The notes beneath the pieces are model-generated. The model was not told where the DNA came from. It did no database searches and saw only the letters and a program-made list of their open reading frames with translations. 43,074 nucleotides of DNA, taken from Candidatus Thalassarchaeaceae archaeon (GTDB lineage Archaea > Thermoplasmatota > Poseidoniia > Poseidoniales > Thalassarchaeaceae). The DNA is taken from NCBI GenBank assembly GCA_029942125.1, contig JAPYUB010000001.1:1-43074 (forward strand). The letters run 5' to 3'. The position numbers and the translations under genes are program-made. Below, in pieces: positions 1 through 43,074 of this stretch. Positions within the stretch are counted from its first letter, which is position 1, and each line of letters begins with the position of its first letter.

Positions 1-65
1 TGAAATAGGTGTTCAGCCCACTGTTTTATGTGGTTTGACTCAGAGGGTAGGGGCTGCGCAGCGCC

Positions 66-827
66 TCAGTAACTCACTCGCTGAAGTTGCCTATCAATCG
101 CCTCTTCCATCGAGAGTCTGCCAACTGCGACAGCTTGGGCGAGGCGCTGAGAGATGGTCACCTGACCACCAGAGATTCGACGACTCAACCGCTGCACTTC
201 CTTGACCTCACCAGAAGTCGGCACAACCGGTTGCTTGTGCGTGATGGGTGCGCCATCCATCTGTGCAATCTTGGTCGCTGAAGCATGATGCTGATTTCTC
301 GAAAGGCCTCTCGAAGTACGACGCTCATCTACACGCTCTACGCGTAACCCACGTGCAAGGCAGATGTTGACCAAGCGATTGGAAATAGTGCGTGATCCAT
401 CGCCAATTCGTACGACCAAGGAGTTGTGGCCAATCTCGTCAGACACAGCACAGATTCGATCTACAGCCGCATCCACGGATTCGAACTGAGCCGTTCCGAG
501 AACTCTACCGTCTCCCATCCACGCAAGGCCCGGACGTGGACCCGGATCAATACCGAACGTCAAATCTCTGACAATACCACCCTTGGCGACAAACCTCAGA
601 GCGCGATCAATGTCCGATTCGAACGATTCGAGTGTTGCTCCAATCCCCAATGGGTCGGCAGCTGCTTCTACCTCTTCATGAGAAGCAAGCCAAACGAGTG
701 TAGAAGGTGGAAGGGCGGTTCCTTGCTCTAGATGGGCACATCGAACTTGACGTGCTTTCAAACTGGCCAACAAGCGATAGGCCAGACGGAAATCCGCCGT
801 TCGAACAATGACCCTGCTCACGCTCAT
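66..827 (-). CDS. Predicted RNase H-fold (RuvC-like) protein, function unknown
   Basis: This 253-residue protein is not one I can name with certainty. About residues 91-102 read GIDPGPRPGLAW, which resembles the first strand of RuvC/RNase H-fold nucleases: a catalytic Asp followed by a Gly-rich turn. A second hydrophobic strand with an acidic residue (VVRIGDG) and a later VERVDE segment could supply the other acidic residues. The C-terminal 60 residues are basic and predicted helical. The ATG at 827 is used. The gene is divergent from the Holliday junction resolvase at 957 and shares its 129-base intergenic region, which is consistent with, but does not prove, a recombination or repair role. 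Alternatives are a catalytically inactive RNase H-fold protein or a nucleic-acid-binding protein. Confidence 0.6.
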   Translation of the reverse strand: MSVSRVIVRTADFRLAYRLLASLKARQVRCAHLEQGTALPPSTLVWLASHEEVEAAADPLGIGATLESFESDIDRALRFVAKGGIVRDLTFGIDPGPRPGLAWMGDGRVLGTAQFESVDAAVDRICAVSDEIGHNSLVVRIGDGSRTISNRLVNICLARGLRVERVDERRTSRGLSRNQHHASATKIAQMDGAPITHKQPVVPTSGEVKEVQRLSRRISGGQVTISQRLAQAVAVGRLSMEEAIDRQLQRVSY

Positions 828-956
828 GGGTACCTATGTAGATAGTCAAACCTTCGCATTCCATGGGACCGAATTACCCAGTTTGCCAAACAAATCGTGT
901 GAGGTCGCGGGGGTTGAGCGAACACTGTAATAGCCGCGGAAGGGCCGGCTACGCTG
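828..956. promoter_or_regulatory. Divergent intergenic region with hairpin next to the hjc start
   Basis: Bases 931-936 (TAGCCG) and 946-951 (CGGCTA) form a perfect 6-bp inverted repeat around a 9-base purine-rich loop that contains GGAAGGG. It lies 5 bases before the hjc ATG and could hold or hide the ribosome-binding site. The word GCGAACACT at 918-926 recurs in two other promoter regions of the window. No convincing TATA box was found. Confidence 0.4.
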
Positions 957-1589
957 ATGGCCTCGTCTTACGAGCGCGAATTAAGGGCGGTGTTGGCTGG
1001 TTCCCCAGCAGGTGTCCGGGCAGTTACGCGCTCATGCACCGAATTGGAACGCGCACGCGCCATGCAAGTCGTTCAGAGGCCATTCTTGGTGGTTCGAGTC
1101 GCAGGCAGCGGGATGGATGGAAGTGGAGATATCATCGCCTTGCGAGGTGACCTCTGCTTTCCGATTGAAGTCAAAACTCGCGCGGATAAAAAGTTGTATT
1201 TCTCTGGACAAACGCAAAATCAACTAAATTCGATGAAAGAAATTGGAGAGAAATGTGGCCTTATGCCATTGTATGCACATCGACTCAAAGGCGTACGTGG
1301 AGATTCTTGGCGGATATTTCGAATCGAAACCTCAACCCTAACGGGGCGCTTGGCCACACTTTCAAAGCGAATTCCAACATTGCCCTTAACCCGCACAGGT
1401 AAACCGCATCTGGATTGGGATCAAGGGCTCCCATTGCATCAATTTCTAGGGGTAGTCTGCCGAGCCTCAGAAGAAAATGGATTGTCAAGACTCGTGGAAG
1501 AAGCGCTATCCATCAAGATGGTGACAGAAACGGTCATCGAACCTGAACCTGAACCATTGCCGGCATGGATGGACAGATTCAGAGCCTAA
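957..1589 (+). CDS. hjc: Holliday junction resolvase Hjc-like endonuclease
   Basis: Archaeal Hjc cuts four-way DNA junctions during recombination and fork repair. The family signatures are present in order: YERE near residues 5-8, VVRVAGSG (45-52), the acidic GDII (D58), and PIEVKT (E71, K73), the catalytic E-x-K strand of the PD-(D/E)xK nuclease fold. These are followed by a Gln-rich helix and the WRIFRIE strand. Two things differ from the usual protein of about 130-150 residues. There is an insertion of roughly 20 residues between YERE and VVRVAGSG, and about 80 extra C-terminal residues ending in a Glu/Pro-rich stretch (EPEPEPLP). The gene is divergent from a RuvC-like gene and overlaps the next, convergent small gene by 4 bases. 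Confidence 0.85.
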   Translation: MASSYERELRAVLAGSPAGVRAVTRSCTELERARAMQVVQRPFLVVRVAGSGMDGSGDIIALRGDLCFPIEVKTRADKKLYFSGQTQNQLNSMKEIGEKCGLMPLYAHRLKGVRGDSWRIFRIETSTLTGRLATLSKRIPTLPLTRTGKPHLDWDQGLPLHQFLGVVCRASEENGLSRLVEEALSIKMVTETVIEPEPEPLPAWMDRFRA

Positions 1590-1765
1590 ACCTTCTCGCC
1601 AGAAAGAAGCGCCTCAAGTCGTTCGATGGCCACACTTTGTCGACCCACATCGCGCCCCAGTCGTTCATAATCAGCCTGCTCAATCATGCGACGAATGGCA
1701 TCTCTGTCACGTAGCAACGTGTTGACGCGACGTTGAATTCGTCGGACCTCGTCAATGTCGACCAT
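1586..1765 (-). CDS. Small predicted coiled-coil protein, unknown
   Basis: This 59-residue ORF starts at the ATG at 1765; a TTG further out at 1813 would run into the upstream regulatory region of the protease gene. It is rich in Arg, Glu and Asp with heptad-like spacing of Ile, Leu and Val (DEVRRIQRRV, AIERLEALLSG), so one or two helices or a short coiled coil are likely. Its stop overlaps the 3' end of hjc by 4 bases, and it is divergent from the site-2 protease gene. I do not recognise a family. The composition and tight packing argue that it is real. Confidence 0.5.
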   Translation of the reverse strand: MVDIDEVRRIQRRVNTLLRDRDAIRRMIEQADYERLGRDVGRQSVAIERLEALLSGEKV

Positions 1766-1804
1766 GCTGCTGAGAGGGGGGGTGTCGTCTTGAGTTCTCT
1801 CCCG

Positions 1805-3334
1805 ATGCTTCAAGAAGAAGCGGGGATAGGCCCGGTCGTGAGCGATACACGGCGAGGGCGCGACAAGCGCGCACTCATCCTGATTTTCATCAGTGCGTTT
1901 CTAGCTGTGCAAGTGCATTGGGGATTTGCTGCTCTGTGTATATGGATTCTCATACTTGGACAACTCGAGCGACGAGGGGTCCTTGATCGATGGAATGCAT
2001 CTCGAGTGATGGGTGGACTGTTGATGCTGCGAACTAAGCGCGGCCAAGATACCATTGAGAAAGTAGCAACACCACGCAAATTCTGGCGCTGGTATGGCGA
2101 GATTTCATTGTGGACTTGTTCCATTGTCATGGTCTTCATCGTCCTATTTCTGTTGTTGTCGTTCTCCTTGGCCCTATTCAAAGGCGTTCCCAACAATGAT
2201 GCACCAGCAAGTCAACTAATTCCATTTCCTGGAATCAGTCCAATCATTCCATTCTGGTGGCCAGCCATCGCTTTCGTCGGTGCGCTGGTGATTCACGAAT
2301 TCGCGCATGCGCTTCAGGCGCGTGCCCACGGTATGCGCGTACGCTCAGTTGGTCTTCTTCTATTGGGTCCATTTCCAGCCGGTGCTTTTGTCGAACCTGA
2401 ATACGAAGAACTGACCAAGGCACCACGCAGAGAACGCGCACGATTGTTTGCTGCTGCACCTGCAACCAATCTCTATGCTGGATTCTTCACTTGGCTACTA
2501 ATCTGTCTGCTGGCGACCCAATTTGCTGTTATTGATCCCGGTGTTCACGCCAGTGGAATTGTGGAAGATTCTGCGGCGGCAGAAGCAGGGCTTGAGCCAT
2601 GGGAAATCATTACTCATTTCAACGGCACTCAAGTTTCTACCGCTACTGAAATGTCAGACCAATTGGATGTACATTCTGCGGGTGATACTGTGAATCTCAT
2701 CGTTCTCAGTCATCCTGATGCGGACGGAGTGCGAGGTGAACGTGTCATCAGTGTCACTCTCACGAGCAAATTGGCTTATCTTGAATCACAAGGTTTGACA
2801 GAAGAAGAGATTGAATTGTTCGATGTCGATGAGAAGAGTGCCTTTCTCGGTGTCTCAGGAATGGATGATGGATTGAGTGGCATCGATCGATTGGCCGGGC
2901 CGATGGCGTGGGAACAGGATGTGCCGTTCTACGTTGATGCATTGGGTGTAGCCATTCAGCCCATCGTCATCATTGATGCACCCATTCAACACGAAGGTCA
3001 GATTATGGATCCCCACGAGATAGATTACATCGAAGCCGATGGTTGGTTGGGAAGTCTCTTGGGAACCACCATTCTGATGGCGCTCATCACGCTTCTCTTC
3101 TGGTTCATTTGGTGGAATGTCGGATTGGGACTGGCGAATCTAATTCCAATCATTCCGTTTGACGGGGGGCATCTGATGAAGGATTTCCTCGGAGTTGTTG
3201 TCGGTGGAATTCATCGATTTTCCAAGAAATCGCATCCGCTCAAGACTGAAGCTATGGTTTCGAAGATTTCATCGTTCAGTAGCCTGTTCCTGTTCATGGG
3301 ACTGCTGATGATTATCATCGCCCAGCGCATCTGA
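1805..3334 (+). CDS. Site-2-protease-type membrane metalloprotease with PDZ domain (peptidase M50)
   Basis: Site-2 proteases cut transmembrane segments of regulators or membrane proteins. From the ATG at 1805 (509 residues), two N-terminal membrane helices are followed by one carrying the zinc motif HEFAH (about residues 164-168). A PDZ-like domain comes next (about 250-320; GIVEDSAAAEAGLEPWE and IITHFNG are its carboxylate-loop and substrate-strand region). The second zinc motif is NLIPIIPFDGGH in a late membrane helix, where the Asp is the third ligand. A longer reading from a TTG at 1733 would overlap the divergent small gene, so 1805 is preferred. Its stop is one base from the end of the convergent signal peptidase gene. 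The target is not visible here. Confidence 0.88.
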   Translation: MLQEEAGIGPVVSDTRRGRDKRALILIFISAFLAVQVHWGFAALCIWILILGQLERRGVLDRWNASRVMGGLLMLRTKRGQDTIEKVATPRKFWRWYGEISLWTCSIVMVFIVLFLLLSFSLALFKGVPNNDAPASQLIPFPGISPIIPFWWPAIAFVGALVIHEFAHALQARAHGMRVRSVGLLLLGPFPAGAFVEPEYEELTKAPRRERARLFAAAPATNLYAGFFTWLLICLLATQFAVIDPGVHASGIVEDSAAAEAGLEPWEIITHFNGTQVSTATEMSDQLDVHSAGDTVNLIVLSHPDADGVRGERVISVTLTSKLAYLESQGLTEEEIELFDVDEKSAFLGVSGMDDGLSGIDRLAGPMAWEQDVPFYVDALGVAIQPIVIIDAPIQHEGQIMDPHEIDYIEADGWLGSLLGTTILMALITLLFWFIWWNVGLGLANLIPIIPFDGGHLMKDFLGVVVGGIHRFSKKSHPLKTEAMVSKISSFSSLFLFMGLLMIIIAQRI

Positions 3335-3335
3335 G

Positions 3336-4280
3336 TTACTCTTCCTCAGAAATTGCCTGCTCGACCTCTGGTGCAGTTTCCATTGTGTGGTTAGCTACGC
3401 GTTCCCACAGGGCAGGAATCGCGAGTAGAATAAAGGCTGAAATAACCAATTTCGTCCATGTTGAACCCGGAACGAAAGCACTGTTATCCGACAATCCCAG
3501 TTTGATTGCACCTACCCAAGGAATCTCGCCTCCAGCTACACCTACTAGCCAATCATCGCGAACTGCGCCAACCGCCTCCCCGTTCTCATCGGTCAATCCT
3601 CTCCAAGTGTGAGTAGTTTCTCCAACTGCAGCGTACTGATCGACGTTACATCCGTTGGTAACAATATTATCGCCTGAAGTCAGGTAACCAGCATGACCGG
3701 GGTCCCAGTTGCTAACTGTCAACTTCTGCCCATTGTTGCACTGATAATCTAATTCAAGGCTAATCGAAGTCGCATTGTTCACATTGGTGCCGGGTACACT
3801 CCAAGTGAGTATGCAAGTTCCAGCCTGCCCATCGGCATCGATTGTGATAGGGTCCCAACTTCCGTCATTCCCAATGCAAGGATGTTCCGCACCACGCTCC
3901 GGTGTTGCAGTTTCATCGGCAACCGCACGCATGAGCGCACGGTGGATGACGGGTGTCATCGTGCCGCCGTTCTTTCGATAAATGATGACGTCACCGGGCA
4001 TGCCGTGATTCTCGTAGCCTTCGTAGGGGCCACCATCCTCAATCGCCTCAGCATAGGTGATGATGTTCTTGCGATCTTCTGACATGACGAGGACGAGGTC
4101 ACCTGGGTCAATCGCGCCAACGTTTCCCTCATCCTCATGCATCATCGAACCAGATTCGATGACGACCATAGGCGGCCATGAACCTGTCATCAGGAAAAGG
4201 ACGGCGATGAGGGTGGCAATGAGGCCACTGGCAAGCAAGGCCTCCCTCGCCCAGGCCCAAGCCTCACCCATCGGCCTCAC
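3336..4280 (-). CDS. Signal peptidase I, archaeal/eukaryotic (Sec11) type, with insertion
   Basis: Signal peptidase I removes signal peptides from exported proteins. The 314-residue protein has an N-terminal membrane helix (about 14-32) followed by ESGSM with the nucleophile Ser45. The box GDVIIYRKN...VIHRA contains His113, and SGDN contains Asp204. This Ser-His-Asp set is the archaeal/ER type rather than the bacterial Ser-Lys dyad. The conserved IPWVG box follows, then a C-terminal membrane helix (about 278-296) and an acidic tail. About 85 residues with paired Cys lie between the His and the SGDN box, longer than usual. The ATG overlaps the stop of the upstream membrane-protein gene as ATGA, so the two are probably translated together. 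Confidence 0.88.
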   Translation of the reverse strand: MRPMGEAWAWAREALLASGLIATLIAVLFLMTGSWPPMVVIESGSMMHEDEGNVGAIDPGDLVLVMSEDRKNIITYAEAIEDGGPYEGYENHGMPGDVIIYRKNGGTMTPVIHRALMRAVADETATPERGAEHPCIGNDGSWDPITIDADGQAGTCILTWSVPGTNVNNATSISLELDYQCNNGQKLTVSNWDPGHAGYLTSGDNIVTNGCNVDQYAAVGETTHTWRGLTDENGEAVGAVRDDWLVGVAGGEIPWVGAIKLGLSDNSAFVPGSTWTKLVISAFILLAIPALWERVANHTMETAPEVEQAISEEE

Positions 4281-5080
4281 TCCTCTTCCATTCGAGTTTC
4301 CGTGGTTTCAAATTCTGGACGTTCGCCCGATGCAGGGAAGGAAGCCCAGAGTAGGAACACGGAGACTAGAAGCACAAACCAACCCGATATGTCATCAAAA
4401 TACGGTGCTGGGACAGAGTCGATTCGCTCCCCCTTCAACCAATCCCAAATGACGAGGGTGTTGATGCGCTCCTCAGCCGCATTGCGAACAATTCCAAACG
4501 ACATGTTGCAAAGTTGGAGAATTGTCATTAAAAATCCAACAAAACCAAACGAACGGTTCAACCAAGGTTCACGAAGAAATTCCACATCAAGCATTCGTGA
4601 AAAACGTGAATCATCGGTTCGCCACCAATTGATGAGAATATCTTCGGGCACGCTCTCTAGATCTTCAATCGGTGTAACTCGACCTTTGGTGAGGCCATGT
4701 TCGATGAAATGCGCTTTCAAGCGAGCGCTCCAAACTGAACCTAGCAGGGTTGCAGCCTCTTCGGCTTCCTTGCGTTGCCTACCCAATTCTGGACGTGACG
4801 AAGAACTCATCACTTCCATCAAAAAACTCCAGCGACCCTGATAATGGATGAATTCAGGTCCCACGAAGATGAGTACAGTGAATCCGATGAATAGGCCAGC
4901 CCAAGTTCCATTTCTGAGATGCTCCAAATCGGGATCTTGTGCACCACCCAAGAAGAAGAAGTATACAATCGACCACATAACCACACTGAATGCAAGAAAT
5001 GAAACTGTTCCCAAGATGAACATATGGCGATCTCTTTTGCTTTCCCACCAACGCTTGAGTGGAGTGAAAATTCCGGTCAT
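4277..5080 (-). CDS. Multi-pass membrane protein, unknown
   Basis: This 267-residue protein is not recognised. About four membrane helices can be seen: residues 19-45, 58-82, 175-196 and 230-252. A charged cytoplasmic-looking stretch lies between the second and third (SSSRPELGRQRKEAEEAATLL, then an EHGLTKGRVTPIEDL segment). The C-terminus is acidic. It is the first gene of a two-gene minus-strand operon, and its stop overlaps the signal peptidase ATG by 4 bases. A role in protein export or in supporting the peptidase is inferred from position only. Confidence 0.65.
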   Translation of the reverse strand: MTGIFTPLKRWWESKRDRHMFILGTVSFLAFSVVMWSIVYFFFLGGAQDPDLEHLRNGTWAGLFIGFTVLIFVGPEFIHYQGRWSFLMEVMSSSSRPELGRQRKEAEEAATLLGSVWSARLKAHFIEHGLTKGRVTPIEDLESVPEDILINWWRTDDSRFSRMLDVEFLREPWLNRSFGFVGFLMTILQLCNMSFGIVRNAAEERINTLVIWDWLKGERIDSVPAPYFDDISGWFVLLVSVFLLWASFPASGERPEFETTETRMEEE

Positions 5081-5243
5081 TATGATTCAATATCCTGCCC
5101 GATACTACTTCAGGCCAAAATCGGCGAAACTATTGGCACTGTTGAGTGTTCGCCTCTATCGGACCCTAACGGGCCCGGAATAGATTGAAAGCCGAGGGCG
5201 CCGGGTGTCGGCATAGCCGACATGGCGGAAAGGCGGAGAAGAT
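5081..5243. promoter_or_regulatory. Divergent promoter region of the giant surface-protein gene
   Basis: A perfect 7-bp stem with ATA triloop (TGTCGGC-ATA-GCCGACA) lies at 5206-5222, followed by the GGCGGAGAAG ribosome-binding region and the ATG at 5244. Further upstream, GGCGAA (5123-5128) and TTCGCC (5149-5154) form an inverted repeat with a 20-base spacer. The right arm is part of AGTGTTCGC (5145-5153), the reverse complement of a word also found before hjc and parA. Confidence 0.45.
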
Positions 5244-8200
5244 ATGAAAAAAATTGCCATCTCCATCCTTGTAATTCTACTCTTTTCCACTGCATTGCCA
5301 TTGGCATCCGCAGTCACAGAAACTCAATTTTCCGATGGATCCTCGACCTTCACTCATGTCTTCACTACGGCTGGAGATGCGGCCACACAGGGTGTAACAC
5401 TGCCTTTTGGAGCTGAAGTGGGTGATGTTGAATTTGAAATTGAAGGTTCATCATCAACACAAAGTTGGTTCAATCGGACCAGCAATGCCGACTTCGGTGG
5501 ACAAGGAACGACCGGATCAAGTCAATGGGGATGGTCAATCAACCAGAATGGATGGAACTACGGTTATCGGCAAAATGTCAAGATTGACAATGGTCAACTG
5601 GAATTGCGCCCAACAGAGGATACCACCTATTGGTCGATGAGCAATACGAATCAGGCTGCATCATCCACTGGTGGCAGTATGAACACGACGGGGCAATACT
5701 TCTCAACCGCTGAAGCCGGTTACAACGGAATGAGTGATGTCAGCACAAAAAGTGTATCCGGTGGCACTTGGAATTACATGGGTCCAGTCGTCAAGCAAGG
5801 GGATGAGGTCCATGTTGTTCGATATTCTTCGATTGGTTCCTACGGCGGTTACCAATTGAGTGCAATCAATCGATACAATGCAACGACTGGTGTTTCCATT
5901 GGAACGGCGAGCATACAATACAACAACTGTTCTTCTAACAACGTATACTACATTACTGACGCAACAAGCGATGGTGATGGAACTGTTTGGATGACGTCCT
6001 TCTACACGAGTGGAACCCAAGGCGCGATATCAAAGTGGTCTGTAACTTACACAACCGGCTCTTCTGGTCAAGTTATTTCCACTTACAAATGTGAGAGGGC
6101 TTGGACGGTACTCGAAGTAGGTGGCATTTCCATCGATCCAATAACTGACAAAATGTATGTCGTACAACGGGTTCGAGTGAACAACCAATACCTCATCGAT
6201 TTGTGGGAAGTCAGTCGTAGTACTCCGAATATTGCTATACAAACTTGGAGCCTAGGAATTATTTCTCCCACTGGTATTCAAACGGGTCTCAATTCCTATA
6301 CCAGACCTGCTGGATTGGATGTTCAGATGCCCAGAATTTCGGTGAACGTATACTGTTACTATTACGCAAACCCCAACTACTGCGATGGGAATCGTGTGTC
6401 GTGGATGAACGTCTATCATCAGCGTTCCAACTGGCCTGAATTGCAAGGTGAATTCCCCAGTTCTTACGCAATCATGGGCATCGAGAATATCGATGGAGAA
6501 TTGGCGACAACCTGTATGTATGGGTCGGTTTCATCCTATTGCCCTAGTGCCAGCACAATGCGGAAAATCACAATGCGAGGGGGTGGTTCATCCGATTGGA
6601 TGGGTACTCCGGCATCAAACAATGCCACGATTACATCGAGTATGCAGACACTCGCTCGTTCGGTTAGCGAACTATCGATTGGAGTTGCGATTACATGGGA
6701 ACCAACGGGTACCTCGGTTGATTTCGAAGTAACCAATGATGGCGGAACCACCTGGAAGCGAGCCAATAGTGCGGGTCAAACAATTACATTCACAAATGCA
6801 GGCAACCAATTGGGTTGGCGGGCTTGGCTAAACGGAACTGCTTCTGCAGCACCACTCCTAGATACCGTGGGCCTCACCTATGCCGCTACCTTTGCATCGA
6901 GTGGACAATGGAGATCATACCGAGTTACATCTGGGTCATTCCCTGATGCTGCAATGGTTTGGTGGAATGCCTCAACACCTGGTGGAAGTGCACTGGATGT
7001 TTACTTCAGAGCATCATCCCAGTGTTCAAGTGGAACCAGAGTAAATATCCCAAGTTCGGGGTCGACTATGACTTTCTCTCAACTATCTGGAAGTTACTTG
7101 TCTCTCTGCATTGACTTAGATGCTGGAACTTCCAATCAGTATACGCCGACTCTATACGACATCAGTATCGCACTTTTCGAAAATGCTCCTCAAGATGTTA
7201 AAATTGACATATATGATACAGATTCGACCACCGCAAAAAATTGCCCCATCCCTGAATATGAATGGGAACATGAGGGTACGCTCTTGGGTACAACTACCGC
7301 ACAATCCTCAAGTGGCAATTCTGATTTGGAAGACGCCTTCAACTGCATCGTTCCACAGTCGGGTTCTGGAACTGAAGTTGTAGGAGTGAAGGTTCACTCA
7401 TCCACCCCAGGGAAAGTCAAAATCAAATCAATGCGAATTGAATACACGATGGTGACGGTCAATCTCGACATCAACTTCGATGAAAATATGGTTCTTCACG
7501 AACGAGTAAACCCCTACGAAATCGTCACGAGACACGTAATCGGTGATGAGGCGTTGAGTATCACCGATGCCGAGTTGACATTCCTCGCATCGCCGAATGC
7601 AGATGCACCTAAATTATCTTGGGCTCAAGATGGAACACTGGTTGATGATGACCCCGAGGATTGGATTGTCCCAGATCAGAGTGCGACATGGACGAATCTA
7701 TCCAACGGTATATTTGAGATACACTGGATGTTCCGTGTGACAGATGATTTCCCCGAGCAGAATAATGTCGGATGGAGAGTTTCTTGTACCGATGACAACG
7801 GATTCTCGCCGGGAACCCTTTCCACTGATACCTCTTCCATTGTGGTCAACCAGTCGTATGGACTGGGTTGGTTCACCATCCATGATGTAGAAGGGGAAGT
7901 AGTCAACGATAATGTCCAGAATGGTGATTGGATAGTTGCTGGTGAAACCATTCACTTTCAGGGCCAAGTCTGGTTCGTGGGAACACAAGATGCACCTCTC
8001 AACTCAGTATTTGACATCAGAATCGCCCGCAAGGACAGCCAGGGTGATTTCGTCTCTTCCACTTGGAAGGATAATTCAAATCCAAATGGAACGTTCTTCA
8101 TCTCAGTCGCTATTCCAGACATGGATATTCCCGAAGGCGTGACATTCGAAATACAGGCCTATAATCTGCGTGATCCGACCAAGGTCATGCCTACGGACGA

Positions 8201-10400
8201 TTCATGGAGGAGAACGTTGCGAATCGATGATTCAACCCCCGAAATCATCGATTCTTGGCCTGCTGATGGTGACTATGAAGCCAGTTCAGTCGACAAACAG
8301 GTCGTTGTAACCATCGAAGATGCAATTGGACATCCAGAAGAACTCACGCTCAATTATTGGGTCGAAGCTGACCATGACACCAACCGAAATGGGGAGGCGG
8401 ATGCTGATGAATATGTCATGCAAACAATGACCAATTTAACAGAGGAAGAAGAGAAGAACTTCTTTGGATATATCGATGATTCACGCAACCCAAACATGGC
8501 TAGAGTGTCCTATTTCGTCACTGGCAATGACCCTGCGGGAAATCTGCTATTAGGAAATGATGGACCAGGGTTTGCTTACGATTTATCCACCTATCTAACA
8601 CGACAAGACATGGCTTCAGTGTTTACTGGGTTGGTATGGCATGATCATGCCGATGGAACCGATGTGTTCAGCGGAACGGATCAATCAATCTCCATCGGTC
8701 TTGTCGATGCTAACGGCATCATCGATTTCGAATATATCTCAATCATCTACGACTTTGAGGGGCCTGATCCCGAAAGAGACCAACAGAAAATTTCCTACAA
8801 TGGACGAACCGACGTCTGGACTTCGGAAAGTGACTTCATCACCTTGCAGCCGAGCAGCTCTGCTGAAGTAACCACGAACGACACTGGTCTTCCATGGGTT
8901 CAGGTTACATTTGATTTCCAATTCTCCTGGGATTGGCCTGACGAGGACATTTCTGACCTCGCGCTTGAGTACAAAGAACTGGGTTCGCCAACACCCACTA
9001 GAATAGAGTTCATTGATCACACCTTCAGTGTCGAAAATGATCTGGTACTCGACGCATCGACCTATGTTGTCGAAGACGTGGCAGAACCTCGAACCGGCCC
9101 TCTTGATGATGCGACACCAGTAAGGCCGGACGATCGTCTACGGTGGTCGGGGCGAGTCGTGTATGAGAGCAGTAGTGTCCCTGCTCCAAATGATCTGGGC
9201 ATCACCGTCGAGGTCTTCGATGGGGTTCAGTATTGGTCCGATGGAAGTCTAACCGATAATGGCGCCTTCAGCATTGAAGTGCCACTTTCGGCAGCCACAA
9301 CATTGCAGAGTGCAGAAACTCGTACTTTCCTTACCGGCGTGCGTAACGTGCCTGGACGAGGCGAGGACATGACCCGCGATACTGTGGCGACAACTTTGCA
9401 ACTGCAGGTCGATCACACGCCACCTCGAGTTCACTATCGCCTTGCGCCTGTCGACGTCATCGACATCTCGGCCGCATCTGATTTGACATCGATTCCTGTT
9501 CGATTCTCCGGCTGGGAGGAATGTGTATTGCTTGAGGGTGATGACCGATGTGCCGCATTCAGCCAATCACCACAATGGGTGAATTGGGTTATGCGTGACG
9601 ACGCGCGAACTATTGCTGCAGGACAATCTCAACTGGCGATGCAATTGAACAACACAACCCTAGAATGGATTGGTGAAGTGGATTTGACCAGTGACGGCTT
9701 GGTCACCCCTCGAAGTGGATACAAAATTGGATTCTGGGTGACTGGTCACGATGCAGCAGGGAATGAATTCCCAATGGCGGGAAACACTGAGAGCGATCCG
9801 GTTAGGGAACATGAAGACCTAGATGGTGACCAAAACCTCGCATGGGTTCGACTTGGAGCGACTGTAGCAGAACTCATCGTCAAGAGCGTGACACTGGACC
9901 AAGACACCGTCAGCGAAGGAACGGAAATTGAAGTCGTTACCATCATTGCAAATACTGGTGGTGTGACTGAATCCTCTTTCTCTGTGCATTTCGTTACCGA
10001 TGAAGGTGTGATTGACACCGAGCGAATCACCGGTCTACCCAGTGGTGGTGAACATCGAATCACGACTACGTGGACCGCAAAAGAGGGGATTGATCGCATC
10101 ACTGTGATTGTCGATGCTGAAAATGAAGTCGTCGAGGTTGACGAAGAAGGCAATTCGATGTCCGCGGGAGTTTCTGTAGAGTATTCATGGGGCCTTGGAT
10201 GGGTCGATAGTTGGAGGCAGAATCCGCTCACTGTCATCGGCATATTATTCACATTGATTCTATTACCAATCATTGCCAGGATCACGTGGAAAACTTCGCT
10301 CTCAGGTTCAACCAGTCTCTATGATGAAGAACTCATGTATGAAGACGAAGATGATGATGAATGGGAAGATGATGACGACGATGATGACGGTTGGGAGTAA
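5244..10400 (+). CDS. Giant secreted/membrane-anchored surface protein with CARDB-like domain
   Basis: This 1718-residue protein starts with a clear signal peptide (MKKIAISILVILLFSTALPL, cleavage probably after ASA near residue 23). It ends with one membrane helix (about 1663-1685) and an acidic cytoplasmic tail of mostly Asp and Glu, so nearly all of it should be outside the cell. The extracellular part is rich in Ser, Thr, Asn, Gly and Trp and looks like a series of beta-sandwich modules. The best defined is a CARDB-like domain just before the anchor (about 1541-1645; IIANTGGVTESSF and VDAENEVVEVDEEGNS are typical). An EF-hand-like calcium loop, DTNRNGEADADE, lies near residue 1045, and many N-glycosylation sequons are present. 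The start has an upstream GGAG. Likely roles are envelope structure, adhesion or polymer binding; no catalytic motif was seen. Confidence 0.85.
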   Translation: MKKIAISILVILLFSTALPLASAVTETQFSDGSSTFTHVFTTAGDAATQGVTLPFGAEVGDVEFEIEGSSSTQSWFNRTSNADFGGQGTTGSSQWGWSINQNGWNYGYRQNVKIDNGQLELRPTEDTTYWSMSNTNQAASSTGGSMNTTGQYFSTAEAGYNGMSDVSTKSVSGGTWNYMGPVVKQGDEVHVVRYSSIGSYGGYQLSAINRYNATTGVSIGTASIQYNNCSSNNVYYITDATSDGDGTVWMTSFYTSGTQGAISKWSVTYTTGSSGQVISTYKCERAWTVLEVGGISIDPITDKMYVVQRVRVNNQYLIDLWEVSRSTPNIAIQTWSLGIISPTGIQTGLNSYTRPAGLDVQMPRISVNVYCYYYANPNYCDGNRVSWMNVYHQRSNWPELQGEFPSSYAIMGIENIDGELATTCMYGSVSSYCPSASTMRKITMRGGGSSDWMGTPASNNATITSSMQTLARSVSELSIGVAITWEPTGTSVDFEVTNDGGTTWKRANSAGQTITFTNAGNQLGWRAWLNGTASAAPLLDTVGLTYAATFASSGQWRSYRVTSGSFPDAAMVWWNASTPGGSALDVYFRASSQCSSGTRVNIPSSGSTMTFSQLSGSYLSLCIDLDAGTSNQYTPTLYDISIALFENAPQDVKIDIYDTDSTTAKNCPIPEYEWEHEGTLLGTTTAQSSSGNSDLEDAFNCIVPQSGSGTEVVGVKVHSSTPGKVKIKSMRIEYTMVTVNLDINFDENMVLHERVNPYEIVTRHVIGDEALSITDAELTFLASPNADAPKLSWAQDGTLVDDDPEDWIVPDQSATWTNLSNGIFEIHWMFRVTDDFPEQNNVGWRVSCTDDNGFSPGTLSTDTSSIVVNQSYGLGWFTIHDVEGEVVNDNVQNGDWIVAGETIHFQGQVWFVGTQDAPLNSVFDIRIARKDSQGDFVSSTWKDNSNPNGTFFISVAIPDMDIPEGVTFEIQAYNLRDPTKVMPTDDSWRRTLRIDDSTPEIIDSWPADGDYEASSVDKQVVVTIEDAIGHPEELTLNYWVEADHDTNRNGEADADEYVMQTMTNLTEEEEKNFFGYIDDSRNPNMARVSYFVTGNDPAGNLLLGNDGPGFAYDLSTYLTRQDMASVFTGLVWHDHADGTDVFSGTDQSISIGLVDANGIIDFEYISIIYDFEGPDPERDQQKISYNGRTDVWTSESDFITLQPSSSAEVTTNDTGLPWVQVTFDFQFSWDWPDEDISDLALEYKELGSPTPTRIEFIDHTFSVENDLVLDASTYVVEDVAEPRTGPLDDATPVRPDDRLRWSGRVVYESSSVPAPNDLGITVEVFDGVQYWSDGSLTDNGAFSIEVPLSAATTLQSAETRTFLTGVRNVPGRGEDMTRDTVATTLQLQVDHTPPRVHYRLAPVDVIDISAASDLTSIPVRFSGWEECVLLEGDDRCAAFSQSPQWVNWVMRDDARTIAAGQSQLAMQLNNTTLEWIGEVDLTSDGLVTPRSGYKIGFWVTGHDAAGNEFPMAGNTESDPVREHEDLDGDQNLAWVRLGATVAELIVKSVTLDQDTVSEGTEIEVVTIIANTGGVTESSFSVHFVTDEGVIDTERITGLPSGGEHRITTTWTAKEGIDRITVIVDAENEVVEVDEEGNSMSAGVSVEYSWGLGWVDSWRQNPLTVIGILFTLILLPIIARITWKTSLSGSTSLYDEELMYEDEDDDEWEDDDDDDDGWE

Positions 10401-10481
10401 TCCCCATCATCATTCGGCGGTTTTACTCTACGCTTCTTGAGTTAGGAAGCCTCATGGACGGCGAGGGCAGACCTTGCTCTG

Positions 10482-11030
10482 ATGTGGTTCGGACTGACTG
10501 GGAGAAATGCATCGGGTAAAACCACAGTTGTCGATTGGTTAGTAGAGAATGGATACGATGCAGCCTCTTGCTCAGATTCAATTCGGACACATCTCAGAAA
10601 CCAAGGAATGGATATCAATCGGGATAATCTCATCGCTGGTGGACGTGAGTTGCGAGCCGCACACGGTCCTGGAATTCTTGCAGAGATGTTGCGTGACTCC
10701 CATCATGATGCTCCGAATCTTGTCATCGATTCAATTCGGACACCAGCCGAAGTCGAAGTGTTACGTCAAAGACCTGATTTTCGATTGATTGAAATCCGCG
10801 CATCTCGAGAAGTCCGGTGGACGAGACTTCAATCTCGAGGTCGTGACGGGGACCCACTCAATTTGGAGACATTTGTAGCCCAAGAAGAAGCGGAACTCGT
10901 CGCTGCAGACGACAGTGGGCAAGCGTTGGAAGCAACAGCGGAACTTGCTGATATCGTCATTATCAACGATGATGATGCTGAAACCCTACGGGATGCACTA
11001 GAATTGCTGCTCAGGCCTGCCGAATCGTAA
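10482..11030 (+). CDS. P-loop NMP/dephospho-CoA-kinase-like protein (UPF0200-like)
   Basis: This 182-residue protein opens with a Walker A loop, GLTGRNASGKTT (residues 4-15). The segment GGRELRAAHGPGILAEML resembles archaeal AAA_17/UPF0200 small-molecule kinases. VIDSIRTPAEVEVLR corresponds to the Walker B/substrate strand, and RLQSRGRDGDP looks like a lid. The substrate is unknown; a nucleotide or dephospho-CoA is plausible. It converges with the dCMP deaminase gene, and the two 3' ends overlap by 20 bases. Kinase-like and deaminase domains are fused in some eukaryotic and antiphage deaminases, so the adjacency may be meaningful. There is no ribosome-binding site near the ATG, which suggests a leaderless or short-leader mRNA. 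Confidence 0.72.
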   Translation: MWFGLTGRNASGKTTVVDWLVENGYDAASCSDSIRTHLRNQGMDINRDNLIAGGRELRAAHGPGILAEMLRDSHHDAPNLVIDSIRTPAEVEVLRQRPDFRLIEIRASREVRWTRLQSRGRDGDPLNLETFVAQEEAELVAADDSGQALEATAELADIVIINDDDAETLRDALELLLRPAES

Positions 11031-11460
11031 GGCCTGCCTCTGCTAACATTTCTGTTGACATCTCAAAGTCAGACATCCAACGTTCGGGGACTTCACTGTT
11101 GGCTGGATAGACTACTTCGATGACGCCGGCTTGTATGAGAGAACGAGCACAGCGCGTACATGGTGGCCATGTTACATAGGCCGTGCAGCCCTTCAACGAT
11201 AATCCAATCCGAGCTGCATGCATGATTGCATTTTCTTCAGCGTGACAGATAAGGGGGTATTTCTTTTCACGATCAGAAAGGCGTTCAAAATCATCAGCTA
11301 TTCCACGAGGAAAACCGTTGAATCCTGTGCTGCGAATTTCGCGGTCTTCTCCAACGACCACGCATCCAACCTTCGTCGAGGGATCTTTGGACCATCCCGA
11401 AATGTGATCAGCAAGGTTGAGGAATCTCTGGTCCCACTTGGCACTCATACGTTCACCCAT
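11011..11460 (-). CDS. Deoxycytidylate (dCMP) deaminase family protein
   Basis: dCMP deaminase makes dUMP for thymidylate synthesis. The zinc site is complete: HAEENAI (zinc His and proton-shuttle Glu) and PPCTRC (two zinc Cys). The family-typical opening DPSTKVGCVVV and the NGFPRGI segment are also present. At 149 residues the length is normal. Two starts are possible, the ATG at 11460 or the ATG at 11448; the second matches the usual family N-terminus (MSAKWDQ) and has GGGTGA just before it. The gene follows folC by 32 bases on the same strand. One-carbon folate and dUMP are both needed to make dTMP, so the pair makes biochemical sense. Confidence 0.88.
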   Translation of the reverse strand: MGERMSAKWDQRFLNLADHISGWSKDPSTKVGCVVVGEDREIRSTGFNGFPRGIADDFERLSDREKKYPLICHAEENAIMHAARIGLSLKGCTAYVTWPPCTRCARSLIQAGVIEVVYPANSEVPERWMSDFEMSTEMLAEAGLTIRQA

Positions 11461-11492
11461 CCAACCCTAACGGCCTCAGTGTTTGAGACTTC

Positions 11493-12869
11493 TCACCCAA
11501 TCGGGTCGACCCCGTCTACTCCTTTCGGGGGAATGAAAGTATTCTGAAAATTCTTTTCTGCATCGACATCGATGATGGGTAGCACCTCACCTATGAGGTA
11601 AATGCTGCCGATACAAAGTATGGGTTGTGGAAGATCAGAATCCAACTCAATCGCTTTCTCTTTAGCTACTGAAATCGCATCTGAAATAGAACGAACGGCA
11701 ATAATCGATGCATCGGTTCCTTGCTCTTCAAGGATGCTTGCGAGTTCTTCGCAATCGACAGCAATTTTGCGACCATCAGGAGGTTGGGTCGCAATGACGT
11801 GACCAATTTGTCCTTCGACAATGAGTTCAACGAGGGGCTGTAGGAATATTCCAAGATCATTCTGAGTCGTACATCCAAGTACAATCACACCCGGCATTGG
11901 TGACATATCGCGTGTCTTCTGAAAACGAATTTGATCACAGGCTCTGGCCATGCCACTTGGATTGTGCGCACAATCGAGAAGGACTGGGATGCCATCGACA
12001 TCAAGCCACTGCATCCGACCTGGCCAATTTGTATGCCTCACCGCTAGTTCTACTTCGTCGTACGCATAGAAATTCCTCATGGCACCTAACGCCGATTTAG
12101 CCAACATCGCCGCTTCCTCTTGATATGGCATCCAGCCATCGTACCAAGTCTTGCTAGATAACGGCCTGAATGCTTTGACCGCTTCTGAGAATGGAAAGGC
12201 ATCACGACGATCGCCACGCCACCACCAAGCTTTGTCGTGGTCTCGAACAGCACGTTCAATCACCTTGCGCGCCGAACTGTCGTATGGCCAAACAGCAACG
12301 AAGGGGCGACCTTGACGAACGATGGCAACTTTCTCTTCAGCAATCTCGGAGAGCGTTTCTCCAAGGAATTCAGTATGTTCAAGTGAGATTTCGGTCAAGA
12401 TACAGCAATCGGCATCAACCAATCTTGTTGCATCCAATCGACCACCCAAACCAGTCTCAATCACAGCCCTCTCCACACCTTGATCACGGAAGGCAAGCAT
12501 GGCAACCAAGAATGTCGCCTCATAGAATGTTGGTAATATCTTGGGCACTATTTTGGAGGCCTCTTGAATCTGCTTCAAGCAGTCCTCAAACAGAACGTCT
12601 GCGATTGGAGAACCATCGATGCGAATACGCTCGTTAACCGAAATCAAATGGGGAGATGTGAACAGACCCGTGCACTTGCCTGAAAGGGTGAATGCATTGG
12701 CCATAATGGCACAACATGTACCCTTCCCGTTGCTTCCAGCAACATGTACGGCAGGGAAGGCTTGCTGCGGCATATCAAGGCGGTTGAGAAGAGTAGCAGT
12801 ATTGTCAAGCGAAGGATTGTATCCGGATGCTTTTAGCGATTCCAGCCACGACCAAACATCATCGTTCAT
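11493..12869 (-). CDS. folC: Folylpolyglutamate synthase / dihydrofolate synthase
   Basis: FolC adds glutamate to folates in an ATP-dependent, Mur-ligase-like reaction. The ATP loop HVAGSNGKGT, the adjoining LFTSPHL, VNERIRIDG and ETGLGGRLDATR segments, and the C-terminal LLDCAHNPSGM box are all typical. From the ATG at 12869 the protein is 458 residues, normal for the family. A GTG at 12884 is less likely because it overlaps GGAGGTG, the probable ribosome-binding site. The gene is divergent from the presenilin-like protease and is followed by dCMP deaminase. Folate polyglutamylation by a bacterial-type FolC is patchy in Archaea, so horizontal acquisition in this lineage is plausible. Substrate could be a modified folate. 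Confidence 0.85.
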   Translation of the reverse strand: MNDDVWSWLESLKASGYNPSLDNTATLLNRLDMPQQAFPAVHVAGSNGKGTCCAIMANAFTLSGKCTGLFTSPHLISVNERIRIDGSPIADVLFEDCLKQIQEASKIVPKILPTFYEATFLVAMLAFRDQGVERAVIETGLGGRLDATRLVDADCCILTEISLEHTEFLGETLSEIAEEKVAIVRQGRPFVAVWPYDSSARKVIERAVRDHDKAWWWRGDRRDAFPFSEAVKAFRPLSSKTWYDGWMPYQEEAAMLAKSALGAMRNFYAYDEVELAVRHTNWPGRMQWLDVDGIPVLLDCAHNPSGMARACDQIRFQKTRDMSPMPGVIVLGCTTQNDLGIFLQPLVELIVEGQIGHVIATQPPDGRKIAVDCEELASILEEQGTDASIIAVRSISDAISVAKEKAIELDSDLPQPILCIGSIYLIGEVLPIIDVDAEKNFQNTFIPPKGVDGVDPIG

Positions 12870-12932
12870 CCAACCGCCCCGCACCTCCGGTTAACGGTCG
12901 CCTTGAAATGGCCTTTGTGAGTCGCCTGAGAC

Positions 12933-15041
12933 ATGTCGGGTGACGGATTCGCCGCAAAGCGGCGTTCTGAGAAGGTCGCAGATACCCCCACTGAACAAAA
13001 TCAAAGGTCTTTGCTGCAGGAACTGAAAGGCCAGGCAGGTTCCATGGCTGGAATGGCAGGGATGTTCATCATCACCATCTGCCTAGCAATGAAAATCCAA
13101 CCGTTCTACGATCATGATGAATTGCGAGCCTTTGGTGCAGAGGGGGCAACCAAAGCTGGATTTATCCTGCTCGAACTTGTGTTCATTCTCATATTCACTG
13201 CCCTCATCATCTATCTAGCTAGGAAGAATATGCAACAATTCATCCGCTGGGGCGTCCTTGGTGTTCTTTGGATTGCCATGATGTACACACTTTTCCCGTT
13301 GGTTGCGATGATGCTTGTACCAGAGGCTCCATCCTTCACAGAGGATACTAGTGACACCTCTGAAGCATACATCATTTCAGTCGAAGAGGGGGGTGCGAAT
13401 TTCTTCTACATGGATGACCCCTATTCAGGCAATGGAACACTTCGATATGGGGCGAACTCAGGCGAAATAGAGTATTGGAATCATACCGTAGAACCCGAGA
13501 ATGAAAATTATACTTCAGGGATGGTCCAACTCTCACGAACTGCAGACGGAATCATCATCTGCGAAGGAACACAATGGGTTCTTCTCGATGCTGAAGATGG
13601 CAGTGTTCTCGATGACCACGGGAAGAACTGTGACCTCGGATTGAGGTACGAATTCACCACCAATGCCATGGATAAGACTTGTGATAATAAGGATACTCAA
13701 CAACATCAAGATTGGGCAATTAATGGTGATGAATTTGAACCGATACCGGTATTCAGGGATGGTGACGATCCCGGGTTCATCGACTGCAGTGGCTGGGAGC
13801 GGTTTTTCCCTACACCGTTTAATGGAGCAAAAATTCTCTTTGTGCAGGAGATTGGAACGGAGCATTTCCTCATTGTTTCAGAGCAATGGGCAGGAATGGT
13901 AGAATATCCTACTGAACCGCATGGTATGACGTTTGGAACTGAGGTAGTTACGACTTGGAACATGTCACTATCAGGTGGAGAAGTATTCACTGGTTCCACA
14001 TTTGGTGCCGCACCTGGATTGAATGTCACTGGACAGGATTCGTTGATTCTTGGGACTTCAGCAGGGCAAATCACAAGTTGGGAAATCAGTGATGATGGAA
14101 CTGTTCAAGAGGGAATTTCAATGCATCTCTCCGAACCTGTTCGCGGATTGTTGCTTGCGGATTGTTGCTCTGGTGGAAGCAATGATCTCTGGGTGATTGA
14201 AGGAGACAATCTACGCATCTTCATGGGCAGCAGTTTGGTAGAAATGCCACGAAGCCTTGAGATTGGAGGAGATGATTCTCAAATTCCAATGGCGCTCCAC
14301 AATGTCGAAAACAATGAAACCGTTCTTGATGATGGAATTCTCATGATGGAGCAAGATGGAGTTTGGTCATCGATGCGCTACACTGTCTATCAAGCGGACT
14401 ATTCCATGACGACCATTGTGGCCCTCGTCATCTCAATTGCTCTACTAATCATCTTGATTGTGCAACCGGAATGGTATGTCATCAACACAGTTGGCATCCT
14501 TGTGGGTGCGGGTACGATTACGATGCTGGGTGTCTCCTTCGTTCCTTGGATTATCATTCTCTTCATGGTACTCGCTGCAGCGTATGATGCTTGGGCGGTG
14601 TACAAGTCCAAACACATGCTTGAATTGGCAGATACAATGGTCAACTTGGAACTGCCAGTGATGCTTGTCGCTCCACAGAGGCCGATGAGAGGAAAACTAC
14701 GACCTGTTGATCCAAATAATCCAAGGCCAAAGAAAGGCTTGGATGAAACCATGTTAATGGGTTTGGGCGATGTCATCTTCCCTGGTCTATTGTGCATCTC
14801 TGCGATGTCGTGGTTGCCTGATGTTGAAGGTCCGATGGGGTGGTCAGCACCTGTATTGGTGGCCATTGGAACGATGATTGGCAGTTTGGTTGGTTATTGT
14901 GTACTGATGACGTACGTCGCACGAGGCAAGCCACAAGCAGGGCTTCCATTACTCAATGGTGGAGCCATACTTGGATACTTCATCTCTGCAGCCATCTTCA
15001 TTGGCAGTTCTGCCTTTGTTTTCGACGTCAGCCTGTTCTGA
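12933..15041 (+). CDS. Presenilin/SPP-type intramembrane aspartyl protease with large ectodomain
   Basis: The C-terminal membrane part carries the hallmarks of the presenilin/signal-peptide-peptidase family. AAAYDAWAVYKSKHM holds the first Asp (D552), MGLGDVIFPGL is the GxGD motif (D613), and QAGLPLLNGGAILGY (about 669-682) stands in the PAL position. Archaeal homologues are usually near 300 residues with nine helices; this one has 702. Three N-terminal helices (about 39-54, 73-96 and 105-129) are followed by roughly 355 residues (130-487) outside the membrane. These contain strand-turn repeats such as LILGTSAGQITSWEI, several N-glycosylation sequons and paired Cys, and look like a beta-propeller. 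The remaining helices follow. The ectodomain may select substrates. The gene starts 63 bases from divergent folC. Confidence 0.82.
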   Translation: MSGDGFAAKRRSEKVADTPTEQNQRSLLQELKGQAGSMAGMAGMFIITICLAMKIQPFYDHDELRAFGAEGATKAGFILLELVFILIFTALIIYLARKNMQQFIRWGVLGVLWIAMMYTLFPLVAMMLVPEAPSFTEDTSDTSEAYIISVEEGGANFFYMDDPYSGNGTLRYGANSGEIEYWNHTVEPENENYTSGMVQLSRTADGIIICEGTQWVLLDAEDGSVLDDHGKNCDLGLRYEFTTNAMDKTCDNKDTQQHQDWAINGDEFEPIPVFRDGDDPGFIDCSGWERFFPTPFNGAKILFVQEIGTEHFLIVSEQWAGMVEYPTEPHGMTFGTEVVTTWNMSLSGGEVFTGSTFGAAPGLNVTGQDSLILGTSAGQITSWEISDDGTVQEGISMHLSEPVRGLLLADCCSGGSNDLWVIEGDNLRIFMGSSLVEMPRSLEIGGDDSQIPMALHNVENNETVLDDGILMMEQDGVWSSMRYTVYQADYSMTTIVALVISIALLIILIVQPEWYVINTVGILVGAGTITMLGVSFVPWIIILFMVLAAAYDAWAVYKSKHMLELADTMVNLELPVMLVAPQRPMRGKLRPVDPNNPRPKKGLDETMLMGLGDVIFPGLLCISAMSWLPDVEGPMGWSAPVLVAIGTMIGSLVGYCVLMTYVARGKPQAGLPLLNGGAILGYFISAAIFIGSSAFVFDVSLF

Positions 15042-15065
15042 TTATCCGTCGCTTTCAAGCATGAA

Positions 15066-15094
15066 GGGCGGTTCCGTAGGAACCGGAGAAGCCC
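15066..15094 (+). promoter_or_regulatory. Hairpin enclosing the serS ribosome-binding site
   Basis: CGGTTCC (15069-15075), loop GTA, and GGAACCG (15079-15085) form a perfect 7-bp hairpin. The Shine-Dalgarno GGAG (15085-15088) begins within its last base pair. GGGC (15066-15069) and GCCC (15091-15094) can pair outside it, enclosing the ribosome-binding site next to the ATG at 15095. The same hairpin with one compensated pair occurs at 26595-26611. Confidence 0.5.
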
Positions 15095-16378
15095 ATGCTG
15101 GACATTCGGATGTTCCGCGAACACGCTGATGTGATTCGCGCAGACCACGACAGACGTGGCCTTTCTCACGATAATATTGATGAGGTTATTCGACTGGATG
15201 AAGCGTGGCGAAAAGCCCGATATGATACCGACCAACTTCGCAGAAAACGCAACGAGGCAGCGCGTGGAATTGCGGCTGCCAAGAAGGCGGGGGATGATGC
15301 GGAATTCCAGAAAATCCGAGTGGAAGTTGACAGTATTGCTGAAGAGATTGAAGCATTGAGTGAAGTTGCTGACGAACACGAGACTGAACGCGATAGAATT
15401 CGCATGTCGATCCCAAACATACTTCATGCCGATGTACCAATCGGTGAGGATGAAGGAGGCAATACCCAACACAGCGTCCATGGTGAAAAACCGGCCTTCG
15501 ATTTTGAGCCGAAAACACACAACGATCTGATTGAGATGAATCGTTGGGTGGACCTACCAAGAGCAGCGAAGATTGCTGGAAGTCGCTTCTACTTCCTCAA
15601 GGGTGATCTCGCACGAATGGAGTTGGCATTGCAGCAATACGCTGTTGATTTCATCGCAGCGAGAGGGTATACATTCGTTCAACCTCCACTTATGATGAAT
15701 CGAGAAGCCTATGAAGGAGTCACCGATCTTGCAGACTTTGAATCCGTGATGTACAACATCCAACCCGATGGATATTACACAATCGCGACAAGTGAACATC
15801 CACTGACAGCGATGTTCATGGATGAGGTGATTGAACCGAGCTTACTTCCCATTAAGATAGTAGGTGTCTCTCCCTGTTTCCGACGTGAAGTCGGAGCGCA
15901 TGGCCAAGGGGACAAAGGCATATGGCGCGTTCATCAGTTCACCAAGATTGAACAGATCATCATCTCGCATCCAGACCATTCATGGGATGCACACGAAGAA
16001 TTGCTGACCAACTGTATCGATCTGTGGGATGGTCTCGGACTCCACTACGAGGTCGTCAACATCTGTACGGGTGACATGGGTACGGTTGCAGCGAAGAAGT
16101 ATGATCTCGAAGCATGGTTGCCGGGACGTGGGGAATACAAAGAAATCGTCTCTTGTTCGAATTGTACAGACTACCAAGCCAATCGATTGAGGATGCGATA
16201 CAGAACCACGGATGGTAATGCTACAGTACACACACTCAACTCAACTGCGGTCGCCACAAGTCGAGCGTTGGTGGCCATTATGGAGCAAAATCAGCTCGCA
16301 GATGGGCGGGTTCGAATCCCCAATGTCTTACAACCCTACATGGGTGGGCAGGAAATGTTGGAATCCTGCAATTGGTAA
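15095..16378 (+). CDS. serS: Seryl-tRNA synthetase
   Basis: SerRS charges tRNA-Ser with serine. The 427-residue protein has the standard N-terminal long antiparallel coiled coil that grips the tRNA (about 30-105), then the class II catalytic core. Motif 2 is VSPCFRREVGAHGQGDKGIW with HQFTKIEQ after it. Motif 3 lies at the C-terminus (TSRALVAIMEQ, followed by IPNVLQPYMGG). The TATSEHPL-type serine site is present as ATSEHPLTAM. This is the common bacterial/eukaryotic-type SerRS, not the rare methanogen type. GGAG lies 6 bases before the ATG within a hairpin. It converges with the biotin carrier gene, 9 bases away. Confidence 0.95.
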   Translation: MLDIRMFREHADVIRADHDRRGLSHDNIDEVIRLDEAWRKARYDTDQLRRKRNEAARGIAAAKKAGDDAEFQKIRVEVDSIAEEIEALSEVADEHETERDRIRMSIPNILHADVPIGEDEGGNTQHSVHGEKPAFDFEPKTHNDLIEMNRWVDLPRAAKIAGSRFYFLKGDLARMELALQQYAVDFIAARGYTFVQPPLMMNREAYEGVTDLADFESVMYNIQPDGYYTIATSEHPLTAMFMDEVIEPSLLPIKIVGVSPCFRREVGAHGQGDKGIWRVHQFTKIEQIIISHPDHSWDAHEELLTNCIDLWDGLGLHYEVVNICTGDMGTVAAKKYDLEAWLPGRGEYKEIVSCSNCTDYQANRLRMRYRTTDGNATVHTLNSTAVATSRALVAIMEQNQLADGRVRIPNVLQPYMGGQEMLESCNW

Positions 16379-16387
16379 ATCGATTTT

Positions 16388-16864
16388 TCAATTGGATAAT
16401 TCGATTTCTTCGATATCGATTAAGATAGCGCCTGCATCGACTTGTTCGCCAACTTCATGATGAATCGCCACAATGGTCCCAGGGCCATTAGCAGCAATTC
16501 GGTGTTCCATCTTCATGGCTTCCATGACTATGAGAATCTGACCCTCCTCGACTTCCTCACCAATGCTACAGAGGATCTCTAGAACCTTGCCCGGCATAGG
16601 GGCGGCCATTCCACCTGCATCTGAAGAACCTCCAGCCCCTTGCTCATCGATGGTTAGAACATGGATTCGTCCATCGAGATGAATCCACCAATTATCACCT
16701 ACTTTCACCGTATGAGCCAACTGCCCGTCCACCCACAATCGATTGGGGCGTGCATCAATCTCAAACGAATGCTCGTTGGGGACAACCTCATCGTCGCAGA
16801 TGGCATCCGCTGAACCAATGGTGATCTGCCAACTACGGCCGCTCGAATCTCTCAGATCAACCAT
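16388..16864 (-). CDS. Biotin carboxyl carrier subunit of acyl-CoA (methylcrotonyl-CoA) carboxylase
   Basis: This 158-residue protein ends in a biotinyl domain with VMEAMKMEH (biotin attached to K118) between the usual APMPGKV and GTIVAIHHEVGEQV strands. The first 75 residues are strand-rich and resemble the beta-barrel linker that joins biotin carboxylase and carrier in MccA/PccA. The gene lies just after the biotin carboxylase in the same reading frame, separated by that gene's TGA and three codons. TGAGGTG just before the ATG at 16864 provides its own ribosome-binding site, so this looks like a genuine split of a usually fused alpha subunit, with translational coupling. Confidence 0.85.
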   Translation of the reverse strand: MVDLRDSSGRSWQITIGSADAICDDEVVPNEHSFEIDARPNRLWVDGQLAHTVKVGDNWWIHLDGRIHVLTIDEQGAGGSSDAGGMAAPMPGKVLEILCSIGEEVEEGQILIVMEAMKMEHRIAANGPGTIVAIHHEVGEQVDAGAILIDIEEIELSN

Positions 16865-16873
16865 AAACGCACC

Positions 16874-18415
16874 TCACGGGAAAGACCTCCGAAGCAATAA
16901 GAATGGATTGAATGGACTACCACGACCCTCATTAGATTCAACGGTCATCGTCATTCGAGATAGACCGTAGTGTTCAGCCGCAGCAGCGACAAATGGAGTC
17001 ACATCGGATGATTGTACAGACCATCCATCTGGCCAATTAACCTCGATGAAATCAGTAGTCGTCGCCCCTGAATGAAATGCGGGGTGACCCATTATGTCGG
17101 CAAGGAAACCCATATTGGTCGTCACGCCTAGCAATATGAAATCCTCACACGCGCGCTTCATTCGACGAATTGCGGACTCGCGCTCAGGTGCATGCACAAC
17201 CAATTTGGCCAACATGGGATCAAAATCAATGCTTACTTCATCACCTTCACGCACACCAGTATCAAATCGAATGCCTGGGCCAGTTGGCGGACGGAACATG
17301 GCCATGGGTCCAATTGCTGGAAGGAAATCATTGGCTGGATCTTCAGCATATATTCGAACTTCAATCGCGTGGCCCCGAATTGAAAGGTCCGATTGGGCAA
17401 AAGGCAAGGGCAATCCCGCCGCAACTCGTATTTGTTCAACAACCAAATCTACACCACTGATACATTCCGTTATCGGATGCTCAACTTGGAGACGAGTGTT
17501 CATTTCCAAGAAATGAAAATCTCCGTCTTCAGAGAGGAGGAATTCAACAGTTCCTGCGCCTTCATAATCAACAGCTCTGGCAGCATTCACAGCTGCTTCA
17601 CCCATCCGACTTCGAGTTGATTCATCGAGTACAGGGGAGGGGGCCTCCTCGACAACCTTCTGATGTCGGCGCTGAATACTGCATTCACGTTCAAACAGAT
17701 GAACTGCATTTCCAAGCGTGTCAGTTAGAATTTGAATCTCTACATGCCGCGATTTCTCAAGAAGACGCTCGACATAGACGGTGCCATCTCCGAATGATGT
17801 GGTGGCTTCGCGACTTGCAGCGGCGTACTCTCTCTGAAGGTTGCGAGGCTCACGAACCACACGCATGCCCTTGCCTCCACCACCTGCACTGGCCTTCAGC
17901 AACAATGGGTATCCCACTCGAGTTGCAGCACGAACGAGTTCATCCACTATTTCATCGGGATTTTCAAGAGCTAATTCTTCACCAGGAATAACTGGTACCC
18001 CAGCAGCAACCATGGCTCGTCGAGCACTGATTTTGTCTCCCATTTCATCGATGGCATGACCCGAAGGTCCAATCCAAACTAGGCCCGCGTCTTTGACCGC
18101 ATTAGCAAAGGAACTGCGCTCTGAAAGAAAGCCATATCCCGGATGTATAGCATCTGCACCCGTCTCTTCCGCCGCAGCCAATATTGCCTCGATATTGAGG
18201 TAGGTTTCTGAAAGATTATCTCCCGGCAGGAATACGGATTCATCTGCTGTTTGTTGATGTAATGAACCTCGATCCGCTTCTGAATAAATAGCCACCGAGC
18301 CCAAACCTAATTCAGCGCATGAACGAAATATCCGACAAGCAATTTCACCGCGATTGGCGACCAGAATCTTGGACAACGGACTGGGTGCGCCCTCCATCCA
18401 GTCTGGTCCACCCAT
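16874..18415 (-). CDS. Biotin carboxylase subunit of acyl-CoA (methylcrotonyl-CoA) carboxylase
   Basis: Biotin carboxylase charges biotin with bicarbonate and ATP. ILVANRGEIACRIFR is the N-terminal signature, KASAGGGGKGMRVV the ATP-grasp glycine loop, ERECSIQRRHQKVVEEAP and EMNTRLQVEHPITE the catalytic strands. The ATG at 18415 is chosen (513 residues) because longer readings would overlap the upstream hydratase; another ATG at 18397 is possible. It lies 7 bases after the hydratase stop. The protein stops where fused MccA proteins continue into the linker and biotin domain, which are encoded separately by the next gene. Neighbouring carboxyltransferase and hydratase point to leucine breakdown. 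Confidence 0.9.
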   Translation of the reverse strand: MGGPDWMEGAPSPLSKILVANRGEIACRIFRSCAELGLGSVAIYSEADRGSLHQQTADESVFLPGDNLSETYLNIEAILAAAEETGADAIHPGYGFLSERSSFANAVKDAGLVWIGPSGHAIDEMGDKISARRAMVAAGVPVIPGEELALENPDEIVDELVRAATRVGYPLLLKASAGGGGKGMRVVREPRNLQREYAAASREATTSFGDGTVYVERLLEKSRHVEIQILTDTLGNAVHLFERECSIQRRHQKVVEEAPSPVLDESTRSRMGEAAVNAARAVDYEGAGTVEFLLSEDGDFHFLEMNTRLQVEHPITECISGVDLVVEQIRVAAGLPLPFAQSDLSIRGHAIEVRIYAEDPANDFLPAIGPMAMFRPPTGPGIRFDTGVREGDEVSIDFDPMLAKLVVHAPERESAIRRMKRACEDFILLGVTTNMGFLADIMGHPAFHSGATTTDFIEVNWPDGWSVQSSDVTPFVAAAAEHYGLSRMTMTVESNEGRGSPFNPFLLLRRSFP

Positions 18416-18422
18416 GTGGAAT

Positions 18423-19280
18423 TCACTCCTCTTTCCAATTGGGGTGACGCTTCTCAAGGAACGAGGACAAGCCCTCTTGCCCTTCTTCAGAACCTCGCAT
18501 CGCACTGGTCTTGTCGAGTGTCCATATTCGTAGTTCTTCGTCAGTTCCCGTCCAGCGATCAAAGATGAGGGTGAGTTTCTTTGCTTCTGCAACCGCCATT
18601 GGGCCTGTTGTGAGAACCTCATCAATTACAGAGGTTTCAGCGCCTTCTAGGGAATTCGATATCTGGTTCACAAGTCCAATCCGAAGTGCTTCTTCCGCTC
18701 CTATTCGTCCAGCCAACATAGCAAGCCTACGAAACTGTGCACTGCCAACCTTGCGATACACGTAGGGGCCGATGACAGCCGGGAGAATACCCAATTTTCC
18801 TTCCGACAGAGCGATTCTAGCGCTGGAATCGAGGATGACATGGTCTAGACAGGAGATGAGGCCAGCTCCACCTCCGAGGGCGACACCCTGAATCTTGCCA
18901 ATGGTGAAACAAGGATGGGACCAGAGACTGTTGAACAAACGATTGAGACGTTCAGAATCCTGCCTATTTTCCTCAGAACTTTTCGCACCTGCATCCCGCA
19001 TCATGTTGATGTCGGCGCCAGCGCAGAAATGCTTTCCAGCGCCAGATAGGACCAGAATCCTAAGGTAAGGCGCTCCTGTAGAATCCTCAAGAGTACCTCG
19101 CTCACCGACTGAGCGATCACGCGTCCAATCGAGTACTGAAATTATTTCACTGATGAGTTCGATGTTCAGCGCATTGTACACATCCTCTCGAGTCAAGGTC
19201 AGATGGGCTAATGAACCCTCGATATTGAGTGAACATAGGTTGGTTTCTGGCTTTAAATCTTCAATTGCATAATTTGACAT
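18423..19280 (-). CDS. Enoyl-CoA hydratase/isomerase, probably methylglutaconyl-CoA hydratase
   Basis: Crotonase-fold protein of about 285 residues. The two oxyanion-hole strands are visible: SGAGKHFCAGADINMM and GVALGGGAGLISCLD. LSEGKLGILPAVIGPYV is the family helix after the active site. Between the carboxyltransferase and biotin carboxylase genes of a methylcrotonyl-CoA carboxylase, the expected reaction is hydration of 3-methylglutaconyl-CoA to HMG-CoA; this is inferred from context. The ATG at 19280 is preferred because AAAGGAG lies 8 bases before it, inside the end of the upstream gene. A GTG at 19298 would overlap that gene's stop. Confidence 0.85.
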   Translation of the reverse strand: MSNYAIEDLKPETNLCSLNIEGSLAHLTLTREDVYNALNIELISEIISVLDWTRDRSVGERGTLEDSTGAPYLRILVLSGAGKHFCAGADINMMRDAGAKSSEENRQDSERLNRLFNSLWSHPCFTIGKIQGVALGGGAGLISCLDHVILDSSARIALSEGKLGILPAVIGPYVYRKVGSAQFRRLAMLAGRIGAEEALRIGLVNQISNSLEGAETSVIDEVLTTGPMAVAEAKKLTLIFDRWTGTDEELRIWTLDKTSAMRGSEEGQEGLSSFLEKRHPNWKEE

Positions 19281-19294
19281 TCCAATTGCTCCTT

Positions 19295-20905
19295 TCACAT
19301 TCTAAATATTCCGAAATTCGTATCTGGCATCGGCGCGTTGAGACTAGCACTAATCGCCAGGCCTAGAACATCGCGAGTATCTCGAGGATCGATGATGCCA
19401 TCGTCCCATAATCGCGCTGTCGAATAGTATGGTGAACCCTCGGCCTCATATTTCTCTAGTATTGGGGCTTGGAAATCCCCCCATTCCTCATCTGTCATTG
19501 GATCAAGGCCCTCTCGAACCCGCTGGTCCTGCTTCACGGTGGCAAGAACGTCAGCTGCTTGTGGCCCACCCATGACTGATATACGGCTGTTCGGCCACAT
19601 GAAGAGGAAACGAGGGTCAAATGCCCGACCACACATCCCGTAATTACCTGCACCATGGCTACCACCGATGATGACTGTGAACTTTGGTACGGGGACACAC
19701 GATACAGCTGTCACGAGTTTTGCACCATCCTTGGCGATGCCACCGGCTTCGTAGTCCCGACCGACCATGAAGCCCGTAATGTTCTGCAAAAAGACAAGAG
19801 GTGTTCCACGTTGTCCACAGAGTTCAACGAAGTGCGCACCTTTGAGAGATGATTCTGAGAACAGGATACCATTGTTCGCAATAATACCAACAGGATATCC
19901 ATGAATCCGAGCAAAGCCACAAATCAGCGTTGGTCCATATCTTGCCTTGAATTCATGAAAACGACTCCCGTCGACGATTCTTGCAATCACCTCCCGAACA
20001 TCAAACGGTGTTCGATTGTCTTCAGGGATGATTCCGAGGATCTCATCAGCAGAGTAGGTTGGATCCTCGGGTGCTTGAACCTCCAACTTCGTTTTCGGCC
20101 CTGTGTTGAGGTTCTCAACGATGTTGCGAACCATGCGCAGTGCACTTGGTTCATCCTCGGCGTAATGATCTGCCACACCAGATTGTGCAGTATGGACATC
20201 GGCCCCACCCAAATCTTCGGCAGAGACCTCTTCCCCCGTTGCGGCCTTCACCAACGGTGGACCTGCTAGGAAAATTGTACCGTTGCCTTTGACGATTATG
20301 GATTCATCAGACATCGCTGGAACATACGCCCCTCCAGCAGTGCAGGAACCACACACTGCAGCAATCTGCGGGATGCCCTTTCCACTCATGATGGCTTGAT
20401 TGCGGAAAATTCTACCGAAGTGCCCTTTGTCTGGAAATACCTCGTCTTGCATCGGTAGAAAAGCACCACCAGAATCGACCAGATAGATACAGGGAAGATG
20501 ATTGGCATTCGCAACTTCTTGAGCCCGAATATGTTTCTTGACGGTAATCGGATAGTACGAACCGCCCTTGACTGTGGCATCATTGGCCACGAATAGGCAT
20601 TCCTTTCCATGAACAACACCGATTCCGGTAATCATGCCGGCACTGGCGGCTTTGCCGTCATAGAGATCGTATGCGGCAAGTGGTGACAATTCGAGGAAGG
20701 GTGTGCCGGGGTCACAGATTGCAGAAATTCGTTCACGCGGCAATGCCTTGCCTCGACTACGATGCTTCTCGACATATTTTCCCCCCCCTCCTTGTTGAAC
20801 TCCGTCAAGTCGTTCCCGAAGTGTAGCGAGGAGGGTACTATTGTGTTCATGATTCGACTTGAATGCCGCATCCGAGGAATTGACTCTGGTTTGAAGTCGG
20901 TCCAT
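19295..20905 (-). CDS. mccB: Methylcrotonyl-CoA carboxylase carboxyltransferase (beta) subunit
   Basis: The beta subunit transfers carboxyl from biotin to the acyl-CoA. It closely follows the methylcrotonyl-CoA type: [20 protein letters not shown] then [54 protein letters not shown], and [20 protein letters not shown] near the C-terminus. At about 536 residues it has the normal length. The ATG at 20905 is chosen over a GTG at 20911. A strong hairpin abuts the start. It is the first gene of a four-gene minus-strand set (beta, hydratase, biotin carboxylase, biotin carrier) that would convert methylcrotonyl-CoA to HMG-CoA. Acyl-CoA dehydrogenase and HMG-CoA lyase are not in the window. Confidence 0.93.
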
Positions 20906-20906
20906 G

Positions 20907-20926
20907 CGCACCCCTTAGGGGGTGCG
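20907..20926 (-). promoter_or_regulatory. Perfect hairpin abutting the mccB start codon
   Basis: CGCACCCC and GGGGTGCG form a perfect 8-bp stem around a 4-base loop. It lies one base before the mccB ATG, in the 53-base gap after the DUF63 gene. On the coding strand the 3' arm contains the only Shine-Dalgarno-like bases (AAGGGGTG), so pairing would hide the ribosome-binding site. It could equally be an operator. Confidence 0.55.
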
Positions 20927-20958
20927 AATACGGGCTTGGCCTTGAACACTCGCCCGTT

Positions 20959-22275
20959 TCAAACGCCTAGAGTCATTCGTAGAACATCTCGCAATCCGGG
21001 CGCTAAACCGACAACGAGAAGACAAAGAATCACCAATAAACGCAAGTGACGGTGACGGTGTTCGAATCGAGCCGAGGCGAAAAGCCACCAGATTAATCCT
21101 GCAAGTCCAAACTTCAGAATGCCAAAGCCCCAAGCGGTTTCAGCAAATTCGATGACTTTCTGTGAAAGAACATGCTTTTCGCCATATCCATAATACTCCA
21201 ATCCAACACTAGTAGCAAGGCCGTCAATCATCTGGCCGTACATCGCTAGAAGAATGATTGGAAGCCCAAGTATGGCACGTGGTGTTAGTGCTTCCATGCG
21301 TTCCCAAGTGGACGAATGTTGGCGATCCCAATCATCCAAAGATATCCCAACCGGAACGATGCCTGGTTCCAAACCCATGTGATGTAATTCTGAACGTGCC
21401 TTTTGTCCTGAAAACCAAAGCAAAATGCAGAGCAGAAGTGGACCACATACAATCAAGGCGAATGGGGTCAATGAGATGGGGATTCGTCCGTTCAATGGCT
21501 CGGTGTAAAGCATTAGCCAACCCGAGAGATGCATGAAACAACCACCGATGCCCACTTGGATGAGACCTTGCTCGATGGCTGTGCAACACTCAAGGAATGG
21601 ATGGAGGAAGATAATCAACAGAAGTCCACCAAATGGAGCTAGGAATAGAGGGGAGATGAGGAATGAGATCTGATCTTGCTCCCAATGCTGGCTAATTTGT
21701 GGCATGAAGAGTACAATCTGAAAAAGAATCAAAATGACTGCCAATTGAGTGATAGCAACGCGATTCTCTGAGCCCACCCTTCGAGATACGTTATGACACA
21801 TCCAACCGGTAAGAATCACCCACGCGGCGACATGGAAATGAATCAGTGGTGAAACGAATAATCCACCCATACCCTCTAGGTCAAAAAGTTGACCATCTTC
21901 ATTCACCTCACCGAGAGCCGCCCAAATAACCCATGGAACAAGGGCGAGAATGGAACTGTCTCTGGCGGGGATGCCAATTCTACGGAGCCAAGCGGATAGG
22001 ACGATGACAAAGGAGACCAGCAGTAGTGAGTAAACCACAGTATCCACGGGATTGTAACCTGCATCTCCTGTGGTTGAATCCAATGAATGAGGTTCGATGA
22101 AATAGGATTCGTACCCTTCTGAAAGGATGTTTCCAGGTGCGATATCTTGTCCGACAATTGCACCCAATACTAGAATTACGATTGTGACAATAAATGTGGC
22201 TGCACTTCGTTCCATTAGAGAGAATTGATGGTCGGGAAATGGTACCTCTGAGAGGACCGAACTCTCGTCTGCCAT
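20959..22275 (-). CDS. DUF63 family multi-pass membrane protein
   Basis: This 438-residue protein has about nine or ten membrane helices. After the first helix (about 26-45) comes GYNPVDTVVYSLLLVSFVIV, which matches the conserved GYNPVNT-like start of archaeal DUF63 proteins, followed by ALVPWVIWAALGEV and an FVSPLIHFHVAAW helix. The function of DUF63 is unknown. It sits between the FKBP and the methylcrotonyl-CoA carboxylase genes on the same strand, with short gaps on either side that contain small hairpins. The ATG at 22275 gives a normal N-terminal tail. Confidence 0.75.
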   Translation of the reverse strand: MADESSVLSEVPFPDHQFSLMERSAATFIVTIVILVLGAIVGQDIAPGNILSEGYESYFIEPHSLDSTTGDAGYNPVDTVVYSLLLVSFVIVLSAWLRRIGIPARDSSILALVPWVIWAALGEVNEDGQLFDLEGMGGLFVSPLIHFHVAAWVILTGWMCHNVSRRVGSENRVAITQLAVILILFQIVLFMPQISQHWEQDQISFLISPLFLAPFGGLLLIIFLHPFLECCTAIEQGLIQVGIGGCFMHLSGWLMLYTEPLNGRIPISLTPFALIVCGPLLLCILLWFSGQKARSELHHMGLEPGIVPVGISLDDWDRQHSSTWERMEALTPRAILGLPIILLAMYGQMIDGLATSVGLEYYGYGEKHVLSQKVIEFAETAWGFGILKFGLAGLIWWLFASARFEHRHRHLRLLVILCLLVVGLAPGLRDVLRMTLGV

Positions 22276-22293
22276 GAGAACCCGCTCAGGGTC

Positions 22294-22309
22294 ATCGCTT
22301 CAAAGCGAT
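22294..22309 (-). promoter_or_regulatory. Short palindrome between the FKBP and DUF63 genes
   Basis: ATCGCTT and AAGCGAT are perfect 7-base inverted arms around CA. It lies 18 bases before the DUF63 ATG and 4 bases beyond the FKBP stop. It may be a hairpin in the leader or an operator. It is short, so confidence is limited. Confidence 0.3.
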
Positions 22310-22313
22310 TGCT

Positions 22314-23027
22314 TCACTCTTCTTCGCTGACTTCGGGGGCTTCGTCGACTTGACGGGCTTCGTGAACTTCGCGGAACACAATTGTCTGTACACCGACGTG
22401 ATCTCGCAACGTTCGAATGAGGCTGAACTTGGTAAAGGCCCAGTTTTGATTGTATCCAACGGACTCAGGGAGTGTGATGGTCACATCATCGCCATCGAAA
22501 GTAACCTCAAATCCATCTAGACCAGTGTTGGTTTCTAAGAGGGTGGATACTTTCTCGGCACGATCTTCGACGACCTTGACGATGCGATATTTGTAACGCA
22601 GCGTACGACCAGCGAGTGGATGGTTGAAGTCGATTCGAGCGCGACCTGCACGAACCATCCGAAGAATACCCTGCTTTCCATTGATTTCTACTGGGCCACC
22701 GATGGCAAGACTGTCGGCGTCACGCACTGAGCGTGCAAGAACATCTTGGCCCATCGTTTCAACCGCGTTGGGATCACGTTCGCCATATGCATCCTCTGGT
22801 GCAATGTCGAATTCATAATCTGTCTCGGCATCAGCTTCGGCCAAGTGTGTCTCAAATCCAGCAATCAAACGACCGTCACCAATGACGGTGATGAGGGGGG
22901 TGTATTTTCGATTCTCATCGAACTGATCTGCTTCCTTTGCAACTTCCTCTCGAGTGGTCTCGATGAGGGTGTCATCATCCACATTGTATAGGTCGTAATC
23001 GATATGGATTATTGAACCGTTCTCCAT
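22314..23027 (-). CDS. Long archaeal FKBP-type peptidyl-prolyl isomerase (SlyD-like)
   Basis: FKBPs speed proline isomerisation and act as folding helpers. The N-terminal FKBP half has IHIDYDLYNVDDDTLIETT, VIGDGRLIAGFETHLAEA and a DIAPEDAYGERDP segment. An insert-in-flap region precedes INFNHPLAGRTL-like residues (IDFNHPLAGRTLRYKYRIV), which are typical of SlyD/archaeal long FKBPs. A further domain of about 80 residues follows with an acidic end. The ATG at 23027 (237 residues) has AGGTG 7 bases upstream; a GTG at 23036 is less likely. No signal peptide is seen, so it should be cytoplasmic. It is adjacent to the cytochrome-assembly-like gene on the same strand. Confidence 0.88.
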   Translation of the reverse strand: MENGSIIHIDYDLYNVDDDTLIETTREEVAKEADQFDENRKYTPLITVIGDGRLIAGFETHLAEADAETDYEFDIAPEDAYGERDPNAVETMGQDVLARSVRDADSLAIGGPVEINGKQGILRMVRAGRARIDFNHPLAGRTLRYKYRIVKVVEDRAEKVSTLLETNTGLDGFEVTFDGDDVTITLPESVGYNQNWAFTKFSLIRTLRDHVGVQTIVFREVHEARQVDEAPEVSEEE

Positions 23028-23102
23028 TTGGGACACCTGCCTAGCATTGTAAGCGGCCCGCCGACCAACTTCCCCTTTATGAGCGTGCGTATGGTATAAG
23101 CC

Positions 23103-23117
23103 GAGCCCGTAGGGCTC
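23103..23117. promoter_or_regulatory. Triloop hairpin between the ccmF-like and FKBP genes
   Basis: GAGCCC-GTA-GGGCTC is a perfect 6-bp hairpin. It shares the core CCGTAGG and triloop with the hairpins at 15069-15085 and 26595-26611. It overlaps the ccmF stop by 2 bases and lies 76 bases before the FKBP ATG. Confidence 0.45.
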
Positions 23118-25326
23118 ATTCTTCCTCTTCTTTTGGAATCGATGGAGTCATAATCCAATTCAATGCGGTTCCAATCAAAATGAGCGACCAACCCATCCAG
23201 ACGAGATGACTGCCAGTCAAATCATAGATGACAACACGAATCCGGTCAACAGAATCGCCTTGCTGCATGAATGATGTTAGATAGAGTTCGTTCGCTTGAC
23301 TTTGATCGAAAATCATCACCAAGTCGCCATGCGGCCGGTGCCAGATATCTGTTTCTGGGCGTGCGGGAATTCCACCCTCATCGAATCGAAGCATTCCGGG
23401 TGTCATCGTTGCAATGATTTCCCCATTAGCCTCTTTCCGAATTTCCACAGTCACGACGATTTTTCCATCGCCAACACCCTCATTCCATACATCATCATCG
23501 GAACTGGTGGCGGTCAATTCAGTAAATGTGTACCAATAATTTCCATGCTCGATAGGGGTGTCTTTTGCGAGCATGACGATGTGACTCGGGTCCCCCCGCT
23601 GAACCAGTGTTGTGGTAAACACATGTCCAACCAACAATAGAAGGATACCCAGATGAGCCACGTGGATGGCCATACGGCGAAGTTGCAACGGTTTCCGACG
23701 AAGTTGGAATTCACCATATCGAGTCCATATCAATCGGGCAATCGGTGGAACGGAGAATAGGAGAAGAGGAAGGGCAAAGCCCGCAATCATACCACGTGTG
23801 AATCCACCAGGATAGAAGAGATGGTCGGCATCACCAGGCAAGGCATCACCGATGATGGCAGCGAACAGGATACTGAATACAATCATACAGCCCAATAGCC
23901 GTGGAATCAAATGTGGTTCGACAACTTTGCGCCAACTGTAGACCATGAGTCCTAAAGCGGCCATACAGAGAAGGGGTAATCCGAAAATTTCGTGCCATGC
24001 AAGATTGGTCCCATCTACCTCAGCGAGCAACAACAACCAGGTGAGTAAGAGGAAGGGGGCACCAATGGCCAAAGGGACCCAGACGACTACGCGTTGCTGC
24101 CAACGTCCATCGGTCCAATCCAATGGTGGGTCTTCCTGATCACCTAACAATAACATCGGTGATAGGAAACCAAGCATTCCAATCACTGCAGGTATCATTT
24201 CTAAGAGGAAGGCCCAGTAACTGAAAAGCATCAACATCACGCCAGCAGTCATCCAGACTACGCGTTCTTTTGCGGTTCTTTGATTCCACAACAGGAATGC
24301 GAATACCCCGGTCAGGATTCCAACCTCCAATGTGCCCATCCAGGACCCTAAAAGTGAACCAGCGAGGATGGCCAAAGGAGTCCATTCCTGTTCCTCAGTA
24401 TTTGCAAAATGCCGTGTCACCAACCACATCAAACCCACAAGAATGAGTAGATAGAGATGAACTTCGATGCCCGCAGGATCATCAAAACCAAGTTCCAAAA
24501 TCCGTTGAATGGGGCCCATTGATGGATCTATTTCACCTTCGGCGACAAAGGCATGGACACTATTCCAGACTCCATTGGCGCGAGTGACTAGTGTTGCATG
24601 AATTGCAAAGAATGCGGGCACAATTCCCAATCCTACGAACCATTGATCTTCATTGGCCATACCCTTGGGCAATCTGAGATGAAGGAGAAGTATTAGGGAA
24701 ATCCATGGTAACAGAGAACCTGTCTCTACCGGATCCCATGCCCAGTAGCCACCCCAATCCAATACAGTGTAAGCCCACAGCCCCCCAAGGCCAACGCCAA
24801 GTGTCCCTACCAACAATGCGGGTCGTGCAAGGTGAAGAATTCGGTCTCTCGCGGGCGCGCCCGCGAAGAGCATTGCTGAGATAGCATGTACACCGACCCC
24901 CACACAGAGTGTGTAAAATGCAAAGATGACCGGCGGGTGTATTACCATCAAATCGGTCTGTAGCAGAGCGTTTAGGCCCGGACGATTTATCGCATCACTG
25001 GGGGTCGCGCGGAATGGATTCAACATCAGCGCGATGAGGAGAAGTAGAGTTGATAATCCAATCAACAAACGAAGGCGAAACTGGTGTTGATAATCAGTTT
25101 CAGTAGGATATTGTTCACCATCAATTAGGATTAGAGCTCCCAGCATGGCCACCCATAGCAACAAGGGACCTTCACGACCGGCCCATATTGCGCTGATTCG
25201 GTAGAAGAAAGGAAGATCAGAACCGCCATTGTTCCATACATACTCAATGTTTGAAGCATCGATGAGAAACAAGAACAACAGAATCGTAAATGGTAGCATC
25301 AGTAGAATGCCAAGAAGCCTTCTCAT
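23116..25326 (-). CDS. CcmF-type cytochrome c haem lyase membrane protein
   Basis: CcmF-family proteins attach haem to apocytochrome c outside the membrane. The tryptophan-rich haem-handling motif reads WGGYWAWDPVETGSLLPW (about residues 191-208). IWAGREGPLLLW (about 47-58) and LLQTDLMVIHPPVIFAFY match conserved CcmF boxes, the latter with a candidate haem-ligand His. About fifteen membrane helices can be seen in 736 residues, with an extracytoplasmic strand-rich domain before the last helix. The ATG at 25326 is chosen; a longer start would overlap the preceding reductase gene. The two genes are 4 bases apart. CcmE, CcmC and the thiol-handling partners are not in the window, so it is unclear which maturation system it serves. 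Confidence 0.85.
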   Translation of the reverse strand: MRRLLGILLMLPFTILLFLFLIDASNIEYVWNNGGSDLPFFYRISAIWAGREGPLLLWVAMLGALILIDGEQYPTETDYQHQFRLRLLIGLSTLLLLIALMLNPFRATPSDAINRPGLNALLQTDLMVIHPPVIFAFYTLCVGVGVHAISAMLFAGAPARDRILHLARPALLVGTLGVGLGGLWAYTVLDWGGYWAWDPVETGSLLPWISLILLLHLRLPKGMANEDQWFVGLGIVPAFFAIHATLVTRANGVWNSVHAFVAEGEIDPSMGPIQRILELGFDDPAGIEVHLYLLILVGLMWLVTRHFANTEEQEWTPLAILAGSLLGSWMGTLEVGILTGVFAFLLWNQRTAKERVVWMTAGVMLMLFSYWAFLLEMIPAVIGMLGFLSPMLLLGDQEDPPLDWTDGRWQQRVVVWVPLAIGAPFLLLTWLLLLAEVDGTNLAWHEIFGLPLLCMAALGLMVYSWRKVVEPHLIPRLLGCMIVFSILFAAIIGDALPGDADHLFYPGGFTRGMIAGFALPLLLFSVPPIARLIWTRYGEFQLRRKPLQLRRMAIHVAHLGILLLLVGHVFTTTLVQRGDPSHIVMLAKDTPIEHGNYWYTFTELTATSSDDDVWNEGVGDGKIVVTVEIRKEANGEIIATMTPGMLRFDEGGIPARPETDIWHRPHGDLVMIFDQSQANELYLTSFMQQGDSVDRIRVVIYDLTGSHLVWMGWSLILIGTALNWIMTPSIPKEEEE

Positions 25327-25330
25327 CAAC

Positions 25331-26557
25331 TCACCATCCGTAGTACTTGGCACGGCTGTAACCAAAGGCAAGCATCGCGGGAATAATCCGACGGAAATAC
25401 AAACTAGGTTTTCGGACTAACAAACGAAGTCCAACCATCGCTTTCCCGTGTGGTCCCATGGCAGACATTTCTTGAGGGAAACATCGACCCATCAATGACA
25501 TCTCATCATCACTGAGAGCATAGAGAGCAGATTTGCCCTTGAGAATTTTTTCATAGGGTGGAAATTCTCGTTTCCATGCTGCTTGATAGGATGCAAGATT
25601 TGAACCGGAGAGGTCACCGGAATCGATGGCCTTCACGGCAGTTTTCGCTGCGAAAACAGCGGATTTGAGAGCCAAATGTGAGCCGCCCTCGAAAAGAGGA
25701 GAGGTGAATCCCGCGGCGTCACCAACCAGCATCAATCCATCAGAATATGTCCATTCATGCGGACCTGAAATGGGAATTGTTCCTCCAAATCCACGAATTG
25801 AAACAGAATCATCCCGCCAAGGAGGGTTGGTGATTTCAAGATCTGAGAAATGGGTGATATCGATGAAGGCATCCAAGTCTTTCACAAGGCCCTTCTTGTT
25901 CTCGCTAACCAAACCCACATTTGCACGTCCATCACACTTTGGAATCATCCATAGATATCCTTTCTTGGCATATTCTGGCCATATGTAAAAGTCAAGATAA
26001 CCATCTGTTGGAACATCGTGCATTTCGTATTGAATTCCGGCAATCACTTTGGGTCGTTCGTTGAGTTTGGTCAGTTTTGAGCAAACCCCCGCAACGCCAG
26101 ATGCATCGATGAGAATTTTGGCTGTGATTGGGAAGGTGTCTCCTTTACCTTCACACATCCAACCTTCGAATTTACCATCAGATTCTATACGAGTCATTCC
26201 AGTCAATTTGTGACTTAAATTGAGGTTCGCCCCCTCTGAGACTGCTTCATCGGCAATCCACTGTTCAAACAAGTGCTTTTCGAGGACATATCCTGGCTCA
26301 GAAAGTAGTTTCTTCGTGCCATCTGGAAAGATAACGCGAATGCCGTCAACATGTAAGCTAATCACAGAATCTGGAAGTTCCAGTTCAAGGTTGGCAACGG
26401 CGAGATCTGACAAACATTCACCACAATGTACAGGGGTGCCAATTTCAGAGTGATCTTCGATGAGAATAACCGACAATCCGGCCCTTGCAGCATGGAGGGC
26501 TGCAGCGCCTCCACCGGGGCCTGCTCCGATGACGAGGACATCACACTCGGCTGCCAT
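25331..26557 (-). CDS. Geranylgeranyl reductase family FAD-dependent oxidoreductase
   Basis: These flavoproteins reduce isoprenoid double bonds, in membrane lipids or in quinone side chains. The N-terminus is a Rossmann FAD site (VLVIGAGPGGGAAALHAAR, then VILIED). CGECLSD carries the typical Cys-containing box. The second FAD motif is LMLVGDAAGFTSPLFEGG. From the ATG at 26557 the protein has 408 residues, a normal length; longer readings would enter the ubiD gene. It is divergent from ubiD and ubiA, so a role in quinone side-chain saturation is as plausible as archaeal lipid saturation. The substrate cannot be read from the sequence. Confidence 0.88.
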   Translation of the reverse strand: MAAECDVLVIGAGPGGGAAALHAARAGLSVILIEDHSEIGTPVHCGECLSDLAVANLELELPDSVISLHVDGIRVIFPDGTKKLLSEPGYVLEKHLFEQWIADEAVSEGANLNLSHKLTGMTRIESDGKFEGWMCEGKGDTFPITAKILIDASGVAGVCSKLTKLNERPKVIAGIQYEMHDVPTDGYLDFYIWPEYAKKGYLWMIPKCDGRANVGLVSENKKGLVKDLDAFIDITHFSDLEITNPPWRDDSVSIRGFGGTIPISGPHEWTYSDGLMLVGDAAGFTSPLFEGGSHLALKSAVFAAKTAVKAIDSGDLSGSNLASYQAAWKREFPPYEKILKGKSALYALSDDEMSLMGRCFPQEMSAMGPHGKAMVGLRLLVRKPSLYFRRIIPAMLAFGYSRAKYYGW

Positions 26558-26594
26558 TGGAAGGGTTTGCAGTGAATACGGGCCTTGAATCAGT

Positions 26595-26611
26595 CGGTGC
26601 CGTAGGCACCG
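26595..26611. promoter_or_regulatory. Triloop hairpin in the reductase/ubiD divergent region
   Basis: CGGTGCC-GTA-GGCACCG is a perfect 7-bp hairpin lying 45 bases before the ubiD ATG and 38 bases before the reductase ATG. It differs from the serS hairpin at 15069-15085 only by one exchanged base pair (G-C here, T-A there). The rest of the 98-base region (26558-26655) shows no clear TATA box. Confidence 0.5.
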
Positions 26612-26655
26612 GCGTACATCCGCTGGATTTGATAGGAAGAACGTTTCCGGCGACC

Positions 26656-28497
26656 ATGGGATGGCGCCGACTCGATCGTTACCTCCGCTCATTGGAGGAC
26701 AAAGGAGATTTGATTCGAGTCAAACATCCTGTCGATTGTTATCTTGAGGCTGGGTGTATTGCCGACAAGCTCGTGAAGAACGGTGGTCCTGCGGTCATTT
26801 TTGAACAACCAAGACTCGCAGATGGAACCATTTCAAAATTTCCATTGGCGATGAATCTCTATGGGACTCGGAGGCGCACCAATCAGGCATTGCGGGTTGA
26901 AATGCCCAGTGAGATTGGAGAGAGATTGACGGACTTGATGAAACCAGATATCGGTGCCTTTGCCAAGCGACCGTGGAAGGCATGGTCTCTGGCCAAGAAA
27001 GCACTGTCTCTCCCACCAAAGAAAATCCGAAAGGGGGCGTGCCAACAGGTTCGAATGGATGAACCCGATCTGACAAAATTGCCAATTCCAACCACTTGGC
27101 CAATGGATGCTGGGCCGTTCATCACGTTACCTTTGGTTGTAACCAAAGACCCAGCCAGCGATGAATACAATCTGGGCATGTATCGAGGACAAGTGTACGG
27201 GCCAAAGGAGGTGGGACTTCATTGGCAGATGCACAAACATGGCGCTGAACATGCAGATGCTAACAATGGAAAAATGCCCGTCGCAATTTGTCTTGGAGGC
27301 CCCCCCGAAGTTATGTTCAGTGCGATTGCGCCACTACCTGACAATCTCGAAGAATATATGTTCGCAGGATTGTTGGCAAAAGAGCGACTACGAATCACAA
27401 AATGTCTAACTCAAGATTTGTGGGTTCCTGCCGAAGCAGATGTTGTCATCGAAGGATACACCATTCCAGGGGAGACCCGAAAGGAGGGGCCATTTGGAGA
27501 TCACTTTGGTCATTATTCTCTAGAAGGTGAATTCCCTGTTCTACATGTGACTGCAATCACACACCGGAAGAATGCGATCGTGCCAATGACTATTGTCGGC
27601 AAACCACCAATGGAAGATGGTTATCTGGGCGAAGCGATCAGTGATGCCTTCATGCCCGTATTACGATTCCAGCATCGTGATGTTCGCGATGTCTTCTTGC
27701 CATTAGAAACCGGCTTTCACAATCTCGCAATCGTATCATCCAAACAGCGGTATCCTGCACAAGCACGGAAAACTGCACTTGGACTGTGGGGTGCTGGCCA
27801 GATGATGTTCCTCAAGACCATTGTCGCGACCGGGCCAGAACATGAGGTGAAGAATCTTGACGCGTTACTCGATGTGTTGGATCAAAATGTCTCAATCCCT
27901 GATGATTTGGTGGTTTTAGATGGAATGGTTGCTGATCAATTGGCACATGCAGCACCATACGAAGGTGTTCATTCCAAGCTTCTCATCGATGCCTCGACCA
28001 AGCGAGAACAAAGTGCCCCTGACATTTTACTGGATGGAATCGATGGTATCACTCAACATCGCTGGATTCGACCCTCCATGTTGGTAATTACCACTCGAAT
28101 CGATGGTGGGCCATCTGAATCGGAAAATACTGAAGTGGTCGACGAAGAAGCGAGTCACAAACAAAGAGAACAAATTTCTCAATTGATGAATTCAATTTGG
28201 CAATTAGAAAAATCAGAAAATATGCGCTGGTTATTCATCACAGATGACAGTGTCGATCTGAATGCAGATGATGCGATGAGGACCCTGTTATGGCAACTGT
28301 TTTGCAGATTCGAGGTGAGTCGAGATTTACACCATTCACCCGAGGGGGGGAGAATCTGCTGGGATGCAACTGCACCCATTCCATCTGAAGAAGGGGGAAT
28401 GCCAGTACGAAGATGGCCAGCTGTTTGTCTGCACGATCCTGATATTCAGCAGATAGTCGACGAGTGGTATGAGCAAGAGGTGCGAACATGGGCGTGA
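26656..28497 (+). CDS. UbiD family decarboxylase
   Basis: UbiD enzymes are prenylated-FMN-dependent decarboxylases. The start MGWRRLDRYLRSLEDKGDL is the usual UbiD N-terminus, so the ATG at 26656 (613 residues) is used. Further signatures are GGPAVIFEQP, the PIPTTWPMDAGPFITLPLV segment, GETRKEGPFGDHFGHYS and DGYLGEAISDAFMPVLRFQ. The stop overlaps the ubiA start by 10 bases. Paired with a UbiA-type prenyltransferase, the most likely job is decarboxylation of the prenylated ring in menaquinone (futalosine-type MqnL) or another quinone. No UbiX flavin prenyltransferase is in the window. The protein is somewhat longer than typical, with about 110 extra residues in the C-terminal third. Confidence 0.9.
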   Translation: MGWRRLDRYLRSLEDKGDLIRVKHPVDCYLEAGCIADKLVKNGGPAVIFEQPRLADGTISKFPLAMNLYGTRRRTNQALRVEMPSEIGERLTDLMKPDIGAFAKRPWKAWSLAKKALSLPPKKIRKGACQQVRMDEPDLTKLPIPTTWPMDAGPFITLPLVVTKDPASDEYNLGMYRGQVYGPKEVGLHWQMHKHGAEHADANNGKMPVAICLGGPPEVMFSAIAPLPDNLEEYMFAGLLAKERLRITKCLTQDLWVPAEADVVIEGYTIPGETRKEGPFGDHFGHYSLEGEFPVLHVTAITHRKNAIVPMTIVGKPPMEDGYLGEAISDAFMPVLRFQHRDVRDVFLPLETGFHNLAIVSSKQRYPAQARKTALGLWGAGQMMFLKTIVATGPEHEVKNLDALLDVLDQNVSIPDDLVVLDGMVADQLAHAAPYEGVHSKLLIDASTKREQSAPDILLDGIDGITQHRWIRPSMLVITTRIDGGPSESENTEVVDEEASHKQREQISQLMNSIWQLEKSENMRWLFITDDSVDLNADDAMRTLLWQLFCRFEVSRDLHHSPEGGRICWDATAPIPSEEGGMPVRRWPAVCLHDPDIQQIVDEWYEQEVRTWA

Positions 28498-29339
28498 AAG
28501 ATATTCTTGATTTTGTCAAGATAGAACACACTCTCTTCTCCCTACCCTTTGTTTTCATTGGGGCATGGATTGCAGGCAATCCTACCACACTTCAGTTAAC
28601 GTGGATCCTCATTGCTGCAGTTGGGGCAAGAGGTTTGGCCATGAGTCTGAATCGAATAATTGATCGCAACGTTGATGCGGACAATCCCCGAACTTCTGGT
28701 CGGCATCTGGTTGAAGGTACCATGTCATTGAATACAGCATGGGGATTGTGTGCAATCTTCCTGTTAATGTTGCTCATCGGAGCATGGCAATTGAATATAG
28801 TGGCTCTTGCAATGAGTTGGTTACCTGTGCTTGCGTTCATCGTTTATCCTTATACGAAGAGGGTGACATGGACGTGTCACCTTTGGCTCGGCCTGTGTTT
28901 GGCACTGGCCCCTGCTGGAGCCTGGCTTGGAATCGTTGGAGGGGATTTAGGGTGGGATGCAATTACCGAATTGCATTGGTACCCAACCATTTTCTGGATT
29001 TGTCTCGGTGTCATGTTCTGGATAGCAGCATTCGATATGAATTATGCATTGATGGATATCGAAAGTGATCGTCAACAAGGAATCCAATCATTTCCAGCAA
29101 GATTCGGCGAACATCACACTATGCGAACCAGTGTTCAATTCACTCTCTTGTGGTTCGCTTGCTTTGCAATCTCAAATCCTGTCGATGAAATTACATTTCT
29201 AGGAGCAGCTCTCTTGATGTGTGTCATCAATGCGGGCGTGATCATTGCTCGGAATAGATTGAGTGATTTCCAGAAGACCTTCTACTACACCAGTGTCGTC
29301 ACCGGTTGGGTTCTACTGGGAGGATTGATGGCGACATGA
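28488..29339 (+). CDS. UbiA-type prenyltransferase (quinone biosynthesis, MqnP-like)
   Basis: UbiA enzymes attach an isoprenoid chain to an aromatic ring within the membrane. The first Asp motif is MSLNRIIDRNVDADNPRTSG (N55, D59, D63), and the second is DMNYALMDIESDRQQG followed by SFPARFG. Both match the subgroup used for menaquinone-type pathways better than archaeal lipid UbiA. About eight membrane helices fill the 283 residues. It overlaps ubiD by 10 bases at its start and uvrB by 4 bases (ATGA) at its end, so the three genes form one transcript. The substrate is inferred from the UbiD partner. Confidence 0.88.
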   Translation: MGVKDILDFVKIEHTLFSLPFVFIGAWIAGNPTTLQLTWILIAAVGARGLAMSLNRIIDRNVDADNPRTSGRHLVEGTMSLNTAWGLCAIFLLMLLIGAWQLNIVALAMSWLPVLAFIVYPYTKRVTWTCHLWLGLCLALAPAGAWLGIVGGDLGWDAITELHWYPTIFWICLGVMFWIAAFDMNYALMDIESDRQQGIQSFPARFGEHHTMRTSVQFTLLWFACFAISNPVDEITFLGAALLMCVINAGVIIARNRLSDFQKTFYYTSVVTGWVLLGGLMAT

Positions 29340-31642
29340 GTGAAGATGCGGATCCATTCGATCTCTCAAAAGCTTTGGAAGGGGCGGCGAAAACCCATCT
29401 CGACCCATCCATCGCAAAATTTCGGCTACAGGCCGAATACGAACCGGCAGGGGACCAAGAATCAGCAATTGAAAAAACGCTTTCTCAATTGAGAAAATCT
29501 CAATCAAGATGTGTAATGCTTGGCGTGACAGGGTCCGGCAAAACCTTTGCCATGGCCAACATCATTGAAGCTCTGAACATCCCTACACTAATCCTCTCCC
29601 ACAACAAGACATTATCACGACAACTCTGGCAAGAGATGTCTGGATTATTCCCCGAAAATGCCGTCGAATATTTCGTTTCACACTACGATTACTACCAACC
29701 CGAAGCTTACCTGCCAAAGAGAGATTTATACATAGAAAAAGAACTCTCGATGAATGAACGAATCGAACAAGAACGTTTCTCAACAGTCGCTTCATTGGTT
29801 TCTCGACCGGATGTATTGGCCGTCGCTACAGTTTCAGCAATCTACGGCCTTAATCCCCCTGAGACATTTCTGCAACAACATGTCAGATTACACGTGGGAC
29901 AACAAGTCGAGCCGCAAGATGTTGTCAGCGAATTAGTAGGATTACAATACCGTAGAGTCACCGGGGAGATTACGCGTGGAGAATTGCGCTTGAGAGGAGA
30001 GGTTCTAGATTTGTGGATGCCCAGTAGAGACGATCCGTTGCGCATTCGATTCGATCTAGACGGAATCACCAGAATCCAAGTTTGTGAGGCAGTGTCATGG
30101 GAATCAATCGATGAAATCGAGGAAGTGTGGATTCATCCAAAGGAATTCTTCATGACTAGACCAGATAGATTTGAAAAAGCACTGGAGGATATTGAATTGG
30201 AACTACAGCAACGAATCGATTTCTTCGATAAGGCGGGGAAAGAATTGGAATCGCATCGACTTGAATCCAAGACCCAATACGATTTGGATTTACTGAGAGA
30301 AATCGGGCATTGTCGTAGTATAGAGAATTATTCCATGCACTTTGATGGCCGCACATTTGGAGAACGCCCATACTGTCTACTCGACTTCTTTGCTGCCTGT
30401 GCACAAACCTTCCATGGTTCCAAGGAGAAATTTCTCGTGATAATGGATGAGAGTCATGTTACATTGCCGCAATTGGGAGGCATGTATCACGGCGACAAAG
30501 CGAGAAAAGAGAATCTGATTGAACATGGGTTCAGATTGCCATCGGCCGCGGATAACCGGCCTTTAATGGGGCATGAATTCCAATCTTTAGTTCCTCAGAT
30601 ACTCTATGTGAGTGCGACGCCAGGTGAACGTGAATTGCGACAACTGTGTGAAATCACTGGACAGCCTGTACCTGAAGTTGACCCAAAGGAAAAAAGAAAA
30701 CCACTGATGAAAGATGCGCTGGGTGAAATTCAAGGAATCTCTCGAATGGAAATTCGGCCAACGGGTTTGTTGGATCCAGCCATCGAAGTACGACCTACGG
30801 AAGGGCAAGTTCAAGATCTGCTCGATGAGATCACATCTTGCGCACAGAATAATGAACGTGTTTTGGTCACTGTCATGACAATCAAATTCGCTGAGGAAGT
30901 GGCCGATTATCTTCAGCGTATGGGCGTGAAGGCACACTATCTCCATTCTGAGATTGACACTTTGGAACGGAGTGAAATCATCAAAGCGCTAAGGATTGGC
31001 CACATTGATGTCATCGTTGGAATCAATCTCTTACGAGAGGGCCTTGATATTCCCGAAGTTAGTCTTGTGGCAATCTTCGATGCTGACAAGGAAGGATTCC
31101 TTCGCAATGAACGAAGTCTATTGCAAACCATTGGACGGGCTTCGCGAAATCAAAATGGCCGAGTCATCCTATACGCCAACACCATGGGCAGAGCTATGGA
31201 ATCCGCAATTTCACAAACTATTGAACGGAGACAGAAACAAATTGAGCATAATGAACGGCATGGTATCACACCAAAAACCATCGAAAAGCCGCTTCCGGTA
31301 ATGGGTATTGAGGCCAATGAACTGCTTGCAGGAATCGCAGGTAAAGGCATCACTGGAGGAAAGAGATTCGTCGGCGGGTTTACCGGGAAAACTGGGAAGA
31401 AAGGGGATGAGGATTTGGTCAAGAAATTCGATCTCGGTGCAGGCTCTTGGAGTGATGATATCGTCGCCAATATATCCCAACCCACATCAGACAATGTACC
31501 AGATGATTTGGGCGGTTCTGAATTCCGATTAATAGACCGACTGAGGAAGGAGATGAATCAATCTGCAGCGAGACTTGACTTTGAGAAAGCAGCAAAATTA
31601 AGAGATAGGATATTCCAATTAGAAAACTTAAATTCTAATTGA
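29336..31642 (+). CDS. uvrB: Excinuclease ABC subunit B
   Basis: UvrB is the damage-verifying helicase-like subunit of nucleotide excision repair. Walker A is GVTGSGKT (63-70), the DNA-clamping beta-hairpin is HYDYYQPEAYLPKRDLYIEK, the DEAD-like box is DESHVTL, and helicase motif VI is QTIGRASRNQNGRV. The C-terminal UVR motif that recruits UvrC is present (RLRKEMNQSAARLDFEKAA). The ATG at 29336 overlaps the ubiA stop, giving 768 residues, slightly longer than bacterial UvrB; the extra length lies between motif VI and the UVR motif (Gly/Lys-rich, 680-720). In Archaea UvrABC is usually regarded as acquired from bacteria. UvrA and UvrC are outside the window. Confidence 0.96.
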   Translation: MSEDADPFDLSKALEGAAKTHLDPSIAKFRLQAEYEPAGDQESAIEKTLSQLRKSQSRCVMLGVTGSGKTFAMANIIEALNIPTLILSHNKTLSRQLWQEMSGLFPENAVEYFVSHYDYYQPEAYLPKRDLYIEKELSMNERIEQERFSTVASLVSRPDVLAVATVSAIYGLNPPETFLQQHVRLHVGQQVEPQDVVSELVGLQYRRVTGEITRGELRLRGEVLDLWMPSRDDPLRIRFDLDGITRIQVCEAVSWESIDEIEEVWIHPKEFFMTRPDRFEKALEDIELELQQRIDFFDKAGKELESHRLESKTQYDLDLLREIGHCRSIENYSMHFDGRTFGERPYCLLDFFAACAQTFHGSKEKFLVIMDESHVTLPQLGGMYHGDKARKENLIEHGFRLPSAADNRPLMGHEFQSLVPQILYVSATPGERELRQLCEITGQPVPEVDPKEKRKPLMKDALGEIQGISRMEIRPTGLLDPAIEVRPTEGQVQDLLDEITSCAQNNERVLVTVMTIKFAEEVADYLQRMGVKAHYLHSEIDTLERSEIIKALRIGHIDVIVGINLLREGLDIPEVSLVAIFDADKEGFLRNERSLLQTIGRASRNQNGRVILYANTMGRAMESAISQTIERRQKQIEHNERHGITPKTIEKPLPVMGIEANELLAGIAGKGITGGKRFVGGFTGKTGKKGDEDLVKKFDLGAGSWSDDIVANISQPTSDNVPDDLGGSEFRLIDRLRKEMNQSAARLDFEKAAKLRDRIFQLENLNSN
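31616..31641 (+). terminator. Hairpin at the uvrB 3' end
   Basis: CAATTAGAA (31616-31624) and TTCTAATTG (31633-31641) form a perfect 9-bp stem spanning the last codons and the base before the stop of uvrB. AATTTTAA follows. It may end the ubiD-ubiA-uvrB transcript or stabilise its 3' end. The AT-rich run after it also looks like the promoter of the next gene. Confidence 0.35.
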
Positions 31643-31651
31643 TAATTTTAA
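31642..31651 (+). promoter_or_regulatory. TATA-like element for the deoxyhypusine synthase gene
   Basis: ATAATTTTAA lies in a GC-richer surrounding, 44 bases before the ATG at 31695. A start of transcription near 31672 would fit the archaeal TATA spacing. Confidence 0.4.
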
Positions 31652-31694
31652 CCCGCCAGTTCAAGTGAAGGTGACGGGTCGCCAATCCGTCCCC

Positions 31695-32672
31695 ATGCCG
31701 ATTAACCGCGATGATTTCGATGTCCCTGTCGAAGACTATGATTTCAGTCAAATTAGTGATGTGACCTCGTTAATTGACCAAATGGCCAGCGCAGGGGGGT
31801 TTACTGCAACCAAACTCGCCCACGCCAGAGATGTTCTGAGAACATCAATCGATAAATCACAAACCGATGGTGTTCTGAATTGGCTTTCATTTCCAGCATG
31901 TCTTTTTGCGACGGGAACTCGAGGATTTTTCGTCGAAGCGATCAAACGCAAGGCATTCAATGTCATCATCACCACTTGTGGAACGCTGGACCATGATATT
32001 GCGCGAACCTACCATGATTACTATCATGGATCCTTTGAATTGGATGATGTTGAACTCGGCGAACAAGGATTGAATCGTCTAGGCAACGTCATTGTACCGA
32101 ACGAATGTTATGGAGAGATTTTGGAAAAATCAGTACTTCCTTGGATTCAAGAAATAGAAGATGAACGGCGAAAGATGAATCCTGAAAATCCTTGGAGGGG
32201 ATTTGGAAGTATCGAATTGTGCTGGGCATTCGGAGATCGGATTGATGACGAAAGCAGTTTGCTGCATTGGGCGGCAAAGCACAGAATTCCCATCGTAGTC
32301 CCAGGCCTATCGGATGGCTCGGTAGGTGCGCAGTTGTTTATGCACAGACAGCGAAGTCCTGATTTCATGATTGATTTTCTTGCCGACGAACAGATCCTTT
32401 CGGATCTCACATGGACATGTGAAGAAAGTCATGCTTTGATGGTGGGCGGGGGTATCTCAAAACATCACGTCATCTGGTGGAATCAATATAGAGATGGATT
32501 AGATTCCGCCGTTGCAATAACCACTGCCCCTGAGCATGATGGAAGCCTATCGGGTGCTCGATTACGAGAAGCGATTTCATGGGGGAAAATTCACCCAGAA
32601 GCACCTCATGTGACCGTAGAAGGTGATGCAAGCGTTCTGCTTCCGTTGCTCGGTTCAGATCTGTTCAGTTGA
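31695..32672 (+). CDS. dys: Deoxyhypusine synthase
   Basis: This enzyme moves the aminobutyl group of spermidine to a lysine of aIF5A, the first step to hypusine. The 325-residue protein has the family blocks NVIITTCGTLDHDIAR, NVIVPNECYGEI, IVVPGLSDGSVGAQLF and MVGGGISKHHVIWWNQYRDG. It also has GSLSGARLREAISWGKI, where the Lys of SWGKI is the residue that carries the reaction intermediate. The ATG at 31695 is preferred over a GTG at 31665 because of the TATA-like element at 31642. Its last 18 bases overlap the convergent unknown gene. Confidence 0.93.
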   Translation: MPINRDDFDVPVEDYDFSQISDVTSLIDQMASAGGFTATKLAHARDVLRTSIDKSQTDGVLNWLSFPACLFATGTRGFFVEAIKRKAFNVIITTCGTLDHDIARTYHDYYHGSFELDDVELGEQGLNRLGNVIVPNECYGEILEKSVLPWIQEIEDERRKMNPENPWRGFGSIELCWAFGDRIDDESSLLHWAAKHRIPIVVPGLSDGSVGAQLFMHRQRSPDFMIDFLADEQILSDLTWTCEESHALMVGGGISKHHVIWWNQYRDGLDSAVAITTAPEHDGSLSGARLREAISWGKIHPEAPHVTVEGDASVLLPLLGSDLFS

Positions 32673-33131
32673 GTGGGCGATGCATTCCATCAGCCCCACG
32701 CGCATGGCCGTCATCGGCCTCCATCCATCCGTTCCACATGCGACCAATGTATCATGCAAAGGGCCCAAATTCGGACGGCGACGTTCGCCACTATATCTTA
32801 CCGCAGCTGGAGATGGGACATCGCTGAGAGATTGTGATGTGTGAGAATGTTTAACGGCGTTCTGAAATCTAGACCATAGCCCCTTTATTTCGTCCACAAC
32901 CATCTGCTGTGTCCATGCCCTGCGGCCACATAGTTCAAAGGTTCCAGTCACATCATGTTCGGTGAGAATTCGTTTTGCAATCTCTGCATCACGAAGATGA
33001 ACCCAATGATAGATTTTGTCGTCATTTTGGGGTTCATTTCCTGCCAATATTGTAGAGACCCAGTGATTAATCGGGCCGTCTCCATCTGGAGAATATACAT
33101 CGATGAAATGAATATTGAGGAGTTCGGACAT
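32655..33131 (-). CDS. Unknown protein, possible epimerase-like C-terminal fragment
   Basis: The protein of about 158 residues is not recognised with confidence. It has an alpha/beta look: an N-terminal DVYSPDGDGPINHWV segment, HVRDAE-like HLRDAEIAKRIL, then FELCGRRAWTQQMVVDEIKG. This last stretch resembles the C-terminal part of extended short-chain dehydrogenase/epimerases, but no NAD-binding glycine loop exists. The ATG at 33131 has a weak GGAAGTG upstream; a GTG at 33146 would overlap the aminotransferase stop by one base. It is downstream of, and probably cotranscribed with, the aminotransferase. It converges on deoxyhypusine synthase with an 18-base overlap. Confidence 0.5.
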   Translation of the reverse strand: MSELLNIHFIDVYSPDGDGPINHWVSTILAGNEPQNDDKIYHWVHLRDAEIAKRILTEHDVTGTFELCGRRAWTQQMVVDEIKGLWSRFQNAVKHSHTSQSLSDVPSPAAVRYSGERRRPNLGPLHDTLVACGTDGWRPMTAMRVGLMECIAHSTEQI

Positions 33132-33145
33132 CCGATACACTTCCA

Positions 33146-34666
33146 CTAATCGTCACGGTTTGCGTCGTGGATGATGAAGGCTTTTCGAATTGTGTTGACA
33201 ATCAAATCAATCTCTGCCGAAGTGATGGCAAAGTGCGGGGTGAAACGCAAGGCGTTCATTCCACCATGGATAATTCCAAGGCCAATTTTCCGACAGGTTT
33301 CTTCGACTTGCCCGAAACCGACAACAGGGTGCGTTTCTGGATTTAATTCAGCACTACACAGCAAACCTGTACCCTGGACCTTGACAATCACATCGGGAAA
33401 CTCTGCAGCCAATTGTTCGAGTTTTTCTACCAACTCAACACCTCGTTCACGGATATTTTGCCTCAGTTCAGGGGTGATTTGATCAAGAACCGCTATGGCC
33501 GTCTCAAGCGCTCGAGGATTCGTTGTCATCGTGTTGCCATAAATTCCAACCACGTAGAGTTCCGAGGCTCTCTGACTCAACCCCAGTACTGAAAGTGGAT
33601 ATTGGCCAGCGTTCAGTGCCTTTGACCATGTTTCCAAATCTGGGGCTTCACATGTCTCAAATCCAGGGTAATCTATGATTGAAAGAGCCCCCTGACCACG
33701 CAATCCTGCTTGAATCGAGTCAACTAGGAACATACTGCCATGTTCTAGCGTCAATCGACGAGCCTCATCATAGAATTCTCGTGTCACACACTGTCCTGGG
33801 TTCCCCTCTCCCTGAACTGGTTCAATCGCCATCAACTCGATAAAAAATTCTTCAGTTTCTGCACGAGAAAATACAGCCCGTAGGGCTTCAACATCATTCA
33901 AAGGAACCAACAACAAATTGTCTCTGTCTCTGAAAGAGGCTAGGTTACGATCGTATCCCTCCATACAGGAGTGTGAAATCTGAGCCGGTCTATCTGTACG
34001 CCCATGGAATGCATGTTCAACAGCAAGCAGTTTGATGAGTTTACCTTCGTGTCTACCACCAACACTGGTATGTTGGTTTGCATTAACATCAGCGATTCTC
34101 AAACCAACCGTTACGGATTCTGAACCACTATTCATACAGATGAATTTGGTAAATGGACAATTACCACGAGTGTGACCCAATTCGATTCGAAGACGATCTG
34201 AAAGACGTTTTTGACTGAACGAGGGTGTCATTACATTGGCCATAACCCAATTATTTGACATCGAATCGATGACTACATCGGGGCCATGTCCACCACCCAG
34301 CATACCATAGGAACCATTGTCATGAAGCACAGCTCCTTTTGAGGTGATAATCCAGGGCCCACGCGCAGCAATTGCAACATATGGATTGATGGTTGCTGCG
34401 GAATAGAAATTGATGTAATTGGATTGAATCGAAGAAATAAGAGTGGCTTCATCTTGAGCTAAATATTCTAGGCCTACTTCTTCAACCAAGCCGGCAAAAG
34501 TAACAGATGCTTCATCAATTGCTCGGATCAATTGTGGATTAAGGGTGCAAAATCTCTCGATGACGTCATCTGAAAGGCCTTGGGTTTGGGCAGCGGTACC
34601 GTCGGCAAGGCGACGAATCTCCATCAGTCGCTCGAGCATATTCGAATCGAATCGGAGGGCACCCAT
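33146..34666 (-). CDS. Class III (ornithine/omega-type) aminotransferase
   Basis: PLP-dependent aminotransferase of about 506 residues. Fold-type I class III features are visible: YGMLGGGHGPDVV near the N-terminal third, NSGSESVTVGLR (phosphate-binding Ser/Gly region), EHAFHGRTDRP, MFLVDSIQAGLRGQG (the Asp that contacts the PLP nitrogen), TWSKALNAGQYPLSVLGL (Schiff-base Lys), and the small-domain FTPHF segment. It is about 70 residues longer than common acetylornithine or GABA enzymes, mostly at the N-terminus. The ATG at 34666 is used because GGAG lies 8 bases upstream; a TTG at 34702 is weaker. The amino-group donor and acceptor cannot be told from the sequence. Confidence 0.82.
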   Translation of the reverse strand: MGALRFDSNMLERLMEIRRLADGTAAQTQGLSDDVIERFCTLNPQLIRAIDEASVTFAGLVEEVGLEYLAQDEATLISSIQSNYINFYSAATINPYVAIAARGPWIITSKGAVLHDNGSYGMLGGGHGPDVVIDSMSNNWVMANVMTPSFSQKRLSDRLRIELGHTRGNCPFTKFICMNSGSESVTVGLRIADVNANQHTSVGGRHEGKLIKLLAVEHAFHGRTDRPAQISHSCMEGYDRNLASFRDRDNLLLVPLNDVEALRAVFSRAETEEFFIELMAIEPVQGEGNPGQCVTREFYDEARRLTLEHGSMFLVDSIQAGLRGQGALSIIDYPGFETCEAPDLETWSKALNAGQYPLSVLGLSQRASELYVVGIYGNTMTTNPRALETAIAVLDQITPELRQNIRERGVELVEKLEQLAAEFPDVIVKVQGTGLLCSAELNPETHPVVGFGQVEETCRKIGLGIIHGGMNALRFTPHFAITSAEIDLIVNTIRKAFIIHDANRDD

Positions 34667-34777
34667 CAATGTTCTCCGTAAGAATGGTCTATCTATTGGC
34701 AATATTTACATTATTTATCAAATAATTTTCAATTGATTAACATAATTTTATTGTCTATCGGAGTCAATTTTTATATT

Positions 34778-34805
34778 GGCTGATAATGTATTGTTATCAG
34801 CCTTT
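34778..34805 (+). repeat. Perfect 9-bp hairpin followed by a T run
   Basis: GGCTGATAA (34778-34786), 7-base loop, TTATCAGCC (34794-34802), then CTTTTT continues the strand. This has the look of an intrinsic terminator on the plus strand, but no plus-strand gene ends nearby. It is therefore more likely an operator or part of the repeat unit. Confidence 0.45.
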
Positions 34806-34893
34806 TTCAATTGAAAATGAACAAATGAACATTTGGGCGTATTATCGAATGTTCAATTGAAAACTATAGGATTATCAGCCTTTTTCAATTGAA
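34794..34893 (+). repeat. Two identical 22-base direct repeats
   Basis: The 22-base unit beginning TTATCAGCC and ending TTCAATTGAA occurs identically at 34794-34815 and 34872-34893, starts 78 bases apart. Only the first copy has the upstream GGCTGATAA arm that makes a hairpin. Repeated identical units in a promoter region suggest binding sites for a regulator or a recent duplication. Confidence 0.7.
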
Positions 34894-34988
34894 CAACTGA
34901 TTCTATTTGTAAAGGGTATGGTTTAATAGCCCAATGGGCCCGTGGGTCAACAAGGCAGAATGGGATGCTACAACAGGAGATGAAAATA

Positions 34989-35576
34989 ATGGGAGACGAC
35001 AATTACAGAATACAGGAACTTCTTCAACGAGAAGTATACGTTGGAAACAACCTCGTTGGAATTATTGTAGGGGAACGATATCACCCTAACGAAGATCGCG
35101 TACGCTCGATGCGACTATTGGTTCAACCAAACGTGGCGGAAACGTATATGCGAAAACCAGCGGAATACGGACCGCTATCGAAAGAATTGATTCATTCAAT
35201 TCAAGATGATGGTTCAGTCAAACTTTCAAAATCAATGAGAGAACTGCAGAGACGGTGGCGAGATACAGTTCGAATCGAAGAACAACTTTACGCACCAGAT
35301 GAACTTCTGGATCGGGCTGTTCTCGATGATGATGGGTTAGAACTCGGAGTCGTCATTGCCCTCGTGAAGGTCAAGCGAACATACAGAGGGATTACCGTCA
35401 AACTACGTTCAGCGGTTCGTCGGAAATTTGCGCTAGATGAGACCATCGATATTCCGGTGACCGCCCTGGCACGAACGCGTGCTCGTTTGGATGAGATTGT
35501 ACTCTCTCGTACATACGAAAAACTGCGCTCTCTGCCCAGTTATATCCAGATTAACGATGGCATTCAAGAGGATTGA
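34989..35576 (+). CDS. PRC-barrel-like protein, unknown role
   Basis: From the ATG at 34989 (AGGAGA 8 bases upstream) the protein has 195 residues. Two similar small beta-barrel-like segments can be seen. The first is LLQREVYVGNNLVGIIVGER (about 8-27), and the second is LLDRAVLDDDGLELGVVIAL then VKVKRTYRGITVKL (about 107-140). The pattern of a start strand, acidic turn, Gly and Val-Ile strand is that of PRC-barrels, which in Archaea include the CdpB division proteins and RimM-like RNA-processing proteins. Between them is a helical, basic region (ELQRRWRDTVRIEEQ). The assignment is by pattern only. The gene stands alone behind the repeat-rich region. Confidence 0.5.
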   Translation: MGDDNYRIQELLQREVYVGNNLVGIIVGERYHPNEDRVRSMRLLVQPNVAETYMRKPAEYGPLSKELIHSIQDDGSVKLSKSMRELQRRWRDTVRIEEQLYAPDELLDRAVLDDDGLELGVVIALVKVKRTYRGITVKLRSAVRRKFALDETIDIPVTALARTRARLDEIVLSRTYEKLRSLPSYIQINDGIQED

Positions 35577-35591
35577 ATCGAACCGTCATCG

Positions 35592-35597
35592 TTAATT
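35592..35597 (+). promoter_or_regulatory. TATA-like box of the tRNA-Ile gene
   Basis: TTAATT is centred about 30 bases before the first base of the tRNA, the normal archaeal spacing. Confidence 0.45.
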
Positions 35598-35624
35598 CGG
35601 TGACATCTGTCGCCGGGTTGTTCT

Positions 35625-35699
35625 GGACGGGTAGCTTAGGTTGGCTGGAGCACCCGGCTGATAACCGGGAGGTCGCAGGTTCAAATCCTGCCTCGTCCA
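35625..35699 (+). tRNA. tRNA-Ile (GAU)
   Basis: A full cloverleaf can be drawn. The acceptor stem is GGACGGG with CTCGTCC (one G-T pair). The D arm starts with TAGCTTAGG. The anticodon stem is CCCGG/CCGGG around the loop CTGATAA with anticodon GAT at 35660-35662. The T arm is GCAGG-TTCAAAT-CCTGC, and the discriminator base is A. The 3' CCA is not encoded, and a T run follows at 35701, which can end transcription. No intron is present in the anticodon loop. Confidence 0.95.
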
Positions 35700-35723
35700 C
35701 TTTTCATTCTACCATAGTGGTCC

Positions 35724-35737
35724 CTAGACGTGTCTAG
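35724..35737. promoter_or_regulatory. Short inverted repeat before the PRPP synthetase gene
   Basis: CTAGAC-GT-GTCTAG has perfect 6-base arms, 39 bases before the prs ATG. It may be an operator; nothing more can be said. Confidence 0.3.
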
Positions 35738-35776
35738 ATGGGAAACAACATGAACAACCGGCTCTAGCGAGAGAAC

Positions 35777-36715
35777 ATGGCCGTCGTGTCCGGGAGCAAC
35801 GCTGCAGAATTGGCGGCTTCTCTTGCCAATGAATTGGGTTGGGAACATCATCCCCTCGAAGTAAGGCGGTTTCCTGACTCAGAAGGTTACGTTCGAGTAC
35901 CCCATGAAAGTATAGAGGCAATACGTCGTGAACCGGTAGTACTGGTTGCAACAACATTTCCCGACTCCGGTATTGTCGAAGCCTTGCTGATGCTAGAATC
36001 CATTCATGATGTACGTCGTGGAAACATGAGCAATCTGAAAGGTGAGGGAGACGATGATTTAGGAGATGTAGGGCCCGGAATTTTTCTAGCGGTACCATAC
36101 TTTGGATACTCAAGACAGGACAAACGATTCCAACGTGGTGAAGTTGTCTCAGCCAAACTTCTAGCTCGCCTCTTGACCAGACGTTGTGATGGAATGGTCG
36201 TGTTGGATCTTCATGCACCCGCGGTATTGGAAGATCTTGAGGTTCCAGTCTCATTCGTCTCCTCAATGCCAGAAATTGCAATTCATCTACAGGAGAACGT
36301 AAGACCCGATTTCGTACTCAGCCCCGATAAGGGGGCTATTGAACGAGCAAGTCATGTAGCCAATGCAATTGGATGTAATTTCTCTTATCTTGAGAAAACG
36401 AGAATTGATGCACATACAATCGAACACAAAGCAAAGGATTTGGAAGTTGACGGAGCCATTGTCGCAATTGTTGACGACATGATTTCGACCGGCGGCACCA
36501 TTTGCAAGGCCAGCGATGCCTTGCGTCGCCAGGGTGCTGTTGCAATCCATGCTGCGTGTACCCACGGTCTATTCACAGGGAGTGCTATCACACGCTTGGC
36601 AGAACATGTTGATGGGGTGCATGCAACCGATTCTCTACCCAATCCTCGTTCCGTTGTGAGTGGGGCTCCCGCCATCGCCCGAGGGGTTCGGGACTTGATT
36701 AAACGCGTCCTCTGA
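35777..36715 (+). CDS. prs: Ribose-phosphate pyrophosphokinase (PRPP synthetase)
   Basis: The enzyme makes PRPP from ribose 5-phosphate and ATP for nucleotide, histidine and other pathways. VVSGSNAAELAASLANELG is the N-terminal helix-strand, YFGYSRQDKRFQRGEVVSAK the ATP-binding flexible loop, DLHAPAVL the metal/ATP site, and VDDMISTGGTI the PRPP-binding loop (acidic pair followed by Ser-Thr-Gly-Gly). At 312 residues the length is normal. The gene follows tRNA-Ile by 77 bases and precedes the L7Ae gene. Confidence 0.93.
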   Translation: MAVVSGSNAAELAASLANELGWEHHPLEVRRFPDSEGYVRVPHESIEAIRREPVVLVATTFPDSGIVEALLMLESIHDVRRGNMSNLKGEGDDDLGDVGPGIFLAVPYFGYSRQDKRFQRGEVVSAKLLARLLTRRCDGMVVLDLHAPAVLEDLEVPVSFVSSMPEIAIHLQENVRPDFVLSPDKGAIERASHVANAIGCNFSYLEKTRIDAHTIEHKAKDLEVDGAIVAIVDDMISTGGTICKASDALRRQGAVAIHAACTHGLFTGSAITRLAEHVDGVHATDSLPNPRSVVSGAPAIARGVRDLIKRVL

Positions 36716-36747
36716 GACCCGGAAGGCCCCTGGTGGCTTGCGCTGCG

Positions 36748-36753
36748 TTTATA
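36748..36753 (+). promoter_or_regulatory. TATA box of the L7Ae operon
   Basis: TTTATA lies 45 bases before the L7Ae ATG, giving a transcription start near 36776. A small GC-rich inverted repeat, CGCCG-TC-CGGCG, lies at 36761-36772. GAGGAG just before the ATG is the ribosome-binding site. Confidence 0.5.
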
Positions 36754-36798
36754 CGAGGCACGCCGTCCGGCGGCTTACCGACATGAGGAGATAATCCA

Positions 36799-37173
36799 AT
36801 GACTGTACACATCGCATTTGAAACACCGAAAGACGTCAAAGACCAAGTTTCAGAACTAGTCAAAGTTGTTGCCAGTGGCAATGGACGCCTAAAGAAAGGA
36901 AGCAACGAGGTCACCAAAGCAGCAGAGCGGGGAACCGCGAAGATGATTGTAATGGCTGAGAACGTTAACCCCTCTGAGTTACTAGCACACATCCCCCTTA
37001 TTTGCAAGGAGAAGAAGATTCCCTTCATCTATGTCGAAGATCAAGGATTTTTGGCGGGCGATGCAGGCATGGGCGATAATGCAAAGACCGCAGCAATTGC
37101 TTTGATGGAATATACCAAGCCCGCAGAAGATGCTTTCAATGCCGTCAAGGCTCATTGTGACGCGCTGAACTGA
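36799..37173 (+). CDS. rpl7ae: Ribosomal protein L7Ae / kink-turn-binding protein
   Basis: L7Ae binds kink-turn RNA in the large ribosomal subunit, in box C/D and H/ACA RNPs and in RNase P. The 124-residue protein has GSNEVTKAAERGTAKMIVMAENVNP, which contains the RNA-binding loop, and LLAHIPLICKEKKIPFIYV. Both are very typical of the family. It opens the usual archaeal row L7Ae-S28e-L24e-Ndk, and the intergenic gaps here are short. AGGAG precedes the ATG. Confidence 0.96.
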   Translation: MTVHIAFETPKDVKDQVSELVKVVASGNGRLKKGSNEVTKAAERGTAKMIVMAENVNPSELLAHIPLICKEKKIPFIYVEDQGFLAGDAGMGDNAKTAAIALMEYTKPAEDAFNAVKAHCDALN

Positions 37174-37203
37174 AACTGAGGCTGCTTAAACGGAGGAATC
37201 TGA

Positions 37204-37422
37204 ATGACTCAGGAAGGCTGGCCAGCAGAGGTTGTCGAAGTCGTCGGACGTACGGGCATGACTGGTGAAGCAACCCAGGTTAAGGTCCGAGTCAATGACG
37301 CGCCCAATCCTCGTGACGTTGGGCGAATCATTACACGCAACGTCCTCGGACCAATTCGAATTGGTGATATTCTGATGTTAAGAGATACGGGCCGTGAAGC
37401 TCGAAAACTCAATTTCCGCTGA
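37204..37422 (+). CDS. rps28e: Ribosomal protein S28e
   Basis: Small-subunit protein of 72 residues with the OB-fold pattern typical of S28e: [41 protein letters not shown] and the RKL ending. GGAGG occurs upstream of the ATG. It lies between L7Ae (30 bases) and L24e (9 bases) and is surely cotranscribed. Confidence 0.96.
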
Positions 37423-37431
37423 GGCGATGAT

Positions 37432-37620
37432 ATGGCTGAACGTCGGATTTGCAACTTCTCTGGAGAAGAGATTGAACCGGGAACTGGGGTCATGTATGTC
37501 AAGCGTGACGGAACAGTACTCTGGTTCAAGGATTCCAAGGCCCGCAAGAACATGAAACTGGGTCGTAACCCACGCAAGGTCAAGTGGACCCGGCACTATG
37601 TCAAAGGCGGGACTCAGTAA
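37432..37620 (+). CDS. rpl24e: Ribosomal protein L24e, zinc-cysteine-depleted form
   Basis: This 62-residue protein aligns along its whole length with L24e: CNFSGEEIEPGTGVMYVKRD, then GTVLWFKDSKARKNMKLGRN, then PRKVKWTRHY. Typical archaeal L24e has a four-Cys zinc ribbon (CxxC...CxxxC). Here only the first Cys is kept; the others are Ser, Lys and Ala, so it should not bind zinc. The fold may be held by other contacts, as in known Cys-free ribosomal-protein variants. It starts 9 bases after the S28e stop. Confidence 0.94.
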   Translation: MAERRICNFSGEEIEPGTGVMYVKRDGTVLWFKDSKARKNMKLGRNPRKVKWTRHYVKGGTQ

Positions 37621-37637
37621 TCGTCGATCTTGATTCT

Positions 37638-37646
37638 TCTATAATC
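37638..37646 (+). promoter_or_regulatory. TATA-like box of ndk
   Basis: TCTATAATC lies 54 bases before the ndk ATG. GGAGG (37681-37685) is 15 bases from the ATG, and an intervening GGCGG-CCGCC hairpin (37684-37698) could bring it closer. Confidence 0.4.
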
Positions 37647-37700
37647 GCCATCTACTACGAGGGCGGCGTGCTGAAATAGGGGAGGCGGGTCGGCCGCCCC

Positions 37701-38123
37701 ATGGTAAACATTCAAACTACATTCATCATGATTAAGCCAGATGGTGTCGAACGTGGTCTTGTTGACGAGATTATAGGACGATTTGAGGGGATTGGTCTGC
37801 GTATGCTGGGCAGGCGAGATCTAACCCCGCCTCTAGAGTTGGCTGAGACACACTACGCAGTGCACAAGGAACGCCCGTTCTATTCCGAGTTGATTGAATT
37901 CATCACATCGGGCCCTGTAGTGGCCATGGCTTGGAAAGGAGAAGGGGCAATAGCGGCCTCTCGCAAACTGATTGGAGCTACAAATTGGGAAGATGCTGAA
38001 CCTGGCACAATCCGAGCGGACTTTGCCCGCAGCATCGACCAAAATATCATTCACGGCTCAGACGGTGAAGATACTGCAGCCTTCGAATTGGGGCTTTGGT
38101 TCACCAATGGACTAGAGGACTGA
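37701..38123 (+). CDS. ndk: Nucleoside diphosphate kinase
   Basis: Ndk moves the gamma phosphate of ATP onto other NDPs through a phosphohistidine. [20 protein letters not shown] is the family N-terminus. [18 protein letters not shown] contains the catalytic His (about 118) in the usual NxxHGSD box. At 140 residues it is normal. It is placed between the ribosomal genes and aIF5B, as in many archaea, where it may supply GTP for translation. Confidence 0.95.
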
Positions 38124-38138
38124 AAATAGTGAGGTTAT

Positions 38139-38169
38139 TTCCAATTGAGAGTTTGAAACTTCCAATTGA
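38139..38169 (+). repeat. Direct repeats before the aIF5B gene
   Basis: TTCCAATTGA occurs at 38139-38148 and 38160-38169, a 21-base period (two helical turns). They flank AGTTTGAAACT. GAGGTG follows as the ribosome-binding site, 5 bases before the ATG. The words resemble the TTCAATTGAA repeats near 34806. Confidence 0.5.
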
Positions 38170-38186
38170 AAAATTGAGGTGCTATT

Positions 38187-40007
38187 ATGGATGAAAATAA
38201 CCGTCGTCAACCCATTGTGGCTGTTCTAGGGCATGTCGACCATGGCAAAACATCTGTCTTGGACTACATTCGTAGTCTAGGTCAAGATCGACAATCAAGC
38301 GTCATGGCTAGAGAGGCAGGGGGAATTACACAACACATCGGTGCGACAGAGGTACCTGCAAAGCTGTTGAATGAATTCTGTAGTCCACTCATGGGTGGAA
38401 AGGAATTCTTGTCACCGGGTTTACTCTTCATTGACACACCAGGTCACCATTCGTTCTCGACCTTACGTACACGAGGTGGTTCCCTAGCAGATATCGCGAT
38501 TCTAGTCATTGATATGATGGAAGGATGCCAACCACAGACGTTAGAATCGATTCGAATCTTGAAGAATGCAAAGACTCCTTTCGTCGTTTGTGCCAACAAA
38601 GTAGATCGAATCCATGGATGGAGGTCTGTAAACGGACGCTCTGCTGCTGAAGCAATGAAGGATCAAGATTCGTATGCCATGGGCTTGTTTGAACAGAAAT
38701 TTTGGCACCTTGTAGGCCAATTTGGTGAGCAGGGATTCAATCTTGATATGTACAACAAAATTTCTGATTTCACTCAAAATATACCCTTAGTACCTTGTTC
38801 TGCAAAAGAGGGGGAAGGGATGCAAGATCTGCTCGCAACCACCATAGGTCTGGCTGAAAAATTCCTTGATGAACAACTCTCTGACGTCGATGGATATTCA
38901 GAGGGAACTGTACTCGAAATGAAAGAAGAACGTGGACTTGGAAAAACGTTGGATGTAATCATGTATCGTGGTCAAATTTCCAAAGGCGATGAAATTGTCG
39001 TCGCAACTAATCAGGGCCCTATGGTCACCAGAGTAAGAGGGCTATTCAGACCTCGAGGCATGGCAGAAATGCGTGATGCTGGAGATCGTTGGGATGCGAT
39101 TGAAACCGTTGAGGCGGCTGCCGGATTGAAATTGGCGGCTCCAGATCTAGATGGGGTTCTTGCAGGCACGACACTCCGGGTTCTGCCAGAAGATGCTGAA
39201 CTACGACAACAAGTGATTGATGCGGCCGAGGATGAATCTGAGATTAGCATCGAATTAGATGAGGAAGAGGGGATTGTCATCAAGGCCGATACGCTTGGAG
39301 GGCTTGAGGCGCTAGCATTCGAATTACACAACCTCGAAAATCCAATTCCAATTCGAAGTGCAGGAATTGGACCGGTCAATAAGCGTGATTTGCGTGGGGC
39401 AGAAAACGCAGCAAATCCATTACAGAGAGTCATTCTTGCATTTAGTACAAGCGTGCAAACGGAAACTGCTGAAGAACTTGAAAAAGAAGATTGTAAAGTA
39501 GAGTATATTGGTTCTGACATCATCTATCATATTCTAGAACAATTTGAGATTTGGACTGAAAATCGAAAGATTGAGTTGGAAAAGGAAAAAAGAGAGAAAA
39601 TTGTTTACCCTGGAAAAATCATCATTCTCACTGATCACATTTTCCGTCGATCAGGACCTGCGGTTGTTGGTGTTCGAATCCTAGGGGGACGACTACACAT
39701 CGGACAACGTCTTATGACAATCGAAGGAAAGAATGTTGGCCAGATTAAATCCATTCGAACTGGAGATACTTCGCACAAGGAGGCGAAGCAAGGAGAAGAG
39801 GTTGCGATTGCGATTCAAGGAGCAACTATCGGACGCGGAATCGATGAAGAGGATGTCCTGCTCGTAGATGTACCCGCAAATCATATCCGAAGACTTCGGA
39901 AACTAGAACTCACTTCTTCCGAACAAGAGATTCTTGACGAACTTACAGCACTGCATCGTGCAGATGACCACAAGAGATGGAAAGATAAGCAAAATGAAAA
40001 ATTCTGA
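38187..40007 (+). CDS. infB: Translation initiation factor aIF5B (IF-2 family)
   Basis: This GTPase promotes subunit joining and initiator tRNA placement. The G motifs are GHVDHGKTS (15-23), DTPGHHSF, NKVD and SAKEGEG. Domain II follows (LDVIMYRGQISKGDEIVV), then the long linker helix, and domains III-IV near the C-terminus with VGVRILGGRLHIGQRL. No N-terminal extension is present, as expected for the archaeal form, and 606 residues is the standard length. The C-terminal helices are charged. A degenerate copy of its last part lies 18 bases downstream. Confidence 0.96.
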   Translation: MDENNRRQPIVAVLGHVDHGKTSVLDYIRSLGQDRQSSVMAREAGGITQHIGATEVPAKLLNEFCSPLMGGKEFLSPGLLFIDTPGHHSFSTLRTRGGSLADIAILVIDMMEGCQPQTLESIRILKNAKTPFVVCANKVDRIHGWRSVNGRSAAEAMKDQDSYAMGLFEQKFWHLVGQFGEQGFNLDMYNKISDFTQNIPLVPCSAKEGEGMQDLLATTIGLAEKFLDEQLSDVDGYSEGTVLEMKEERGLGKTLDVIMYRGQISKGDEIVVATNQGPMVTRVRGLFRPRGMAEMRDAGDRWDAIETVEAAAGLKLAAPDLDGVLAGTTLRVLPEDAELRQQVIDAAEDESEISIELDEEEGIVIKADTLGGLEALAFELHNLENPIPIRSAGIGPVNKRDLRGAENAANPLQRVILAFSTSVQTETAEELEKEDCKVEYIGSDIIYHILEQFEIWTENRKIELEKEKREKIVYPGKIIILTDHIFRRSGPAVVGVRILGGRLHIGQRLMTIEGKNVGQIKSIRTGDTSHKEAKQGEEVAIAIQGATIGRGIDEEDVLLVDVPANHIRRLRKLELTSSEQEILDELTALHRADDHKRWKDKQNEKF

Positions 40008-40024
40008 TGGTTGATTGATGTCTA

Positions 40025-40093
40025 AAGACTACAACAACTAGGGGGAATTCTTCCGAATAAGAGATTCCCGACGAACTCACTGCACCGCATCGT
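40025..40093 (+). pseudogene. Decayed duplicate of the infB 3' end
   Basis: Bases 40048-40093 match infB bases 39914-39959 at 40 of 46 positions without gaps. With one 1-base indel, weaker similarity extends upstream to about 40025 (AAGACT and AACTAG shared). In the infB frame the copy reads SSE-stop-EIPDELTAPHR-stop, where infB has SSEQEILDELTALHR, so it cannot be translated through. No similarity was seen after 40093. The remaining 160 bases up to moxR hold two AGGGGCG words and no other recognisable signal. Confidence 0.8.
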
Positions 40094-40252
40094 TAAGAGA
40101 ACTATTATTAGGGGCGTTAAAGGGGCGCAGTATTGCATTTCACCGTTGAGATTGACCATTGATTTGTTCGATGATTCAGTGACCCCAAGACCCCCAACGT
40201 TGAAGTACGAATTGGAATGGTCCTGTAGTGGGTTAGTACCCGAGATGATACC

Positions 40253-41248
40253 ATGTCGGCAGGGATGGCACAAGCAGCAGGCACTGGCCGTACAAAGGAC
40301 CTGATCTCAACTGTCAGTCAAATTTCTCACACACTGATGGGAGAGGTCGCAAAAGTCATTATCGGTAAAGAAGAAAACTTACTTCGTGTAACCGTAGGCA
40401 TTTTGTCCAATGGAAATATGCTCTTGGAAGACTTCCCCGGTCTAGCAAAGACCTTGCTTGCTAATACATTCGCCAAGGCACTTGGCTGCAAATTCAAGCG
40501 TGTACAATTCACGCCTGATTTACTCCCATCTGATATTATGGGGACTTACATGTATGACCAACAAGCTAGTGAATTCAAACTCCGACCTGGCCCTCTGTTC
40601 ACAAACCTACTGCTCGGTGATGAAATCAACCGAGCTCCACCCAAGACTCAAGCCGCACTTCTAGAAGCAATGGAAGAGAAACAAGTAACCATTGAGGGTA
40701 TTACACACAAATTGCCTGCTCCTTTCGTTACAATGGCAACCCAGAACCCAATCGAACAAGAAGGGACCTACCCACTGCCTGAAGCACAGATGGATAGATT
40801 CCTGATGAAGATGTCAATGGGGTATCCAGATCGTGCTGAAGAGAAGGCAATTCTTGCTCGACGTAAGTTGAGAGGAAAGGATGGTCACGATGTCGAACAA
40901 ATTACTTCTCCAAAGAAGGTCGTTGCCATGCAAAAGGCACTGGAAACTGTACACGTGGACCCGGCGATCCTCTCTTACATCGTTGAAGTTGTTCAGCGAT
41001 CTCGTGAGGACCATCGAGTGATTACGGGTGCATCACCTCGAGCCAGTCAATCACTCTTCAAGACCGGGCGCGCATCCGCAGCCATTGATGGTCGCGACTA
41101 TGTAATTCCTGACGATATTAAGCGTGTTGCTCTACAAGTTTGCAGTCATCGTGTATTGCTCAAGCCTGAAGCAAAGATTCGGGGGATTACTGGCATGCAC
41201 ATCATGCGCAAGATTCTCTCTGAAGTACCTGTTCCGGTCATTCAGTAA
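40253..41248 (+). CDS. MoxR-family AAA+ ATPase
   Basis: MoxR ATPases act as chaperone-like machines, usually together with a von Willebrand A/DUF58 protein. The 331-residue protein has a Walker A variant, FPGLAKT (about 61-67), Walker B LLLGDEINRAPPKTQAALLE and EAMEEKQVTIEG. Sensor 1 is MATQNPIEQEGTYPLPEAQM, followed by DRFLMKM, and sensor 2 lies in ITGASPRASQSLFK. All are typical. The usual DUF58 and vWA partners are not next to it; a ParA gene follows instead after 92 bases. No clear TATA was found upstream. Confidence 0.93.
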   Translation: MSAGMAQAAGTGRTKDLISTVSQISHTLMGEVAKVIIGKEENLLRVTVGILSNGNMLLEDFPGLAKTLLANTFAKALGCKFKRVQFTPDLLPSDIMGTYMYDQQASEFKLRPGPLFTNLLLGDEINRAPPKTQAALLEAMEEKQVTIEGITHKLPAPFVTMATQNPIEQEGTYPLPEAQMDRFLMKMSMGYPDRAEEKAILARRKLRGKDGHDVEQITSPKKVVAMQKALETVHVDPAILSYIVEVVQRSREDHRVITGASPRASQSLFKTGRASAAIDGRDYVIPDDIKRVALQVCSHRVLLKPEAKIRGITGMHIMRKILSEVPVPVIQ

Positions 41249-41266
41249 TCTTCAGCAAACGATTGG

Positions 41267-41292
41267 CGAACACTCGATTATGCGAGTGTTTG
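41267..41292. promoter_or_regulatory. Long perfect inverted repeat before parA
   Basis: AACACTCG (41269-41276), 6-base spacer ATTATG, CGAGTGTT (41283-41290) is a perfect 8-bp inverted repeat. It can extend by a G-T and a C-G pair to 41267-41292. It lies between moxR and parA and contains the GCGAACACT word seen before hjc and, reversed, before the giant surface gene. It may be an operator or a partition site, or end the moxR transcript. Confidence 0.55.
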
Positions 41293-41340
41293 AAAGAGGG
41301 GCTTGTCTGAGGACGTTGTGTTCTCCCGGAGGTTGTTGAT

Positions 41341-42303
41341 TTGAATCCTTACAATATGGTCATCGCAGTCACCAATCAGAAAGGTGGCTGTGCGAAAACA
41401 ACCACCGCTGTCAATATCGCAACTGCCTTGGCAAAAGGAGACTCGGAGAATGGTTTCCCTCCTGCAAAGGTCTTGCTTGTAGATCTAGATCCTCAGGGAA
41501 ACGCATCAACATCTTTTGGAATTGACAAGAGCAAGTTGGATCGGACTGTGTATAATCTTCTCATGAATGACCTTGGCGAAGAATTGCCAATCCTAGAGGA
41601 CTATCTCCTCGCACCTGAAATGATTACAGATTCGATGCATGATGCGTGGAGGCAATCCAATCCTGACAAGAAAAATGGACCACCGAAAACGATGGGTGTA
41701 AGGAATCTGTGGATTCTACCAAGTAACATCCAATTATCTGGTGCGGAAATAGAGTTGGCCACCCGAATTGGTAGAGAAACACGCCTCAAAGAAGGGTTGA
41801 GTCCTGCCTACGATGAGTTTGATTACATCATCATCGACACACCACCAAGCCTCGGTCTACTCACCATCAATGCCTTGGCTGCAGCTAATTGGGTGTTGAT
41901 TCCGGTACAGACAGAATACTATGCACTTGAGGGTATGAGTCAATTGATGAATTCAATCAAAATGGTTCAAAAAAGAATCAATCCCAATCTCAAGCTATTC
42001 GGAATTGCATTGACAATGTATCAAAAGTCCAAGTTGTGTAATACAGTTGTTGACGAAGTTAGGAAACATTTCACTACACAAGTTTTCAAAACGGTCATTC
42101 CAAGAAATATCGAGGTCGCTGCAGCTCCTTCAGAAGGAGCGCCAATTACTGTCTTGAAGAAACCTACTCGCTCGAACAAAGGTAGTCAGCAATATTGGGC
42201 ACTTGCAAAAGAAGCCCATCGTCGCGTGCTGAAGATTCGTCAAAAATACGGAATCAACGAACCAAACCGACTGAAGCAACATGAACTCCGAACCAAGGAA
42301 TAG
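41341..42303 (+). CDS. ParA/Soj-family partition ATPase
   Basis: ParA ATPases move or position DNA or protein cargo. The deviant Walker A is KGGCAKTT (14-21), where Cys-Ala replace the common Val-Gly but the signature Lys and catalytic Lys remain. LLVDLDPQGNASTSFG is the A' motif, and YIIIDTPPSLGLLTINALAA the Walker B region. It has 320 residues. The start is a TTG at 41341: a strong GGAGG (41328-41332) lies 8 bases before it, whereas the first ATG (41356) is 23 bases away. The next gene encodes a small ribbon-helix-helix-like protein, a possible partner. Confidence 0.92.
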   Translation: MNPYNMVIAVTNQKGGCAKTTTAVNIATALAKGDSENGFPPAKVLLVDLDPQGNASTSFGIDKSKLDRTVYNLLMNDLGEELPILEDYLLAPEMITDSMHDAWRQSNPDKKNGPPKTMGVRNLWILPSNIQLSGAEIELATRIGRETRLKEGLSPAYDEFDYIIIDTPPSLGLLTINALAAANWVLIPVQTEYYALEGMSQLMNSIKMVQKRINPNLKLFGIALTMYQKSKLCNTVVDEVRKHFTTQVFKTVIPRNIEVAAAPSEGAPITVLKKPTRSNKGSQQYWALAKEAHRRVLKIRQKYGINEPNRLKQHELRTKE

Positions 42304-42362
42304 CCTCACAAAAGACCGACACGCTCAAGTTGCTTAGGGCAGGGCTTCGTATCGGTGACAAC

Positions 42363-42605
42363 ATGGGTTCTCCAAACATGACCTCTGTGAGTGTCTCCTT
42401 CGATGTAAGGCGACAACTGAATTCAATGCGAGCAATGGGCAACCACGACAGTGTGGATGAACTCCTAGCACAGGTGCTACAAGAATATCGAATGGCGCAG
42501 CTTCGGGCTGAGGCAGATAAACTACGAAATCGGCTACGAGATATTGGCCAAACAGATATCGAAGCGCTGGTTGAACGATTAGGACATTCTCCTTATGGTG
42601 GTTGA
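42363..42605 (+). CDS. Small ribbon-helix-helix-like protein, possible ParA partner
   Basis: From the ATG at 42363 the protein has 80 residues. TSVSVSFDVRRQLNSMRAMG followed by HDSVDELLAQVLQEYR has the strand-helix-helix pattern of short ribbon-helix-helix DNA-binding proteins, and resembles archaeal VapB-type antitoxin N-termini. A charged helix (AEADKLRNRLRDIG) follows and could be a dimer or partner-binding region. Its position after parA, 59 bases away, suggests a centromere-binding or regulatory partner, as in ParA-RHH plasmid systems; this is inference. An ATG at 42378 is also possible. Confidence 0.55.
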   Translation: MGSPNMTSVSVSFDVRRQLNSMRAMGNHDSVDELLAQVLQEYRMAQLRAEADKLRNRLRDIGQTDIEALVERLGHSPYGG

Positions 42606-42855
42606 ATTGAAGGGACAACCTCCAACTTATTCTGTCGATGCGCCCACACTTTTTCGTGGTTTGATGGATGGAGGAAGCAATGCTAGAATTCTTCTTGATC
42701 TGGCTGCGGCAAATGAAATTGAACTTCACGCTGAAGCTAGGGACTGGAATGATCTTTTGTGGCTCATTTCCACTGCATTGAAAGAAACTGGCGGAGCGTA
42801 CTCTGGGGAAGATTATGCTTCACTACGGAACAATATGCCAGTGGTATTTCACTAA
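42595..42855 (+). CDS. Small unknown protein
   Basis: This 86-residue ORF overlaps the end of the preceding gene by 11 bases, which suggests coupled translation. It reads as a compact alpha/beta protein: VELKGQPPTYSVDAPTLFRG, then SNARILLDLAAANEIELHAE and DWNDLLWLISTALKETGG. No family is recognised. It ends just before the end of a convergent gene. Its position after parA and the ribbon-helix-helix-like gene suggests a three-gene unit. Confidence 0.55.
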   Translation: MVVELKGQPPTYSVDAPTLFRGLMDGGSNARILLDLAAANEIELHAEARDWNDLLWLISTALKETGGAYSGEDYASLRNNMPVVFH

Positions 42856-43074
42856 TCAGTCCGTGTTTTGTTCAAGCCATTGATGCCCATACCATCGCCA
42901 CTGTTCCATGGTCCAACCCTCTGGGAGGCCACCTGAGGGTAATGGAGGGGCCTCGGCTGGAGGTTCTTGAGTAGAGGGTTGAGGACTAGGCTCAGGAGTG
43001 GCCCCTGAGGCCGTTTCGTCCTCTTCAACCTCTTCAACCTCTTCAACCTCTTCAACCTCTTCAACCTCTTCAAC
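42856..43074 (-). CDS. 3' end of a gene with acidic VEE repeats, cut by the window edge
   Basis: Only the last 72 codons are inside the window. Read from the edge, the protein begins with VEE tripeptides repeated six times. A Pro/Glu/Thr-rich linker follows (TASGATPEPSPQPS, then PAEAPPLP), and then a short C-terminal motif, GLPEGWTMEQWRWYGHQWLE, with aromatic residues at regular spacing. I believe similar short Trp/Tyr-rich tails end other membrane or secreted proteins of marine Thermoplasmatota, but I cannot verify this here. The frame is certain from the repeat, the composition and the TGA at 42856-42858. The function of the missing part is unknown. Confidence 0.75.
   Translation of the reverse strand, partial: VEEVEEVEEVEEVEEVEEDETASGATPEPSPQPSTQEPPAEAPPLPSGGLPEGWTMEQWRWYGHQWLEQNTD
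43021..43074 (-). repeat. Tandem 9-base repeat, at least six copies
   Basis: CTCTTCAAC is repeated six times without error up to the window edge; on the coding strand it encodes Val-Glu-Glu units. The number of copies beyond the edge is unknown. Exact identity of the units suggests recent expansion by slippage and a length-variable linker. Confidence 0.95.

What the first reader, a model, noticed from the sequence alone, without database searches (positions are those of the whole stretch)
12933..15041. Presenilin-type intramembrane protease carrying a 355-residue ectodomain
YD, GxGD and PAL-position motifs are all present, yet the protein is more than twice the usual archaeal length. The extra part is inserted between the third and fourth helices and looks like a beta-propeller with glycosylation sites. 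A built-in extracytoplasmic sensor or substrate-selector on a presenilin fold would be an unusual architecture, with possible parallels to nicastrin, which is a separate subunit in gamma-secretase.
Basis: partly seen in the sequence, partly recalled or inferred. Interest (0 to 1): 0.65.

Follow-up and report, generated by a model that had tools for sequence, protein, structure and literature searches.

The report
Archaeal presenilin with built-in propeller ectodomain
A common group of uncultured ocean archaea carries a relative of the Alzheimer's-linked protease presenilin that has a whole propeller-shaped domain built into one of its outside loops, and one sister branch has cleanly lost that domain, which makes its role in choosing substrates directly testable.

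Summary
ORF 12933-15041 (+), 702 aa, is an archaeal presenilin homologue (PSH, peptidase A22): NCBIfam NF041679 E 2.6e-61, and phmmer to the PSH crystal structure E 6e-36 with D552 and D613 aligned to D162 and D220. Residues ~133-486 are an extra domain inserted between TM3 and TM4. AlphaFold2 predicts a presenilin-like nine-helix core (Z 22 to PSH across the insert). The insert alone folds confidently (pLDDT 88, pTM 0.88) as a WD40-like, probably seven-bladed beta-propeller (Z ~18). Charge bias places it outside the cell, with presenilin-like topology.

It is not an artefact. Long forms occur at the same folC-PSH-serS locus throughout Poseidoniaceae and in four of eleven sampled Thalassarchaeaceae genera. 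The insert is under purifying selection. Short forms form one nested clade at the same locus, so the domain was lost there. Inserts in the same loop also occur in at least five other Thermoplasmatota families.

Best explanation: a single-chain presenilin whose propeller gates or selects substrates by their ectodomains, working like nicastrin or the SPPL2 PA domain but unlike either in fold and position. Architecture is well supported; function is inferred. New variant of a known kind.

The parts
12933..15041 (+). PSH-propeller gene, 702 aa: archaeal presenilin homologue with an inserted ectodomain
13011..13316 (+). TM1-TM3 (residues 27-128), N-terminus cytoplasmic by charge bias
13329..14390 (+). 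Inserted extracytoplasmic beta-propeller (residues ~133-486), about 26-27 strands, probably seven blades
   Evidence: profile A3
14139..14231 (+). Most conserved propeller segment (residues 403-433, VRGLLLADCCSGGSNDLWVIEGDNLRIFMGS), with invariant D410; FG-GAP-like D-rich loop in relatives (xLxDxDxxGxxDLW)
   Evidence: FG-GAP/BBS7 matches in relatives
14394..15017 (+). TM4-TM9 catalytic half (residues 488-695)
14583..14588 (+). YD motif in TM6, catalytic D552 (aligned with PSH D162)
   Evidence: invariant in 72 sequences
14760..14771 (+). GLGD motif in TM7, catalytic D613 (aligned with PSH D220)
14934..14963 (+). QAGLPLLNGG, PAL-position motif before TM9
11493..12884 (-). FolC-like Mur-ligase-family gene, conserved upstream neighbour of both long and short PSH forms
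15095..16378 (+). serS, seryl-tRNA synthetase, conserved downstream neighbour

Best explanation
This is a genuine GxGD aspartyl intramembrane protease of the archaeal presenilin (PSH) family whose short extracytoplasmic TM3-TM4 loop has been replaced by a complete, probably seven-bladed beta-propeller. Shown by computation: family, catalytic residues, nine-helix core, propeller fold, extracytoplasmic side, conservation, in-place loss in one clade. Inferred: with presenilin-like topology (N-in, TM6-TM7 loop in) the protease would cleave type I membrane proteins or their shed stubs. The propeller, tethered to the outer ends of TM3 and TM4 next to the substrate-binding helices, would act in cis as a substrate selector, admitting or recruiting substrates by the size or surface of their ectodomains. 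This is the job nicastrin does as a separate subunit and the PA domain does in SPPL2. Losing the propeller would leave an active but differently selective protease, as in the short-form clade.
For: PSH family and catalytic residues. Fold of both parts: full model pLDDT 77.8, Z 22 to PSH over 238 residues spanning the insert, insert Z 16-18.5 to WD40 propellers; insert alone pLDDT 87.9, pTM 0.88, top Z 18.1. Side of membrane: K+R is 3.8% and D+E 17.1% of the insert over 72 relatives, and K/R-rich loops (TM2-3 34%, TM6-7 16%, TM8-9 22%) alternate with K/R-free ones (TM5-6 and TM7-8, 0%); 68 of 72 inserts have an even Cys count and C233 is invariant. Conservation: the insert profile matches 78 of 146 genomes, always inside the PSH gene, sometimes as two fragments at contig ends. 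Constraint: insert dN/dS about 0.13-0.18 where dS is measurable. Synteny: folC-PSH-serS in long and short forms. Short forms keep all core motifs, so catalysis need not depend on the propeller. Function by analogy: nicastrin hinders substrates with long ectodomains (PMC7248309); SPPL2 PA domains affect substrate discrimination (PMC12043953).
Against: No substrate is known and nothing was assayed. The relative placement of propeller and membrane core is uncertain (full-length pTM 0.67; no inter-domain error available here). A clean loss in a viable clade shows the propeller is dispensable for whatever the core does. The insert evolves faster than the core (mean relative entropy 1.48 vs 2.89 bits), so no strongly conserved binding surface is evident from sequence alone.
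Confidence: 0.5

Rival explanations
1. The propeller is a ligand or stress sensor. Binding of a ligand or misfolded surface protein outside the cell would be transmitted through TM3/TM4 to switch the protease on, rather than sorting substrates sterically.
For: Propellers often bind ligands or peptides (general knowledge). The domain is directly continuous with TM3 and TM4, and TM3 lines the substrate/inhibitor pocket in PS1 (PMC7248309).
Against: No ligand-binding motif was identified. Core motifs are the same in short forms, so no propeller-dependent switch is apparent in the core.
Confidence: 0.25
2. The propeller is mainly an anchoring or assembly scaffold that docks the protease to a surface structure, a sheddase or a quality-control complex, with no direct role in substrate choice.
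For: Closest folds are protein-protein interaction propellers (WD40, BBS, DDB1, BamB). The surface evolves fast.
Against: The only consistently adjacent genes are folC and serS, which are housekeeping genes and are also next to the short form. Archaellin genes do not track the propeller.
Confidence: 0.15
3. The insert is a neutral domain that hitch-hikes in a permissive loop and has no function of its own.
For: It was lost cleanly in one clade, and sequence identity between distant inserts is low.
Against: dN/dS well below 1, invariant W182, C233, G378 and D410, and retention across most of an order.
Confidence: 0.05
4. Assembly or gene-calling artefact (a chimera of a presenilin and a propeller gene).
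For: The genome is a fragmented assembly (205 contigs).
Against: Same uninterrupted ORF with the same neighbours in dozens of assemblies from different studies, including a single-contig genome (G036).
Confidence: 0.01

Closest known systems
Archaeal presenilin homologue PSH (NF041679; Methanoculleus MCMJR1, PDB 4hyc/4hyg/4y6k)
   Same: YD, GxGD and QAGLP motifs, nine TM helices, superposable core (Z 22, 2.9 A over 238 residues)
   Different: PSH is ~300 aa with a short TM3-TM4 loop; here that loop holds a ~354-residue propeller
gamma-Secretase (presenilin + nicastrin)
   Same: Presenilin-type core with presenilin-like predicted topology and a large extracytoplasmic domain attached to it
   Different: Nicastrin is a separate subunit with its own TM and another fold; here the ectodomain is covalently inserted between TM3 and TM4 and is a propeller. 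APH-1 and PEN-2 counterparts were not searched for.
SPPL2a/b/c with N-terminal PA domain
   Same: Single-chain GxGD protease with a fused extracytoplasmic domain, shown to affect substrate discrimination (PMC12043953)
   Different: PA domain lies before TM1 and SPP/SPPL topology is opposite; here the ectodomain is an internal propeller and topology is presenilin-like
WD40 / FG-GAP / BBS7-type beta-propellers
   Same: Predicted fold (Z ~18), FG-GAP-like D-rich loop, sub-threshold Pfam matches in relatives
   Different: The window insert itself matches no Pfam propeller model; sequence identity to structural matches is about 7-10%

Membership tests
Archaeal presenilin homologue PSH (NF041679; PF06550; peptidase family A22) | Sequence score over the curated family cut-offs | tested here: met
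   NF041679 207.6 bits (cut-off 125); PF06550 155.9 (23.9) and PF04258 41 (23.3)
Archaeal presenilin homologue PSH (NF041679; PF06550; peptidase family A22) | YD and GxGD catalytic motifs in adjacent TM helices, plus PAL-position motif | tested here: met
   Y551-D552, G610-D613 and Q668-G677 align with PSH; Y551, D552, D613 and Q668-P672 invariant in 72 sequences
Archaeal presenilin homologue PSH (NF041679; PF06550; peptidase family A22) | Nine-TM presenilin fold | tested here: met
   AF2 model superposes on 4y6k/4hyg/4hyc, Z 20.6-22
Archaeal presenilin homologue PSH (NF041679; PF06550; peptidase family A22) | Proteolytic activity within a membrane span | not testable with these tools
   Needs a biochemical assay
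gamma-Secretase / nicastrin | Ectodomain supplied by nicastrin as a separate single-pass subunit | tested here: not met
   The ectodomain is in the same ORF between TM3 and TM4, and its predicted fold is a beta-propeller
gamma-Secretase / nicastrin | APH-1 and PEN-2 subunits | not tested
   No search was made for archaeal counterparts
SPPL2 (PA-domain SPP-like protease) | PA domain N-terminal to TM1 | tested here: not met
   Only 26 residues precede the first TM helix, and Pfam finds no PA domain
SPPL2 (PA-domain SPP-like protease) | SPP-type (inverted) topology | tested here: not met
   Charge bias over 72 relatives predicts N-in and TM6-TM7 loop in; a prediction, not an experiment
Seven-bladed WD40-like beta-propeller (fold) | Toroidal fold of four-stranded blades | tested here: met
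   AF2 insert model pLDDT 87.9, pTM 0.88, 26 strands; Z 18.1 over 276 residues to a RACK1-position ribosomal chain. Blade number is inferred from strand count and best matches.
FG-GAP / BBS7 propeller sequence families | Score over the Pfam gathering cut-off | tested here: not met
   Window insert has no propeller model match; relatives match below cut-off (BBS7 E 2.1e-5 in L151, 8.2e-5 best in A3)

The most novel reading that the evidence does not exclude
A single polypeptide does what gamma-secretase needs presenilin plus nicastrin to do: the propeller is a cis-acting ectodomain gate on an archaeal presenilin. Ectodomain gating of presenilin-type proteases would then have evolved independently outside eukaryotes, with an unrelated fold at a different insertion point, and been dropped again in one clade.
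Probability: 0.4. Interest if true: 0.8.

Novelty: new variant of a known kind. Interest (0 to 1): 0.6.

Why it matters
Archaeal PSH is a standard structural model for presenilin but lacks anything like nicastrin, so how an ectodomain controls a presenilin core cannot be studied in it. Here nature supplies one gene at one locus, with and without a fused ectodomain, in sister clades. That makes the gating question directly testable in a single-chain enzyme. It also shows that SPPL2 PA domains and nicastrin are not the only ways to put an ectodomain on a GxGD protease. I found no paper describing this: searches combining presenilin with Marine Group II, or intramembrane aspartyl protease with beta-propeller, gave nothing, and the few hits for presenilin with Thermoplasmatota or with propeller domain and archaea look unrelated from their titles and abstracts (open-access library only).

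Tried and rejected
Artefact or chimera: rejected. Split gene, with the propeller encoded elsewhere in short-form genomes: profile A3 gave no match at E <= 0.001 in 68 of 146 class genomes, so no stand-alone relative is seen in the short-form genomes. Link to the archaellum, prompted by a statement in PMC6461757 that all Poseidoniaceae and half of Thalassarchaeaceae genera have the archaellum operon: archaellin genes occur in short-form genera g5 and g6 and gave no match in the listed long-form g4 genomes, so the two do not track. Viral origin: no relative in viral contigs. Sequence match of the insert profile to solved structures: only chance-level hits. Profile-profile comparison of inserts from different Thermoplasmatota classes: the tool failed and my local hhalign run failed on input format. 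The HMM of the Poseidoniales insert gives only a weak match, near the C-terminal end of both, to the f8 insert (E 0.02 for 100,000 sequences), so common descent of the inserts across classes is unproven. Number of origins: deep nodes of the core tree are weakly supported (UFBoot 61-76), so one gain with losses and several gains both remain open. Phyla outside Thermoplasmatota were not surveyed for inserts.

Full report
What was checked. The ORF at 12933-15041 (+) encodes 702 residues. It passes the curated thresholds for archaeal presenilin homologues by a wide margin. Its only hit among solved-structure sequences is PSH from Methanoculleus marisnigri (4hyc, E 6e-36; 4hyd, 4hyg and 4y6k have the same sequence). 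In that alignment D552 falls on PSH D162 and D613 on D220. The gene is the only family match in its genome.

Anatomy. Hydropathy and the AF2 model (72 aligned sequences, pLDDT 77.8, pTM 0.67) give nine membrane helices: 27-59, 75-97, 101-128, then 491-510, 514-532, 538-558, 612-627, 639-663 and 670-689. Between the third and fourth lie residues ~133-486, almost entirely beta. The membrane part superposes on PSH with Z 22 (2.9 A, 238 residues, model range 36-687), that is, across the insert. Folded alone with 42 relatives, the insert gives pLDDT 87.9 and pTM 0.88. It matches WD40-type propellers at Z about 18. The number of blades, seven, is inferred from 26-27 strands and from the best matches. 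Sequence evidence agrees weakly but in the right direction: 7 of 42 inserts match the BBS7 propeller model and 7 of 42 match FG-GAP_3, with none claimed here over its cut-off. The insert of a relative from another class matches BBS7 at E 2.1e-5 and FG-GAP_3 at 8.5e-4.

Side of the membrane. Over 72 relatives the insert has 3.8% K+R and 17.1% D+E. The short loops alternate: the TM2-3, TM6-7 and TM8-9 loops are K/R-rich, while the TM5-6 and TM7-8 loops have none. By the positive-inside rule the N-terminus and the TM6-7 loop are cytoplasmic and the insert is outside, the topology of presenilin rather than SPP. 68 of 72 inserts have an even number of cysteines. Sequons average 5.6 per insert against 3.1 in shuffles, which fits an exported domain but does not prove glycosylation.

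Distribution. A survey of 59 relatives and a family survey of 146 class genomes show the long form in the sampled genera of family f2 and in genera g1, g2, g4 and g7 of the window's family f1. The named loci of these relatives are titled Poseidoniaceae, Thalassarchaeaceae or Poseidoniales; from these titles the window's family f1 is taken to be Thalassarchaeaceae and f2 Poseidoniaceae (inference). The seven other f1 genera, and group f3 of the same class (probably MGIII, inference), have a short form with a loop of 5-11 residues, except g8 with 51. The insert profile matches 78 of 146 genomes, always within the PSH gene.

Gain and loss. In a maximum-likelihood tree of the membrane part, the eleven short f1 forms make one clade (UFBoot 100) nested within long forms (97, 99 and 100 at successive nodes), though its immediate sister is uncertain (56). 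folC-PSH-serS order is shared by long and short forms. So the short form in this family is the same gene after loss of the propeller. Long-form genera have larger assemblies (genus means 1.65-2.07 Mb against 1.31-1.50 Mb, one-sided Mann-Whitney p 0.005; rounded sizes of incomplete assemblies, phylogeny not corrected), so the loss may belong to general streamlining. The phylum survey led to inserts of 226-366 residues at the same loop in five further families (f8, f11, f18, f26, f33). In the class of G174 the family profile matches all three genomes in the split manner expected of an insert. In the class of G223, 10 of 12 genomes matched, and those whose ORFs were read carry a large insert or its 3' part. 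Whether these inserts share one origin with the Poseidoniales insert is not settled.

Constraint. Against close relatives with measurable dS, insert dN/dS is 0.13-0.18 and core dN/dS is 0.05-0.08. The invariant insert residues over the 72-sequence set are W182, C233, G378 and D410. D410 lies in a D-rich loop that in many relatives reads xLxDxDxxGxxDLW, an FG-GAP-like pattern.

How it probably works. In gamma-secretase the nicastrin ectodomain hinders substrates with long ectodomains, and PS1 TM2, TM3, TM5, TM6 and TM7 form the pocket that inhibitor and substrates occupy (PMC7248309). In SPPL2 the fused PA domain affects substrate discrimination (PMC12043953). A propeller rooted in the outer ends of TM3 and TM4 is placed where it could do the same in cis. 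Steps shown: protease family, core fold, propeller fold, side of membrane, conservation, loss. Steps inferred: activity, type I substrates, gating. The sensor and scaffold rivals are not excluded.

Verdict. Membership in the PSH family is met on every feature that could be tested; membership in gamma-secretase or SPPL2 is not, but the likely mode of action resembles theirs. It is a new variant of a known kind, with a natural deletion that makes the function testable.

Noticed in passing
1733-3334 (+): A site-2-protease-type M50 intramembrane metalloprotease with PDZ domain lies about 9.6 kb upstream of the presenilin gene; it is the genome's only M50 match. Two intramembrane proteases in one window.
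   Followed up: partly
5244-10400 (+): A 1718-aa protein with an N-terminal hydrophobic signal-like segment, a CARDB domain, one C-terminal TM and an acidic tail: a probable type I membrane protein, conserved near the presenilin gene in many relatives. It has the topology a presenilin-type protease would act on, but nothing links them beyond proximity.
   Followed up: partly
L040 and L043 (genus g8): Short-form presenilins of this genus carry about 51 residues in the TM3-TM4 loop, with hydrophobic segments, at the propeller insertion point: a different insertion in the same loop.
   Followed up: partly
L150-L159, L171, L173, L174: Other Thermoplasmatota families have their own large TM3-TM4 inserts (226-366 aa where complete), very divergent in sequence, one with FG-GAP/BBS7 similarity.
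   Followed up: partly
L060-L069: Presenilins of group f3 (probably MGIII) are short, show no folC or serS in the short flanks held, and group with other short Thermoplasmatota forms rather than with Poseidoniales (UFBoot 94), which suggests a different history of the gene in that group.
   Followed up: partly
14163-14168 (residues 411-412, CC): A vicinal Cys pair in the propeller occurs in 20 of 72 inserts, where most other relatives have the D-rich FG-GAP-like loop.
   Followed up: no
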